Shown here: positions 1-64,000 of the stretch, in pieces | Position numbering within the stretch: position 1 is the stretch's first letter | How the letters are laid out: every line of letters begins with the position of its first letter | Program-made: the position numbers and the translations under genes | NCBI RefSeq assembly: GCF_000002425.4 | Contig: NC_037269.1 | Coordinates: forward strand, 1,003,543 to 1,067,542 | Direction of reading: 5' to 3' | DNA length: 64,000 bases | Origin: Physcomitrium patens | Lineage: Eukaryota; Streptophyta; Bryopsida; Funariales; Funariaceae | Notes under the pieces: generated by a model | What the model saw: only the letters and a program-made list of their open reading frames with translations | Databases searched by the model: none | Told to the model about the DNA's origin: nothing

Positions 1-81
1 ATGGTACAAATGCAAGAGCAATTGAGGAAATTCATGCTTGTGATGCATCAATTTAGCTTATCACTATAAGGATTAACAAAA

Positions 82-903
82 ATGGCACAAAGAGTGGACA
101 TAGAAATGATTAGAACTACTTCAATATCTATACCATATCATGTCCCTCCATCCACTGTGGAACATCCTTCAAGTGTTAGAGAACCAAGGATTGCTTTGTC
201 CGAGAAGTTTGATGGTACAAGATCTAAATTTCAAGGATTTATCAATCAAGTACAACTTGTGATTGAACTTCAATCTCAAAGCTATCTAACTCCAAGATCA
301 CAAGTTAGATTCATTGGCACACTTCTTTCAAGTTCAGCACTATTACGGTTTTCATCTTTTCTTGAATGACGAGATTCAATATTGGATAATCAGGAGATAT
401 TTTTGGTAGAATTTTGGTCCATGTATGGAAAACATAATGCAACTCGTGTTCCAACCAACAAGATCCATATGTTACAATAAGGAAATCAATTTGTAACGCT
501 ATATGCTTCACAATTTCGACAAATTAGAACTGATATCAAATGAGATGATGCTGCATTCATTAGCTAGTTTTTCTATGGATTATAATATGAAGTAAAGAAA
601 TTGATGCTCAACTTACCTGATCCTTAAACATTGAGTCAATCAATTGACTTTGTTGTCAAATGCGACAATCAACTTTTTAAATTTCAATCTGAGAATCACA
701 CATATGGGCTTCAACATTACTACAATTTGATGGTAACACTAACATCTCCTCAAGACATACATTCAATAGTAGAGGATATGCAAATTGATGTGGTATGTTT
801 TAAACATCTTATGGAGGAAGAAAAGACTCATTGCCATCAAGAAGGATTATGCTTGTATTATGGAGAATCTAAACACAATGTCCAACATTGTCCAAAGAAT
901 TGA
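82..903 (+). pseudogene. Gag relic with broken zinc knuckle (family A)
   Basis: Fragments at 82-369 and 631-903 align with family-B Gag: a motif around LSEKFDGTRSKFQGF near the N-terminal side and a retroviral-type knuckle at 850-891. In the knuckle (CX2CX4HX4C in intact proteins) the second Cys is Tyr, while the His and last Cys remain. Stops and frame changes separate the pieces. In intact elements Gag forms the virus-like particle and the knuckle binds RNA. Confidence 0.8.
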
Positions 904-1019
904 CAAAATCACAAAATGAAGGGCACATATGTCAAAGAAGACAATGTGTTGGAAAACAAATTTATCCAAGTACAATAAGGACTATATAACTGAAATCTTA
1001 TACAACTTTTAATGAAGGT

Positions 1020-2870
1020 CTTATTTTCTCCTCAGAATCCTTTCCTTCTTTTATTATAGATGTGAATTTAAGACCTAATAATTATAAAGCCTCTACCTTG
1101 ATAGATTTAGGAGCCTTAGTTTATTTCTTAGACGTAGAATTTGTTAAGAGTCATAAAATACCGTTAGTACTAAAAATCAAATCTGTTCATGAAAAGTCAT
1201 AGATGGTCGTGTATTATCTTCTGGAGATATAACTCATCAAATACTTCCTATAAATGTAGCAATAAATAGTCATAGTAGTTGCATAATCTTTAATATAATT
1301 AGATCTCCCTCTAATCCAATCATTTTAGGTTTATCATGGTTAGAAAAATATAATCCTTACATAGATTAGATTTCTTGTGCCCTTGATTTCTCTAAAAATA
1401 TAATTAAGAGTACAATTAATTAAGTAGAAAGTCATAAGTCTAGCACAATAAAACATGTGTTTGTAGGTGCAAGAGCTTTCTTACATCCTACAAAAGAAGA
1501 ATCACCTTATTTCATTTATGCCACACTTTTTCTAATGATGCAAAGACTTTAAGTGGCATTCCTAGTGAATATCAAGAATTTTAAGATATATTTGAGAAGA
1601 AGAATGCAGATACTCTTTTAGAATATTGTCTCTATGATTGCTTAATTGACCTTAAAAAAGGAGCACAATTGCCATTTGGACCAATCTATAGTTCATTACA
1701 AAATGAATTGGTAGAATTCAAGGAATATATTAAAGAAAATCTGACCAAGAATTTCATATGCCATTCCAAATCACCAATAGGAGCTCTAATCTTATTTTTG
1801 AAGAAGAAAGATGGGTCATTGCGGATGTGTGTTGATTATTGAGGACTCAAGAAGATCACCATTAAGAATAGGTACCCTCTATCTTTGATATCCGGACTTT
1901 TTTATCAAATAAATTTAGCTATGATCTATACAAAAATAGATCTATGGAGATCATATAATTTAGTGTGTATTAAAGAAGGAGATGAATGGAAGAGTGTGTT
2001 TCAAAATAGGTATGGATATTTTGAATACAACGTCATACCTTTTGGACTTGCAAATGCACCAGCAGCTTTTCAACATCTAACAAGTAATGTTTTTTGAGAT
2101 TTTTTAGATAATTTGATTTTTTCTTACCTCAAAGTTATCTTGATCTATAATAAGAATATTAATGAACATAAACTTCATGTTCGTTGAAAGTTACAAAAAT
2201 TAAGAGATGCGGGACTCTATGCTAAGATAAAAAAGTGTGTATTCCACACTACTCAAGTCGACTTCTTAGGATACATCATTTCAAATGATGGACTTATGAT
2301 GGATCCTAAAAAGGTTCAAACGATTATAGATTGGAAGATTCCAAAAACAATAAGAGATGTCCAATATTTTTTGGACTTTGTAAACTATTATCAAATCTTC
2401 ATCAAAGACTTTTATCAAGTTGTAGCCCCACTTACATGTTTGACTTGTAAAGAAAAACTTGAGTGGAGCAAAGGAGTTGAAGTATCTTTTGAAACTTTGA
2501 AGTCAGATTTTACTTTTGCACCTATCTTGTATTGCCTCAACTTTTTTAGGGCATTTTTATGGAAACAGATCCATCAAACTTTGCTTTGGATGTCATATTA
2601 TTACAAATGGAAATAGATGATAAACTTCACTCAGTAGCTTTTCATTCCAAAATTTTTTTCAGCAACCAAGATTAACTATGAAATCCACGACAAAGAACTT
2701 CTTGCAATCGTGGATTCATTTCAAGAATGGCATCCTCATCTAAGGGGTGCTTCTAATCTAGTCACCGTATATTCAGATGACAAGAATCTCAAGTACTTTA
2801 TGTCAATACGTATTTTAAATTATCGCCAAGTCCATTGGAGCATGTCTTTATGAAGTTTTGATTTTAAAAT
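1020..2870 (+). pseudogene. Protease, reverse transcriptase and RNase H relic (family A)
   Basis: The protease site is recognisable near 1092-1170, but the catalytic Asp-Ser-Gly reads Asp-Leu-Gly. Reverse transcriptase runs from about 1640, with motifs such as [22 protein letters not shown] and [12 protein letters not shown]. The active-site YxDD region (about 2120-2150) has lost its aspartates. The RNase H part (about 2560-2870) is split by stops. The order matches Ty3/Gypsy pol, and the changes exclude activity. Confidence 0.85.
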
Positions 2871-3194
2871 CACATATCGACCCAAAAATAAGAAGGTTTG
2901 TCAAACGTCCTTTGTAAACATTCTTATCTTGCACCAAAAGAAGGAAATGCATCTTTTGATCAGTGAAGAATATTTTTCTTAAAGCTAGAGCATTTTCATC
3001 TTCGAGTAATGAAATCAACATTGGTTGTTGATTCGATCCTTGTGAAAAAAATCCAATCAACTATGTCTTTTGATCCTCTTATTCATAATATCAAGAATCC
3101 TTCTTCTAAGTCCGAAGATACTTTTAAGTTTGAATTCAAAAACAACCTACTTTATTTTGAAGGTCAATTATATGTTCCAAAAAGAGAAGCATGA

Positions 3195-4450
3195 TTACAT
3201 GTTCTTCAAACATGTCATGACTTTTCAACAATAAGACATTTTAGATACAACAAGATTTTGGAGCTTATATCTAAAAATTTTTAGTGGCTACAAATGTAGA
3301 AGGGTTTGAAAGACTTTGTTCAATCATGCAACATTTATTCAAGATCAAAAACTCCTTATCATCGATCTTACGGACTTCTTCAACTATTACCCATTTCAAA
3401 ACAACCATGGTCTTTTGTTTCTATAGATTTTAACATGGATCTTCTAATCTCAGACTCTTATGACTCTATGTTCATGATAGTAGATCATTTTACAAAGATG
3501 GCACATTTTATACTATATATAAAATCTTTTACATGTGAAGAAACAACTAAATTCTTTCTTAAGAATATCTATTGCTATCATGGATTACCAAAGAATATCA
3601 TATCAAATAGGAAAACTCAGTTTGGATTAAGATTTTAATAGATTCTTTTCAAGATTCTAAAAGAAGATATAAAATTATCTTCAACATTCTATTCTCAAAC
3701 TGATGGACAAACGAAGCATGTTAAATAAGTTTTGGAGCAATATTTAAGATGTACCATCAACTATCAATAAGATGATTGGACATTTCTTTTGCCATTGGCA
3801 GAATTTGCTTATGATAACATAGTACATTCTTCTATAAAACAAACATCTTTCTTTGCCAATTATGATTATCATCTATGACTTGATACTTTTGACTTTTTAG
3901 AAGCAAATAATCTTATGGTGAAAGATTAAAAAATCATTTTTGAGAGCTACATACAATAATGAAGGTGCAGTTTAAAGAAGCTCAAGAATAAAAAAAGATA
4001 AATATAGATATCTATCAAAAGAAATAACTATCATTCCACATGGGTGACAAGGTATGGTTACTTTGTCGCAATATCAAGACTACTCGTCTTTGTAATAAGT
4101 TGGACTATCATAAGCTTGGACTATTTCTTATTTCTACACAAATCAATCCAATTTCATATTGTTTACACCTATTAGAGTCAATAAAAATTCATCTTGTATT
4201 CCACGTGTCTCTTCTTGAATCATACAAGATAATGGACATACAAAGAAGAAGACAAGTTTTCCCTCCTCTTATAGAAGTGGATAATAATGAAGAGTTCGAA
4301 GTGGAAGTAGTCCTAGATTCAAGGCGGCACCAAAATAAATTGGAATATCTTGTCCATTAATGCAAATATGGTATTAGTAAACACACATGGGAGCTAGTAA
4401 AGAATCTTGCAAATGCAGCAAAGGCAGTAGAGGCTTTTCATTGACGATAT
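3195..4450 (+). pseudogene. Integrase and chromodomain relic (family A)
   Basis: An HHCC zinc region (about 3199-3350) is followed by the integrase core (about 3420-3740). The first catalytic Asp is present, but the second is Asn and the Glu is Lys, so the DDE triad is destroyed. At 4285-4440 a C-terminal chromodomain is visible (VEVVLDSRR, KLEYLVH, then after a stop WELVKNLANA). In chromoviruses this module steers integration to marked chromatin. Confidence 0.82.
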
Positions 4451-5026
4451 CCATTAAAACCAATATGAAAATCTTTCGTATAAAAGAAATAAGATCTAGA
4501 CAAGAAAACATTCTACTTTCAATCTTTGTTAATAGCTTCTTTGTAGTTGTGACGTTAAGGAGATGGAGAACCAATAAACAATGGATTCAATCGAAGAGTC
4601 TTTTTTTGTTGACCTATCGAATGAGACATTATAATTGTCACAACCTTCAAGATGACATAATCAAGATGGAGATCATCAAAAATGACATATTTTTCTTTGA
4701 ATAAATGGTGAGATACAAGACATTTGGTATCACAACCTTGGAAGAAACTACTGATGTTTGGTAATTTTATTAAAGGTAGAAACAAGTCCTGATAGTGTTC
4801 CAAATATTTTATTTGAAAGAAGTTATGAAGGCATCAACAACGATTAAATAATAGGGTAGTCTTCCTGCTTAAGTATGGGACACTATCGATTGTTGAGAGG
4901 TCTTATCAACCATTTTTGCAGAGAATAAAGATCTTAGTATGTGGCAAATATAATTTGTCGCATTATAGATTTCTTCAATATATGATGACCGCTCTTCATA
5001 GAACTTATTCCTAAAAGGGGGCGTAA

Positions 5027-5581
5027 TGTCATGGACATACACATGTAAGCCAATAATTACCTGTATAAATATTTAGAAGTAGAAGTAGGTAAAAGTAAGT
5101 TAATTCTATAATATCTTGTATAGAAGCTTTTTAGAAGCTTCATAGAGGTTGCTCTGACTTTATCGGTGTCTATAATTGACTTTTTGGATTAGAAAAGTGG
5201 TCAACAAGTTGGCCATGTGCCACAAATATTGTTAGCTTCAAGAATAAGCTAACTATGTAGCTCACACGTAGAAAAACTTGCATTGTAAGTTAAAGCATGT
5301 GTCCTACAAAGTCAACATATATAGGAGGTCCCATAGAACATTGCCATGTAGCCTCTAGTTATATAGTATATATAGAGATAAGAGTGAAGCCATCTTCACT
5401 TTTATCAATTTTTTTCTTGCTTCTAGTGTAGTTTCAAGAGTCTTAAGTTTTTTTGTCCTTTGGCAATAACTCATTCTAGTTTTTTTTTAATATATGTACT
5501 TTTTTATTTCTATTTTGTTATTTTTTCTTTGACATAGATTTTATTAATTTATACATCATCTTCTAGTTCATGTCCTTAACA
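5027..5581 (+). repeat. 3' LTR of family A
   Basis: The repeat starts TGTCATGGAC directly after a purine tract and ends GTCCTTAACA, giving TG...CA ends with imperfect inverted termini; length is 555 bp. The assignment is supported by a diverged second copy at 36980-37570 and by similarity to 33900-34150. It contains a TATA-like run near 5366-5375 and a hairpin just downstream. Confidence 0.8.
5383..5400 (+). promoter_or_regulatory. Hairpin near predicted transcription start in family-A LTR
   Basis: AGTGAAG, a four-base loop, then CTTCACT form a perfect 7-bp stem about 10-15 bases after a TATA-like sequence. The copy at 37373-37396 keeps the hairpin with a 10-bp stem even though the surrounding LTR has diverged. 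Position suggests it lies at the 5' end of the RNA. Function is inferred only. Confidence 0.5.
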
Positions 5582-6279
5582 ACATCTCACAAGTGATCAC
5601 ACTCCAAGAAATCTAATCCTTTCTCTTTGCATGATATTGCTATATGAAATTATTCTTTATCTCTCTTCTTTGATGACCACTTGAACATTGTAGAAAGTAA
5701 TAAGTCAGTAGATTTGATAACATATGTAGCTGAAGAGTTGTTAAGAGCAGCCATCGTTGAGGAAGTCATGAAGAAGGCAATAATAAGATTGTCACTCTTA
5801 TAATGTATAAATAACTTAAGCAACATACAAGACCAATATATCTTGGATTTATAAATTCTTAGATATAAGAGATGAAGAAAAAGAATTGAGATGGATAACA
5901 AGTTATAGAAGATACAAGCTAGGAATGGGAGACAAGGAAATAGAAGATGAGAATTAAGAATGGAGGATGGAAGATAGATATTGAGAACAAAGATAATGAG
6001 GGGTGAAAATTGAGACAGAGGAAGAAATTGAAAATGGAAAGTCAAAGAGGTGTAATAATGGTTTTGATACATATGTTGATTTAGTAAAATCTAAGATCAT
6101 TTTAATATTTTTTTATTTATTATCTAAAATATTAAAATAAACATAAAATAAAATATTAAAGATTTAAAAAAAAACTATATAATAATACTATATTTTAACA
6201 AAAAATCATAAATATAAAAAGATCATTTAAATATAAGTATTAAATTTTATTTTTATATGTATATATATATATATATATA
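5582..6279. other. AT-rich spacer between family-A LTR and element B1
   Basis: No recognisable gene. A 140-codon minus-strand open frame at 5650-6072 is of low complexity and matches no family I know. The right end is a (TA)n run (about 6258-6279) next to the B1 insertion site. Confidence 0.5.
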
Positions 6280-6284
6280 GGTAC
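6280..6284. repeat. Target-site duplication, left (GGTAC), element B1
   Basis: GGTAC directly precedes the 5' LTR and is repeated exactly at 12395-12399 after the 3' LTR. A 5-bp duplication is normal for Ty3/Gypsy integrases and fixes both LTR boundaries. Confidence 0.88.
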
Positions 6285-6347
6285 TATTAGGGACATAATC
6301 CTTAGAACCTTCTAGAGACAAGTTTCTAGAACCTTCTAAAAGCAAGT

Positions 6348-6370
6348 TTCTAGAACCTTCTAGAAGCTTC
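6348..6370 (+). promoter_or_regulatory. Heat-shock element array in 5' LTR of B1
   Basis: Five alternating 3-bp modules (TTC, GAA, TTC, GAA, TTC), each separated by exactly two bases, fill this stretch. This fits the heat-shock factor consensus of inverted nGAAn units; three units suffice for a functional site in known systems. Further GAA/TTC clusters run from 6305 to about 6470, and one GAA-TTC pair (6494-6501) sits just upstream of the TATA box. Binding is predicted, not shown. Confidence 0.8.
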
Positions 6371-6493
6371 TTAGTTGATAGAAGATATTAGGAACATAGT
6401 CTTTAGAACCTTCTAGAGATAAGTTTCCAGAACCTTCTAGAAGCAAGTCTTTAGAACCTTCTAGAAGCTTCCAAGTTAATAGAAGTTGCTTGA

Positions 6494-6555
6494 GAAGCTT
6501 CCTAAATAGGAGTATATATTGGAATCGAGGTTGAAGAGTTCTTCAGTCTCGACAA
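6494..6555 (+). promoter_or_regulatory. LTR core promoter: TATA box, start-site hairpin and self-priming sequence
   Basis: TATATATT at 6513-6520 is followed about 32 bases later by AGTCTCGACAA (6545-6555), which would be the first 11 bases of the RNA. A small hairpin, TGAAG-AGTT-CTTCA, occupies 6532-6545. The same layout is seen in C1 (TATA about 62814-62821, start motif 62779-62789, minus strand). The start site is inferred from TATA spacing. Confidence 0.65.
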
Positions 6556-6684
6556 CACATCTCTTGGAGCTCTAGCCCACCTCTCTAATGTTGTTCTTGT
6601 ATTCATCTGATTAAACTAGTTCTTGCCAGTTCTTCTTGAACTTCTTGTTAGATCTCGAGTGTGTATTTTAGTGTCCATGACATT

Positions 6685-6695
6685 TTGTTGAGACT
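6685..6695 (+). promoter_or_regulatory. Primer-binding site complementary to the element's own RNA 5' end
   Basis: TTGTTGAGACT begins two bases after the 5' LTR and is the reverse complement of AGTCTCGACAA at 6545-6555 except for one C-to-T change, which still allows a G-U pair. In C1 the equivalent site (62639-62649) has the unmutated form. This is the geometry of self-primed Tf1/sushi elements. A weaker initiator-tRNA-Met-like match lies at 6707-6718. Confidence 0.65.
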
Positions 6696-6734
6696 TCACT
6701 CACCTCAGATATCAGAGTTAGTTTCTTCCTCGTT

Positions 6735-6925
6735 AGAATGCGGATAACCCCTCTACTTGGAAGTGTACTAGCATTTTAGAGGTTGCGGATTACCCTCTTC
6801 TAAATTGATACTTCTTTTGTTACAATATTGGAATTTTATTCTTCTTGGAGAGAGTACATTATCCCTTTTCTTGAAGCTCTTAAGGCATTTTAGAGGTTGC
6901 GGAGTACTCTCCTCTAAACCAATAT
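6735..6925 (+). repeat. Repeated modules in the leader between primer site and gag
   Basis: A block starting GCATTTTAGAGGTTGCGGA occurs at about 6771 and again at about 6885 (period 114 bp), with weaker versions of its GCGGATWACCCCTCT core at about 6739 and 6852. C1 has the same arrangement on the minus strand (about 62435-62610). The role is unknown; RNA packaging or translation control are possibilities. Confidence 0.6.
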
Positions 6926-6962
6926 TGTCTTCTTGTAGAGTCATTTTTGTCCTTCTCTTAGA

Positions 6963-7987
6963 ATGGCCGGAGGCCAAGACATTAGTATGACGGAAAGTTC
7001 GGAGTCTAAGTTGGATGCTATCATGAATGCCCTTGCTACATTATCACAAAGAACTGCAGAGATTGAAGGAATCATGGCAAGGCTTCATAATAATGGAGCA
7101 TCTGGGATGGCACAATCTAGATTGCACTAGCCTCAAACTTTTGCACTTGGAGAAGCAACTTTGCCTCAGGTTCGACAAGCACCACTGGTTCTACAACATA
7201 AGGAGCTTCGAGTTAGCCTTCCGAACAAGTTCGATGGTATGCGTTCCAAGTTTCGAAGATTCGTCAATCAAATCAGGTTGATAACAGTTTTACAGCCCAA
7301 ACGCTATCCAACGGAGGAGTCACGCGTTGGGCTTGTTGGAACCTTGCTTATAGGGCAAGCTCTATCATGGTTTGCTCTTTTGTTTGAGAAACGATCGTCC
7401 ATACTAAACAACTTTGAAACCTTTTAGGAGGCGTTTGCAGAAGCATTTGGTGAATACGACAAGGTTCGATGGGCTACAACAAAGATCCGGTCACTACGAC
7501 AAGAGATGCGCTCTACATCAGTCTATGCATCGGACTTCAGGCAATTAGCATGCGATATTAATTGAGACAAAAAAGCGTTGATGAGTCAATTCTATTGGGG
7601 TTTAAGGGATGATGTGAAGGATTTGCTGTTAACTCTTCCTGATCCGTAAATGCTCAATGAAGCTATTAGCCAAGCTGTGAAGTGTAATAATCACTTATTC
7701 CAATGCCGCCAAGACCAACGTTCAAGATAACATACGTTTGTCATACCGCACTTATGTCAACAAGCAGCGTGAATACACATTCAGAGGTAGAAGACATGCA
7801 AATTGATGTGGTACGTATCAAATTCCTAACCCAAGAAGAAAAAAAGCAACGTACAGAGGAAGATCTATGCTTGTATTACGGTGAAGAAGGCCACAAAGTT
7901 GGAAACTGCTCCAAGAAGCAAAATCAACATATTGTCAGGACTAGAGGCGCATTTATTCAGGAAAACGAGGATGCCCAATCACAATAG
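6963..7987 (+). pseudogene. Gag of B1 (several premature stops)
   Basis: The start is ATG at 6963, where C1 also has its gag start (62371, minus strand). After an N-terminal helical region comes the capsid-like part (LRVSLPNKFDGMRSKF, then GTLLIGQALSWFA), and a zinc knuckle lies at 7868-7909. The second knuckle Cys is Tyr, but Gly-His and the final Cys remain. In-frame stops occur near 7127, 7425, 7563 and 7647, where C1 has sense codons or is split. The product would form the particle and bind RNA in an intact copy. Confidence 0.85.
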
Positions 7988-7992
7988 GAACC

Positions 7993-8631
7993 GTGCAACT
8001 GGATAGTAAAATATCGCAACAACAACTAGGTTCCTTTCTTTCCGCTCAACCTGCCCTTTGCTTTACAATCCCTTTGCTTATTGGCCCTCAAAAATTGAGA
8101 ACCTTAGCATTATTAGATTCAGGAGCATCTGCTTGTTTCTTAGATGAAGAATTTATGAAGTGTCATAAGATCCCTTTAGTACAAAAATCCAAACCTGTTT
8201 ACATTGAGGTCATAGATGGGTGACCTTTATTGTCTGGTAGTGTCACCCATGAATCAAAACCTATAGAAGTGACGTTTAAAGGCAATAGTAGACATATTAT
8301 TTTTAATATCATTAGAATCCCATCAAATCCTATTATTCTTGGTCTTTCCTGGTTGAAAAAGCATAATCCATCCATAGATTGGAGGTTGCGGAAGATGACC
8401 TTTCCGACAAAACCACCCAAGAGCAAGCCTAGTAGAAAACCTCGAATAGAGAAATCCTTATTCATTGGAGCAAGGGCATTTATAAGATCGTTCAAGGAAG
8501 GCACACCGTTTGTCATTTATGCGGCTCCAACTACTGGGGAGAAGATCTCGACAACAAGTATACCTGAGCAATATAAAGATTTTAAAGATGTATTTCAGAA
8601 GAAGAATGCCGACATGCTACCGGAACACTGA
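7993..8631 (+). pseudogene. Aspartic protease region of B1 pol
   Basis: The retropepsin site Asp-Ser-Gly-Ala is intact at 8115-8126 (context LALLDSGASACF). It is followed by the flap region and an ILGLSWLKKHNP motif near 8337-8370. Stops at 8221-8223 and 8629-8631 break the frame toward reverse transcriptase. The enzyme would cleave the Gag-Pol polyprotein. Confidence 0.85.
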
Positions 8632-9890
8632 CCATATGATTGCGCCATAGACTTGCAAGAAAGAGCACAACCGCCTTTTGGCCCAATCTACAATCTATCG
8701 CAGACGGAGTTGGCGGAGTTGCGGAAGTACATCGACGAGAATCTAGCCAAGAACTTCATCTGTCATTTAAAATCGTCAACTGGAGCACCCATCTTATTTG
8801 TGAAGAAGAAAGATGGCTCGTTGCGGATGTGCGTGGACTATCGAGGCCTCAACAAGGTAACAAAGAAGAATCGTTATCCATTACCCTTGATTTGTGGTCT
8901 CTTAGAACAACTTGGACGTAAAGGATCTTTACAAAAATTGATCTAAGGGGAGCTTACAACCTCGTACGAATCAAAGAAGGAGATGAGTGGAAGACAACAT
9001 TCCGTACAAGGTATGGCCATTTTGAATATAATGTCATGTCCTTTGGTCTTACCAATGCTCCAGCGGTCTTTCAAATGATGAATGACATTTTCCAAAAACA
9101 CCTTGACGATTTTGTTGTCATCTATTTGGATGATATTTTGATACTCTCTAAAAACGAGGAAGAGCATAAAAAGTACATTCGTTTGGTCTTGAAGAAACTT
9201 CGCAAGCGAGGACTACATGCCAAGTTAAAGAAGTGTATATTTCACTAAATGGAGATAGAGTTTTTGGGATTCGTTGTAACTATGGAAGGCTTGAAGATGG
9301 ACCCCAAGAAGGTGGAAGCAATCGTCTCCTAGGAGGTTCCAAAGACGGTTAGAGACGTACAATGCTTTCTTAGTTTTGCCAACTTCTATCGGATCTTCAT
9401 CAAGAATTACTCTCAAGTTGCTGCTTCTCTCACTCGATTGACATGCAAGGATAAGCTGGAATAGGGACGTCTAGCGAAGAAGGCGTTTCAAGACCTGAAG
9501 ACCGCATTTACTATGGCTCCAATCTTAGTACATCCAGACTTTACAAAGGCCTTTTATTTAGAAACTGATGCTTCGGATTTTGCTTTGAGAGCTGTACTTT
9601 CACAAATGGCAGAAGACAAGAAGCTCCATCCAGTTGTATTCTATTTTCGAAAGTTCTCTGCTGCTGAAATCAATTATGAGATCCACAATAAGGAACTTCT
9701 TGTTATAGTGGATTCTTTCCAAGAATGGCGTTACTTTCTTGAAGGAACTGCATACCTAGTGACCATATACACAGATCACAAGAATTTGGAGTATTTCATG
9801 CCGGCTCATGTTTTAAATCGACGTCAAGCTCGGTGGAGTATGTTGCTATCTAGGTTCGATTTTGTTATCACTTATCGACCTGAAAAGTAG
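8632..9890 (+). pseudogene. Reverse transcriptase and RNase H of B1
   Basis: RT fingers and palm motifs run from about 8660 ([29 protein letters not shown]). The active-site YLDD is intact at 9123-9134. RNase H follows from about 9540, with catalytic positions in ETDASD, the EIHNKELL region and YTDHKNLEYF. The frame is broken near 8940 (RT), 9246, 9331 and 9463. C1 shows the corresponding region as one 484-codon frame. Confidence 0.9.
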
Positions 9891-10149
9891 CAAGGACTAT
9901 CTTATGCCTTGTCGAGGAGATCGTATCTTGTACCAAAGATTGGAGAAGTAGCGTTTGATCAACTATGTACGACATTGTTGAAGCTAGAGCAATTTTAGCT
10001 TTGCGCTACTATTGTACCAATTGATGTTGACTTCCTGAATCAGGTACGTGCCATGACCATTGAAGATTCAGTAGCCATTGATATTAAGCAACGTGCCAAT
10101 GACGACAAGTTCAAAGTGGAGAGAGATCTTTTATACTTTGAAGAGCAGT

Positions 10150-11430
10150 TATATATCCCAAAAGGACCATAACGACTCTGAGTTCTTCAATCTCACCATG
10201 ATTTTCCAACTGCGGGACATTTTGGATTCAACAAGACCTTGAAGCTTATTTCTTGAGATTTTTGGTGGCCCCAAATGTAGAAAGATGTGAAAGATTTTGT
10301 CCTCTCCTGCGACATCTGTTCAAGATCCAAGAATCCTCGACATCTCCCTTATGGACTCCTACAGCCATTGTCGATTCCACGTCGACCATGGTCTTCTATT
10401 TCCATGGACTTCATCAGGGACCTGCCATCATCAAATTCATTTGACAGCATCTTTTTCGTGGTAGATCGGCTTACAAAGATGGCGCACTTTGTCCCTTGCA
10501 AGAAGACATCATCCAGTGAAGTCACAACAAGGCTCTTTCTCGATAATGTATATCGATATCATAGACTACCAGATGATATCGTATCAGATCGAGGAACCAA
10601 GTTCGTATCAAAGTTTTGGAGATCTCTCTTTGAGATATTGAAGGTGGATATCAAGCTTTCTTCGGCTTTTCATCCTCAAACTGACGGCCAAATGGAACGG
10701 GTGAACCAAGTCTTGGAACAATACTTACGATGCAGCATCAACTATCAGCAAGACGATTGGACCACATGTCTGTCGCTAGCCGAGTTTGCATATAACAACA
10801 CCCTCCATGCATCGACTCAGTACACACCATTCTTTTCCAACTATGGATATCATCCGAAGCTTGATTTATTATGTCCGTCACCAAATAACAATCCAACAGC
10901 TGAAGGATTTGCGAAGCAACTATCAAAGCTTCAAAATACGTTGAAGTTCTAAAAACACTTTGCTCACGAATCCTACAAGGCGTCTGCTGATAGATTTCGA
11001 AATCAAACACCTACTTTTGAAATTGGACATAAAGCATGGCTTCTTCGACAGAATATCAAGACCAAGCGACCATGTGATAAATTGGACTATCGAAGATTGA
11101 GACCATTTATCATCTAGAAGCAAATCAATCCAGTGGCGTACCGTCTAGAATTACCGGCTTCTATGAAGGTACATCCAGTCTTTCATATTTCTCTGTTGGA
11201 GCCTTATTGAGAGTTGTCTTTTCTTGAAGAGTGCAATGTCTGCCACCTAGTATTGAAATCGAGAACCACGAGGAATACAAGGTTGAAAAGATGCTGGATT
11301 CACGGCGAAGGTGGGACAAGTTGGAGTATCTTGTTCATTAGTGCGGCTATGACATTAATGAGCGAACGTGGGAGCCAGTTAAAAATCTTGCCAATGGGCC
11401 GCAAAAGGTATAGGAGTTTCATCAACAACA
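10150..11430 (+). pseudogene. Integrase and C-terminal chromodomain of B1
   Basis: An HHCC zinc domain (about 10183-10340) precedes the core, whose three catalytic acidic residues are kept: Asp in SMDF (about 10408), Asp in VSDR (about 10578) and Glu in MERVN (about 10691). A chromodomain at about 11250-11420 reads VEKMLDSRRRWDKLEYLVH, a stop, then CGYDINERTWEP. Stops near 10257, 10280, 10950, 11115 and 11340 inactivate the chain. Confidence 0.9.
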
Positions 11431-11592
11431 TCTTCATAAATCTAAGTCGGTTCGACGATAGCTTCCTTTTGAAGCTTGTTCATCCAAGAATATAAAAAAG
11501 AGAGAGAGCACCACCAAAATTCGTAGTTGATGTAGTTATTTTCTCCAAGATAAAATAGAATTTTTTCAGTAGCCATAATTTGGTCTTTTGAT

Positions 11593-11946
11593 ATGGATAG
11601 CCAAGAGATAGATACTATGCCAGTCAGATTATCTCAACTGACTAGCTCACAAAGGTGACCCCGAGATGAAGAACTGCCTATACCACGACGACGACGAAGG
11701 ATACCTTATAACCGATCACTGGTGATTGTATTTGAGTACGAGCCTGCTTACGATGGTCAACCAGAAGGCGTGTTTGCAGGACAATTTCACAATGAAGACA
11801 CGGAAGTTCATGCTTGGTCAGAAGTTGAAGGAGTGGGCCACTACCATTGGTTTTAAGGACCGATGAACCACTTGCCTCGTGAACAACAGTTGGAGTTCAT
11901 AGCAGACGTTATACGACAGATCTTCATTTTTTTGCGTTGGTATTGA
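11593..11946 (+). pseudogene. Accessory reading frame after the chromodomain, B1 copy
   Basis: A 118-codon frame (ATG to TGA) lies between the chromodomain and the polypurine tract. The C1 copy (56068-56421, minus) has exactly the same length and start. The N-terminal third is polar with a run of Arg near PIPRRRRR; the rest is acidic and aromatic (FEYEPAYDGQPEGVFAGQF, then HAWSEVEGVG) and ends FIFLRWY. B1 has two in-frame stops, one TGA near codon 22 and one TAA near codon 89. I do not recognise a family. Confidence 0.6.
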
Positions 11947-11978
11947 TTAACAACAACATTGCTTTTCAAAGACCTCGA

Positions 11979-11996
11979 AGCTAAAGGAAGGGATGA
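11979..11996 (+). promoter_or_regulatory. Polypurine tract of B1
   Basis: AAGCTAAAGGAAGGGATGA directly precedes the 3' LTR. C1 has the matching purine run on the minus strand at about 56018-56035. Such tracts prime plus-strand DNA synthesis. Confidence 0.75.
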
Positions 11997-12394
11997 TGTT
12001 AGGGACATAATCCTTAGAACCTTCTAGAGATAAGTTTCTAGAACCTTCTAGAAGCAAGTCTCTAGAACCTTCTAAAAGCTTCTTAGTTGATAGAAGATAT
12101 TAGGGACATAGTCCTTAGAACCTTCTAGAGATAAGTTTCTAGAACCTTCTAGAAGTAAGTCTCTGGAACCTTCTAGAAGCTTCTTAGTTGGTAGAACTTG
12201 CTTGAGAAGCTTCTTAAATAAGAGTATATATTGGAATCAAGGCTAAAGAGTTCTTCAGTCTGGACAACACATCTCTTAGAGCTCTAGCTCACCTCTCTAG
12301 TGTTGTTCTTGTATTCATCTGATTAATCTAGTTCTTGCTAGTTGTTCTTGAACTTCTTGTTAGATCTCGAGTCTATATTTCTGTGTCCGTGATA
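11997..12394 (+). repeat. 3' LTR of B1
   Basis: 398 bp, TGTTAGGGAC to CCGTGATA, the same length as the 5' LTR. It ends exactly at the second GGTAC target duplication. Its terminal TG is intact where the 5' LTR has TA. Confidence 0.95.
12036..12183 (+). promoter_or_regulatory. Heat-shock element arrays in 3' LTR of B1
   Basis: Three four-module arrays of alternating TTC/GAA with two-base spacing lie at 12036-12053, 12137-12154 and 12166-12183. They match the arrays in the 5' LTR and in both C1 LTRs. Confidence 0.8.
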
Positions 12395-12399
12395 GGTAC
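12395..12399. repeat. Target-site duplication, right (GGTAC), element B1
   Basis: Exact repeat of 6280-6284. Confidence 0.88.
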
Positions 12400-13377
12400 A
12401 TACATACATAAGTATATATAATTCAAATATAAAATAATTGTAATAAATAAAAAAAGTAAATATATATATATATTTAAATCTATTTATAAAAATATATAAT
12501 TACATAATATAATATATATGACTATTTATATATTTTTAAAATATAAACTTATAATAAAATTAGTTTTTTTTTTTAAAACTTATATTATTTGAATACAAAT
12601 AAAAAATATATTGTTATTTTTTCTATATATATATTCTAAAAATAAATATATTTTAAATTAAAATACTAAATATAATATATATATTATATAATAGTAATTT
12701 TTCAAAATTATAAAATCTATTGACAGTGTTTTATTTGTTATCTATATATTGTATACTTATTTTAGATATTACTTATTTTTACTACTTTTTAAGTTTTAAG
12801 TTTGAATCTAGTTAGAAAAAATAGATTATCAATTGCTAAACTACCTTTGTGCACTTAAAAAAATTTATTTTCTTCAATTTTATGAATACCACTAATAATT
12901 GGTGAAATATGATTAAAAATCAAACTTAAATCTAGAATAAGTTTTTTTTATTTTTTTTAAAAAATAATATAAAGTGACAATCATTATTAACTTTGTAATA
13001 TAATAAAATCAATTAAATTAATTTAAAATAATTATTATAATATATTTTTTATAAATTTATTTTAATTATAAAATTACTAATATTATAATAAGCAATTAAG
13101 AGGCTCTATTTTTTCTTATAGAAATTATTACATGGATCTCATTCTATATATTTTTAGATGAATATTATTTAGACATAAGATTTTACTAAATCTATCCACC
13201 TATGATGAGGAATATAATAACTATGATGAATATGGTTGGTTTTCTTTGGTTGTGGACAAATGAATAGTAGGAAAATGAATCCAAATATCATTATTGTTTT
13301 CATGTTGGTTAAAATGAGTTGATTGATTTAATATGTTTACATTTAGAATTCATAGTCAATGAAATATTGTCATGTGT

Positions 13378-13415
<38 letters not shown>

Positions 13416-13591
13416 TGAATATTACTAATGCTACTATTGTTTTTGTTATTGCCTTCACAACCCCCCATCCATCACATGCCACTTGTATTCAATACATTTC
13501 AATCATTTGATTGAACATAAATAAAAATAAAAAAGTAAATATAAACAAAATGTCAAATGGTGGTAGGTTGTGGTGGTAGTATTTATGTATG

Positions 13592-13626
<35 letters not shown>

Positions 13627-13800
13627 TTTACATTATATCAATTTGATCGTTACATATATGCAACATGGGGTATATTGTTGAATTTGACATTAGTATGGTT
13701 ATTTGTAGAAATAAAGAAACGAATCAAGCATGCATGTTGTTTTTATAAATTTATTTGTTTATTTATTATTAATCACAATGTAACAAACATTCCGAATCAA
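12400..13800. other. AT-rich intergenic DNA with (TA)n microsatellites
   Basis: No gene is supported. TA-repeat runs lie at 13381-13413 and 13597-13624, the latter next to a short GTAT run. The open frames across them are artefacts of the repeats. A MITE-like fragment is listed separately at 13160-13268. Confidence 0.7.
13160..13268 (+). repeat. Left-end fragment of the MITE-like family
   Basis: About 105 bp align with the left half of 52787-53001: the terminal TTTTACTAAATC motif, then CTATCCA, then an AATATGGTTGGTTTTC stretch. The right terminus is missing or too diverged. Confidence 0.55.
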
Positions 13801-15523
13801 AATGAGAAAGAGAGGAATAATCAGGCGGGGATTGAAATTCCATGGGGGGGGGGATTAGGGTTGAACGGAGGTCATAGTAACGTTGAACTGAAAAAAGGGC
13901 GGGCTAGCGAGGTCAAAGGCGGGGTGAGGGAGGGGAGGGAGGGGAGGGAGGGGTCAGATCCGATCGTCTCTCTCATTCTCCTTCCTTGGGGGCTTAGGTC
14001 GATGAATGGGATCGCACATCGCGCAGAGAAAGAGGAAGAGAGTGGGATCGTGCGAGAGCCAGAGACTGACTGTTTGTTTGTATGTACGTATGTATGTAAG
14101 TAAGTTGCAGAGGAGATGGGGTGGTGGGATGGCATTCTTCCACCATGTCCTCCTCTGACAAGTTTCTGACGCATTCCTAGTGCGCGCCCCTGTATTGTCG
14201 GAGATAGAAGGAGCGTGGCAGCTGGCTTACTGACACTCTCACCGGCTTTCTGCCACTCCCCTCTTCAATCCCTCGTCACACACCCACCCCCCCCCCCCCC
14301 CATCACCCCCTGCCATAGCCTTTGCGCTCGCTCACTTCTTGTCTCGGCCACCCCTGCCTTGCAGCGGGACCGCTGATCTACTTTTTGTGGGCGCTTATCG
14401 TTTTGCTCCTGTCTGCTAGCGCTCTTCCCAACGAGTCTCTGAGGGGACGAGGCCCGCGACACAGAGCCTGTCGTTGAAGCGTGTGATTGGTTTCAAGGTG
14501 GTGGCATCGAGGATGTGCTGGTTGTCACGCCTCAACTTCTAGCGTTTGTGAGCCGCACCGTAGATGTCTTGCCTCAGTGTGGGCCGTGTTTGCACTTGTT
14601 GTTAAGCAGGATAGGCTCAGGGTTGACCTAAGGTTTGAGTTCATCCTGGTTGTCGCTTATTGTGGTGGAAGGTTGATTTCTCAATCGCAGCCTGTTTTCA
14701 CGGGGAGGACTGTGTACGTTGCACCTAGTGCCTGGGACGATGAAGGAGGATTGAAGGTTCTTTGAGATGTGCTCCTGTTTGAATGTGTTTTCGCGTTCCT
14801 TCTGGATCCTTTTAGGGCACAGGGCAGGTTTGGTTTGTGGTGCCTCATGGTGTTGCGGCAAGCGTTTTTCACCGCCGATATTTGGTTGATGCAGACGCGC
14901 ATGTGGCACCTTCTCAGCTTTTGTCTCTCACTATCTGTGATCCAGTGAATAGTGGCATTGCTTCCTAGCGCTAAGAATGGCACATCTTTGAAGTCGTTGG
15001 ATATCAGCACCTCAGATACGAATCTCGGTTTAACGGTAAAGTACGTACATTCAAGCTAATGTGGAACCCGAGCGGTGCTCTCGAGCGAATGTAGACTGTC
15101 TTCCTGGGTGGACTGTCGGTTTTCACGACATTGTTGCAGATGAGATTCAGATGCGATGCAGATATCAGCTGCAGAGGCTGAGATTTCTCGTTTGAGCACA
15201 TCCAGGGCGCCAGACAAAGTATGCGAATGCGGAAGCACCATCTCTTAACATCTGTGCTTCAATTTGAAAGGTTTTCCTAGTTTGCAGGACTGGAATTGTT
15301 TTGCAGACCTCAATGGCCGGCATTCGCGGCCTAGTGAAAGAAAATACTTCTCGTCAACAGATGCTGTCCACCAGTCACCTCCAATCAAGATCGATCTCTT
15401 CATCTCGCATGCGAGAGACGTTCTCTGGCCACCAAGTCTGAGGTGGATCCCAGTGAGATTTTGAAGCACTCAACGGATTGCACCCTTTAGTGAATATTCA
15501 AGTGCTGCGAGCAGATTGTCATA
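13801..15523 (+). promoter_or_regulatory. GC-richer upstream region of the DUF868 gene
   Basis: Base composition changes sharply from AT-rich to mixed at about 13800, as expected for a gene promoter and 5' leader. It contains a telobox-type TTAGGGTT (13855-13862), repeated GGGAGGG runs (13920-13951, able to form a quadruplex), and a poly-C run near 14287-14302. A 5'-UTR intron is possible but not proven. No conserved protein is encoded here. Confidence 0.5.
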
Positions 15524-16420
15524 ATGCACGACGCACTCCCCTCTTGCTTTGGGGAGTATGGAGTACAAGTGGTGGATACTTCTGCAGGGAGCAATAAAGT
15601 GACGCAAAACCTCGTCACATGCCTATACCAAACGAAGCTAGCTGGTAAATGCCGGCCACTTTCGATTACTTGGTGCAAGAATTTAATAGGTCAAGGCCTC
15701 AGTGTAAATGTGGATGTGGACCAGCACATGTGTAAGGTCGACATGAAGCCTTGGATGTTCTGGAAGAAGCAGGGTCTGAAAAGTTTCGAAGTGGATGGTA
15801 TCAAAGTAGAAGTGTTTTGGGATCTCTCCTCAGCCAAGTACATTTGTGGTCCAGTCCCCAGTGATAGTTTCTTCGTGGCGGTCGTATCGGACGGAGAAGT
15901 AGTGCTGTTGCTTGGCGACATGTACAGCGAAGCATATAAGAAGACCAAGGCTAGACCCGCCTCAATTGAGGCGATCCTGGTATCAAGAAGCGAGCACGTC
16001 TTTGGTAAAAAGTATCACTCCACTAAGGCGCAATTTGAGGAGGGCGGAAAGGCACATGACATTGTAATCGAGTGTCAGATCAGCCCCTCTAGTGAGCCTC
16101 GTATGTATATCAGAGTGGACCGTGAGATTGTTGTGCAAGTGAAGCGGTTGGCATGGAAGTTTCGAGGAAATCAAACCATCATCGTGGATGGCAACCCTGT
16201 GGAGGTTTTCTGGGACGTGCACAACTGGTTATTTAATCCACGAGTTGGCCACGCTGTGTTCATGTTCCAGACTTGCTTGTCATCAGACAAACCATGGCTA
16301 AAGGAGGTCGCAGCTTGTTCATCGGTACTTCAATGGCCGGGTACGTACAGCTTCAAAGATAAGGAGACATCGGGTCCAAGTGGGTTCTCATTGGTTTTGT
16401 ATGCTTGGAAGAACGACTAG
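15524..16420 (+). CDS. DUF868 family protein
   Basis: Intronless 298-residue protein of the plant DUF868 family (PF05910), whose biochemical role is unknown. Recognisable family features are an N-terminal stretch VTCLYQTKLAG followed by an immunoglobulin-like run of beta strands, the repeated pattern of a basic Trp-containing strand followed by GIKVEVFWDLS (residues about 90-100) and GNPVEVFWDVHNW (about 222-234), the segment FFVAVVSDGEVVLLLGD near residue 130, and the C-terminal GFSLVLYAWKN. The length is typical of the family. The start is the first ATG after an in-frame TGA at 15491. No signal peptide or membrane segment is evident. The upstream GC-richer region probably holds the promoter and leader. 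No downstream partner gene is visible. Confidence 0.93.
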   Translation: MHDALPSCFGEYGVQVVDTSAGSNKVTQNLVTCLYQTKLAGKCRPLSITWCKNLIGQGLSVNVDVDQHMCKVDMKPWMFWKKQGLKSFEVDGIKVEVFWDLSSAKYICGPVPSDSFFVAVVSDGEVVLLLGDMYSEAYKKTKARPASIEAILVSRSEHVFGKKYHSTKAQFEEGGKAHDIVIECQISPSSEPRMYIRVDREIVVQVKRLAWKFRGNQTIIVDGNPVEVFWDVHNWLFNPRVGHAVFMFQTCLSSDKPWLKEVAACSSVLQWPGTYSFKDKETSGPSGFSLVLYAWKND

Positions 16421-19162
16421 GGGGTTTATATATTTGATTATTTATTTGTGAGCGTATTCTTTGGCTTCTTGAGTGCGACCTAATAGAACTAGTCTGCTTG
16501 CATTGTGAGGACCTTTAAGACTTGAGGCATTTTTTCTATCATGAGGTTGGAGCCTAATTCCTAATATCCGCACGAACATGTGGAGGTTGCGTGCCAGAAA
16601 TACAGAAGAGGATCCTTTTCCTCACGCTGAAAATGATAACTGCATTGTGCTGATGAACCTAGTTGGTAGGTCACTATTGTTCTGGCAAAGAACACTACTT
16701 CCTGTGCCCAATCATGTCGTGTTTTTAGAAGGTGTGTGGCTCTGCGCATGCGGCGCAAACAGATAGATCATGCCTGGAAAACAGGGATTAGTCAGAGCTC
16801 AATATGTTCACTACATGTTTCCCTCTGACGGTTTTCTCCACATGTATACTCCAGTTAGAGCTATTGAATATCAATAGGCGATTATATAACGAGTTACAAT
16901 GCTCTGTTCAACAGATTCGCCTGCTTGTGGTATTGTTAACCCATCATATCTGCTTTTCTGAGCCCTTTTATGGTCTTCCCATTTTGTTCAAAATTTGAAC
17001 TTTTCCTTCTAAAATGCAATATTTATGAATCTTTGTTGTGAACTTTGTATGACTTTCACTTGTTTCAGATCCTATGCCTGAATCAGTCCAAGAGGACTAC
17101 ATATATAGTATCTCTTAGGTTGTGATCTGATGAGTGGTACTTCATGTTTTGGTGAGCTTTGAGAATCCAAACAAAGTGGATATGGGTGCAGGAGCCTAAG
17201 CCTTACCAGCAGTATAGGCGGTGTTATACCTCATTAGATCGGACATTTGATGAGGTCAAACCTGTAAAAAATCTGTTCAGATTTGTCCAATCCTTTACTG
17301 TCTAAAAATACGATCATCCGTTGTAACGTATAACATATTTAAACAATCCATTATCGTTACACTTGTCAGTGGCATTTTATATAGTTGAATATGAAAATGA
17401 ATTTGTTCTTTTTCCAAAAATTGAAAATGTTCAGTGCAGAGGAACACAAATCAAGCCCAATTTGATGTAAACCAAGTGGAAAGTCTTTTCGAAAAGACTT
17501 GCAGGTTTGGAATGGACGACTTCAAGATTTGAACTTAACATGCTATGTTTGTATATATCTATTAAAAATCCTTTGTTTGACTCAATGCACTAACAGCAAA
17601 TATGTATGAAAAACTCACAGTGAAATTGGTTGTATGAATTGATGAACTGATAGTACGTAAAATAAAATTCGAAACTGGAAGCAATTAATTTGATAATTGT
17701 AGATGACTCCAATTAATTCTTATATTAACAAGTTATTGGTAAAATAATAGTGTATAATTGGATTCAAATGTTGTAAAATTAAGAAAATAATTTAGCTGAA
17801 AATTATGTCACAACACACACTTTTAGAATTTCGTGGTTAGGATCATTTACCATCAAATTCTAAACATTCTGTTTTGGTACAACGCAATCAGAAGTAATAT
17901 AAAATTTAAATTTAATTTAATTAACCTATTACAGGCTAAATATTTAGCAAATGCGTTACAAAGACAACGATGTAGATTGTCCAACACACAGGCAATAATG
18001 TTGCTTATCCAACAAAAGTGCAATTATGTAACTAATCCACATCCATCAAGTGCAATTGCTTTTCAAGTCATGATTTAGTGATTATTCAGAACTTTAATTG
18101 TTTAAAAAAGATGTTAAGGCCATTTAGATATATGATTGTTATCAAGACATGTATGATTTTTACTTTTGCAAATTCATCAGTCATACCATACTATGTTTTT
18201 CCTTTTTAATGTACCACCTTTCTATTTGTATTAATAGTATATTTTTTCACAAGGTTTGAGTAATAATTCATCAAACATATTTCGTAATTTTATACTTTTT
18301 GCCTAGAGACATTAATTCTGTATTGTGTTTTGTTTCTTACACAGAGAAAATTTTCTATGTATTTGAATGTCAATGGATTCATTTTTGTCATTGATATTTT
18401 AAGTTCGTTTTATTTTAATTTCGTTATTTTATTATTTGTTTTTTTCTGTTATATTTATAATTTCACAAGTTTATTTTCTGATGTTTTGTAAAACTCAATT
18501 CTTTTATGCCAATGTTTTGTTTTAAGTTATTATCTACAAAAACGTGTAGATTTGTCACTCCTATTTGAATGCATATCCAATAAGCTTTTAAGTTTCAAAT
18601 CTTTTTTAAATATTTCATTTAGGATTTAAATTATATTTTTGGGGTCTTGACAAATACAAGCTTGTACACTAAAGAATCTTTAGTGGAATTAGAATCAATC
18701 ACCTTGGTATTTTACATATTTGAGTAATTTCCACTTTATATTTTTCTAAGTATTTGTAAACAATTTGCAGTTCTAGGGCAAAAATTGCAATTGTATGTGT
18801 TATTCAACATTGACTTTACTTACAAAACCATACTAAATTATTGTCTTGCATACAATGCACTTCTTGGCTATTTAGTAGTTGTAAAAATGGTACATTTAAA
18901 TATTCCATTTTGTTATTTTTTTATTATTTTAAGAAGAACAAAAAAAAAAAATGTAGATATAAATTATGTTTTCATTATTAAATTGTAGATTATTTAGCTT
19001 AGTGTATTAATTTGTCTCTAGTATGGTCTTATAATCCTTCAAATATCTAAAATTATTAATATTAATATTAAGTCTGTAATGATAATACTAAATAATTAAT
19101 TGTAGACAATATTTTTAAGTTTTTTCATTTTCTTTAGTTATAAAAAAGCTTGTTTAAATTGG

Positions 19163-19199
<37 letters not shown>

Positions 19200-19397
19200 T
19201 ATAATTAATTTCACGAAATTGAGCTGATATTCTAATTTTGCTCAACATAATTGTTTTTTGTCATATAGATTATAATAAATTATCAAAATACATATTTCAA
19301 AAATTAAATATATTTAATGTAGTTTTATATTATTATCTATATTAGTTTTTAAAGTTTTATTACTATAATATTAGTAGTTGTTACAATTTAACTTTGG

Positions 19398-19432
<35 letters not shown>

Positions 19433-20967
19433 CACAATACTTTTTTAACCTACATTAACTTATAGAGGACATTAATAGTAGTTGTTTTAAAGAAATCTTA
19501 TATTTTTCGTTTTAGTTTAAATATTTTGTAAACATGGATTGAATATTTAATAGTTTAAAAGAAAATTGTTTTATCAATTGATTGTATTGCAAAATAATTA
19601 AAATAATTCAACCTTGATTTTTGACATTGGACAACAATTTACAAATAATGTTTTTAGAACTAATACTATTTTAATTTAAATCTATTAACATTACAGAATT
19701 TAATTTTCAATAAGAAAAATCAGATCATATACTTACATATGGATTGTAAGAATTTCAACAAAAATAGTTGATTGAATATATATAACAATTTGCTTTAAAC
19801 TTGTTATATCAGAATTATTGAGAAAAAATACTATTATAAATATGTGTACAAACGTTTTATTATTTTGTCTTATTTAAATAAAGATGTACATAGAATATAA
19901 ATTGTTAAATATTATGTAATATATTTACATTAACATTCATTGATCAATAACAGTTTTATTGTAAAAATAAATAAATAGTATTTTATCCAAAATCATAAAC
20001 ATGAATCCTATTATGAACCTAAAATAGTATCTGAATAAGTAAAATAAATAAGCAAAAACTACATCGTATGCTCTAAAACTTATAAAATTTGAATCATATA
20101 ATTATTTTATTCATATACATACATACATACATACATACATACACATAGAACACAGATTGTTAACTATTAATATATTTCACAATATGCTTATTAAATTAAT
20201 AGACATTATATATATATATAACTTAAATTTCTATATGTTAATGATGATGTAATGACTAATTAATTTATTTTAATCAATTTATTTCAACAAAAACATTTAT
20301 ATCTAAAATCATGACATTAAAGTTAATGACACATGATTTACACAAGAATATTCAAACACAAAACACATACATAAAACTAAAAATTTATTTTCACATGAAG
20401 CAAGCAGTTCATCAAAAAAGATAACAAATTGGAAAATTACAAGCATAAACATGGGAGCAAACGCTTTTTTCTTTTTTAATAAATAAAATAAAAACCACAA
20501 AACTGGACTATCAGAACACCATTGTTCCTACACACGATATTTCACTTATTCGCTAGACAAACTACCTCGTTGGTTTGCAAAAGCCACACTTCAATCCCAA
20601 AGTCTAAAACAAATTAGAGAACAAAAGGGAGAGGAAAGGGAAAAGAATGATGATGAAGAAGAAAGAAAAAGAGCAGGAAGAAGACGATTGTAATTGCAAG
20701 ATGAGCAGTGCTGACTTGTGCAAGTCATTACAAAACAAAACACAACAGTTGTAATAACAAAACAAACCAAAACATGAAAGAATAATGTAAAACAAGTAAC
20801 AATAGTAATAATAATTATAATGCACCTGTATCATCACCGCAAAAGATATTGCTTGGTTGACCACCGCATCCTTATCTGCACCCCAAAGTTGCAAATAAAT
20901 ATGCAGATCGTTCCACCACCACCTGAGCAGAGCACAGCAGACCATATCACTTTCAGTCTCAGCAACA
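16421..20967. other. Intergenic AT-rich DNA with microsatellites
   Basis: The first several hundred bases probably include the 3' UTR of the DUF868 gene. The rest shows no conserved coding potential. TA runs lie at 19167-19197 and 19401-19429, and an ATAC tetranucleotide run at about 20115-20142. Confidence 0.7.
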
Positions 20968-21158
20968 CTAACACTAACACTACACAACACAACACTAACA
21001 GTAACACTACACAACACAACACTAACACTAACACTACACAACACAACACTAACAGTAACACTACACAACACAACACTAACACTAACACTACACAACACAA
21101 CACTAACACTACACAACACAACACTAACACTACACAACACAACACTAACACTAACTCA
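20968..21158. repeat. Minisatellite of ACACTAACACTACACAAC type
   Basis: About seven tandem units of 23 or 29 bp, the longer ones carrying an extra AACACT or AACAGT. The unit has no stop codon in several frames, so long Asn/Thr or Val/Leu/Cys-rich frames appear on both strands; these are not genes. Confidence 0.9.
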
Positions 21159-23467
21159 ACACACTCGCAGGATTGGACGGCCGACACTCACACCACTACA
21201 CATCCCTCACCGACACATGCCATCTCACATGTTCAGTCTCCGATTTCGAATGCACTTGCCCCATGTTTCTGGTAAGATATATTACAGCGTCGATGAATGG
21301 AGTGTTGGGTTATTGAGATACAACAGTGTCGAATCAAGTGAAGCATCGCATCGAGTTTGGATCAACCATTGCTACAATATACTACTTACTCTCTGTGGTT
21401 CTCCTACACCCACCCAATTCAACAAAAACCGCATTTCGTAGCTCATGAGCATGAGTCGGGCGAGCACAAAGAGAGAGCATCGGCACCATGTGGTTGCAAA
21501 CAATAGCTCGCGCTCTCACCCAGCTTCGGGATGCCTGCACCTCAATCCCATAGCTCCTGGTTTCCACCTAGTTCTATCGCAAACACATAAGGAAGCGCTA
21601 CATGCGATTCGAATTCTTCACCTTCAGCGTTTGCACGCACGCACACACGCACACAGAAATCAAACCCACTATGACAAACCTGCACAGGGTCGCTCCAGCG
21701 CCTGCAAAGCGCAACTTGAGGGCTCCGTCTTGGAGGAAGGAAGCCTTGAAGTCTGGAAATGGCTCATGCTCCGACCCCACAGCGCTGCCAGTTTACCGTC
21801 ATGTGATATACGCCTGCCGAAGATTACCCAGAAAGTAAAGGTTATAAAAAAAACACAACGTACCCGTGACAGAAGTAGGGAAAGGGATCCCGTATCTTTC
21901 ATACCCACTTTCATGGCCTCCGAGAATTGGATCCTAGACCTGTAGTTCCGGGAGGTTCATCCGTCGTCTATAACTCTAAACTACAAGCCCTAATCCTTCG
22001 TCGTGAGAGTTTACCTTGTTCTTCTTTACCTTATCGTACATTGCCCGGCGGGCAGGACACTCACCAGCACAACATTTGTGAGAGATCCCCTTTCTCATTG
22101 ACACGGTTCTGGAACTTGGCAGAATTGGTCGCTGGGGCCCCTACGCGTGCTTCATGGTGCGATCCCCCCCCACCCCCACAGCTTGTCTCTCTCATTCTTT
22201 GAGGCGCTCTTGTGTCGACTCGTGGCTGTGTTCTCTCGCTTATCAACGGCACATTGTTCTCTCGCTTATCAACGGCACATTGTTCTCTCTCCTCAGCAGA
22301 TCGTGTTCGCTAGCTCTGTGAATTCGCGATGCAGGGCCGCATTATGGCATATTTGAGCTTGTGTTGAGGTTCTTTGGTGGAGTTTAAGTGGAGCTCGACG
22401 GGTGCTTGATGAGGTTTCGCGGGGAGATATCTGCGATTGTGAGGGTTCTCGTAACAGAAGTGTAGGTCTAAGACAAGAAAAGCGTGATGTGTCGCGGCTT
22501 TGAGTGCTGGTGAGATCGGAATTTTGGTCGCGAGGCATGGCCTGCATTTGAAGTGGTGAGTGGCTGAGATGCGGATGTGGTGAGATTTTCGTGACTGGAG
22601 TTTGGTCGAAACAGGCGTGGATCTTACGACAGTGAGGAGGCTGACTTGCGGCATAATAGATCTGAGATAAAAAGCTTGCGTAGGTCTGTATGTGAAATAG
22701 GACTCTGCATCGATTTTTGACGTGCTTGGCTGAGTTCGTTTTTTACTTGGCTACCTGTTGTGGCATAGTGAAGGAAAATCGAGAATGTTTTCTTAGTGAG
22801 CTAGGCTTTTCTCCCCGATTAGCCATACTTCGGTCTTCTCTTGCAATGATGTATCACGAAGTTTGTCTTAGATTAGGGTGTGTGTGGATATCCTCGAATT
22901 GAGTTTTCTCTGTAATAGTGTGACAAGCTCAGGATATGGTTTTGAGGATTAAAGAGGCGAATGATTTTCTTTTGCATCAATGATTGTGACCTTTTTGCCA
23001 GTCGTAATTAATCAGTTCAAGAGTTCGCTTACCATGAGTGATTTGGTTTCCCACCCTACCTTCGTTGTTCATAGGAGCATTTTGTTTTGTTTTGTCTTTT
23101 TGTTTCTTTTTGCTTCCGAAACCTGAGCAGATGTGCAATGGACGTTGGATGAAGATGTGAGGGCAGTTGAGTGATGGTAGTTCTGCAGGATGCAGTTTTG
23201 ATGTAATCCAGGTATTTGCTTGCAGGTATTTGGTTTCGTTGGGATCTGTGCAGTAGTGCGTTCAGTAGTAGACAAGGTGTTTGATTGCTAGGTTCGTCCT
23301 ACAACTGGGTGTGGGGAGCTGTGGTAAATGCATTGGTAACTGCAATTATTGCAGCTCAATAATGTTCTAGATTTATCGAACATGAGGGCAGGCAGGCGTA
23401 GCAGTGGATAGAAAGAAGAGAATCCTGTGAGTAGGCTGCGAGCCGTAAGTGCATTCGGGCAGGGAAG
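21159..23467 (+). promoter_or_regulatory. Upstream region and probable leader of the NT-C2 coiled-coil gene
   Basis: The sequence is GC-richer than the flanks, has several short upstream ATGs and no recognisable protein. It includes a perfect 26-bp tandem duplication (22230-22281). A transcription start and possible 5'-UTR intron cannot be placed by eye. Confidence 0.45.
22230..22281. repeat. 26-bp tandem duplication
   Basis: Two identical copies of a unit beginning GTTCTCTCGCTTATCAACGG, followed by the start of a third. Confidence 0.9.
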
Positions 23468-26400
23468 ATGTTCAAGTCTTTAAAGAAGAAGCCTGATAAA
23501 GTGAAAGAGAAATTGGACTTCAAGCTCGGTTTTCATGCTACTCGGGTTTGTCTTCTGCTTACTTACTACTCCCAATTCTTGTTTTGTACAAGATAAATCT
23601 CGATTTCTTTCATCTATATGGTTCTGGGTCATCCTCTTCTGATCCTCTTTAATTAGCCATGTCACCTGTAGATTAATGTCTTACGTCCAATTTATCAGAA
23701 TCGTGGCATCGCCTATATAGATGGATGTGAGAATCGGTCTAGGTGTGGTACTTACATAATTACGAAAGTCTCTTATTAGTTTAGTGCAATAGGTTTGAAT
23801 GGTCACTGATGGTTATCATGTCGTTGAAAATAGCAGTGTCAGTTTCAATGTGATATCAGCAGAACATTGTGTCTGAAATGCGGGTGATTTATGCTGAGGA
23901 GTAAGGTGGAGTAATTTGTGTTTTAGGTACCATCTCAAGGATGGGACAAGTTAGTGATTACAGTAATCCCATACGAGACAAACCGGCCTGTAGCCAAGAC
24001 TCCAAGGGCGGTCGTGAAAAATGGAGAATGCCACTGGCCGGACAGTATCATAGAGACAACAAGGATGGTGTATGATACTAGAACAAATTCATATGAGGAA
24101 AAGAAGTACAGATTTATGGTTTCGTCCGTAAGTTTCAAAAGGATTAACGCCCTTTTAACTGTCTCTTCTGTTTCGTGTAGGCATATGGTATTTCTTGGCG
24201 CCTGCTTTTAATTTGCAACTCATTCGTTAGAGCAAGAGTTGAGTTGGTTATGATAACAGTCTGTATATCCTATTCAATTGGACTTGAGACTAGGTTTCTC
24301 AATTGGTCAGGTTCTCAGTAGGCTCTTTAAGAGGTTCGGGATCGGCTTAAGGTAATTCGTTCATATTTTGGCTCTGCTGAGCAGGGCTCATCACGCTCTG
24401 GAGTGCTCGGAGAGATCACAATCAATTTTGGAGATTTTGCTGCCTCGAAACATCCACAGCAAAAAGGCTTGGCACTGAGGAATTGTAACACAGGAACCTT
24501 GCTACATGTACGTTCCTTCTATTCGTACGGTTACTTGTGAAATAGCTCTAGCTGCTTATGTTCACGGCGCATACGTCAGAGATCTTACTATCATGTTTAA
24601 CAGTCTGCTTCAATTAACATTTGTCGGAATGCCTAGGAGCCATTAGTTCTTTCTGAATGCGTATAGCTTAAAAGTGAAGCATTGATGATGTGGCAGGTTA
24701 CTGTTACGTGCTTAACCCCCAAATCTCACGACAGGTAATCATGATATTTTGCATGTTCACCATTTCCAGAAACGTGTGATTTGCTTGAAATGTGGATGAA
24801 GGTGACCGATTGTTGATTTTAATCACTGAATTAGTGATATGAAAGCATTTAAATTTCGAGCTTCCTCTTCTTTAGTTTTTCAAATTCATTACGTGCTTTA
24901 TTTTTATGGATTCAGAATGTATGGGAATTGGGCACGTAGGGTGTTCTTGTTTGCTACAATTCTGACCTGGTGTCTATGACTCGTCAGTGTCAAGGATTCA
25001 GACAAATCGACAAAGCTTGCTCATGAGGGGGATGAGGAGGAAGATCTAGCTTCTGAAGATGATGATCATGACAGGCTGAATAGAGCGAGCAGTAATGGTC
25101 ATATGGATAGTCCCCGCAAGGTAACGCTTGTTATACAGCACGATTTACTTCGAACGCGAAATTAGTTTAAAGCTTGTCCACGGGAATATCAGTGTTTGAT
25201 TGCGTGTTAGCAAGGGAAGAGTTACATACCTACGGTTCTCTCTGGGTACTGATAGTTGGTGCTGTGACAGCCTTCTCTAGACTCTCCGCCTTTGTCACCA
25301 TCGTCACCAGCGGGGAGGAAACTTCAGCAGGTGAGGATAACTAGTTATAGGGTCATTGTTCTTTTGCATTGAAGACGAATCATGGGTTTATGATTTTGAC
25401 TATATGAATGCGACAGATTCAAGCGAGCGATCATCATCAGATTTCCATTTCTTCGCTTTTATGATCGATTGTTGAATGATTCTACTTGCATGATATGCTT
25501 TTGCAGCGAAATATTTCGACGTCCTCCTTGCGGTACAGCAGCAGCAGCTTCGACTCGATGGAGGTTCCATCAACACCAGGAACCGCTTCATTCACTGATG
25601 CTCTGCACGGATACCCTGGCGAGGATAATTCCTCTTCTAGTTCATTCGGCAGTATGCCAATGAAGCTGGATCGCAGCAGGGATAATGCAGGTGTCGGCTC
25701 TAAGCCCTCATCCCCTTTGCCGAGTTATGGTCAGAATCAATCTCATTCCTTACCAGCAACTTCTTCTGGAAGGCAGCAAGTCGGGCCAACCGAACGGAGC
25801 CAAAATACTAATTGGAGTGGACATGGTGATCACACGCATGGGGTTTCCGGAGAAACCTCCGTATCTACTAGTGAGGATCCTCGGATGATGGCAGCAGCTT
25901 CCAAGCGACAGTCACTCAATTCAAATAGTCAAGTGGACAAGTTGGATAGCAAACCTGAGAAGAATATGCAAGTCAATCAAGAAAAGGAAATGGACTTATC
26001 TGCTCTCAAGGCTGTGCGAGGCGGTTTGAAACAGGAAGTTGAGAATCTATCGATAGCGAGGCAGGCCCCACGGTTATCTGAAATAGGGGTTGATGAATCC
26101 CGGTGGGTAGTATCTTCCAATGTCAAGTCTCCCGTATTGGTGTACCTCAAATGGCTTACGCCACTCATGAAGGCAGTGTCCGTGCATAGTACTGGAGAAG
26201 GATCATGTTTGTACATTTTCCGTTTTCAGCTATATTCGCCATAGCTGGCATTGCCTTTAGCGTAAATGAGTTGGCATTCTTCGCCAATTTTCCTGGTTAC
26301 CCAATTTATCAGGCCGGAGATTTGTAAAGCTACTTTACATGTTAGAAAAAGAAACACTGTGACGTGTATTTCATCTTATGATATAGCTTAACTTTGCGTG

Positions 26401-29158
26401 TTCACATTCATGTATTTGTGACTATCTAAACAGAAAGGCACTGAATTGTTTCATTCCTGAATTTTCAGAGGGGCCGTGGAGGATGCTCATCGGATAATTA
26501 ATGAGCTGAAGGAGGAAATCATGTTGGAGAAGAACACTATCAGCAACCTGAACCTACAGCTGCAGAAGACAGAGCAGGACAACAGGAAATTGGTGTCCGA
26601 GATTGATGTTCTTCTTGATGCTGCCAAAAGTAATCATACGTCCCAGGTTGCTGAAGACTCCTTAGCTCATGTTGAAAAGGAATGGGCTAAGAAACTTTCT
26701 GTCAAAGACGATGAGGTGAAGCATTTACAGGCTAAGATATTACATTTGGAGGAGAGGGTTTCTCAAGTGCAAACTAATGTGAGTCCACTTGCAGGAGGCG
26801 CTAATGATGCCCTTGTCAATGGTCTACAAAATATGGTGAAACAGTTGCAACAAGATGTTGAAGAACTAGAAGCCGACATAATCCGGTTGACAGAGGAAAA
26901 ATCCGAACTGCTTGCTCAGTTAGAATCGACTGAACGAAGCGCTGTTTCAAAGCCCTCTGATGTCACTCCTCAGATTCGCGCCTCTGAAAACTTGGTGAAA
27001 CAGCTGCAGAAAGACGTGGAGGAACTAGAGTTGGATACAGTTCGATTGACAGAGGAGAATTTAGAGTTGCTTGCTAAGTTGAAATCGAACAGTTCCGAAC
27101 TTAATGAGAAAAATAGACTGATTGCAGACTTGATGGATTCAGAAAGTTCTAAAGAGGGGCGTACAGAGCTTTTGGAAAAAGTTGCGAGCTTGGAGGGTGA
27201 ACTGGCGCTGTTGAAGGAGGAGAACGCTCAGATTCTTCATGAAAAGGAAGAAGCTGAAAGGACAATTCAGCACCTTCAGACGGGGAAGCAAGAACTCCAG
27301 AAATCCATTAGGAATTTAGAAGGCAGTCAACCAGACAGAGTAGATCGAAGTAAAGATCGAGAGGTAGCGAACAATCAGCTATTTCAGCAGTTGGCTGAAA
27401 CCGTGGCCGGGCTGGAGGAAGAACTTCGAGAATCACAGGAAGAGACTAGACTTAGCAGGTACATGCAGCTTCTCATGTGCTGCGCAATATGCTCGCTTTG
27501 TCAATGTAATTTGTACTCCACTTGTCTGTGCGACCGTTATCTTTTTCCGGTTTAGGTGCTTATCTGTGCATGGAAGCGTACTAACGATTTCTTGTGGTTT
27601 CTCATCTTGATTGATTTCAAGGTTGCGTATAGAGGAGCTCGAACGTGATATTTCAGAACTTACCTATCCTGACCAGACCCATAGCTCTGTGGAATTGGAA
27701 TCCTTGAGGAAACTTCTGGAAAGTGAAAAGTTGGAAAAAGAATATATTCAGCGTACTGCTGAGGAGAAAACTCGCGTCAGCCAGGACCATTTGGCCCGTG
27801 CTCTGGAAGAAATCGAATCGCTCACAGAACGACTGGAAAATCTCTCAACGGAAAGGTGCAAAAATGAGGGTAGGATTTCAGAGCTTGAACTGGCCAAAAC
27901 TATCCTGGAGGATAAGTTAGCAGCTTTGGAGGAAGAAAGGTGCAGATGTTCGATCGTGTATCTGGCCTTGAGTAGCAGTCTGAAATACAGTGACCGAGGA
28001 GCCGGGACTTCCGACAACAGGAAGCAAGAGATGTTGAGGAGGAGAAGTCTTACCTTCTTAGCGAGAAAGAGCGCCTTCAAACTGCTCTGGATTCTGCTAC
28101 AGAAAAACACCATGAACTTGTAAAACACTTAACCGGAGAGTTAGATGAAGCTATGAAAGAATGTGAGATTTTCAAGAATTCCCAACCCCCTTTGGAACAG
28201 GAAGTCGTGCGACTACAAGACGAACTAGAGGAGGCCCATCATGATCTTCGAGAGCATACGAAAACCTTTGAAAAGAGCCGTGCTATGCTTGAAGAAAGCT
28301 TTCATACGATCAGCAAAGACCATGCTAATGCTGTTGCTGTTTCAAAAACATTAGAGGAACAGGTTGCTCAATTACAGAGTGATTTGGAGGATATGGAGAT
28401 GCGATCTGCTACAAAGTTAAAAACGTTGTCTATGTTGAAGGAGTCGGAACAACTCCGATTGGAGAAATCTGAACAAGCCTTGCAACATAGTGCATCTCTA
28501 CAGAAGGATAATGCTGCTCTGGAGAAGCGGGTTGCTGAGTTAGAATTATTACTAGAAGAGAAGTCAGGTGATGCCAGAACAACTAGTAATGGACTTCTAA
28601 ATTCAAAGAATGGACACGAATTCCACGAGGTACATTTACACTTGATGATCTTTATAGGAAACCTCCTAAGTTTCTTTTTCAATTTTCAATTTTTTTAATT
28701 CATGATATCAAATATTGTGCAGCCGAGGGTAGATGAGGGTACTAATATGTAATGCAGTCTCCATTTTTTTTTGTGCTTTGGTTGTTCAGTTCTTTATATG
28801 AGTCTTTCTTAAAAATTCTTTTACGTGTATTATGGAATTCCTTCAATTTTTATTTCGTTCTTGCCACTTGATTTCATGTTGTGAATAACACCTGAGTTCG
28901 TAATTCTGCTAATTCTGTTTCTTTCCTGGCAGCTGACACGTGTGAAGAATGAGAATTCCGCTCTTCAAAGTGAAGTGGGCCGTTTGCAAGAGGTTTGCAA
29001 TCGTTCTTCGTGATGTCGATAACGAATATCTTTTTGTTACTCCTCAATGTTCTTTAAGTTCTGTTCGATGCATTTGGAGAGACGTACAGTCTTGTGTTAT
29101 TCTTGCATATGTATCGGGTAATACCGAGGGTTCATCGGATACAGAAAGCTAGACTGAT

Positions 29159-29198
<40 letters not shown>

Positions 29199-29738
29199 AA
29201 ATGACAGGTCAATGAGTTGCTGGACAGCAAACTTCAGAAGTACAAGGCAGCTGGAGCTGGGTCTAGTATGGTTGACAAGGTTGTACATTTAGAAACAGAA
29301 TTAGCTGAAGCGTTGGAGGCTAACAATATGTACAAATTGCAGCTGCGAAGGTATGTGTTAGTGTGCTATGCCCTCGTTTGCTCAGCTTTCGGTCCATTTA
29401 TCGCTTGAATTTCTCATGATGCAGTGCCAATTTTAAATGTAAGCTGTCCCACTGTATGGGAGTGGGTTGTCACTCTAACCTTTGGTTTCTTCTTGTTTTG
29501 GACCAGTGCCTTTGCGGAGCAACAAAATGTGCATGCTGTAGCGCTTCAGAACTTTGGCGATGTGGACCAAGTCGTAAATGATCTTGTAGAATTACGAAAG
29601 CGTGTAAAGCAGTTGGAGGGTGAGTTGCGAGATATGCGGGATCGGTACTCTACAATGAGTTTGCGATTTGCTGAAGTCGAAGTTGAGCGAGAGGAGCTTG
29701 TAATGACTATTAGGACCCTTCGAAATACACGGAGATAG
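23468..29738 (+). CDS. NT-C2 domain protein with long coiled coils (myosin-heavy-chain-related type)
   Basis: Thirteen coding exons: 23468-23545, 23927-24127, 24385-24507, 24697-24734, 24988-25120, 25271-25330, 25507-26102, 26469-27458, 27622-27939, 27999-28629, 28933-28992, 29208-29350, 29507-29738. All junctions have GT/AG ends and matching phase, giving about 1200 residues. Residues 1-147 form the N-terminal C2 domain (EEIG1/EHBP1 type, PF10358), with MFKSLKKK at the start and a GVLGEITINFGDFA motif typical of the family. An acidic linker (about 150-190) and a Ser/Pro-rich part follow. From about residue 345 almost everything is heptad-rich coiled coil, ending in RYSTMSLRFAEVEVEREELVMTIRTLRN, the conserved tail of plant members such as Arabidopsis At1g63300 and At5g41140. 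The C2 part may bind membrane and the coiled coil may tether or scaffold; the precise role is unknown. The least certain junction is the 59-bp intron at 27940-27998. Confidence 0.92.
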
Positions 29739-31187
29739 AAATTTCCTCTTGTAGTGGCAAGATCTTGAATGCAAGAAGCAATACTAGTAGCGATTTTAAT
29801 CATCAGTAGAGGAAAAACTGGTCATATCTGGACCTATTACTAGCTCATCTGGTGGCTAGTTCTACCGAGCTATGGGAGGTCCTTTTAGAGATGTGGCTGG
29901 AAAAACCATCTCTTTATGTAAAATCACTTCCCAATTCTGATCGTCCAAATGTATACGTGAATAAGGTTTTACCTCATCTCCGGATGTGCCCTACCTGCCG
30001 AGGTTATCAACTGGACTGATTTGGGGCACACTAGGTAAGGAGCTCGTGTAGTTGCTTTTAATTCTTGGATCTCGTTTTGGTATCATTCAATTCAGTATCT
30101 AATTTAGAAATCTCTTTTATTGTACTTCGAAGTTTACTCCTCATCGCACTATGGAAGTTTCATATGCGTGTTTGACAATGTTTTGTATGCTTAACATTAT
30201 GCTCTACTCATGATTCACCGCTTTCCTTTCTCCAGCAGATCGGGCTTCTTTTACCCCAGTGTTTTCAGCCAGAGTTGCTTTTGAGCATGTGAACTGACAC
30301 CAACAAAAGAAATAATGGTAGCTTTTGTTGTGACGCGCACTTCATCATATTGGTGCCTAGTTTGGGTTCAGGGTCATTTACGGACTCCAGGACTGCACCT
30401 ATAGTTTCATGGCTTTCTGAGTATTAGGGTATCCTTCCGCTCACTTGGATGCATCTGTGGTATGAAGGATATCACTGTGCAACTAATAGTGCACATTTTT
30501 GGGAGCTTAGAATTTTAACTGGATCTTCAGGTCAATATAGGTTGCAAAGGTGGCAGTGATGGGAGGAGTCACTGATAAAGTGTAGAATATACTCACAATG
30601 CATGGGAGGATTTTCAGATGATCCATTAGGCATTTTCGAAATTGGGGAGCCTACCAAATAGCAAAGACGGAACATCGAAGGGCTTGCATTCTATTTGATC
30701 AAAGATGCATTAGAGACTGAATGATGTGCACCGCTACGAATTGATGCATGGGTCTCTACTATATTTCCTCGGTCATGAATTACTGTACAGAATGTTGTCC
30801 TAGTTTCAAACGAACGCTGGAGCAATAAAGGTTTTTTCATATTCTGCAAGTCAAGTTGTTAGGTGTAGTCGCGCTAATCAAATTAATGCGTGCAAAAACT
30901 GCGTGTTGTGTTAGTTGCGTGCAAGCACCAGTGTAAACAAATAGAAGCCTGCGGAAAAATGGTTTTTTTATAATAGACAATGCGTAAATAAACAGTGCCT
31001 TTGTTTGATTTTGGACGGTACAATATCGAAGCTCGTATTATATCCACTTGTCGTTCGAGAAAGCTAATCATAAAACCTTTCAGTAAGCTGTGATGATATT
31101 GAAACACAGATGACCAAGTACGCATGTGATTGAATCTCTCTTTGAATGCATTGTTTGAGAATATTTTATATTGCTTTCAGAAACTTC
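29739..31187. other. 3' flank of the NT-C2 gene
   Basis: Non-coding sequence that probably includes the 3' UTR. A canonical AATAAA lies at 30824-30829, but it is 1.1 kb from the stop codon, so earlier cleavage is equally possible. No other gene is seen. Confidence 0.45.
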
Positions 31188-31285
31188 TTTTCTACTATTT
31201 TTATATGTTCCTCAATGTGTTTTCTTTCAGTAAGTGTCTTTTCTACTATTTTTATATGTTCCTCTATGTGTTTTCTTTCAGTAAG
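31188..31285. repeat. 50-bp tandem duplication
   Basis: Two nearly identical copies beginning CTTTTCTACTATTTTTATAT and ending in TTTCTTTCAG, at 31188 and 31238, with one obvious difference. Confidence 0.88.
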
Positions 31286-31515
31286 TTGACATATAAATGT
31301 TTGTAAACCACTAATAAGGTTTCTTTGAATTGGAACTGTATTTATTTTAAAGAAATTAATAAAATTTATTGAATAAATAAATAATATTAGAATATACTTG
31401 GTATTAGAAATATTTTTAACAAAATATAATATCTTTTATCTCTATCTTATACTATCACACATGTATTTTGCATGTTTTTAAATACTACATAATGCACAAT
31501 ATCAAATCATTGATA

Positions 31516-31550
<35 letters not shown>

Positions 31551-33479
31551 GACAATAAAAATGTTCAACTTAAAAAATCATTAATTATTATTTTTAATTA
31601 AAATTTGGTTTACATATATATATATAAGAAAAATGTTCAACTTAAAAAAGTATTAATTATTATTTTTAATTAAAATTTGGTTTACATATATAATAAAAAT
31701 GTTCAACTTAAAAAAGTATTAATTATTATTTTTAATAAAAATTTGGTTTATATATTTATCTATCTATATATATATATATGTTTTCAATCTAAAAAATTTT
31801 ATTATATGATTATTTCAATCAAATGATAATTTTTTTGGTTTGATTAAGAGTTATAATGACAACTACGTAAAAAGACAAAGAAATAGTATTTTTGTCCATG
31901 TTTAATAAATGCAAACCAATGGACCAAATAAGTTATCTAACTAAGTTGATAAGGTTAAATATTATCAAATACTTTTTTATGTTTCTATTTCTTATTCAAG
32001 TACATGTGGTTTTATAAATAAATCAATGTAGCAATGGGCACATACCAAACACATGGTAGAGAGTGCTTGGAAGTTTAAAGATGCCAACAAGATGAAGAAT
32101 ACTTGTAGATGAGAGATAGAAGAGGTATACATGGTAGAGGCACCTATGGATGATGATGAGGGAGATATATACCTTTAATGAATTATAGTAGAATTTGCAA
32201 GTCATATTTTAATTATAAAATAAAATTAAACTATTTGGTTTATAAAAAAAAATGTGTAGTTAAAAATAAATAAACATAAATTATGTCCTTTAAAAATTAA
32301 TAAAATTATAATAAATATCTTAATATGTCTTAAAATAAAATTAAGAATAAATTATTATTAGAAGTTGACATATTTTTCATGGCATCTTTTGTCTTTAAAT
32401 ATTACAATTTATATGATAGATATCTTTGGTGTTAAAGATAATTCAATTAAAGATATTTCTATTTAATATTATTTTATTCAAATTTAGATTAAAATCTTAT
32501 TTATCATTGCCAAATTCAAATAGATTATCACCAATCTTGTAAATCGGTACCATTGATTTTTTTTTTGTCTTTCAATACTTGTTGTAAAGATTAATAATAT
32601 TTCTACTATTTAGATTTATTATTAATTTTTTTATATTTGATATATATATATATATATATATTTTAATATCTATTAATAGTTTATTAGTACTATAAAACTT
32701 ATCTTAACATAAAATCTCTTAGATTTATTATGTCCAACAAAATAAAATTTTATGTATCTTATTTCTATTTAAGAATTTCAATCCATCTATTTCTATTAGA
32801 TTCATCTCAAGAATTGACAATCTAAGCACTTCATTGTCTATATTCTACAAATTAATTCATAAACATGTTTTTTTTTTGATTTATACCATCTTATTATTAA
32901 ATAATTAGTCCTTGGTTTTAATGGATGTTGTTGATGAAAAGCACAAAGAAGTTTTGACACATTTGTTAGATTCTCACATGGCTCCTATGTATATTTATCA
33001 ACATTATATGTATACCAATGTGTGACATATTCTAATTTTATTCAACATTGCCTTGAATCCAAGACTTCTTCTACTTTAAATTCTTCATTCTTATATATTT
33101 TAATAAGAGGTGGTAATGACTATATAGATATATATATATATATATATATGGAATATATGATAGATTTTTATTATTAATAATAATTACAATAGATATATCA
33201 TTGAATTATTTTTTTGTTGATAACAATTGAACTAAGCCTTTGATAATCTAACTTGTCATAAGTTCAGTTAGTCTTGATATTATAACAAACTAATCATACC
33301 TTATCACCAAATTTATATAAAGTTTCTTTGTTAAAAATGTATGTACTGATTTTTTTTGTTGTTCTTGAGTCTCTTTTAAGTGTATTTTTTATTGTTGTTT
33401 GAAGCTCTTTCATTCTATTTGCCAAATCCTACTACATAAGATTATCTTAGTATTAGATGAAGTATTTAGATTATTTAAA
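31286..33479. other. AT-rich intergenic DNA
   Basis: No gene is supported. TA runs lie near 31519-31546, 32640-32660 and 33127-33148. The triplicate repeat at 31561-31757 is listed separately. Confidence 0.7.
31561..31757. repeat. Three tandem copies of a ~70-bp AT-rich unit
   Basis: Units start ATGTTCAACTTAAAAAA at 31561, 31632 and 31699 (spacing 71 and 67 bp), each continuing into AATTATTATTTTTAAT and TTTGGTTTA. A short TA run separates them. Confidence 0.88.
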
Positions 33480-34180
33480 TATAGAAAAAATTATAATTGT
33501 CATGAATATCTTGAAGAAAGACATATTTTTCTTCAAATAGATAGCAAGATATAACATGTTTAGTTCCACAATCTTAAAAGAGACTCTTGATGCTTAATAA
33601 TATTGTTAGAGAAGAACACTATATCTGATGGATTGCAAAATGTGTTGTTTGTAGGTAGCTATAAAGGCCTCAATAATGAAAAAATAATTAGATGGTCTTC
33701 TTATCTTGATATAAGATATTTTTGATGGTTAGAAAAAGCCTAAATATTACCTTTGTATGGAACAAAAATTAAAGTTTGTTACTAATATTATTCATCGAAT
33801 TTTGGACTTCATCAACCAACAAAGTAATCTCACAATTGGTTATAGAAATTGTTGCCTAGAAGAAAGAATAATATAACAAATAACTATAATTACTAGTATA
33901 TTTTCTTAAACAAGTAGAAATAAGTTAAATTATTGATATCCTATTGGACAAATATTTAGAAAGTTTATAGACTTTATACATGTTTATAAATGATTGGTAG
34001 GTTGACAACTTGGTTACATATCACACATTTAGCCAATAGTATTACAAGTTGACCATATAGTGCATATGTTAGAAACTCACTCTACAAATTTGACACTTAT
34101 CTTATAAGTTGGATACATGTCATATGTTTTATATAACAATGCTATATAATTTTTTAGTAAATAATAAAATATATATATGT
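33480..34180 (+). mobile_element. Relic of family-A 3' end
   Basis: Stretches here align in order and orientation with 4660-5000 of element A (ACATATTTTTCTT..., ...AAGGC.TCAA.AA.GA) and then with its LTR (GGTAGGTTGACAACTTGGT, GACCATATAGTGCA...). Similarity is patchy with indels, so this is an old fragment with no coding content. Confidence 0.6.
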
Positions 34181-36682
34181 ATATATATATCTTTATCTTT
34201 TTATTTCAAGATATATAAATTGAATCCAAAAAAATATTTATACTAATAAAATATAATATTAAATTCAGTAGTGGTTTATATAAAAAATATTTGACTATAT
34301 ATAAAAATAATTATCTTATATCTATTAAGAGATTTATGTTCTTATATTTTTTATATCTATTTATATATATTTCTATTTAATTAAAAAATAATTTCTTAAT
34401 AGAATTATGAATACAAAACCATAGAAGAATATTTGTTATAAAATTACAATAATTATTTCTAAGAATGTTAGATTTTTGGCCATATTGAATTCTAAATTTT
34501 TATTATTAAAAGAATTATATCTATTCTTTCTAATTCTTTTTGATTTAAAATACAAAAAGTACCAAATTTTTGTTATTGTCAATTTTTTTTGACAATAATG
34601 CATAAGAAGCTCCATAACTCCCTTCTAGTTGCCATTCAAGATGGTTTTTAAGGTCATATTGCTACCAAATCTATTATCAAAATTATCTTGTATAAATTGG
34701 CTAAAAGAAGGTGTACTTCTACTTCTTTATGGTCCAATCTACATCTTAAATATCTTTATTGTTGTCATTCTTTTTGCTACAATGACATTGTAATTTTAAA
34801 ATCTTATTTTTATATTTTGCTAGTATTTTCAAACATATGATTTTTTTTGTATTTATCTTGATTCTATAATTTACAAAGACTTGATCAAGTCATTTTATTC
34901 TAATAAAAATATACATTCATTATATTTCTTTGATTTTTTTAGACCACAATTTATGACTCTTATGTTTATTTTTTTTATTTATATGATTAAAATTATAGTC
35001 AACACTTTAGAAACAAACTTTAAAAATATATTTTTTTAATTTTTTAAATAAAAAAGATTAAAGGATATAATATTAAAAAAATTTCATACGAAAAATTCTT
35101 AAATGATTATAACTTTAAATTATACTATTTTCTATTTGAATTATTTTATTTAATATTTTTAATAAAAATTCTAATCACAAAAGAAGCAATTATAATAGTA
35201 CTATGACTAGAAAAGTTAATTTTAATTGAATTAATTTTTAAATTATTTGAATAATCATTTTACTCTTAGTCTTTCAACTAAAATTATAAGTTTATTCTAA
35301 ATCTGTTAATAAAGTGTTCTTAAACAAAATGATTCCAAATAGGGTCTATTTCTACTTATTTGGGCATTTTAGGATATTTTTAATATTACACTTCTAACAA
35401 ATTGTGAAGTATATGATAAGGCTTTAAAGATTGTACAAAAAACTATAAAAAAATATCTTCCAAATTATACAATATTATTGGCATATTATGAAGATAATTA
35501 AGAATATTAGGTAGATAATGAACTCATATGATTTCATATAATAGTCTCTTTTGCAACTAAATCTATTTAAACAAAGTAGGAATTTGGTGCCATCTAGAAC
35601 ATGATATAAAAGATTCGGCCAAAACTTGAGAATCAAGTTTCTTACAAAACAATGAATAGAAAATAAAATTAATGTAAATTTATTTATTTATTTATTTTAT
35701 AATATATTTTTTATTTACCAATAATTATTATAAGAGTCTTTAATCAAAAAAATACTTCATTTGGATGGATCTACATTGTTAAGTCAAAATTATAATTTAG
35801 AATAATACCAAAAGTATGAAAAAAGTTTTAAATTTTAAATCCTAATCTTGGTACATCTTAACTTCAAAAAACAATTCATACCATCTAATCTATTATCATA
35901 ATTAAAGCTTTTTTTTGTTAATATTTTTCAAATTCTACCTCTTTTTTGGATTTCTTTTTTCTTTTTCCTTTATAATGTTTACACATTGCTATGATCATTA
36001 AAAAATAAATGCACAAAAATTTACTCTTAGAAAGAAAATGAATTCCTTATGTCTTCTATATAAACTTTTTATAGTAGAAGACTCAAAATTAGATCCAAAT
36101 AACCAACCACAACATCAATAAAATGTTGAATAGCATTCATATCTACTATTATATCATTACCTTTAATATGGTTAGGAATATCACAAATTCTACTTGTATT
36201 TGTTGGTAGATATTAAGTTTTTTGGTGTCTATTACAAAGATATTCTAATTGCTTATAAAACTCTTTAATGGTTACATTTTTAAATTTTTATTCATAATTA
36301 GAGATCAAAATGTGTTTATGCGTTCTTATAAGTATTATATTCTTCTCTTCTACTTGAATCCTTTAGCCTTCTAATAAGGCTACAAAATTTAAGTATATTT
36401 TTTTAATATTTAACTATTTATCATTATAATTTTTATTATTATCTTAAATGCACTTAATGCACAACTTTGAATATTTTTAATTACTATAATAGTATAAATT
36501 TTACTTATGTAATATTTAGATAATATGATATTATTATAATATAAATAAAATATGAATATGATACAATTTCATATACATTACATATACATTATATATCTAT
36601 ATTTTAAAAATAAAGTTTCATCTTTTAAATTCTATCTTTTTTAAATTTTATAATACATTCTTTGTTGTTTTTGTTTTTTTTT

Positions 36683-36727
<45 letters not shown>

Positions 36728-36979
36728 TATATATTTATACATATATTTATACATATATATATATATATTTATTTTTCTATTAATTTTAGTAAAAATAGAT
36801 TAAAATCTATTAAATTATATTAACTTTTTATATGAAGATTTTATAATAAGTTCTAAAAAATAATTTGAAATTTAAAATATAAGATACAAAAATAAGATTA
36901 TAAGTATATTCTTTTAATAAAAAATATTATAATTTTAAAAAATAGTATAGAAATATATATAAAAATAGAAATATCTAAG
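34181..36979. other. AT-rich intergenic DNA, possible unrecognised repeat relics
   Basis: No conserved gene. TA runs lie near 36688-36724. Slightly more complex stretches near 34600-34800 and 36050-36400 may be decayed transposon sequence, but I could not assign them. Confidence 0.6.
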
Positions 36980-37023
36980 AAGTGTGTGAAGTACATACTA
37001 AGGCCAAAGTTATTATTTATTAT

Positions 37024-37061
<38 letters not shown>

Positions 37062-37570
37062 TAATATTTATCTATATGATTAAATAGAAGTAGGTAAAAG
37101 TAGATTTATTTCATAATATTTTATAGAGAAATTTCCTAAAAGCTTCATAGACGTTGCTTTGACTTTACATATGTTTGTAGTTGATTGATAGGTTAGAAAC
37201 TTGGTCAACAAGTTAACCACGTGTTAATAGCTTGTGGAACAAACTAACTATGTGGCACACATCTAGAAAACTTGCCTTATAAGTAAAGATACATGTCTTA
37301 CAAAATCAACACGTTTTGGAGATTCTATAAGTCACTACCATATAGCTCTTAGTTAAGAGTATATATGGAGGCAAGAGTGAAGCCTTCTTCACTCTTGTGA
37401 ATGCCTTTTTAGTCCTTAGTCTTATTTCAAAACTTTCTAATCTTCTTGTCTTTGGCAATAGCCAATCTAGTTTAATACTATACCATCTTTGAGTGATTTT
37501 TTAGTCTTTTTGAGTGACACAAGAGTGTATTGAGGTTTTTTTCCCTTTAAGATTCATGTCCTTAATATTA
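36980..37570 (+). repeat. Diverged solo LTR of family A
   Basis: The stretch aligns along most of its length with the LTR at 5027-5581: AATAGAAGTAGGTAAAAGTA, CTTGGTCAACAAGTT, AGAGTATATAT, the GAGTGAAG hairpin, CTTTGGCAATAGCCA and a terminal GTCCTTAATA. A TA microsatellite (about 37025-37058) has expanded near its left end. No internal retrotransposon sequence flanks it on either side, which indicates a solo LTR. Confidence 0.75.
37373..37396 (+). promoter_or_regulatory. Hairpin in family-A solo LTR
   Basis: AAGAGTGAAG, four bases, then CTTCACTCTT: a perfect 10-bp stem shortly after a TATA-like stretch, matching the hairpin at 5383-5400. Confidence 0.55.
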
Positions 37571-38085
37571 TTTTAGATATCTTCTATTTTTTTTCTTTGT
37601 TAAGCTTTTATCCACTTTTTAACTATCTATCTAATATATTAAATAGACAATTTGCAAAGAATACAAGATTTAAAATCAGGCCTTTTATACTATAGAAGCA
37701 ATTTTTTTATTATTTAGAGGAATTTTTTTTGAAAAGATTTTATTCAATTAAAATTTTTTCTTTTATAGTCAATCTTATATTTTATTTAACCACTATTGAG
37801 TAAGAAAGTAGGAATTTAAAAATATATCTTATATATTAATAATTAGATAGAAATAAAGAGATGTGTAGATATGTAGAAGATAATATTTGCTAAATTAATT
37901 AAATTTAGATTGCCAAGTATGTTTTCAATATTAAAAGATTAAAAGGAGCCAACTATGCTTGATATATAAAATAAGCAATTGCCATACTTTCTAAATAAAT
38001 ATATATACTTCTAAATGACAATTAGATTAAAGTATTTCGGATCTATTCCTTCTATATTTTGTAGTATCAAGTTTTTTAAGATATA

Positions 38086-38131
<46 letters not shown>

Positions 38132-38989
38132 CTAAGAATTTATGTTGTGAATGCATAAAAAAAGTTGGATGCTTTGGAAATATTTAATAATTATATTAAT
38201 AATAAAATTTACATACATTAACTTAATTTATTTGTTAAAATTATGATTAAAGTTTATTCTAACTAAAGATTTGATATAATATACAAGAAGTGTGGTTAAT
38301 AACTATGTACCTAAGAACAGTTTTTATTATCATAGACATTGAAAAAAAACAAAAAAAAAACTTATACCCATTTTAAAAGAAAGACAAAAAGCATGCCATT
38401 ATATAATGAGGTACAAAAAAATTGATAAAAAAGTTGATCAATACAATTGCATGGCTCTTTGTATCTACAAAATTGATCAAATAGCTAAAAAAAATAATAA
38501 TAAAATAGGTGCTTTTAGAACATGTTAAAAAAATAAATGAAAAAGAAAAATTAAATTTGCTAGAATATGAAGATGCAACTTAACAATACATAGTTTCAAA
38601 AATCTTAGGCTATCTTATAAAACATCAAATAAATTTTTAATTACTTGATTTTTATTTTTTTATTTTTTTATTTTTTTGCTACAATATCTATGTTTCATAT
38701 ATATATTTACTATTATGCTTTTAATTCTTTTAATTGTTTGAATTTTTGAAAGAAATTAATATATATTTGAGCTTTGGTTTTATAAAAATTAAAGCTTCTT
38801 TTTAATGGTACCTTATGGACACCTCAACCCTCAACCATTCTAAAACCTGTCTCCATTCTACCTCCACCTCACCCAATAGTGCTCCTAGACATCCATAAGC
38901 AAGTCCAAAATCCTATGTGGAGCCTACATGGATCCTCTTTGGTAGCCAAGTGGCAACCTTTATGGACAACTTTTATTCCACTATTGTTA

Positions 38990-39022
<33 letters not shown>

Positions 39023-39670
39023 TAGGATTTTGATCCTAATTTGATGGATCCCACTTCAACTAGACGGATGGTTTGTCCATCCTCGCAGGCACACTAACAA
39101 CTTTAGTTAGAATTCGGAATTCGGTCAATAAAATCACTTTATAATTTATAATTTTAGAAATGAAAAAATATTTAAAGGATTTAATTTTATTATTTCATTT
39201 TTTATTTGAATTTATTTTATTTGAAGGTATTTTATTTGTGTTATTATTTTTTAAATGTCAAGCTGCATCGAGTCATCTAAATTTTATCCAATCTTTAAGC
39301 TCTATTTCATTCAAGATTAGAATACATGGCCATGAATGTTGATAACGATTCTCGGTTTATCGCTTACTCAAATTTTACCCTTGCATACTAGGAAGTCTCA
39401 AACTTAATGCCTGCAGTACTACCACTGTCTCTTACTCTCTTCTAGGAGCGGATCAAATTGAATGTTCCAAATTGATTCCATTATTACTAGTACCCGTCCA
39501 CTAAAATATTCATGAAGTGTAAAAACTGAGCAATTAAGGCTTAAACAGTCATGCAATTTAGCGTGTCAAACTGGTAATTAGAGAGCCATGGACTCCTCAA
39601 TGTCGGAGCCGGAATAGGAGCTTTCCATGACCACCTGCTCTGAATCAGCCATGAGAGAATGAAGATTTAT
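37571..39670. other. AT-rich intergenic DNA
   Basis: TA runs lie near 38090-38127 and 38999-39021. The last few hundred bases may be the 3' UTR of the minus-strand transporter gene. No other gene is recognised. Confidence 0.65.
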
Positions 39671-42492
39671 CTAGTGAAAATTTAAAGGCCGGGCTGTTTG
39701 CATTGCAATCGGCGTTGCTATTTTAGCGAAGAGAAGGCCAATAGTAAGAGACATAGCCGCAACCACCATTTCAAACACAAATCCAAAACCAGAGGTTCCA
39801 TTTTCTTTGAGCATGTTTGCAAAAGCTTGGACTCCAATGCCTCCAGGGACAAGAATGTTAATGCCAGATATGATCATCGCTAAGGGCAGTTCCCCTGTGT
39901 AGTAAGAGTACGTGTTCCCTGAAACTTTCAAAAGATCAATATTGAGGTCTGCTGACATGCAGAAATACAAGACAACTAACAATTACCCAAAAACCTTGAT
40001 TAGAGCATGGTTTGTGAACTGTATGAAAATTCTTAGTCCCTGTATAACTTACTGCAATACAGTATACCAGGGACCCTACAGGATCAAATTCTAGGTGTCT
40101 TAGGAAATACCATAGTGAACTTGATTTACACTTGAAGACGAAGAACTTCAGGATCTAGAAGAACTCTGACCTTAGTCGGCGTGGTTTAAGAGCCAATTTA
40201 CGTTGGTATTCTACTTGCCAGTCGGCTTTAGCTCCGAGATTATTCAGGTATACGAACTTCTTTTAATTTCTGACGCTAAACAATAGACTATAAACTTATG
40301 TCAAGGGAGAGCTAACCTGTGATGCCAATAGCAAAGGCCGAAATGGTTGCAGAGGTGCTCAAACTAAATCGAGGGTCTGTAAAGCACGACACCACATATC
40401 CTGCGAGTGCAGTAAGCGTCATGCCTGGCCATTGCTCAAAGCGAGCCATCAAGAGAATATTGGACCCAACCGCATAACCTAGGAACCCGTCTCCCACAGG
40501 TTGTTGACTGTGATATAAGTTTGTTGTTTGGATACTTACAGACGCACTCAACTGTTCAAGCTGAACTCCGTCACCACTTTCTTTTGTAAATCACTGTTGG
40601 AAACTACGAAAAATTTAGGTGCCGCTCTTTGTTATCAACCAGGCACTAAATACTTATTTATATAAAATATAACATTCTATTAACTTGGACGCTTTCTGAA
40701 CACTTTCAATGAAATTCTAAGCTGAGAATGGTATCATTGGAATAAGCACATACCAGATGAATTTTGTCCATAATGGTAGAGTTGAAGGGCCACAAGAGTG
40801 TGGCATCTGCTCGGTTGCCCACCAGACTAAATTCTCTCCCATTGCAAGCCCAAACCCAAGCTGCATTGATGAATATAAACCACGCAATACCTCAGCCGAG
40901 CCCCTCACGTGCGACTTCGAAATCATTTCAATGTGAAATACATACCTGGTCCAAAACCGAAGCTAACGACAAACTTATTTGTACATGAAAAAGACACTAA
41001 CTTCAGAGAGGTCATGCATGGCAGCTGGAGGTGAAGGGTTACTTTAAATAAAATTAAAATGAAATGTATTGGGTTGATACTTGGAAGAAGTTGGGTAAGT
41101 GATCCAAGTGTTAATGCGATGTAACACAAGCCAAGGCCTTTCAGGTTCGAAATCAAGCATTTTGATAAAAAGGCGACTAAGCATGCCGATGAAAAACCCA
41201 TAATAGTTGCAAACATGGGATTAATAGATGCAATCATGTCAAGTATGCCCACAGCTGTTCCAAAAATTAGACAAAAAAATGCATCCCAGGGACCACCTGC
41301 AACCAGACGTTGAAAGATCAGTCAGTTAGATCGTTTCATCTTGTATATGCCTCCTGCATGAACTAAATTCACTTGGATGTAAAACTCAAAGCTTACATCA
41401 AAATCTCAAAGAGTATGAAATCACCCAGTGTTTCTGATAATAATGTCTTTCAAGAGGAGGCATCAACCTATGTGCTAAGTTTTATATCAAACCCACCATC
41501 GAAAAACAAAGGTGCAGATGTAGCAGCTGATACCGCATATCCAAATAGACGACACCACTTATCAAACACAGGTGGTGAATTTATAATTTTTTTGAGGCGC
41601 CAATATGAAAACGCAAAGGTCGTTCCGGATCTGCCAACTTGATTTGTGAGCTCATCAACATGCCCAAGTTTGCCCACATCTAGGTCACTCGCCACTGTCA
41701 ACATGTGTATCTCTTTCCTGCGCCGGATGATAAAATTTTCAAGGACAACTCATCGAAAAGTTGTTTTGGGACAGCAGAGCATTGAAGACGTCCGAATACT
41801 GCTCAAACTTGAAGTTGAGGTACACATTCAAAGATACCAAAGGCTAGCTTTGAATTGAACGCATCACGCACAGCTGACCACTATACCTTCCGCACTGATG
41901 CTTCTGGCCCATGCAACAAGCCTGTAGCTTAACGATCATTACTACGTCAAAGATGCAACCCGCAACTCCCCCACAATCATATTGTCATTGATCGTTAAGT
42001 TACGAGGTTCACAATGGCCTCAACTATGTCGAGAAGATTAGAACTGGAAATAATTTACGCATTCTCAGAGCAAGAATGAGGCCAGGCACTTATTAAATAA
42101 ACTTGGAAACTGCTGATACATAAAGAATCCTTGACTGGGACATTACACAAAAGCCTGTACGCTAGCATGGCAACTGCAATCTTCCATTGAAGGTGAACAG
42201 TAGCCATTGCATCCAGAAGGTGAAGTGAGGAAGTCCAAACCCCCAACCAAAGTCCATTCGATCATTCTTGTGTCAATCCTTTCTCACTTTCATGCTGCTT
42301 GTATCCCTACTCATTCATCCACAAGACAAATAATTGTCGACAAGGTCTTTACATGGATATAGGACCAGTTCATACCCTACCTTCAGTGAATTGGACAAGA
42401 ACTTTTTTACTCTGGGGCATTAAAAATAACTTATTAAAAATGAATACTTAGCCAATTATTTATTGAATCATTTTAGAACTACTGGCAATTAC

Positions 42493-42523
<31 letters not shown>

Positions 42524-42588
42524 ACTCAAACAATTACGACTCTGTTGTTCTATTTTCTTGAAATGAACATCCCATAACTTTCTCTTCA

Positions 42589-42633
<45 letters not shown>

Positions 42634-43401
42634 CACACATTTTTTTTACAATTACTTCAATGAGAAATTAAACATTGTATTGCATAATTTACGTTTAAAC
42701 AACATTGTAGCGAACTAGCGAACTAGCGACTGCGTTGAAACCTAGTGCATCTCCTCGACAATCAAGACATTCGAGACCAACTCCATATTTACTTGAATAT
42801 TTCATTTTCCTGGTTTTCTTGCCACATTTTCATTATTTGGTCTTAGTAACAGATGACCAAGACTTTCAGCACACATGAACAAGATAATGGGAGAAGAAGA
42901 TACCTGCGCTCGTTGAGGCCGCCTATTCCGGGAAAGGATAGGAGAATCAACGAGGGAAACACTGCAATGCTGGCGTCGACTTCCAGCCGAGGAGCAGCTT
43001 TATCAATCAAGTGTTCTGTTCGAGATGATGAGCTGCCGTAGGAGTGGAGAGCAACTGCGTGCTGCAGTAAGAAACGTCGACGGATTGCTATGTTTTGATG
43101 CCATGAAGACGCCCCGTTCCACTGTTTCACTGTCACATTCATACAACAGGATGAAATACATGGCATGGCACGGAAATTATAATCCCAATCAAGCCTACGG
43201 CTGTACAAAAATCTGTAGCATCATGCGTGAAAGAGAATGAAGTATCAAACCCCTCTCATCCTCTATTCCGTCCGCCTCCTCGTTTATAGTTGTGGAATCA
43301 TTGTCATTATGCAAAGGTTTCCGTTCACCGCTGCTTAGTCCTTGAGAAGAATTTCGTCGTGCCGGAGTGCCAACCAGCTTCGCCTTCAGGCTTGGCGGCA
43401 T
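39671..43401 (-). CDS. ThrE/Prm10-like threonine/serine exporter family membrane protein, with one apparent frame break
   Basis: Seven exons fit GT/AG rules: 43401-43207, 43121-42904, 41717-41497, 41296-41081, 40945-40754, 40507-40317, 39918-39671, about 493 residues. A polar N-terminus (1-65) is followed by the ThrE N-terminal region (PF06738): FLLQHAVALHSYGSSSSRTEHLI, LEVDASIAVFPSLILLSF, then ASDLDVGKL and, after the first membrane segments, GGPWDAFFCLIFGTAVGIL. The C-terminal ThrE half (PF12821) includes the last two exons, with LAMIISGINILVPGGIGVQAF. About ten hydrophobic segments are expected. Bacterial ThrE exports threonine and serine; fungal Prm10 relatives are less understood. All junction phases agree except in exon 5, which is one base short: the frame leading to LLPSMYFTL does not continue into EMISKSHVRGSAEVLRGLY. 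This is a real frameshift, a sequence error or a splice site I misplaced. Confidence 0.8.
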
Positions 43402-44111
43402 TTTGACTACAACTTGTAAAGAACCTCAGCAAGAGGAGCGCAGGATTAGCTCCAGTACTTCTCAATGTCTGCACGCGTTAAGAATCCCACCGCTTTTAGG
43501 AATCTTGAATACGCTCGTAATCATGGTTGGTCGCGGATGTGAATGTGAAAGACCAGCATTATTTGTGCAGTCTCAGCTTTAAAAGCAGATTAGGGCGACC
43601 GTTTGGCATCACCTCTGTACAGGATCAAGAGAATCAGTTACCACGCAGTCCTACACTCTCCAAAGTCGAGAGCGGGAGGAAAGGTTTACGGCTTCACTTC
43701 ACGTTTGCCACATTCAGGATAATTATCTGTCTTCGCATGTTGACAATTGGGAACTCGAGCTGACATTTTGAGGAGAAGAATGCCGATGTTAACTCGACCC
43801 TGCATATGAAATTTAGATCGATCCCCTCTGCGGAGGACAAGGACTCTCGTTGCCGAAAGCTCATCGAGTCAAAAACCGCCTTCCTGATGGTTTTCCAGAA
43901 TGAACACGATCGAAAAAACTCGTTTCTTCCTCGGCGAGAAAATTCGAACTCGCAATTCCCCCATCGTCAATCTCGGCTTCAATCGTCAACTACTTGCTGT
44001 GTGATCCGACACACGCAACTCTCACAATCATTCTATCGCGATGCACCGTGACGATGGCGATATACTGCATGTGACGTCCACCGCACCGAGAGGGCCTGAT
44101 TAGGGTTTCGA
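43402..44111 (-). promoter_or_regulatory. Upstream region of the ThrE-like gene
   Basis: GC-richer DNA that ends abruptly in AT-rich sequence at about 44115. A telobox (AAACCCTAA on the minus strand, 44108-44100) sits about 700 bp from the start codon, a motif common in plant gene promoters near the transcription start. No conserved open frame is seen. Confidence 0.5.
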
Positions 44112-47100
44112 TCGAAATGTAACATTATTTTTTTCAATTGCAACTAGGTGCATGTTCTTAGTTCTTTAACTTTAGACATTAGCTTATTAAATTTTAATGA
44201 CTATATTTGTATGTGTCTTTGTAAGTACGTCATTGTGCTTGGTTGGATAGTATTTTGTATTTTATTTTTGGTTCTCTTGTAAATGTACTAATGTTATTTG
44301 AATATGTGTTTTACAAATGCATGTATTGTAGATTTATTTTGCAAATGTTATGTAGTTTTGTTGATAGCATAATAAATATTGTTTTCTTTTCTCAAATAAG
44401 TTGAATTTTTATATCTTGCTTTAATCAAGAGAATTGTTAGGTGGACACCTCTTTTTTATTATGTGGATGTTCTCATGCCATACATTTCTACATACATTTT
44501 TACATATACATACTAAAACTCTTATTTATATAGAAAGTTTTATGGTAATTTAAGGGAATGTTAAATAGACCCAAGTTTTTACTAAACCAACCCATCATCA
44601 TTGCACCTTCCCATTCCCAACTGTAGCTTGTTGTTGGGAACACTAAGTTGGGAATATCATGTTGCAAGGTGTCAACAATTGCAAGTTATCAACAACGAGT
44701 TGAGAACAACGAGGTATAGAAATAGTTGATGTATCTACACAAAAAAAAATAACAAGTAAACAACAATTTCTTATTCAAACAACACATAAGAAGAAATATA
44801 AAACTCTTTTAAAAACCTTTTGTAAAAAAAGAAAGTATAAATTAAGTTAATTCTATTTAAATCAATAATGTATTAAAATTTTAGTATCTAATTTTTAAAA
44901 ATGAGATTCTACTAAATTTGACTATTTATAAGAGGCTTATTAGAACAAAAAAATATAAAAGATAAATTGAGAAAACTTGCTTTTAAATTTATAATATTTT
45001 TATTTTTTCTATTACAGCCAATTGTAAATCTTTTATATTTTAATAAATTATGAACTTAGATGCACTTGTAGGTAAGATTTCTATTCTATTGTTTTCTTTT
45101 CTTTGAATCTTATATTTACATAGATGTATTAAAACAACATATTGACGTGTAAAACCAAAAATACATCCAATTTGGAAAAAAAATAAAATAAAAAATAGTA
45201 AAATTTCCAAAAAAAAAAAAAGTTTCTTACTTTTCAAAATTACAAGTTCGTAGTTTATTGCTAATATACATATCATAAACCTTACGTATGAACAAAATTA
45301 AAGTTCGGTTTTACAAGAACTCTTAACTTAATTGTAGGATTCAAATGTGTAAAAGTAAATGTTCAAAACTAATACTAATTCATAAAAATTATCTTTGGTA
45401 ATTAAAATATATTCTTAATTTAAACTTTATCAAAATCAATAAATCTTATAATTAATTGCAAGTCTTTACAACATACACATCATATAAATAGTATCATTTC
45501 CAAAATTATTAGTATATTAAATACAATCCTTAATAAATAGATATATCGTACAACTACAGAGAATTACTTCAGACTTAGATCTATGTTGTTAAAAAATTGA
45601 TATAAAGTACAGTAAATATTAGAAATATAATTATTTTAGTCAGTATAAAATTAGACACTACTAACACTATTTTATGACAACAACCCCCTTTTATGACAAC
45701 AACCTCCTTGCCAATCACCTCCATGCCTAACAAAATGTTATTAAACTACTCCAATCTAAATATAGAATTTATAATCATTTAGGATCTTGTTAAAAGATTT
45801 TCTTGATGGCTAACAATTGAAGGTTAAAATAATAACAAAATAAAAACATTATCAGAAAAACATGACAGGGCACTATGCAAAAACACATTTTTTATGCTAC
45901 AGTCACTTACTCATATGCCCCGGTATATGTCTAAATATGATATTTGTGAAGGATCTTACTACTACATGACTTGTTGATCAAAACATATTGCTGATAGATC
46001 TGCAATTCTTTCCGACTTTTGAGTCAAGTGAGAGCAGCACTCCAAATGATGTGAACCTGGATGAAAGCTTTTCTTTCAACCTGCTAAGGTCTGATGCATA
46101 ATAAGAATGTATCTGTATCCACATCCCTTTGCTATTACAATGTGCATTAGAAATAGCTATTCATAACTATGAAAAAGATTTTGAATTATTTCTAAGACTG
46201 CAACAAAAACAACAGTCAATTGAGGTGCTTTCCAGAAACCATCACACTCGAAAAAAACAGTCTACACAGATTAAATAGGAATTTGAAACATAGTATCCTA
46301 TGCATTGTGTTCATAAGCGCCCTATTAAACAAAGGACACGGAGAGTATTTAAATACCCAAGAGCAATCTCTTTGTCCCGTTTCCTGAATGAATATATATA
46401 AAAATGAATTACTTACACCGAGCGAGTCCCAGTCAGCAGAAGCACCGAGCCTCTTGCACACACACCACCTATTCTTAGTCTTCAAAGGACCACCAGTATA
46501 CTCCCACAAGCGGAAACAGCCAAGGATGGAATGGCTTGAGATTTTTGTACATTCAGCTAAACATTTGTTGACACCGGTTGAGATGGTAACAACATTCTGT
46601 ATTTCAACAAAGTCTAGTCAGGAATCTGAAACAGAAAACAGCTGTTTATGCCCAAACATACACAAAGACTAGTAAGTCGTTCGCTACTAAACCATCGTAG
46701 TATCCTGGCAGATAGAATAAAGAATTACATATTCAAAATAAACTTATGAAACAATCTCGAAATTTGAGATCATCAAGATTGAATTGATTGTGGTGAGACT
46801 TGCTAAGGTATCAAGTTACGGACTATTGATATTTGTTAAAGACTTTGAAGTTGTTTATATAATCGAACTAGATAATATACTGTGACCCAAACAGGTGCTA
46901 CTCCGTACACTACAATTAAAACTTCAACTACCACCACCCAAGAGAACCTTAATCCTGGTGCAATACAAAAAGAGCACTCAAAACAAAATAAAGATGTCTC
47001 AAAACCCCAACATTTTCTATATCGGATCAGGCAGCAGACAACATTAAACAAACTCTTTCGGAAGCTCGGTTTTGATTAGGAAGGCATGCCTCCAATTCTA

Positions 47101-47151
47101 CCCGCCATACAAACGTTTCAACCACATACTGGTGTTCATGATTCTACATAC
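44112..47151. other. Intergenic DNA
   Basis: Mostly AT-rich without conserved coding potential. A 19-bp direct repeat (TTTTATGACAACAACCYCC) lies at about 45670-45708. The stretch 46200-47151 is less AT-rich and probably holds the 3' UTR of the minus-strand DUF810 gene. A short match to the MITE-like terminus is at 44554-44595. Confidence 0.6.
44554..44595 (+). repeat. Isolated terminus of the MITE-like family
   Basis: About 40 bp beginning GGGAATGTTAAATAGACCCA match the left terminus of 52787-53001. The rest of the element is not recognisable. Confidence 0.45.
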
Positions 47152-50100
47152 CTACTCATTATTTGGTAATCGAAAGGTCTTCTTCAAATATTTTGAAGCT
47201 GTATCATCGCCTCGATAACACAGTATTCGCAATAATGTATCTGGGTCAGAAGCGCTCCAAGTGCCCGTAATAGAAGGTAGAGATGGTTTGGTTCCGCCTT
47301 TCCCAATTCCATAAACGGAGTTGAATCTCTGAATAACCTCAGAAGTTGGAAGTGAAAACAGAGAGACTACTTCAGTGGCAAAGGCTGCTTCCCTCTCCAC
47401 CTGCGTTGCAGGTAGTCCATCTCCATCTGCTATGAAAAGATCCTTCATACTCTTGAGATCCTCCTGCAACATACTTGCATCACTTACAGTAAAAGATCTC
47501 ATTGGACCAGCTGCCATCAAAACTAGCATAAGCCCTTCGAAACAGGCTCGCATCAGGGAACCTATTACTCGATTGCTCAATTGCTCTACGGAACTGTCCG
47601 AAATAATTCCCAATTGAGTATCCAACTCTTCGATTACGGCACTGATTCTTGAACTTGCTACCCCTCCCACATAAAGCCTGTCCCACAGAACAGGTCTCAA
47701 ATCAACAAAAACCACCCTATATGCTGCTATCTCCATGAGCTTGTCGATTCCCTCCTTCAACAAACTCCTGGTTTCGTATAAATTGCTGTCGACTGCTTCT
47801 GTATTTGGTTGCATAGAAGGCACATGACCGGACAGAGCAGAATCCTTTCGCCATCCAGTTCGTATCTTCTTCTCAATAAAATCAACTTCAACCAGGAGAT
47901 GATGTAGAGTATTCATTCGCAGGCAAATGTGTGGAAGGTCGTAAACTGCGGCTGAGGAAGGCTCCTTCTTTAAAGTGCCCTTAGGCTTGGGACTACCTCT
48001 ATCACTTCTGCCTTTTCCAAACCAAGACTTTTTGGTCTTGCACCGTGTAAGAGGTGGGATTGGAGGAATCAGAGCGTCTTTTTCACCTGAGATGACCAAA
48101 ACCATGAGGACGGGTTTAACAAAGTGTGCATAAGTCGCCGTACATATCGAAAATGAAAATGTTGGTTCAAAAGTTCTGCTGCACCGAACACAAGAAAAGG
48201 AACTGCGAAACATCTAACTTACAGTAAACGATCACAAAACCATGACTGATTAGATGAAAATATGAGTGGTGGTCAAAGGGCTTACCACAACTACCAATCG
48301 CCTGGGTAGCATAAATTTTTAATGCATTGTCTATGCCATTTACCAAGTCCTGAAGTAATTCTGGGAACTGTGACACAGGGAGTGCAAAATAAGTGTTGAG
48401 CATCTCGTCCACAATACGAAGAAGCTCCACCGCCGATGAAGCGTAACGCTCTTTCAAGGAATTGGGCTCCCAGCTCTGACACAAGTCAAAAGAACGGCGC
48501 TTAGGAAAAGAGCTATGTAATACAAGCGATCAACATGCAACCCGAACTGTTTTAGAATCAAAGAAAGAAGCTCTCAAGAAGGTGTACATGACGTAGGGAT
48601 CGGATGAACAGTCACAACAAGTGAAGGACAAATTGACAAGGAGATTGACAGCAAAGAGGAATACCTCCTTACTGACGTTAAGAGTAACCATTTCCTTCAG
48701 CATTTGCAACTTTTCTTCAACCCACTTCTTGGCTAAGTTTCCCACTGCTCGATCAGCTTCAAAAGGCGGCATTTCCCTGATTAACGCCTTACCTCCGTCT
48801 TCTGCATACACTCCATCTTCCACGACAACTTGAACTAACGACTTCTCCAACTGATCAGCAGCTTCCAAGACTTGCACAGTGTCTGCAGTTAATGCAGACA
48901 CCCCTGACATATACTGCTTTATTTCCCTACTATAACAAGCATGCAGAGTTACTGCAGCAACACCCCCTGCGTATGGATGCCATTCTTTCAGCGAAGGGCT
49001 AAAGTTCTCTATTTCTTTAGACACAAGTGCAGATGTATCTTTCGCAAGCTGCGCCAGAGCTGGTATAGGCGCATCAGCAGCCTTCCTTCTTGTATCCACA
49101 CTCTCCATCATCTGTACACTGTGTCATTAGTGCAAAGATGGTATTCCCGCGACACACGGTAACTTATAGTTGTGAAAACCTCTGTGCACACCTTTCTATG
49201 TTAAAATGCTAGAAAAGGATGGGGCGAGACATCTACTTGCGTACCTGCGCAAATGCTGTCCGAATGGACGATCGAACATACAAGTCCACGGTGCTAATCG
49301 CAATACTAATCTTCACCTTGCGTCTTTTGTCTTGATGCATGTCCTCACCTATAACCTCAGCAGATTGAACAGCCAAAGCCAAAACCTTCTCCAAGGGACC
49401 TCTTGCGCCCTCAGGAAACGAATCATGATACGACAACAGCCTCCTCTCTGTCCAAGTCTGGATAGCTGTCAGTATCGAGTGCAAGAGGTTCCACTGCTCA
49501 GGGCGTGCGGATTTATAATCTTTCACGACTTCTGCCATCTGGCTCTCAGCAGCTCCCAGAAGATCGAGCTCTTTTTGCCCAGTGTTTACGTACTGACGGA
49601 AGAGAACCCACATGAATAGCATGTTGTGAGTAAGTTGATCAATTCCCAGAACTACCCACGTTTTCTTGAACATTTCCAACATGTCATCGAGTTCCTCGAG
49701 TACTGTGCCTTCTTCAACGTGGTCAAAAACACATCCCAGCAGAGCCACGTAGAGGTTAATGTTAAACGGATACCCATCCGCCCAATGTAGAACGTCTTCG
49801 TTACTCTCTCCATTGAGTGGCCTTCCTGCGCGTGCCATCGCTGCGTTTCGTAAGGCTTGAATGCTCTCTGTGTTCTTACCAGTATCTGAGGCCCTGCAGT
49901 ACATCTCCTTTAAGCACTGTCGAAGCCGAAGAGCTTCCACTCCTTGAGAGTCACCTCGAACAAGTGGGTGGGCCAGAAGCCCTGCTTCCAATATCCGAAG
50001 TTGTCTTTTTAACCAGCGCACGTGCTCCGAGGAGTCCGTGAACGCTGAAGCTGGAATATTTTGCAAGAGCTCAAGAGGAACCAGCATGTGTTCGGTGCGC

Positions 50101-50715
50101 CTGCTGGCCTGGCCAGCTGCAGCACGAGAAAGAGCCCGGCGTGTTCTCAAGTCGACGGTATCGGCAATTAACATTTGGTCTCGCATGAGCTCAGCTGTTG
50201 TACGAGGTTTTCCTCCTCTCCTAGATACACCGGTGTTCAACTTGAGACCAAGAGCTTTTTTCATACGGCTGGCAGCCACTGCTGTTATGCCCTTATCAGG
50301 CTTAGAACGTGCTGATCCCACGCTTCTTGCACTTAAAGCCGCGGTCCCGGTTGCAGCCAGCATGATTTCATATGCTGATTCTCGAAAATCATCCTCTGCA
50401 CATTTGAAAATCAACATGATGAATAACAGAGTGCCTACAGATACGCTCTTTCCAGTTAGAAAAATATTAAATTTAAAATAATAATAATAATAATAATAAT
50501 AATGATAATAAAATCTGTTCACTATGTCACAACTTCATTGTAAAGAATCGAAGGATCAATCGAAAATTGACGACAGGTAAATAAATGGCTCCCACATATC
50601 CTTTACGAGTACCTGTTAAATCGACCTTTACCCTTGGTATGGGATTTCCCAGCTCACTATTTCTCATCGTCGTTGAACTTGTTCTTGGGCCCTCAGATTG
50701 TGCTGCTGGTGCCAT
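47152..50715 (-). CDS. DUF810 (Munc13/PATROL1-like) protein
   Basis: Five coding exons: 50715-50613, 50395-49245, 49111-48665, 48475-48286, 48086-47152. All junctions have GT/AG ends and consistent phase, giving 941 residues. The family (PF05664) carries Munc13-homology (MUN-like) domains; Arabidopsis PATROL1 moves a plasma-membrane proton pump by regulated exocytosis. Family landmarks are LTEDDFRESAYEIMLAATG (about 34-52), VPLELLQNIP, RWLKRQLRILEAGLL, CHWADGY-like LHWADGYPFNINLY, MLFMWVLFRQYVNTGQ, SSAVELLRIVDEMLNTYFAL (about 580-600), LRMNTLHHLLVEVDFIE, and the C-terminal DPDTLLRILCYRGDDTASKYLKKTFRLP. The start is the ATG at 50715; an upstream exon cannot be excluded, since other members have longer N-termini. 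Which DUF810 subgroup it belongs to cannot be settled by eye. Confidence 0.93.
50480..50503. repeat. AAT trinucleotide microsatellite in first coding intron
   Basis: About eight AAT/ATT units within the 50396-50612 intron of the DUF810 gene. Confidence 0.85.
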
Positions 50716-52786
50716 TGCTCCCAAATTGGAGCACACGCAACAAAAAGTCTCGATTGGTGCTCCTACAAGGCTTGTTCTGCAAATGTTAAGTGGATAGTCA
50801 GGACAGCCAACAATTGTACTACACCTTGGACATTGTACGAAAGCTCCAAAACTTTACCGAAAGTGGTACAGCTTGTACGAATCAAACAACAGTCCTGCCG
50901 TGTGAATCGTTTCAAGGGCATTAATTGCGTTAAAGATAGATAGTGCACAATCTAGCAGTGTGTTCACAAGGTATGAAACCCCGAAAGTTGGAGAAATTCT
51001 GGAGCAAAATATCTTTACTGAACTACAGAAAATAGACATAAGGAATCATGCCGCATCAGAACTTTCGTAAGCAGTTGAAGAAGCAACAGGAAATGAAACA
51101 GTCTTAGGAAACAGGGGGGTTCACCTCCAAACCCGCCAAAGTAGGAACCCTTATCAGAATCCAAGCCTCAATGATGCAAAGGAAGCAATTTCATAGCAGC
51201 GCTTCCATAAACATTATCCGGTCACAGCCTCCAGGCCTACACTGTGAAGCTCTACTCTAAGAACTAGTCACACTCTTTCAGATAAGAAACTATCCCGTAT
51301 GTAGTTTCATAAGCGAACAGTGCCAATGAAAACATCACGTCCACACTCCACCTCCTCCACTCTGGTTCGAGGCCCCTATCAATCAAAAGTTAAACGGAGT
51401 CAGATCATCCAAAAGGAAACTCAAAGCGCTCACCCAAACTCCTTCGTCCGTCCAAATGCGGAGAAAGAGAGAGAGAGCGAGAGTAAGAATCGTAATGCCT
51501 GACACCCTCGCATCAAGAAAACCATCGTTCCGTTCCAAAAAGAAAAATGAAAAATGCAAAAAAATAAAAAAATAAAACAAAAGCTAACGAGTATCACTTA
51601 AACGTCCGCTTAGTCAAGTTGACGAGCAGCAAGCGGCGCAGGCAAATTTAAGAACACTCACAACAAGCTAAATTCAATCTAACCGAGGCACTCTCAAACC
51701 CGTGGCACCTACCAAGGCCACCACCACCTTCGACGCGTCAAAATGAAAATAAAAAACCAAGCATTCCAGATCTAAACCAGTAAGCTCTAGTACATTCCCG
51801 TGCCAGACCGGCAAACGAGCCTCGGTGGTAGGCACCGCGCAAACCAGTTCAGGCGCTTCATCAGGCAATGTCACGAAATCACGCACACTCACTCCTCTAC
51901 ACTCATGTCCGCACCATTGATGAGCAATGCGAGTGAAACAGAGTATCCATGGCACAGAGGGAAAATAGCCCGCGATCTCACCTGTCCTACTACACCGCCA
52001 CCCGAAGACAGAAATATCACCAAACCAGACCAGGCAGAGGAGAAAGAAAGCAGGACGAGTCGGGGAAGGTGGAGGAGGTGGAGGTGGAGGTGGAGATCCG
52101 AAGCAGCTGGCCAACGAAATCTACGACTTCGGAAGCAATGGTGCCAGCAACTTACAACACAGTGAAAGAGCGAGCGAGAGGAGAGGGAAACGGGGAAACG
52201 GGGAAGGGAAAGGGCGTGCACGACCACCACGAAGAAGCCTCGTCCCTCCCGCCTAGGTACAGCCCATGGGAACGACGCAATGATACGAGCTCCCACGTTC
52301 CATACTTCTTCGTGAGGCCACTTGGGACACGGACGTGTTCGCAAGAGTGAGAACGAACAAACGGAGTGCGTTCCCCTCCCCTCCCTCCTTTCTACACAAT
52401 GGGGTTATAGTTAGCAGTTATGTTCCCTTCCCTTCCCCGACCCATGCTTCGGCACCCAACTCCTCCGTCCAATTCTATCTATATATCTATCGCCATTTGT
52501 CCTCTCTCTCTCTTGGTGGTTCGCTCTCTCGCCGTTGGATGTCCGCATCATCGGAAGGCTCTTCTCCAACAGAAAAAGCTCCTGTGATGGGGAGAGAGAG
52601 ACTCATTACTCATTTCTTAGTTTCAATAGAATCACTTTTGGTCTATCTATCTATCCTTCTATTTGCTGTTATTACTTATAATATGAGTTTTCTAGTATCA
52701 TTGTGGAAGTTTGGAGAGGTGTGTGCTAATTTTGCTTGTTTCTTCCAAACTGCATTTGCAAATTTATTATTTTAGAAATTTTTCAG
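50716..52786 (-). promoter_or_regulatory. Upstream region of the DUF810 gene
   Basis: GC-richer DNA as expected for promoter plus leader, with a GGAGGT-rich stretch at about 52063-52095. A 5'-UTR intron is likely given the distance. The open frames on both strands are low in complexity and match nothing known to me. Confidence 0.45.
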
Positions 52787-53001
52787 GGGAATGTTAAAGA
52801 GACCCAGGTTTTTACTAAATCAAGCTATCCATGTGAAGAATATGGTAATCATGATGAGTGTGGTTGGTTTTCATTGGTTTTGGATCTAGCAGAGGAGAAA
52901 TTAATTTAGAGGTCCCTTTTTTTCTTTTTCTTTTTTTTTCCCCATAATAGCTAGGATGGATGGGTAAATTTAGTAAAATCCTTGGTTTATTTAAGATTTC
53001 C
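52787..53001. mobile_element. MITE-like element with ~34-bp terminal inverted repeats
   Basis: The left end GGGAATGTTAAAGAGACCCA...TTTTACTAAAT and the inverted right end GGAAATCTTAAATAAACCAA...TTTTACTAAAT agree at about 26 of 34 positions. The element is 215 bp, non-coding and AT-rich inside. Related fragments at 13160-13268 and 44554-44595 show it is dispersed. No clear target-site duplication is seen, so the superfamily is open. Confidence 0.65.
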
Positions 53002-55614
53002 TTCTTTTTATTGTATAGCATGTGTCATCAATAGTGTTATATATTTACTATAGTTTGGATAAAATATTAGAATCTACTTTGGAGATATGCATCAAGGTAG
53101 GGTTACATATAATTGGTCATGTCTAAATATTAAATTTTGATAAGTTATATCTACAATTTTGCAATGATATTCATTGAGGTTTATTGATGATCATTGAAAA
53201 CATAACTTGCAATGATAATTTTTATTATTAGAAATTTAAGAGAGTTTTAATAATTATGGACTGAAAGTAATAAGAAATAATTTAATTTCTTGTGGGATTT
53301 TTAATCTTGTTTATAAAAATAAATTTAAAATGTAATGAATTACAAAATTTGCTTTGACTTTATTTCATGGTTTACAAGGTAGATTGGTTTAAATTAAATT
53401 GAAATTATAGCAAACAATGCTTTTGATTTCTTTTTTATTTTTAATTTTAGATGCTTCTTTAATACATTTCATTCATACTTTGTATATAGTTAGGAATAAT
53501 TACTGTCAGACATATAAAAATCTTTTGATCAACCTTATGAGCTGGATACTCAATAAAAATGATGAATACTACAGTGTTTGATGTGTTTGCAGAAATACCA
53601 GAATTTTTAGTTTAGTCCATTGGAATCAAAATCTAGGAAGTTTTATATGTGTTTGTTTTTGTTTTTGTTTTACACAATGTCAAATTACATTATTTGATCT
53701 GAATAAGCAGATTTCAAATAAATAAATAGATCATTTCATTCTTCCTTGAAACAATAAAAATAGATGACAGCTGCATGTTTTAATAAGTTCAATAAATATA
53801 AATATTGGTCCTTATGGACAATCTCGATGTAATTTTTTCATTTATTTATTCTGAGAATTTAAAAATCATCATGTCTTTGGTTTGATTACAAATAAAAGAT
53901 AATTATTTTGTACAATACCATAAAATAATGTTCTTATATACATGTATACATATACATATATACTTATAAATCTTAGATTTAATTTGCTAATGTAGACATT
54001 TTAATTTAAAAAAAGTAGGAGTAATTTTTTTGTATAAAATAAGTGATTATGTAATTTTCTTGTTTTTTCTTTTGTACAATACTTCTTGATGAAGTTTTTG
54101 GATATTTATAAATAATAATTTATAAATTTGATTATTTCATCATATAAATAATTAATTTAAAAATTAAATATGGTGACATTAAGATTATGACCATAGGAAT
54201 AATTATTTTTTTTACATAAATATAGAATTAGAAATAAAATGAATACTTTTATGTTATAAAAATAATATAAATAGTTTGTAAATGATAAAAAAATTTGGTA
54301 TCTTTAATTTCTTATCTTTAAAAGATTAATAAGAGTACACTTATAATATCAAAGGTTTGTCTTTTTTATTTAAGAAGAGATTTTTTCTTATTTTTAATAA
54401 GCCATAAGTATATTAGAAGTTGTGGATTATCCATTCATAAAGTAATATTTTTATTAAATTTTTTATACTCTTGATCCTATTTTGATACTTGTTCCAAGAA
54501 AAATTTGATTTATTTTTTTATTTTTTAATATTTTCGTTTGTTATTATTAAAAATATTATTAAAATGAAAGATGTGATAGCAAAAATTTAGGAAAAAATAA
54601 TAAAGTTATTGGTTATAATGCATCAATTCAATCTACTACTATAAGAAATAACAAAATTTATTAGAAATAAAGATGTGAAGATAGTTGGAGCTATAAATGA
54701 AAAGTTAGATTTTAAATAATTAAGTTTTGAAATAAATAAAATGAGAAGTATTAACCAATGGTGTCCTATTCTATGATATTTGCTTGAAAATGCATTGAGT
54801 ACTTAGTTGTAGAAGATAAAATAGAAATTACATCAATAAGGTCTTAAAAATTCAAATAAAAACCTAAAAAAATCTAATTAAATCTTAACAACGTTAATCA
54901 AAACTTTAATCAAATCTAAAAGAAGTTTTAAAGAAATTACAAATATATATATATATATATATATATTAAAGAAATAATAAAATAGAAATTCTAAAAAATA
55001 TTTTAAAAATATTAAAATTAGAAATTCTAATCAGATCTTAATGTAATCTTAAACAAGTTCTAATAAAATCTTAAACCAATTCCAACCAAATCCTACTAAA
55101 ATTCTAATCAAATCTTTAAAAAAATCTAATCCAATCTTAATCAAATTCTAAACAAATCCTAATTAAATCTTAAATCTTAAATAAATTCTTAATTAATCTT
55201 ATAATAAATTGATACCTCAATAATTAATAATCTAACCACTGGTTTTAATACAAAATTTGCAAACCTCTCAATCACTTAATTAGCAACAAGTAAAATCAAT
55301 TCTAAAAAGATTGAACTTATCAAATAGAAGGCAAAACCTAAAATCTACTTGGATGTTGGCTAATCTCTTTCTCCAACCTTAGTACCAATCTTCTAATGAT
55401 AATATTTCTAAATTTTATCATTATATTGATTTAAAATTAAACAAAGTTGTTGGAATTTAAGTCAATTATTACTATAAATATTTTTAATTTAATCTAAGCA
55501 ATATATTATTGTATATCTTAGAAATCCTCATTTATCTTCTAAACTCCAATTCTTGAGACCTCATTATCTTCGAATTCCAACAATCTTCAAACAAATCATT
55601 TAATCAAGTTCAAA
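53002..55614. other. AT-rich intergenic DNA with degenerate AAATCTAATC-type repeats
   Basis: No gene. From about 54835 to 55200 the sequence is built of short imperfect variants of TAATCAAATCTTAAA, interrupted by a TA run at 54943-54966. Confidence 0.65.
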
Positions 55615-55619
55615 CTTAT
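55615..55619. repeat. Target-site duplication, left (CTTAT), element C1
   Basis: CTTAT before the left LTR corresponds to TTTAT at 63050-63054 after the right LTR, a 4-of-5 match consistent with an old insertion. Confidence 0.6.
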
Positions 55620-56017
55620 TGTTACGGACACAGAAATACAAACTCGAGATCTAACAAGAAGTTCAAGAAGAACTAGCTAGAACTAGATTAATCAAATGAA
55701 TACAAGAATAATACCAGAGAGATGAGCTAGAGCTCCAAGAGATGTGTTGTCGAGATTGAAGAACTCTTCAGCCTCGATTCCAATATATACTCCTATTTAG
55801 GAAGCTTCTCAAGTAACTTCTACTAACTAGGAAGCTTCTAGAAGGTTCCAGAGACTTGCTTCTAGAAGGTTCTAAAAACTTATCTCTAGAAGGTTCTAAG
55901 GACTATGTTCCTAACATCTTCTATCAACTAAGAAGCTTCTAGAAGGTTCTAGAGACTTGTTTCTAGAAGGTTCTAGAAACTTGTCTCTAGAAGGTTCTAA
56001 GGACTATGTCCCTAACA
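55620..56017 (-). repeat. 3' LTR of C1
   Basis: 398 bp. In element orientation it begins TGTTAGGGAC and ends CCGTAACA. Alternating GAA/TTC heat-shock arrays of four modules lie at 55831-55848, 55932-55949 and 55961-55978. Confidence 0.95.
55831..55978 (-). promoter_or_regulatory. Heat-shock element arrays in 3' LTR of C1
   Basis: Three arrays of four alternating GAA/TTC modules with two-base spacing (55831-55848, 55932-55949, 55961-55978), at the same LTR positions as in B1. Confidence 0.8.
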
Positions 56018-56067
56018 TCACTCCCTCCTTTAGCTTCGAGGTCTTTGAGAAGCAATATTGTTGTTAA

Positions 56068-56421
56068 TCAGTACCAACGCAAGAAAATGAAGATCTGTCG
56101 CATAACGTCTGCTATGAATTCCAACTGTTGTTCACAAGGCAAGTGGTTCATCGGCCCTTGAAGCCAACGGTAGTAGCCTACTCCTTCAACTTCTGACCAA
56201 GCATGAACTTCCATGTCCTCATTGTGAAATTGTCCTGCAAACACGCCTTCTGGCTGACCATCGTAAGCAGGCTCGGACTCAAATACAATCACTAGTGATT
56301 GGTTACTCGGTATCTTCCATCATCGTCGTGGTATAGGGGGTTCTTCATTTTGGGGTCGCCTTCGTGAGCTAGTCGGTTGAGATAATCTGATTGGCATAGT
56401 ATCTATCTCTTGGCTATCCAT
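56068..56421 (-). pseudogene. Accessory reading frame after the chromodomain, C1 copy
   Basis: From ATG at 56421 to TGA at 56068, 118 codons including the stop, the same length as in B1. One internal TGA stands where B1 has an Arg codon (CGA). The conserved core covers FESEPAYDGQPEGVFAGQF, HAWSEVEGVG and FIADVMRQIFIFLRWY. The product is unrecognised; there is no zinc-binding or catalytic motif that I can see. Confidence 0.6.
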
Positions 56422-56589
56422 ATCAAAAGACCAAACTATGGCTATTGAAAAAATTCTATTTTATCTTAGAAAAAATAACTACATCAACTACGAATTTTGG
56501 TAGTGCTCTCCCCCTTTCTTATGTTCTTGGGTGAGCAAGCTTCAGAACGAAGCTATCGTCGAACCGGCTTAGGTTTATGAGGATGTTAT

Positions 56590-57960
56590 TGATGAAACTT
56601 CTGTACCTTTTGCGACGCATTGGCGAGATTTTCAGCTGGCTTCTACGTTCGCTCATTAATATCGTAGCCGCACCAATGAACAAGATATTATAACTTGCTC
56701 CACCTTCGTCGTGAATCCAACACCTTTTCAACCTCGTATTCTTCATGGTTCTCGATCTCAATACTAGGTGGCGGACATTGCACTCTTCTAAGAAAAGACG
56801 ACTCTCGATAAGACTCCAACAGAGAAACATGAAAGACTGGATGTACCTTCATAGAAGCCGGTAATTCCAGATGATATGCCACTCGATTGATTTGCTTCTG
56901 GATGATAAATGGTCCCAATCTTCGATAGTCCAACTTATCACATGGTCGCTTGGTCTTGATATTCTGTCGAAGAAGCCATGCTTTATCTCCAATTTTGAAA
57001 GTAGGTGTTTGATTCCGAAATCTATCTGTAGATGCCTTGTAGGATTCTTGAGTGGATTGTAATTGAAGCTTCAACGTATTTTGAAGCTCTGATAGGTATT
57101 TCACAAATCCTTCAACTGTTGGATTGTTATTTGTTGACGGATTTAATAAATCAAGCTTCAGATGATACCCATAGTTGGAAAAGAATGATGTGTATTGAGT
57201 CGACGTAGGGAGGGTGTTGTTGTATGCAAACTCGATTAGCGGCAAATATGTGGTCCAATCGTCTTGCTGATAGTTGATGCTGCATCGTAAGTATTGTTCC
57301 AAGACTTGGTTCACCTGTTCCATTTGGCCGTCAGTTTGAGGATGAAAAGCCGAAGAAAGCTTGATATCCAGCTTTAGTATCTCAAAGACAGATCTCCAAA
57401 ACTTTGATACGAACTCAGTTTCTCGATCTGATACGATTTCATCTGGTAGTCCATGATATTGATACACATTATCGAGAAAGAGTCTTGTTGTGACTTCACT
57501 GGACGATGTCTTCTTGCAAGGGACAAAGTGCGCTATCTTTGTAAGCCGATCTACCACGACAAAGATGCTGTCAAATGAGTTCGATGATGGCAGGTCCTTG
57601 ATGAAGTCCATGGAAATTGGAGACCATGGTCGACATGGAATCGAAAATGGCTGTAGGAGTCCATAAGGGTGATGCCGAGGATTCTTGGATCTTGAACAGA
57701 TGTTGCAGGAGAGGACAAAATCTTTCACATCCTTCCACATTTGGGGCCACCAAAAATCTCGAGAAATAAGCTCCAAGGTCTTGTTGAATCCAAAATGTCT
57801 CGCAGTTGGAAAATCATGGCGAGATTGAAGAACTCGGAGTCGTGCTGGTCTTTTTGGGATATATAACCACTCCTAAAAGTATAAAAGATCTCCCTTCACC
57901 TTGAACTTGTCATGATTGGCACATTGCTTAATATCAATGCCTACTGAAACTTCAATAGTC
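56590..57960 (-). pseudogene. Integrase and chromodomain of C1
   Basis: The integrase frame 57776-56688 keeps the second half of the HHCC zinc domain (CNICSRSK) and all three catalytic acidic residues (SMDF, VSDR, MEQVN). It continues through the GPFIIQKQINRVAYHLELP region into the chromodomain (EEYEVEKVLDSRRRW). The chromodomain carries two stops, one just after RRRWSKL and one replacing a Trp codon near 56650. The first part of the zinc domain lies upstream of 57776, beyond further stops. Confidence 0.9.
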
Positions 57961-58177
57961 ACAACACGTACCTGATTCAGGAACTCACCATCAATTGACA
58001 CAATAGTAGTCGAAAGCTGAAATTGCTCTGGCTTCAACAATGTCATACATTGTTGATCAAACGCTACTTCTCCAATCTTTGGTATAAGATACGATCTCCT
58101 CGACAAGGCATAAGATAGTCCTTGCTACTTTTCAGGTCGATAAGTGATAACAAAATCGAACCTAGATAGCAACATAC

Positions 58178-59632
58178 TCACCGAGCTTGACGTCGATTTA
58201 AAACATGAGCCGGCATGAAATACTCCAAATTCTTGTGATCTGTATATATGGTCACTAGGTATGCAGCTCCTTCAAGAAAGTGACGCCATTCTTGGAAAGA
58301 ATCCACTATAACAAGAAGTTCCTTATCGTGGATCTCATAATTGATTTCAGCAGCAGAGAACTTTCGAGAATAGAATGCAACCGGATGGAGCTTCTTGTCT
58401 GCTCTCATTTGTGAAAGTACAACTTCCAAAGCAAAATCCAAACCATCAGTTTCTAAGTAAAAGACCTTTGTAAAGTCTAGATGTACTAAGATTGGAGCCA
58501 AAGTAAATGCGGTCTTCAGGTCTTGAAACGCCTTCTCAGCTAGAGGTCCCCATTCCAACTTATCCTTGCATGTCAATCGAGTGAGAGGAGCAGCAACTTG
58601 AGAGTAATTCTTGATGAAGATCCGATAGAAGTTGACAAAACTAAGAAAGCAATGTATGTCTCTAACCGTCTTCAAAACCTCCCAAGATACGATTGCTTCC
58701 ACCTTCTTGGGGTCCATCTTCAAGCCTTCCGTAGTCGCAACGAATCCCATAAACTCCATCTCTATTTGGTGAAATAAACACTTCTCCAACTTGGCATATA
58801 GTCCTCGCTCGCGTAGTTTCTCCAAGACCAAACGAACGTGCTTTTCATGCTCTTCCTCGTTTTTAGAGAATATCAAAATATCATCCAAATAGATGACAAC
58901 AAAATCGTCAAGGTGTTTTTGGAAAATGTCATTCATCATATGTTGAAAGACCGCTGGAGCATTGGTAAGACCAAAGGGCATGATATTATGCTCAAAGTGG
59001 CCATACCTTGTACGGAACGATGTCTTCCACTCATCTCCTTCTTTGATTCGTACGAGGTTATAAGCTCCCCTTAGATCAATTTTTGTAAAGATCCTTGCAC
59101 ATCCAAGTTGTTCTAAGAGACCAGAAATCGAGCGTAATGGATAACGATTTTTCTTTGTTACCTTGTTGAGGCCTCGATAGTCCACGCACATCCGCAACGA
59201 GCTATCTTTCTTCTTCACAAATAAGATGGATGCTCCAGTTGACGATTTTGAATGACAGATGAAGTTCTTGGCTAGATTCTCGTTGATATATTTCCGTAAC
59301 TCCGCCAACTCCATCTGCAATAGATTGTAGATTGGGCCAAAAGGCGGTTGTGCTCCTTCTTGCAAGTCTATGGCACAATCATATGGTTGATGTTCCGGTA
59401 GTATGTCAGCATTCTTCTTTTGAAATACGTCTTTAAAATCTTTATATTGCTCAGGTATACTTGTTGTCGAGATCTTCTCCCCGGTAGTTGGAGTTGCATA
59501 AATGACAAACGGTATGCCTTCCTTGGATGATCTTATAAACGCTCTTGCTCCAATGAATAAGGATTTCTCTATTCGGGGTTTTCTACTAGGCTTGCTCTTG
59601 GGTGGTTTTGTGGGAAAGGTCATCTTCCTCAA
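58178..59632 (-). pseudogene. Reverse transcriptase and RNase H of C1 (open 484-codon frame)
   Basis: One uninterrupted frame holds the pre-RT linker, RT and most of RNase H. The RT active-site YLDD is at 58891-58880 with IFSKN following; other motifs are [18 protein letters not shown] and [19 protein letters not shown]. RNase H shows ETDGLD (Ala-Ser of the usual ETDASD changed), EIHDKELL and YTDHKNLEYF. The frame starts within pol, so it is part of a polyprotein rather than a separate gene. Confidence 0.9.
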
Positions 59633-60523
59633 CCTCCAATCTATGGATGGGTTATGCTTTTCTAATTAGGAAAGACCAAGAATAACAGGATTTGATGGGG
59701 TTCTAATAATATTGAAAATAATATGACTACTATGGCCCTTAAACATCACTTCTATAGGTTATTATTCATGGGTGACACTACCAGACAATAAAGGTCGCCC
59801 ATCTATGTCCTCAACATGAACAGGTCTAGATTTTTGTACTAAAGGGATCTTATGACACTTTGCAAATTCTTCGTTTAAGAAACAAGTAGATGCTCTTGAA
59901 TCTAATAATGCTAAGGTTCTCAGTTTCTGAAGGCCAATAAGTAAAGGGATTGTAAAGCAAAGGGCAGGTTGAGCGGAAAGAAAGGAACCTGGTTGTTGTT
60001 GCGATATTTTACTATCCAGCCGCAGGGTTCTTATTGTGGCTGGGCATCCTCATTTTCCTAAACAAACGTGCCTCTAGTCCTGACAATATGTTGATTTTGC
60101 TTCTTGGGGCAGTTTTCAACTTTTTGGCCTTCTTCACCGCAATACAAGCATAGACCTTCCTCTATACGTTGCTTTTTTTCTTCTTGGGTAAGGGATTTGA
60201 CACGTACCACATCAATTTGCATGTCTTCTACCTCTGAAAGTGAATTCACGCTGCTTGCTGACATAGTTGGGGCGTAGCGAACCGTATGTTGTCTTCAACG
60301 TTGGTCTTGGCAGCGTTGGAATAGGTAGTTATCGCACTTTACAGCTTGGCTAATAGCTTCGTTGAGTGTTTGTGGATCAGGAAGAGTTAACAGCAAATCC
60401 TTCACATCATTCCTTAAACCCCAGTAGAATTGACTCATCAACGCTTCTTCATCCCAATTGATGGGGCATGCTAATTGTCTGAAGTCCGATGCATAGACTA
60501 ATGTAGAGCGCATCCCTTATCGT
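59633..60523 (-). pseudogene. Gag C-terminus (zinc knuckle) and protease of C1
   Basis: The knuckle at 60150-60109 keeps both first Cys (CLYC) and the last Cys but has Gln in place of His, the reverse of the defect in B1. The protease site near 59902-59894 reads Asp-Ser-Arg instead of Asp-Ser-Gly. Frame changes separate this region from RT. Confidence 0.82.
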
Positions 60524-61834
60524 TGTCGTGTTGTAACACGAGTATACAGTGAAAATAAAAAAAAAAGGGAATTTTATTAATATTCAGTTACCTCGAATAT
60601 TGGGAGCATCAACCAACTCCAGTACAAATACTGAGTGGTCAGGTTCAGTCACTCCGTTACAGTCAGCCGAGGCATACTGAAATGCTCCGTTCGATTCCAA
60701 TAACGGAAGTGAGCAAGAAGAGAAGGACCAATTCACACGACGGGTTCGAGGAGCCAATTGGATCCAATTTCGATAATCCAATCCGGGTCCTCTTATCCAA
60801 TATGAGACCTGAATTGGCCGGTCAACCCAATGCAGTCTAATTACGGGAAATCCAGGTCTTACTACGAGTCTTAGCCAATCTGACGCGAGGACCAATTTGA
60901 CCCAATTATGGGAACATCCAGGTTACTACGGGCATCTTTCCCAATATAGGACCTGAATTGGTCGGGCGACTCAATGTGGTCTCGATTACGGGGTTCGATT
61001 CTGTTTCAGGCTGTCCTGTTTTCTGTGCCATTTCAGGGAACGTTGTTTTCGGTAAATGGATTTCTTAAAGGTAAAAACGGAGGAGAAAGCTTGACGACGA
61101 GAGCCAATTTTGGATCCAAGCTTGAGGTGGGAGCCAATTCCGGATCTAAGACGGAAGATTGAAGAAATTCAGAGGATAAGATTAGGGGGGAATCGGGGAG
61201 GGGAGCTAGTTTTCAAGCTTCTGCAAGGTTACCAATTCGGTTTTCATTGGAGGTTTTTGAAGATCAAGGGAATTAGAGAGAGGAGCTTCATGCTTCGGGT
61301 CGGGGAAGGAAAGACATAGAATTTGGATTTTTCTTCTTCGTAGAGTTTTGGGAAGACTAAGGCAATTGCTGCTGAAGTCAGTGTTGTAATGGTGAATCGG
61401 GATTTTTAAATGAAGTGGGTTTGAATACTCTTGACTGTTTTGTAAAATCGAGTTACGTCTGTGATTGAAGGATTAAAAGGGTGTCTATAGGATTGAGTAT
61501 GCGGAGTGAATGAAATTTATTGGGTTAATCTAACAGGACAGTCAGTGGATACAAGATCGTAAGTACAAAGGGGTATTGAAGATTAACAGTTTGGGTTGTT
61601 CGGGGTTCTCTGTAATGTCTAGAGACCTACCAGCTGGGGCAAAAAAAAAAAAAAAAAAAAGACTTCGACAAGTAGTCGAAGAGCATCCGTATAGATTTAC
61701 GGTACATTGTTGCAGTCGTTTATATTCCAGCAGTCAAAAACTGATAGACTGCTTGACTATCGGTGAATCTCCATACTACCTTCTACAGCCAGACGCCCGG
61801 CTCGTTCTCGAGCAGGAAAGCACGTAATACGACA
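60524..61834. mobile_element. Nested 1311-bp insertion, probable solo LTR of a third family
   Basis: The block interrupts C1 gag at a point where B1 is continuous. It begins TGTCGTGTTGTAACACG, and its other end is CGTAATACGACA, i.e. TG...CA ends with a short inverted repeat TGTCGTRTT. It is flanked by TCGT on both sides (60520-60523 and 61835-61838). Inside are recurring CCAATTTGGACC-like phrases and a poly-A run (about 61650-61669), but no conserved protein. Solo LTR is the simplest reading; orientation is undetermined. Confidence 0.7.
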
Positions 61835-62371
61835 TCGTGGTGACCGGATCTTTGTTGTAGCCCATCGAACCTTGTTGTGTTCATCAAATGCTTCCGCAAA
61901 TGCCTCCAAAAAGGTTTCAAAGTCTTTTAGTATGGACGATCGTTTCTCAAACAAAGGAGCAAACCATGATAGAGCTTGCCCTGTAAGTAAGGTTCTAACA
62001 AGCCCAACATGTGACTCCTCCATTGGATAGCATTCGAGCTGTAAAACTGTTATCAACCTGATTTTATTGAAAAATCCTCGAAACTTGGAACGTATACCAT
62101 CGAACTTGTCGGGAAGGCTAACTCGGAGCTCCTTATGTTGTAGAACCAACGGTGCTTGTCGAACTTGAGGCAAAGTTGCTTCTCCAAGTGCAGAAATTTG
62201 AGGCTGGTGCAACCTAGATTGTGCCATCTCAGAGGCTCCATCATTATGAAGCCTTGCCACGACTCCTTCAATCTCTGCAATTCTTTGTGATAATGTAGCG
62301 AGGGCATTCATGATAGCATATAACTTGGACTTCGAACTTTCCATCATACTCATGTCTTGGCTTTTGGCCAT
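61835..62371 (-). pseudogene. Gag N-terminal part of C1, cut by the nested insertion
   Basis: From ATG at 62371 (MAKSQDMSMMESSKSK...) through the conserved LRVSLPDKFDGIRSKF and GQALSWFAPLFEKRSS region, open up to the insertion at 61834. B1 has stops in this same part, so C1 is the better reference for the N-terminal Gag sequence. Confidence 0.88.
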
Positions 62372-62638
62372 TCTAAGAGAAAGACAGAAATGACTCTACA
62401 AGAAGACAATATTGGTTTAGAGGAGGGTACTCCGCAACCTCTAAAATGCCTTAAGAGCTTTAAGAAAAGGAGTAATCTACTCTCTCCAAGAAGAATAAGA
62501 CTCCAATATTATAACAAAAGAAATATCAATTTAGAGGAGGGTAATCCGCAACCTCTAAAATGCTAGTACACTTCCAAGCAGAGGGGTAATCCGCACTTTA
62601 ACGAGGAAGAAACTAACTCTGATATCTGAGGTGAGTGA

Positions 62639-62649
62639 AGTCTCGACAA
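62639..62649 (-). promoter_or_regulatory. Self-complementary primer-binding site of C1
   Basis: On the minus strand this reads TTGTCGAGACT, two bases inside the 5' LTR. It is a perfect complement of the AGTCTCGACAA start motif of the B1 LTR and a 10-of-11 match to the C1 LTR's own AATCTCGACAA (62779-62789). Confidence 0.65.
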
Positions 62650-62651
62650 AC

Positions 62652-63049
62652 TATCACGGACACAGAAATACAAACTCGAGATCTAACAAGAAGTTCAAGA
62701 AGAACTGGCAAGACCTAGATTAATTAGATGAATACAAGAACAACACCAGAGAGGTGAGCTAGAGCTCCAAGAGATGTGTTGTCGAGATTGAAGAACTCTT
62801 CAGCCTCGATTCCAATATATACTCCTATTTAGGAAGCTTCTCAAGTAACTTCTATCAACTAGGAAGCTTCTAGAAGGTTCCAGAGACTTGCTTCTAGAAG
62901 GTTCTAGAAACTTATCTCTAGAAGGTTCTAAAGACTATGTTCTTAACATCTTCTACCAACTAAGAAGCTTCTAGAAGGTTCCAGAGACTTGCTTCTAAAA
63001 GGTTCTAGAAACTTGTCTCTAGAAGGTTCTAAGGACTATGTTTCTAACT
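62652..63049 (-). repeat. 5' LTR of C1
   Basis: 398 bp. In element orientation it begins AGTTAGAAAC (mutated from TGTTAGGGAC) and ends CCGTGATA. Four-module heat-shock arrays lie at 62863-62880 and 62964-62981; a TATA box is at about 62814-62821. Confidence 0.93.
62863..62981 (-). promoter_or_regulatory. Heat-shock element arrays in 5' LTR of C1
   Basis: Arrays of four alternating GAA/TTC modules at 62863-62880 and 62964-62981, upstream of the TATA box in element orientation. Confidence 0.8.
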
Positions 63050-63054
63050 TTTAT
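63050..63054. repeat. Target-site duplication, right (TTTAT), element C1
   Basis: Partner of 55615-55619 with one difference. Confidence 0.6.
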
Positions 63055-64000
63055 AAAACAAATTGAACACAATATTATTCATACAATAACAATATTCTAT
63101 CTTTAGATCATCCATCAATCTCACACAATTCTCCAAAATATGAATTCTTTGTATTTTTTAAAATCCAAAGTCATCTTTAAAACAACCCCAACTTTGTAAA
63201 GCCTTTACAACTTTAATATAAACTTAATTTACCTAAAATTAATGCCCAAAAAATATTCTTATAAGTTTGCTTTCAAATTCAACTCTCCAATTAATCAAAG
63301 AACTCTAGAATCACTATAGCTATGTAAGTTTGTGCCTTAGTGTCTTATTTTAATGAGGATTCATAATGAGTCCTATTTTAGTATCAATTCTTATTTTTTT
63401 AAGATAAATTTTGCTAAAAACTACCTTAAGTCTTTTCTAAAAATTTCTATATCAATTCTTTTTCTTCTGCATTTTGATTTGCCTTATGTATAGTCCTTTA
63501 AAGTAAATAGAAGTTTTTTTTACAAAAATATAGCATTAACACTTATTAATTTTTATTACTTCCTTGTCTATTATCTATATTTTTAAGATAATTTGCTACA
63601 ATATTTTTATTTAAGCTCCTCTATAATATAATATTTTTTTTTATCTTTGAGCTAATAATTGTATTATAATACAAAAATAAAGATTCAAAGCTAATTGTAC
63701 TTGAATTGGTAAGCATATGACTTTAGATGATACATAAAATTTGATTAGCCCTTGATGCATTGATATTGTGATAATTGTTAAGATAGTTGAAAATTAGATG
63801 TTTTAGAAGATAGTTGTAGGTAAAAAATTTTAGATGTTGAAAGTTTAAACAATGACCAGTTGTATAAGAATTGATTAGAAAATCAACAAATGGAGAAGTT
63901 TAATTGAAGAAGTAAGGAAAGGAGTATCTCAATTTTTGAAGTTTGATTTGAGGACATGTTTTTTTTGTTAAGAAGACAAAGCTCTAGTTAACCAAGCTAC
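63055..64000. other. AT-rich flank
   Basis: No gene, RNA gene or recognisable repeat is seen. Confidence 0.6.

What the first reader, a model, noticed from the sequence alone, without database searches (positions are those of the whole stretch)
6545..6695. Self-priming signature (Tf1/sushi type) in a plant chromovirus
AGTCTCGACAA at 6545-6555, placed about 32 bases after the TATA box and so at the predicted RNA 5' end, is complementary to the 11 bases lying two bases inside the 5' LTR (6685-6695). C1 carries the perfect complement at 62639-62649. Tf1 primes reverse transcription by folding the first 11 bases of its RNA onto such a site. Plant chromoviruses are generally described as tRNA-primed, so this would be unusual.
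Basis: partly seen in the sequence, partly recalled or inferred. Interest (0 to 1): 0.88.

Follow-up and report, generated by a model that had tools for sequence, protein, structure and literature searches.

The report
Self-priming moss retrotransposon, signature confirmed
Two old copies of a jumping element in a plant genome, probably a moss, carry the pairing that lets such an element start copying its own RNA without a borrowed tRNA; this mode was already predicted for their lineage, but related families here keep the pairing while changing its letters.

Summary
AGTCTCGACAA (6545-6555), 32 nt after the TATA box, pairs over exactly 11 bases (one G-U) with 6685-6695, two bases inside the 5' LTR. 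Copy C1 has the perfect-complement PBS, but its own RNA start has one mismatch.

Pairing, not sequence, is conserved. In the same genome, copies picked without regard to complementarity show two primers that differ at three positions, each with its matching PBS: 96.7% of cells paired versus at most 44.9% when slid. Six of 17 contigs from other organisms show the same geometry and add three further primer/PBS sequences. No TGG of a tRNA-type PBS lies within 30 nt of either LTR.

The element does not look like a tRNA-primed plant chromovirus: Gag, integrase SH3 and RT point to the Tf1/sushi group. Neumann et al. 2019 already predicted self-priming for most plant members of that group, the Tcn1 clade. 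The mechanism is well supported by sequence, but this is a new member of a known kind. Nothing here shows priming itself.

Found on the way: a tandem, covarying three-way-junction RNA in the leader, and a heat-shock-element array in U3.

The parts
6280..6284 (+). Target-site duplication GGTAC, left copy of element A (right copy 12395-12399)
6285..6682 (+). 5' LTR of element A, 398 bp; 34 of 398 positions differ from its 3' LTR
6285..6512 (+). U3 with an array of heat-shock-element-like repeats (15 GAAnnTTC/TTCnnGAA dyads, 8 triplets)
   Evidence: 2000 mononucleotide shuffles, mean 0.15 dyads, maximum 2
6513..6519 (+). TATA box (TATATAT), 32 nt before the primer
6545..6555 (+). Predicted RNA 5' end and self-primer AGTCTCGACAA
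   Evidence: RNA start inferred from TATA spacing
6685..6695 (+). Primer binding site TTGTTGAGACT, two bases inside the LTR
6708..6811 (+). Leader RNA module 1, three-way junction
6824..6926 (+). Leader RNA module 2, three-way junction
7131..7427 (+). Gag piece (DUF4939)
8922..9248 (+). Reverse transcriptase piece (RVT_1) of broken element A
9465..9890 (+). RNase H piece of element A
10281..10952 (+). Integrase core piece of element A
11983..11996 (+). Polypurine tract before the 3' LTR (AAAGGAAGGGATGA)
   Evidence: assigned by position and composition
11997..12394 (+). 3' LTR of element A
62652..63049 (-). 5' LTR of element C1, 398 bp; 22 of 398 positions differ from its 3' LTR; flanks ATAAA/ATAAG
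62779..62789 (-). C1 primer position AATCTCGACAA (one mismatch to its own PBS)
62639..62649 (-). C1 primer binding site TTGTCGAGACT
62522..62626 (-). C1 leader RNA module 1
62408..62510 (-). C1 leader RNA module 2
58181..59665 (-). C1 open stretch with RT and RNase H
56688..57872 (-). C1 open stretch with integrase zinc-binding domain, core and Tf2-1-like SH3
55620..56017 (-). 3' LTR of element C1

Best explanation
Elements A and C1 are old, broken copies of a Tf1/sushi-type (plant Tcn1-like) chromovirus family, probably in the moss Physcomitrium patens. The family starts reverse transcription from its own RNA. The transcript begins at the A 32 nt after the TATA box; its first 11 nt fold back onto a PBS two bases inside the 5' LTR; the RNA is cut after nucleotide 11, in a conserved CAA|C context, and the freed 3' end is extended. 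Shown here by sequence: the geometry, the 11-bp pairing, its covariation between families, the lack of a tRNA-type PBS, and the likely lineage. Inferred: the RNA start. Inferred by analogy with Tf1: the cut and the extension.
For: Pairing at the exact place is not chance. Own-genome copies not chosen for complementarity: 36 distinct rows, 96.7% of cells paired against at most 44.9% slid, three pairs with double-sided changes in 12 cells. Of five regions chosen by a Gag search, five carry the signature, four of them with a different primer ACTCTTGTCAA and its matching PBS. Six of 17 outside loci meet a strict rule against 7 of 3400 shuffled loci, with compensated changes. In all 50 tabulated rows a TATA lies 31-34 nt before the primer. 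Primer positions 10 and 11, where extension would start, pair in 42 of 42 rows. Base 12 is C in 46 of 50 rows and T in 4. No TGG within 30 nt of either LTR end; best 3'-end match to 18 host tRNAs 6 of 12 for A and C1. The same scan fits 0 of 3 copia regions. Clade-level prediction by Neumann et al. 2019 (passages).
Against: No transcript start, primer or cDNA was measured. C1's own primer has a mismatch at position 2 shared by both its LTRs, which its PBS did not follow; 11 of 30 same-family copies have one mismatch. Free folding pairs 10 of the 11 primer bases with the PBS in A but not in C1, and neither leader is more stable than shuffles. The extra duplexes of the Tf1 'pretzel' were not found in the window family. 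Novikova et al. 2010 found neither a tRNA nor a self-priming site in the Selaginella element SM-Tcn1 (passage). The six outside rows were selected for the feature. Only 18 of 63 listed tRNA places were compared.
Confidence: 0.87

Rival explanations
1. The 11-bp complementarity is a structural stem (closing helix of the leader, dimerisation or packaging) and not the primer; reverse transcription is primed by something else.
For: The leader contains other conserved, covarying RNA structure, and pairing alone cannot tell a stem from a primer.
Against: The site sits where a PBS sits (two bases after the LTR), ends exactly at the predicted RNA 5' end, keeps 11 bp in nearly every family, and is tightest at the end that would be extended. 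No other PBS candidate starting with TGG lies within 30 nt.
Confidence: 0.08
2. A tRNA, or an internal part of one, primes at 6683-6700.
For: Half-tRNA priming is known in plant copia elements (Neumann et al. 2019, passage). Not all host tRNAs were compared here.
Against: No TGG near either LTR end. Against 18 tRNAs the best 3'-end match is 6 of 12 for A and C1, and the longest shared run is 5 nt for A and C1, 7 and 8 nt for L087 and L091. It would not explain why the PBS changes together with the RNA start.
Confidence: 0.04
3. The match is a coincidence of two related sequences.
For: An equally good match somewhere in the LTR arises in about 1 to 3% of shuffles for A and C1 taken alone.
Against: At the observed place 0 or 1 of 10,000; it recurs with changed letters in another family of the same genome and in 6 of 17 other loci.
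Confidence: 0.01

Closest known systems
Tcn1 clade of plant chromoviruses (mosses and club-mosses; REXdb of Neumann et al. 2019, PMC6317226)
   Same: Chromovirus related to Tf1/sushi elements, in a non-seed plant by inference, without a tRNA-type PBS; self-priming predicted there for most elements (passages).
   Different: No Tcn1 reference sequence was at hand, so identity with a named family is untested. Their text gives a prediction; here the pairing is shown to covary between families.
Tf1 of Schizosaccharomyces pombe and the Tf1/sushi group
   Same: First 11 nt of the RNA complementary to a PBS just inside the 5' LTR; Tf2-1-like SH3 in the integrase; chromodomain.
   Different: The two further duplexes of the Tf1 'pretzel' structure (PMC10085805, passage) were not found in the window family; the leader has three-way-junction modules of its own.
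SM-Tcn1 of Selaginella moellendorffii (Novikova et al. 2010, PMC2864245)
   Same: Tcn1-like chromovirus of a non-seed plant, LTRs of about 400 bp.
   Different: Reported with neither a tRNA nor a self-priming PBS (passage).
RLG1 and RLG2 of Physcomitrium patens (PMC7466625)
   Same: RLG1 is the most abundant element and has a chromodomain; RLG2 is heat-induced (passages). The abundant 347-aa-Gag family here could be RLG1, and the window's family with its heat-shock-element array could be RLG2.
   Different: No sequence comparison was possible; both identifications are guesses.
TAR-lineage copia elements (Houba, Osr-1)
   Same: Self-priming proposed in plants (PMC6317226, passages).
   Different: A different superfamily, Ty1/copia.

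Membership tests
Tf1/sushi group of chromoviruses | PBS complementary to the first bases of the element's own RNA | tested here: met
   the RNA start is inferred from TATA spacing
Tf1/sushi group of chromoviruses | Reverse transcriptase closer to vertebrate and fungal Tf1/sushi elements than to other plant chromoviruses | tested here: inconclusive
   Of the best 120 listed RT hits 16 carry an organism name: 13 vertebrate, 3 fungal, 0 plant; in the tree the plant-side clades sit beside the fungus Absidia. No tRNA-primed plant chromovirus was in the tree, and records of the own species may be left out.
Tf1/sushi group of chromoviruses | Three-duplex 'pretzel' structure of the 5' leader | tested here: inconclusive
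   Upstream arm in the same register in five of five outside loci L003, L004, L005, L007, L016 (shuffle p 0, 0.002, 0.008, 0.022, 0.416), but not in A, C1, L087, L001 or L093; downstream arm inconsistent
Chromovirus | Chromodomain at the integrase C-terminus | tested here: met
   Pfam Chromo, 62.4 bits, in a piece of another own-genome copy and 52.9 bits in L004; in A and C1 the region is broken by stops and was not matched
Plant Tcn1 clade | RT/INT grouping with Cryptococcus Tcn1 and the known moss and Selaginella elements | not testable with these tools
   no named Tcn1 reference among the sequences at hand
tRNA-primed plant chromoviruses (Tekay, Reina, CRM, Galadriel) | PBS complementary to a tRNA 3' end (TGG start) | tested here: not met
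   no TGG within 30 nt of either LTR end; best 3'-end match of A and C1 to 18 host tRNAs 6 of 12
Tf1/sushi group of chromoviruses | RNase H cut after nucleotide 11 and extension of that fragment | not testable with these tools
   needs RNA and cDNA

The most novel reading that the evidence does not exclude
These moss elements pair a self-primer with an undescribed leader RNA: a three-way junction, tandemly repeated in this family, that starts about 12 nt after the PBS. Each module has an outer stem and two hairpins with near-identical GGAUUACC-type loops. It may present the genomic RNA to Gag or hold the primer in place. The fold is supported by covariation (93.2% of cells paired against at most 58.1% slid, 20 of 36 pairs with double-sided changes); no Rfam family matched the window at gathering score; its role is unknown.
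Probability: 0.5. Interest if true: 0.6.

Novelty: new member of a known kind. Interest (0 to 1): 0.45.

Why it matters
Self-primed reverse transcription was demonstrated in fission yeast and, in the passages I saw, only predicted in plants. If the host is P. patens, two families there carry a clean signature in a model moss, so priming in a plant can be tested directly. The compensated primer/PBS pairs between families are strong sequence evidence that the pairing itself is what selection keeps. They also make it worth looking again at the Selaginella element that was reported without any PBS.

Tried and rejected
Chance match: rejected. tRNA 3'-end priming: rejected for the 18 tRNAs tested and by the missing TGG. 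A tRNA-primed plant chromovirus with an odd PBS: judged unlikely on lineage. Folding energy as proof led nowhere, since the leaders fold no better than shuffles. Two scans of viral contigs found no relatives.

Host identity: the DUF868 protein's best named hit was Selaginella moellendorffii at 66%, with unnamed hits at 93, 88 and 80%, which first suggested a lycophyte. Genome size, chromosome-size contigs C1-C27 and bunched copia Gag hits then pointed to P. patens. The plastid rbcL search did not resolve a species. P. patens stays an inference. For L002-L008 and L016 the 'Trichormus' MAG name suggested the fern Azolla; paper searches gave no proof, so their host is left open. On the leader RNA, print was searched only, and only the listing was seen; one search failed on a malformed term.

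Rows left out: three of 12 RT-upstream regions (L083, L084, L088) did not align and were not pursued; 14 of the 44 LTR matches were not given as loci; L008, L015 (stops), L016 and L017 (short) were not in the tree.

Full report
Observation. The LTR is 398 bp and ends at 6682, fixed by aligning four LTRs and by the GGTAC target-site duplication. The PBS at 6685-6695 therefore starts two bases inside. The helix is exactly 11 bp with one G-U; neither flank extends it. C1's PBS is the perfect complement of A's primer. However, both LTRs of C1 read AATCTCGACAA, so C1's own RNA would pair at 10 of 11. Shuffled LTRs gave an equal match at the same place in 0, 1 and 0 of 10,000 (A; C1; A's LTR with C1's PBS), and anywhere in the LTR in 109, 305 and 3 of 10,000.

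Copies in the same genome. A search of the own assembly with LTR+PBS listed 44 matches (a capped list), of which 30 were given as loci, A and C1 among them. In those 30 the primer is AGTCTCGACAA in 18 and the PBS TTGTCGAGACT in 20. Nineteen of 30 pair at all 11 positions counting G-U (11 purely Watson-Crick) and 11 have one mismatch. My first reading of these loci ignored strand and left 13 unread; one search corrects it. Of 12 regions upstream of other RT copies, three did not align and were not pursued; of the other nine, eight pair at 11 of 11 (one with a G-U) and one at 9 of 11.

Pairing conserved, letters changed. Five regions picked only by a Gag-family search all carry the signature. 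One has this family's primer. Four have ACTCTTGTCAA with PBS TTGACAAGAGT, three compensated differences away; three of these four belong to a group with a 347-aa Gag frame that dominates the 150 listed Gag places. On the 36 distinct own-genome rows, none chosen for complementarity, 96.7% of cells pair against at most 44.9% with the partner slid, and three pairs show double-sided changes in 12 cells. A single scan of bacterial genome contigs found 17 relatives, in contigs deposited as bacterial MAGs. Six of 17 meet a strict rule (exact 11/11, CA then 0-4 nt, TATA 20-42 nt upstream), each with a hit at CA+2, against 7 of 3400 shuffled loci. Their primers are AGTCTCGACAA (L001), AAGGTGAACAA (L003), AAGGCGAACAA (L005, L007, L016) and CTCTTGATCAA (L004, which pairs over 12). 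L003 and L005 differ by one fully compensated pair. Adding these six rows, which were selected for the feature, gives 97.2% paired against at most 45.7% slid, and 8 of 11 pairs with double-sided changes. Primer positions 10 and 11 pair in 42 of 42 rows and position 2 is the loosest (6 of 42 unpaired), as expected if the 3' end must be extended. Base 12 is C in 46 of 50 rows and T in four.

No tRNA site. There is no TGG within 30 nt of either LTR end. Against 18 of the 63 listed host tRNA places, the best 3'-end match is 6 of 12 for A and C1, 7 for L087 and 5 for L091. Not every tRNA type was covered. As a control for the scan, 0 of 3 copia 5' regions fit.

What the element is. Gag matches DUF4939 just above its cut-off, integrase has a Tf2-1-like SH3, and a piece of another copy has a chromodomain at 62.4 bits. 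Of the 120 listed RT hits 16 carry an organism name: 13 vertebrate, 3 fungal, no plant, though records of the own species may be left out. In the RT tree the window groups with L001, P0001, P0003, P0005, P0006 and P0007; their sister is a clade of L002-L007 with P0015 and P0024, and next comes the fungus Absidia with weak support. No tRNA-primed plant chromovirus could be included, so the placement is supportive, not final. Neumann et al. 2019 (PMC6317226, passages) state that most Tcn1-clade elements of mosses and club-mosses lack tRNA-type PBSs and were predicted to self-prime, and that no other plant chromovirus group does. Novikova et al. 2010 (PMC2864245, passages) found neither kind of site in the Selaginella element.

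Host. The assembly has 470 Mb in 101 contigs; C1 is 30.2 Mb, C27 5.3 Mb, and C101 (112.5 kb) holds rbcL. Many of the 150 listed copia Gag hits bunch at single places on several chromosomes, as described for RLC5 of P. patens (PMC7466625, passages). I infer P. patens; the DUF868 and rbcL searches did not settle it.

Mechanism. By analogy with Tf1 (recalled; also described in passages of PMC10085805 and PMC4600332), the first 11 nt anneal to the PBS, the RNA is cut after nucleotide 11, and the fragment is extended. The Tf1 'pretzel' has two more duplexes. One has a counterpart in the same register in the five outside loci L003, L004, L005, L007 and L016, with varied sequence (shuffle p 0, 0.002, 0.008, 0.022 and 0.416), but I did not find it in the window family; the other is inconsistent. 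Free folding pairs 10 of 11 primer bases with the PBS in A but not in C1, and neither leader is more stable than shuffles. C1 is a puzzle: its LTRs share a mismatch that its PBS did not follow. A mismatch at position 2 is far from the extended end and may be tolerated, or the PBS may be inherited from the old template.

Extra findings. From about 12 nt after the PBS the leader carries a module of about 104 nt that folds as a three-way junction. It is present twice in A and C1, three times in L093, and once in L001 and in the fetched pieces of the other family (L090-L092, L094). A model built from ten modules found 78 matches in 65 sources (ten of them cut off by a locus end): in the window, own-genome loci and L001, none in L002-L017. 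On 75 distinct rows 93.2% of cells pair against at most 58.1% slid, and 20 of 36 pairs show double-sided changes. That alignment was fitted to the structure; the earlier ten-row alignment gave 16 of 36 pairs with kept double changes. No Rfam family reached its gathering score in the window. U3 of A holds 15 heat-shock-type dyads and 8 triplets, against a shuffle mean of 0.15 and 0.0025; a copy of the other family (L091) has 2 and 0.

Verdict. The signature is real and is best read as Tf1-type self-priming, in a lineage where this was already predicted. New here are the covarying evidence, the second family in the same genome, and the leader RNA.

Noticed in passing
6708-6811, 6824-6926 (+); 62522-62626, 62408-62510 (-); L093, L090-L092, L094, L001: Three-way-junction RNA module of about 104 nt in the leader, tandem in this family, with covariation in all helices; no Rfam match in the window. 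A candidate new structured RNA.
   Followed up: partly
6285-6512 (+) and the U3 of L087: Dense array of heat-shock-element-like repeats in U3: 15 dyads and 8 triplets in A, 28 and 17 in the first 500 nt of L087, 2 and 0 in L091 of the other family. P. patens RLG2 is reported as heat-induced and RLG1 as heat-repressed (PMC7466625, passages).
   Followed up: partly
62779-62789 and 55747-55757 (-): Both C1 LTRs share A at primer position 2 while the PBS keeps the C that pairs with G; this bears on whether the PBS is copied from the primer or from the old template.
   Followed up: no
window 54345-54449 (+): Weak match to the leader module (26.7 bits, E 0.0006), very AT-rich; possibly a decayed relic or chance.
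   Followed up: no
L002-L008, L016: Eight relatives of this element in contigs of one 'Trichormus' MAG (ERR2144891), five of them with the self-priming signature. If the source is the fern Azolla, the group is not confined to mosses and club-mosses; host unproven.
   Followed up: partly
15494-16417 (+): DUF868 plant protein; best named hit Selaginella moellendorffii 66%, unnamed hits to 93%.
   Followed up: no
47155-50534 (-): PATROL1-like protein exons; 47155-48213 matches PATROL1-like TPR, the two other stretches tested gave no Pfam match.
   Followed up: no
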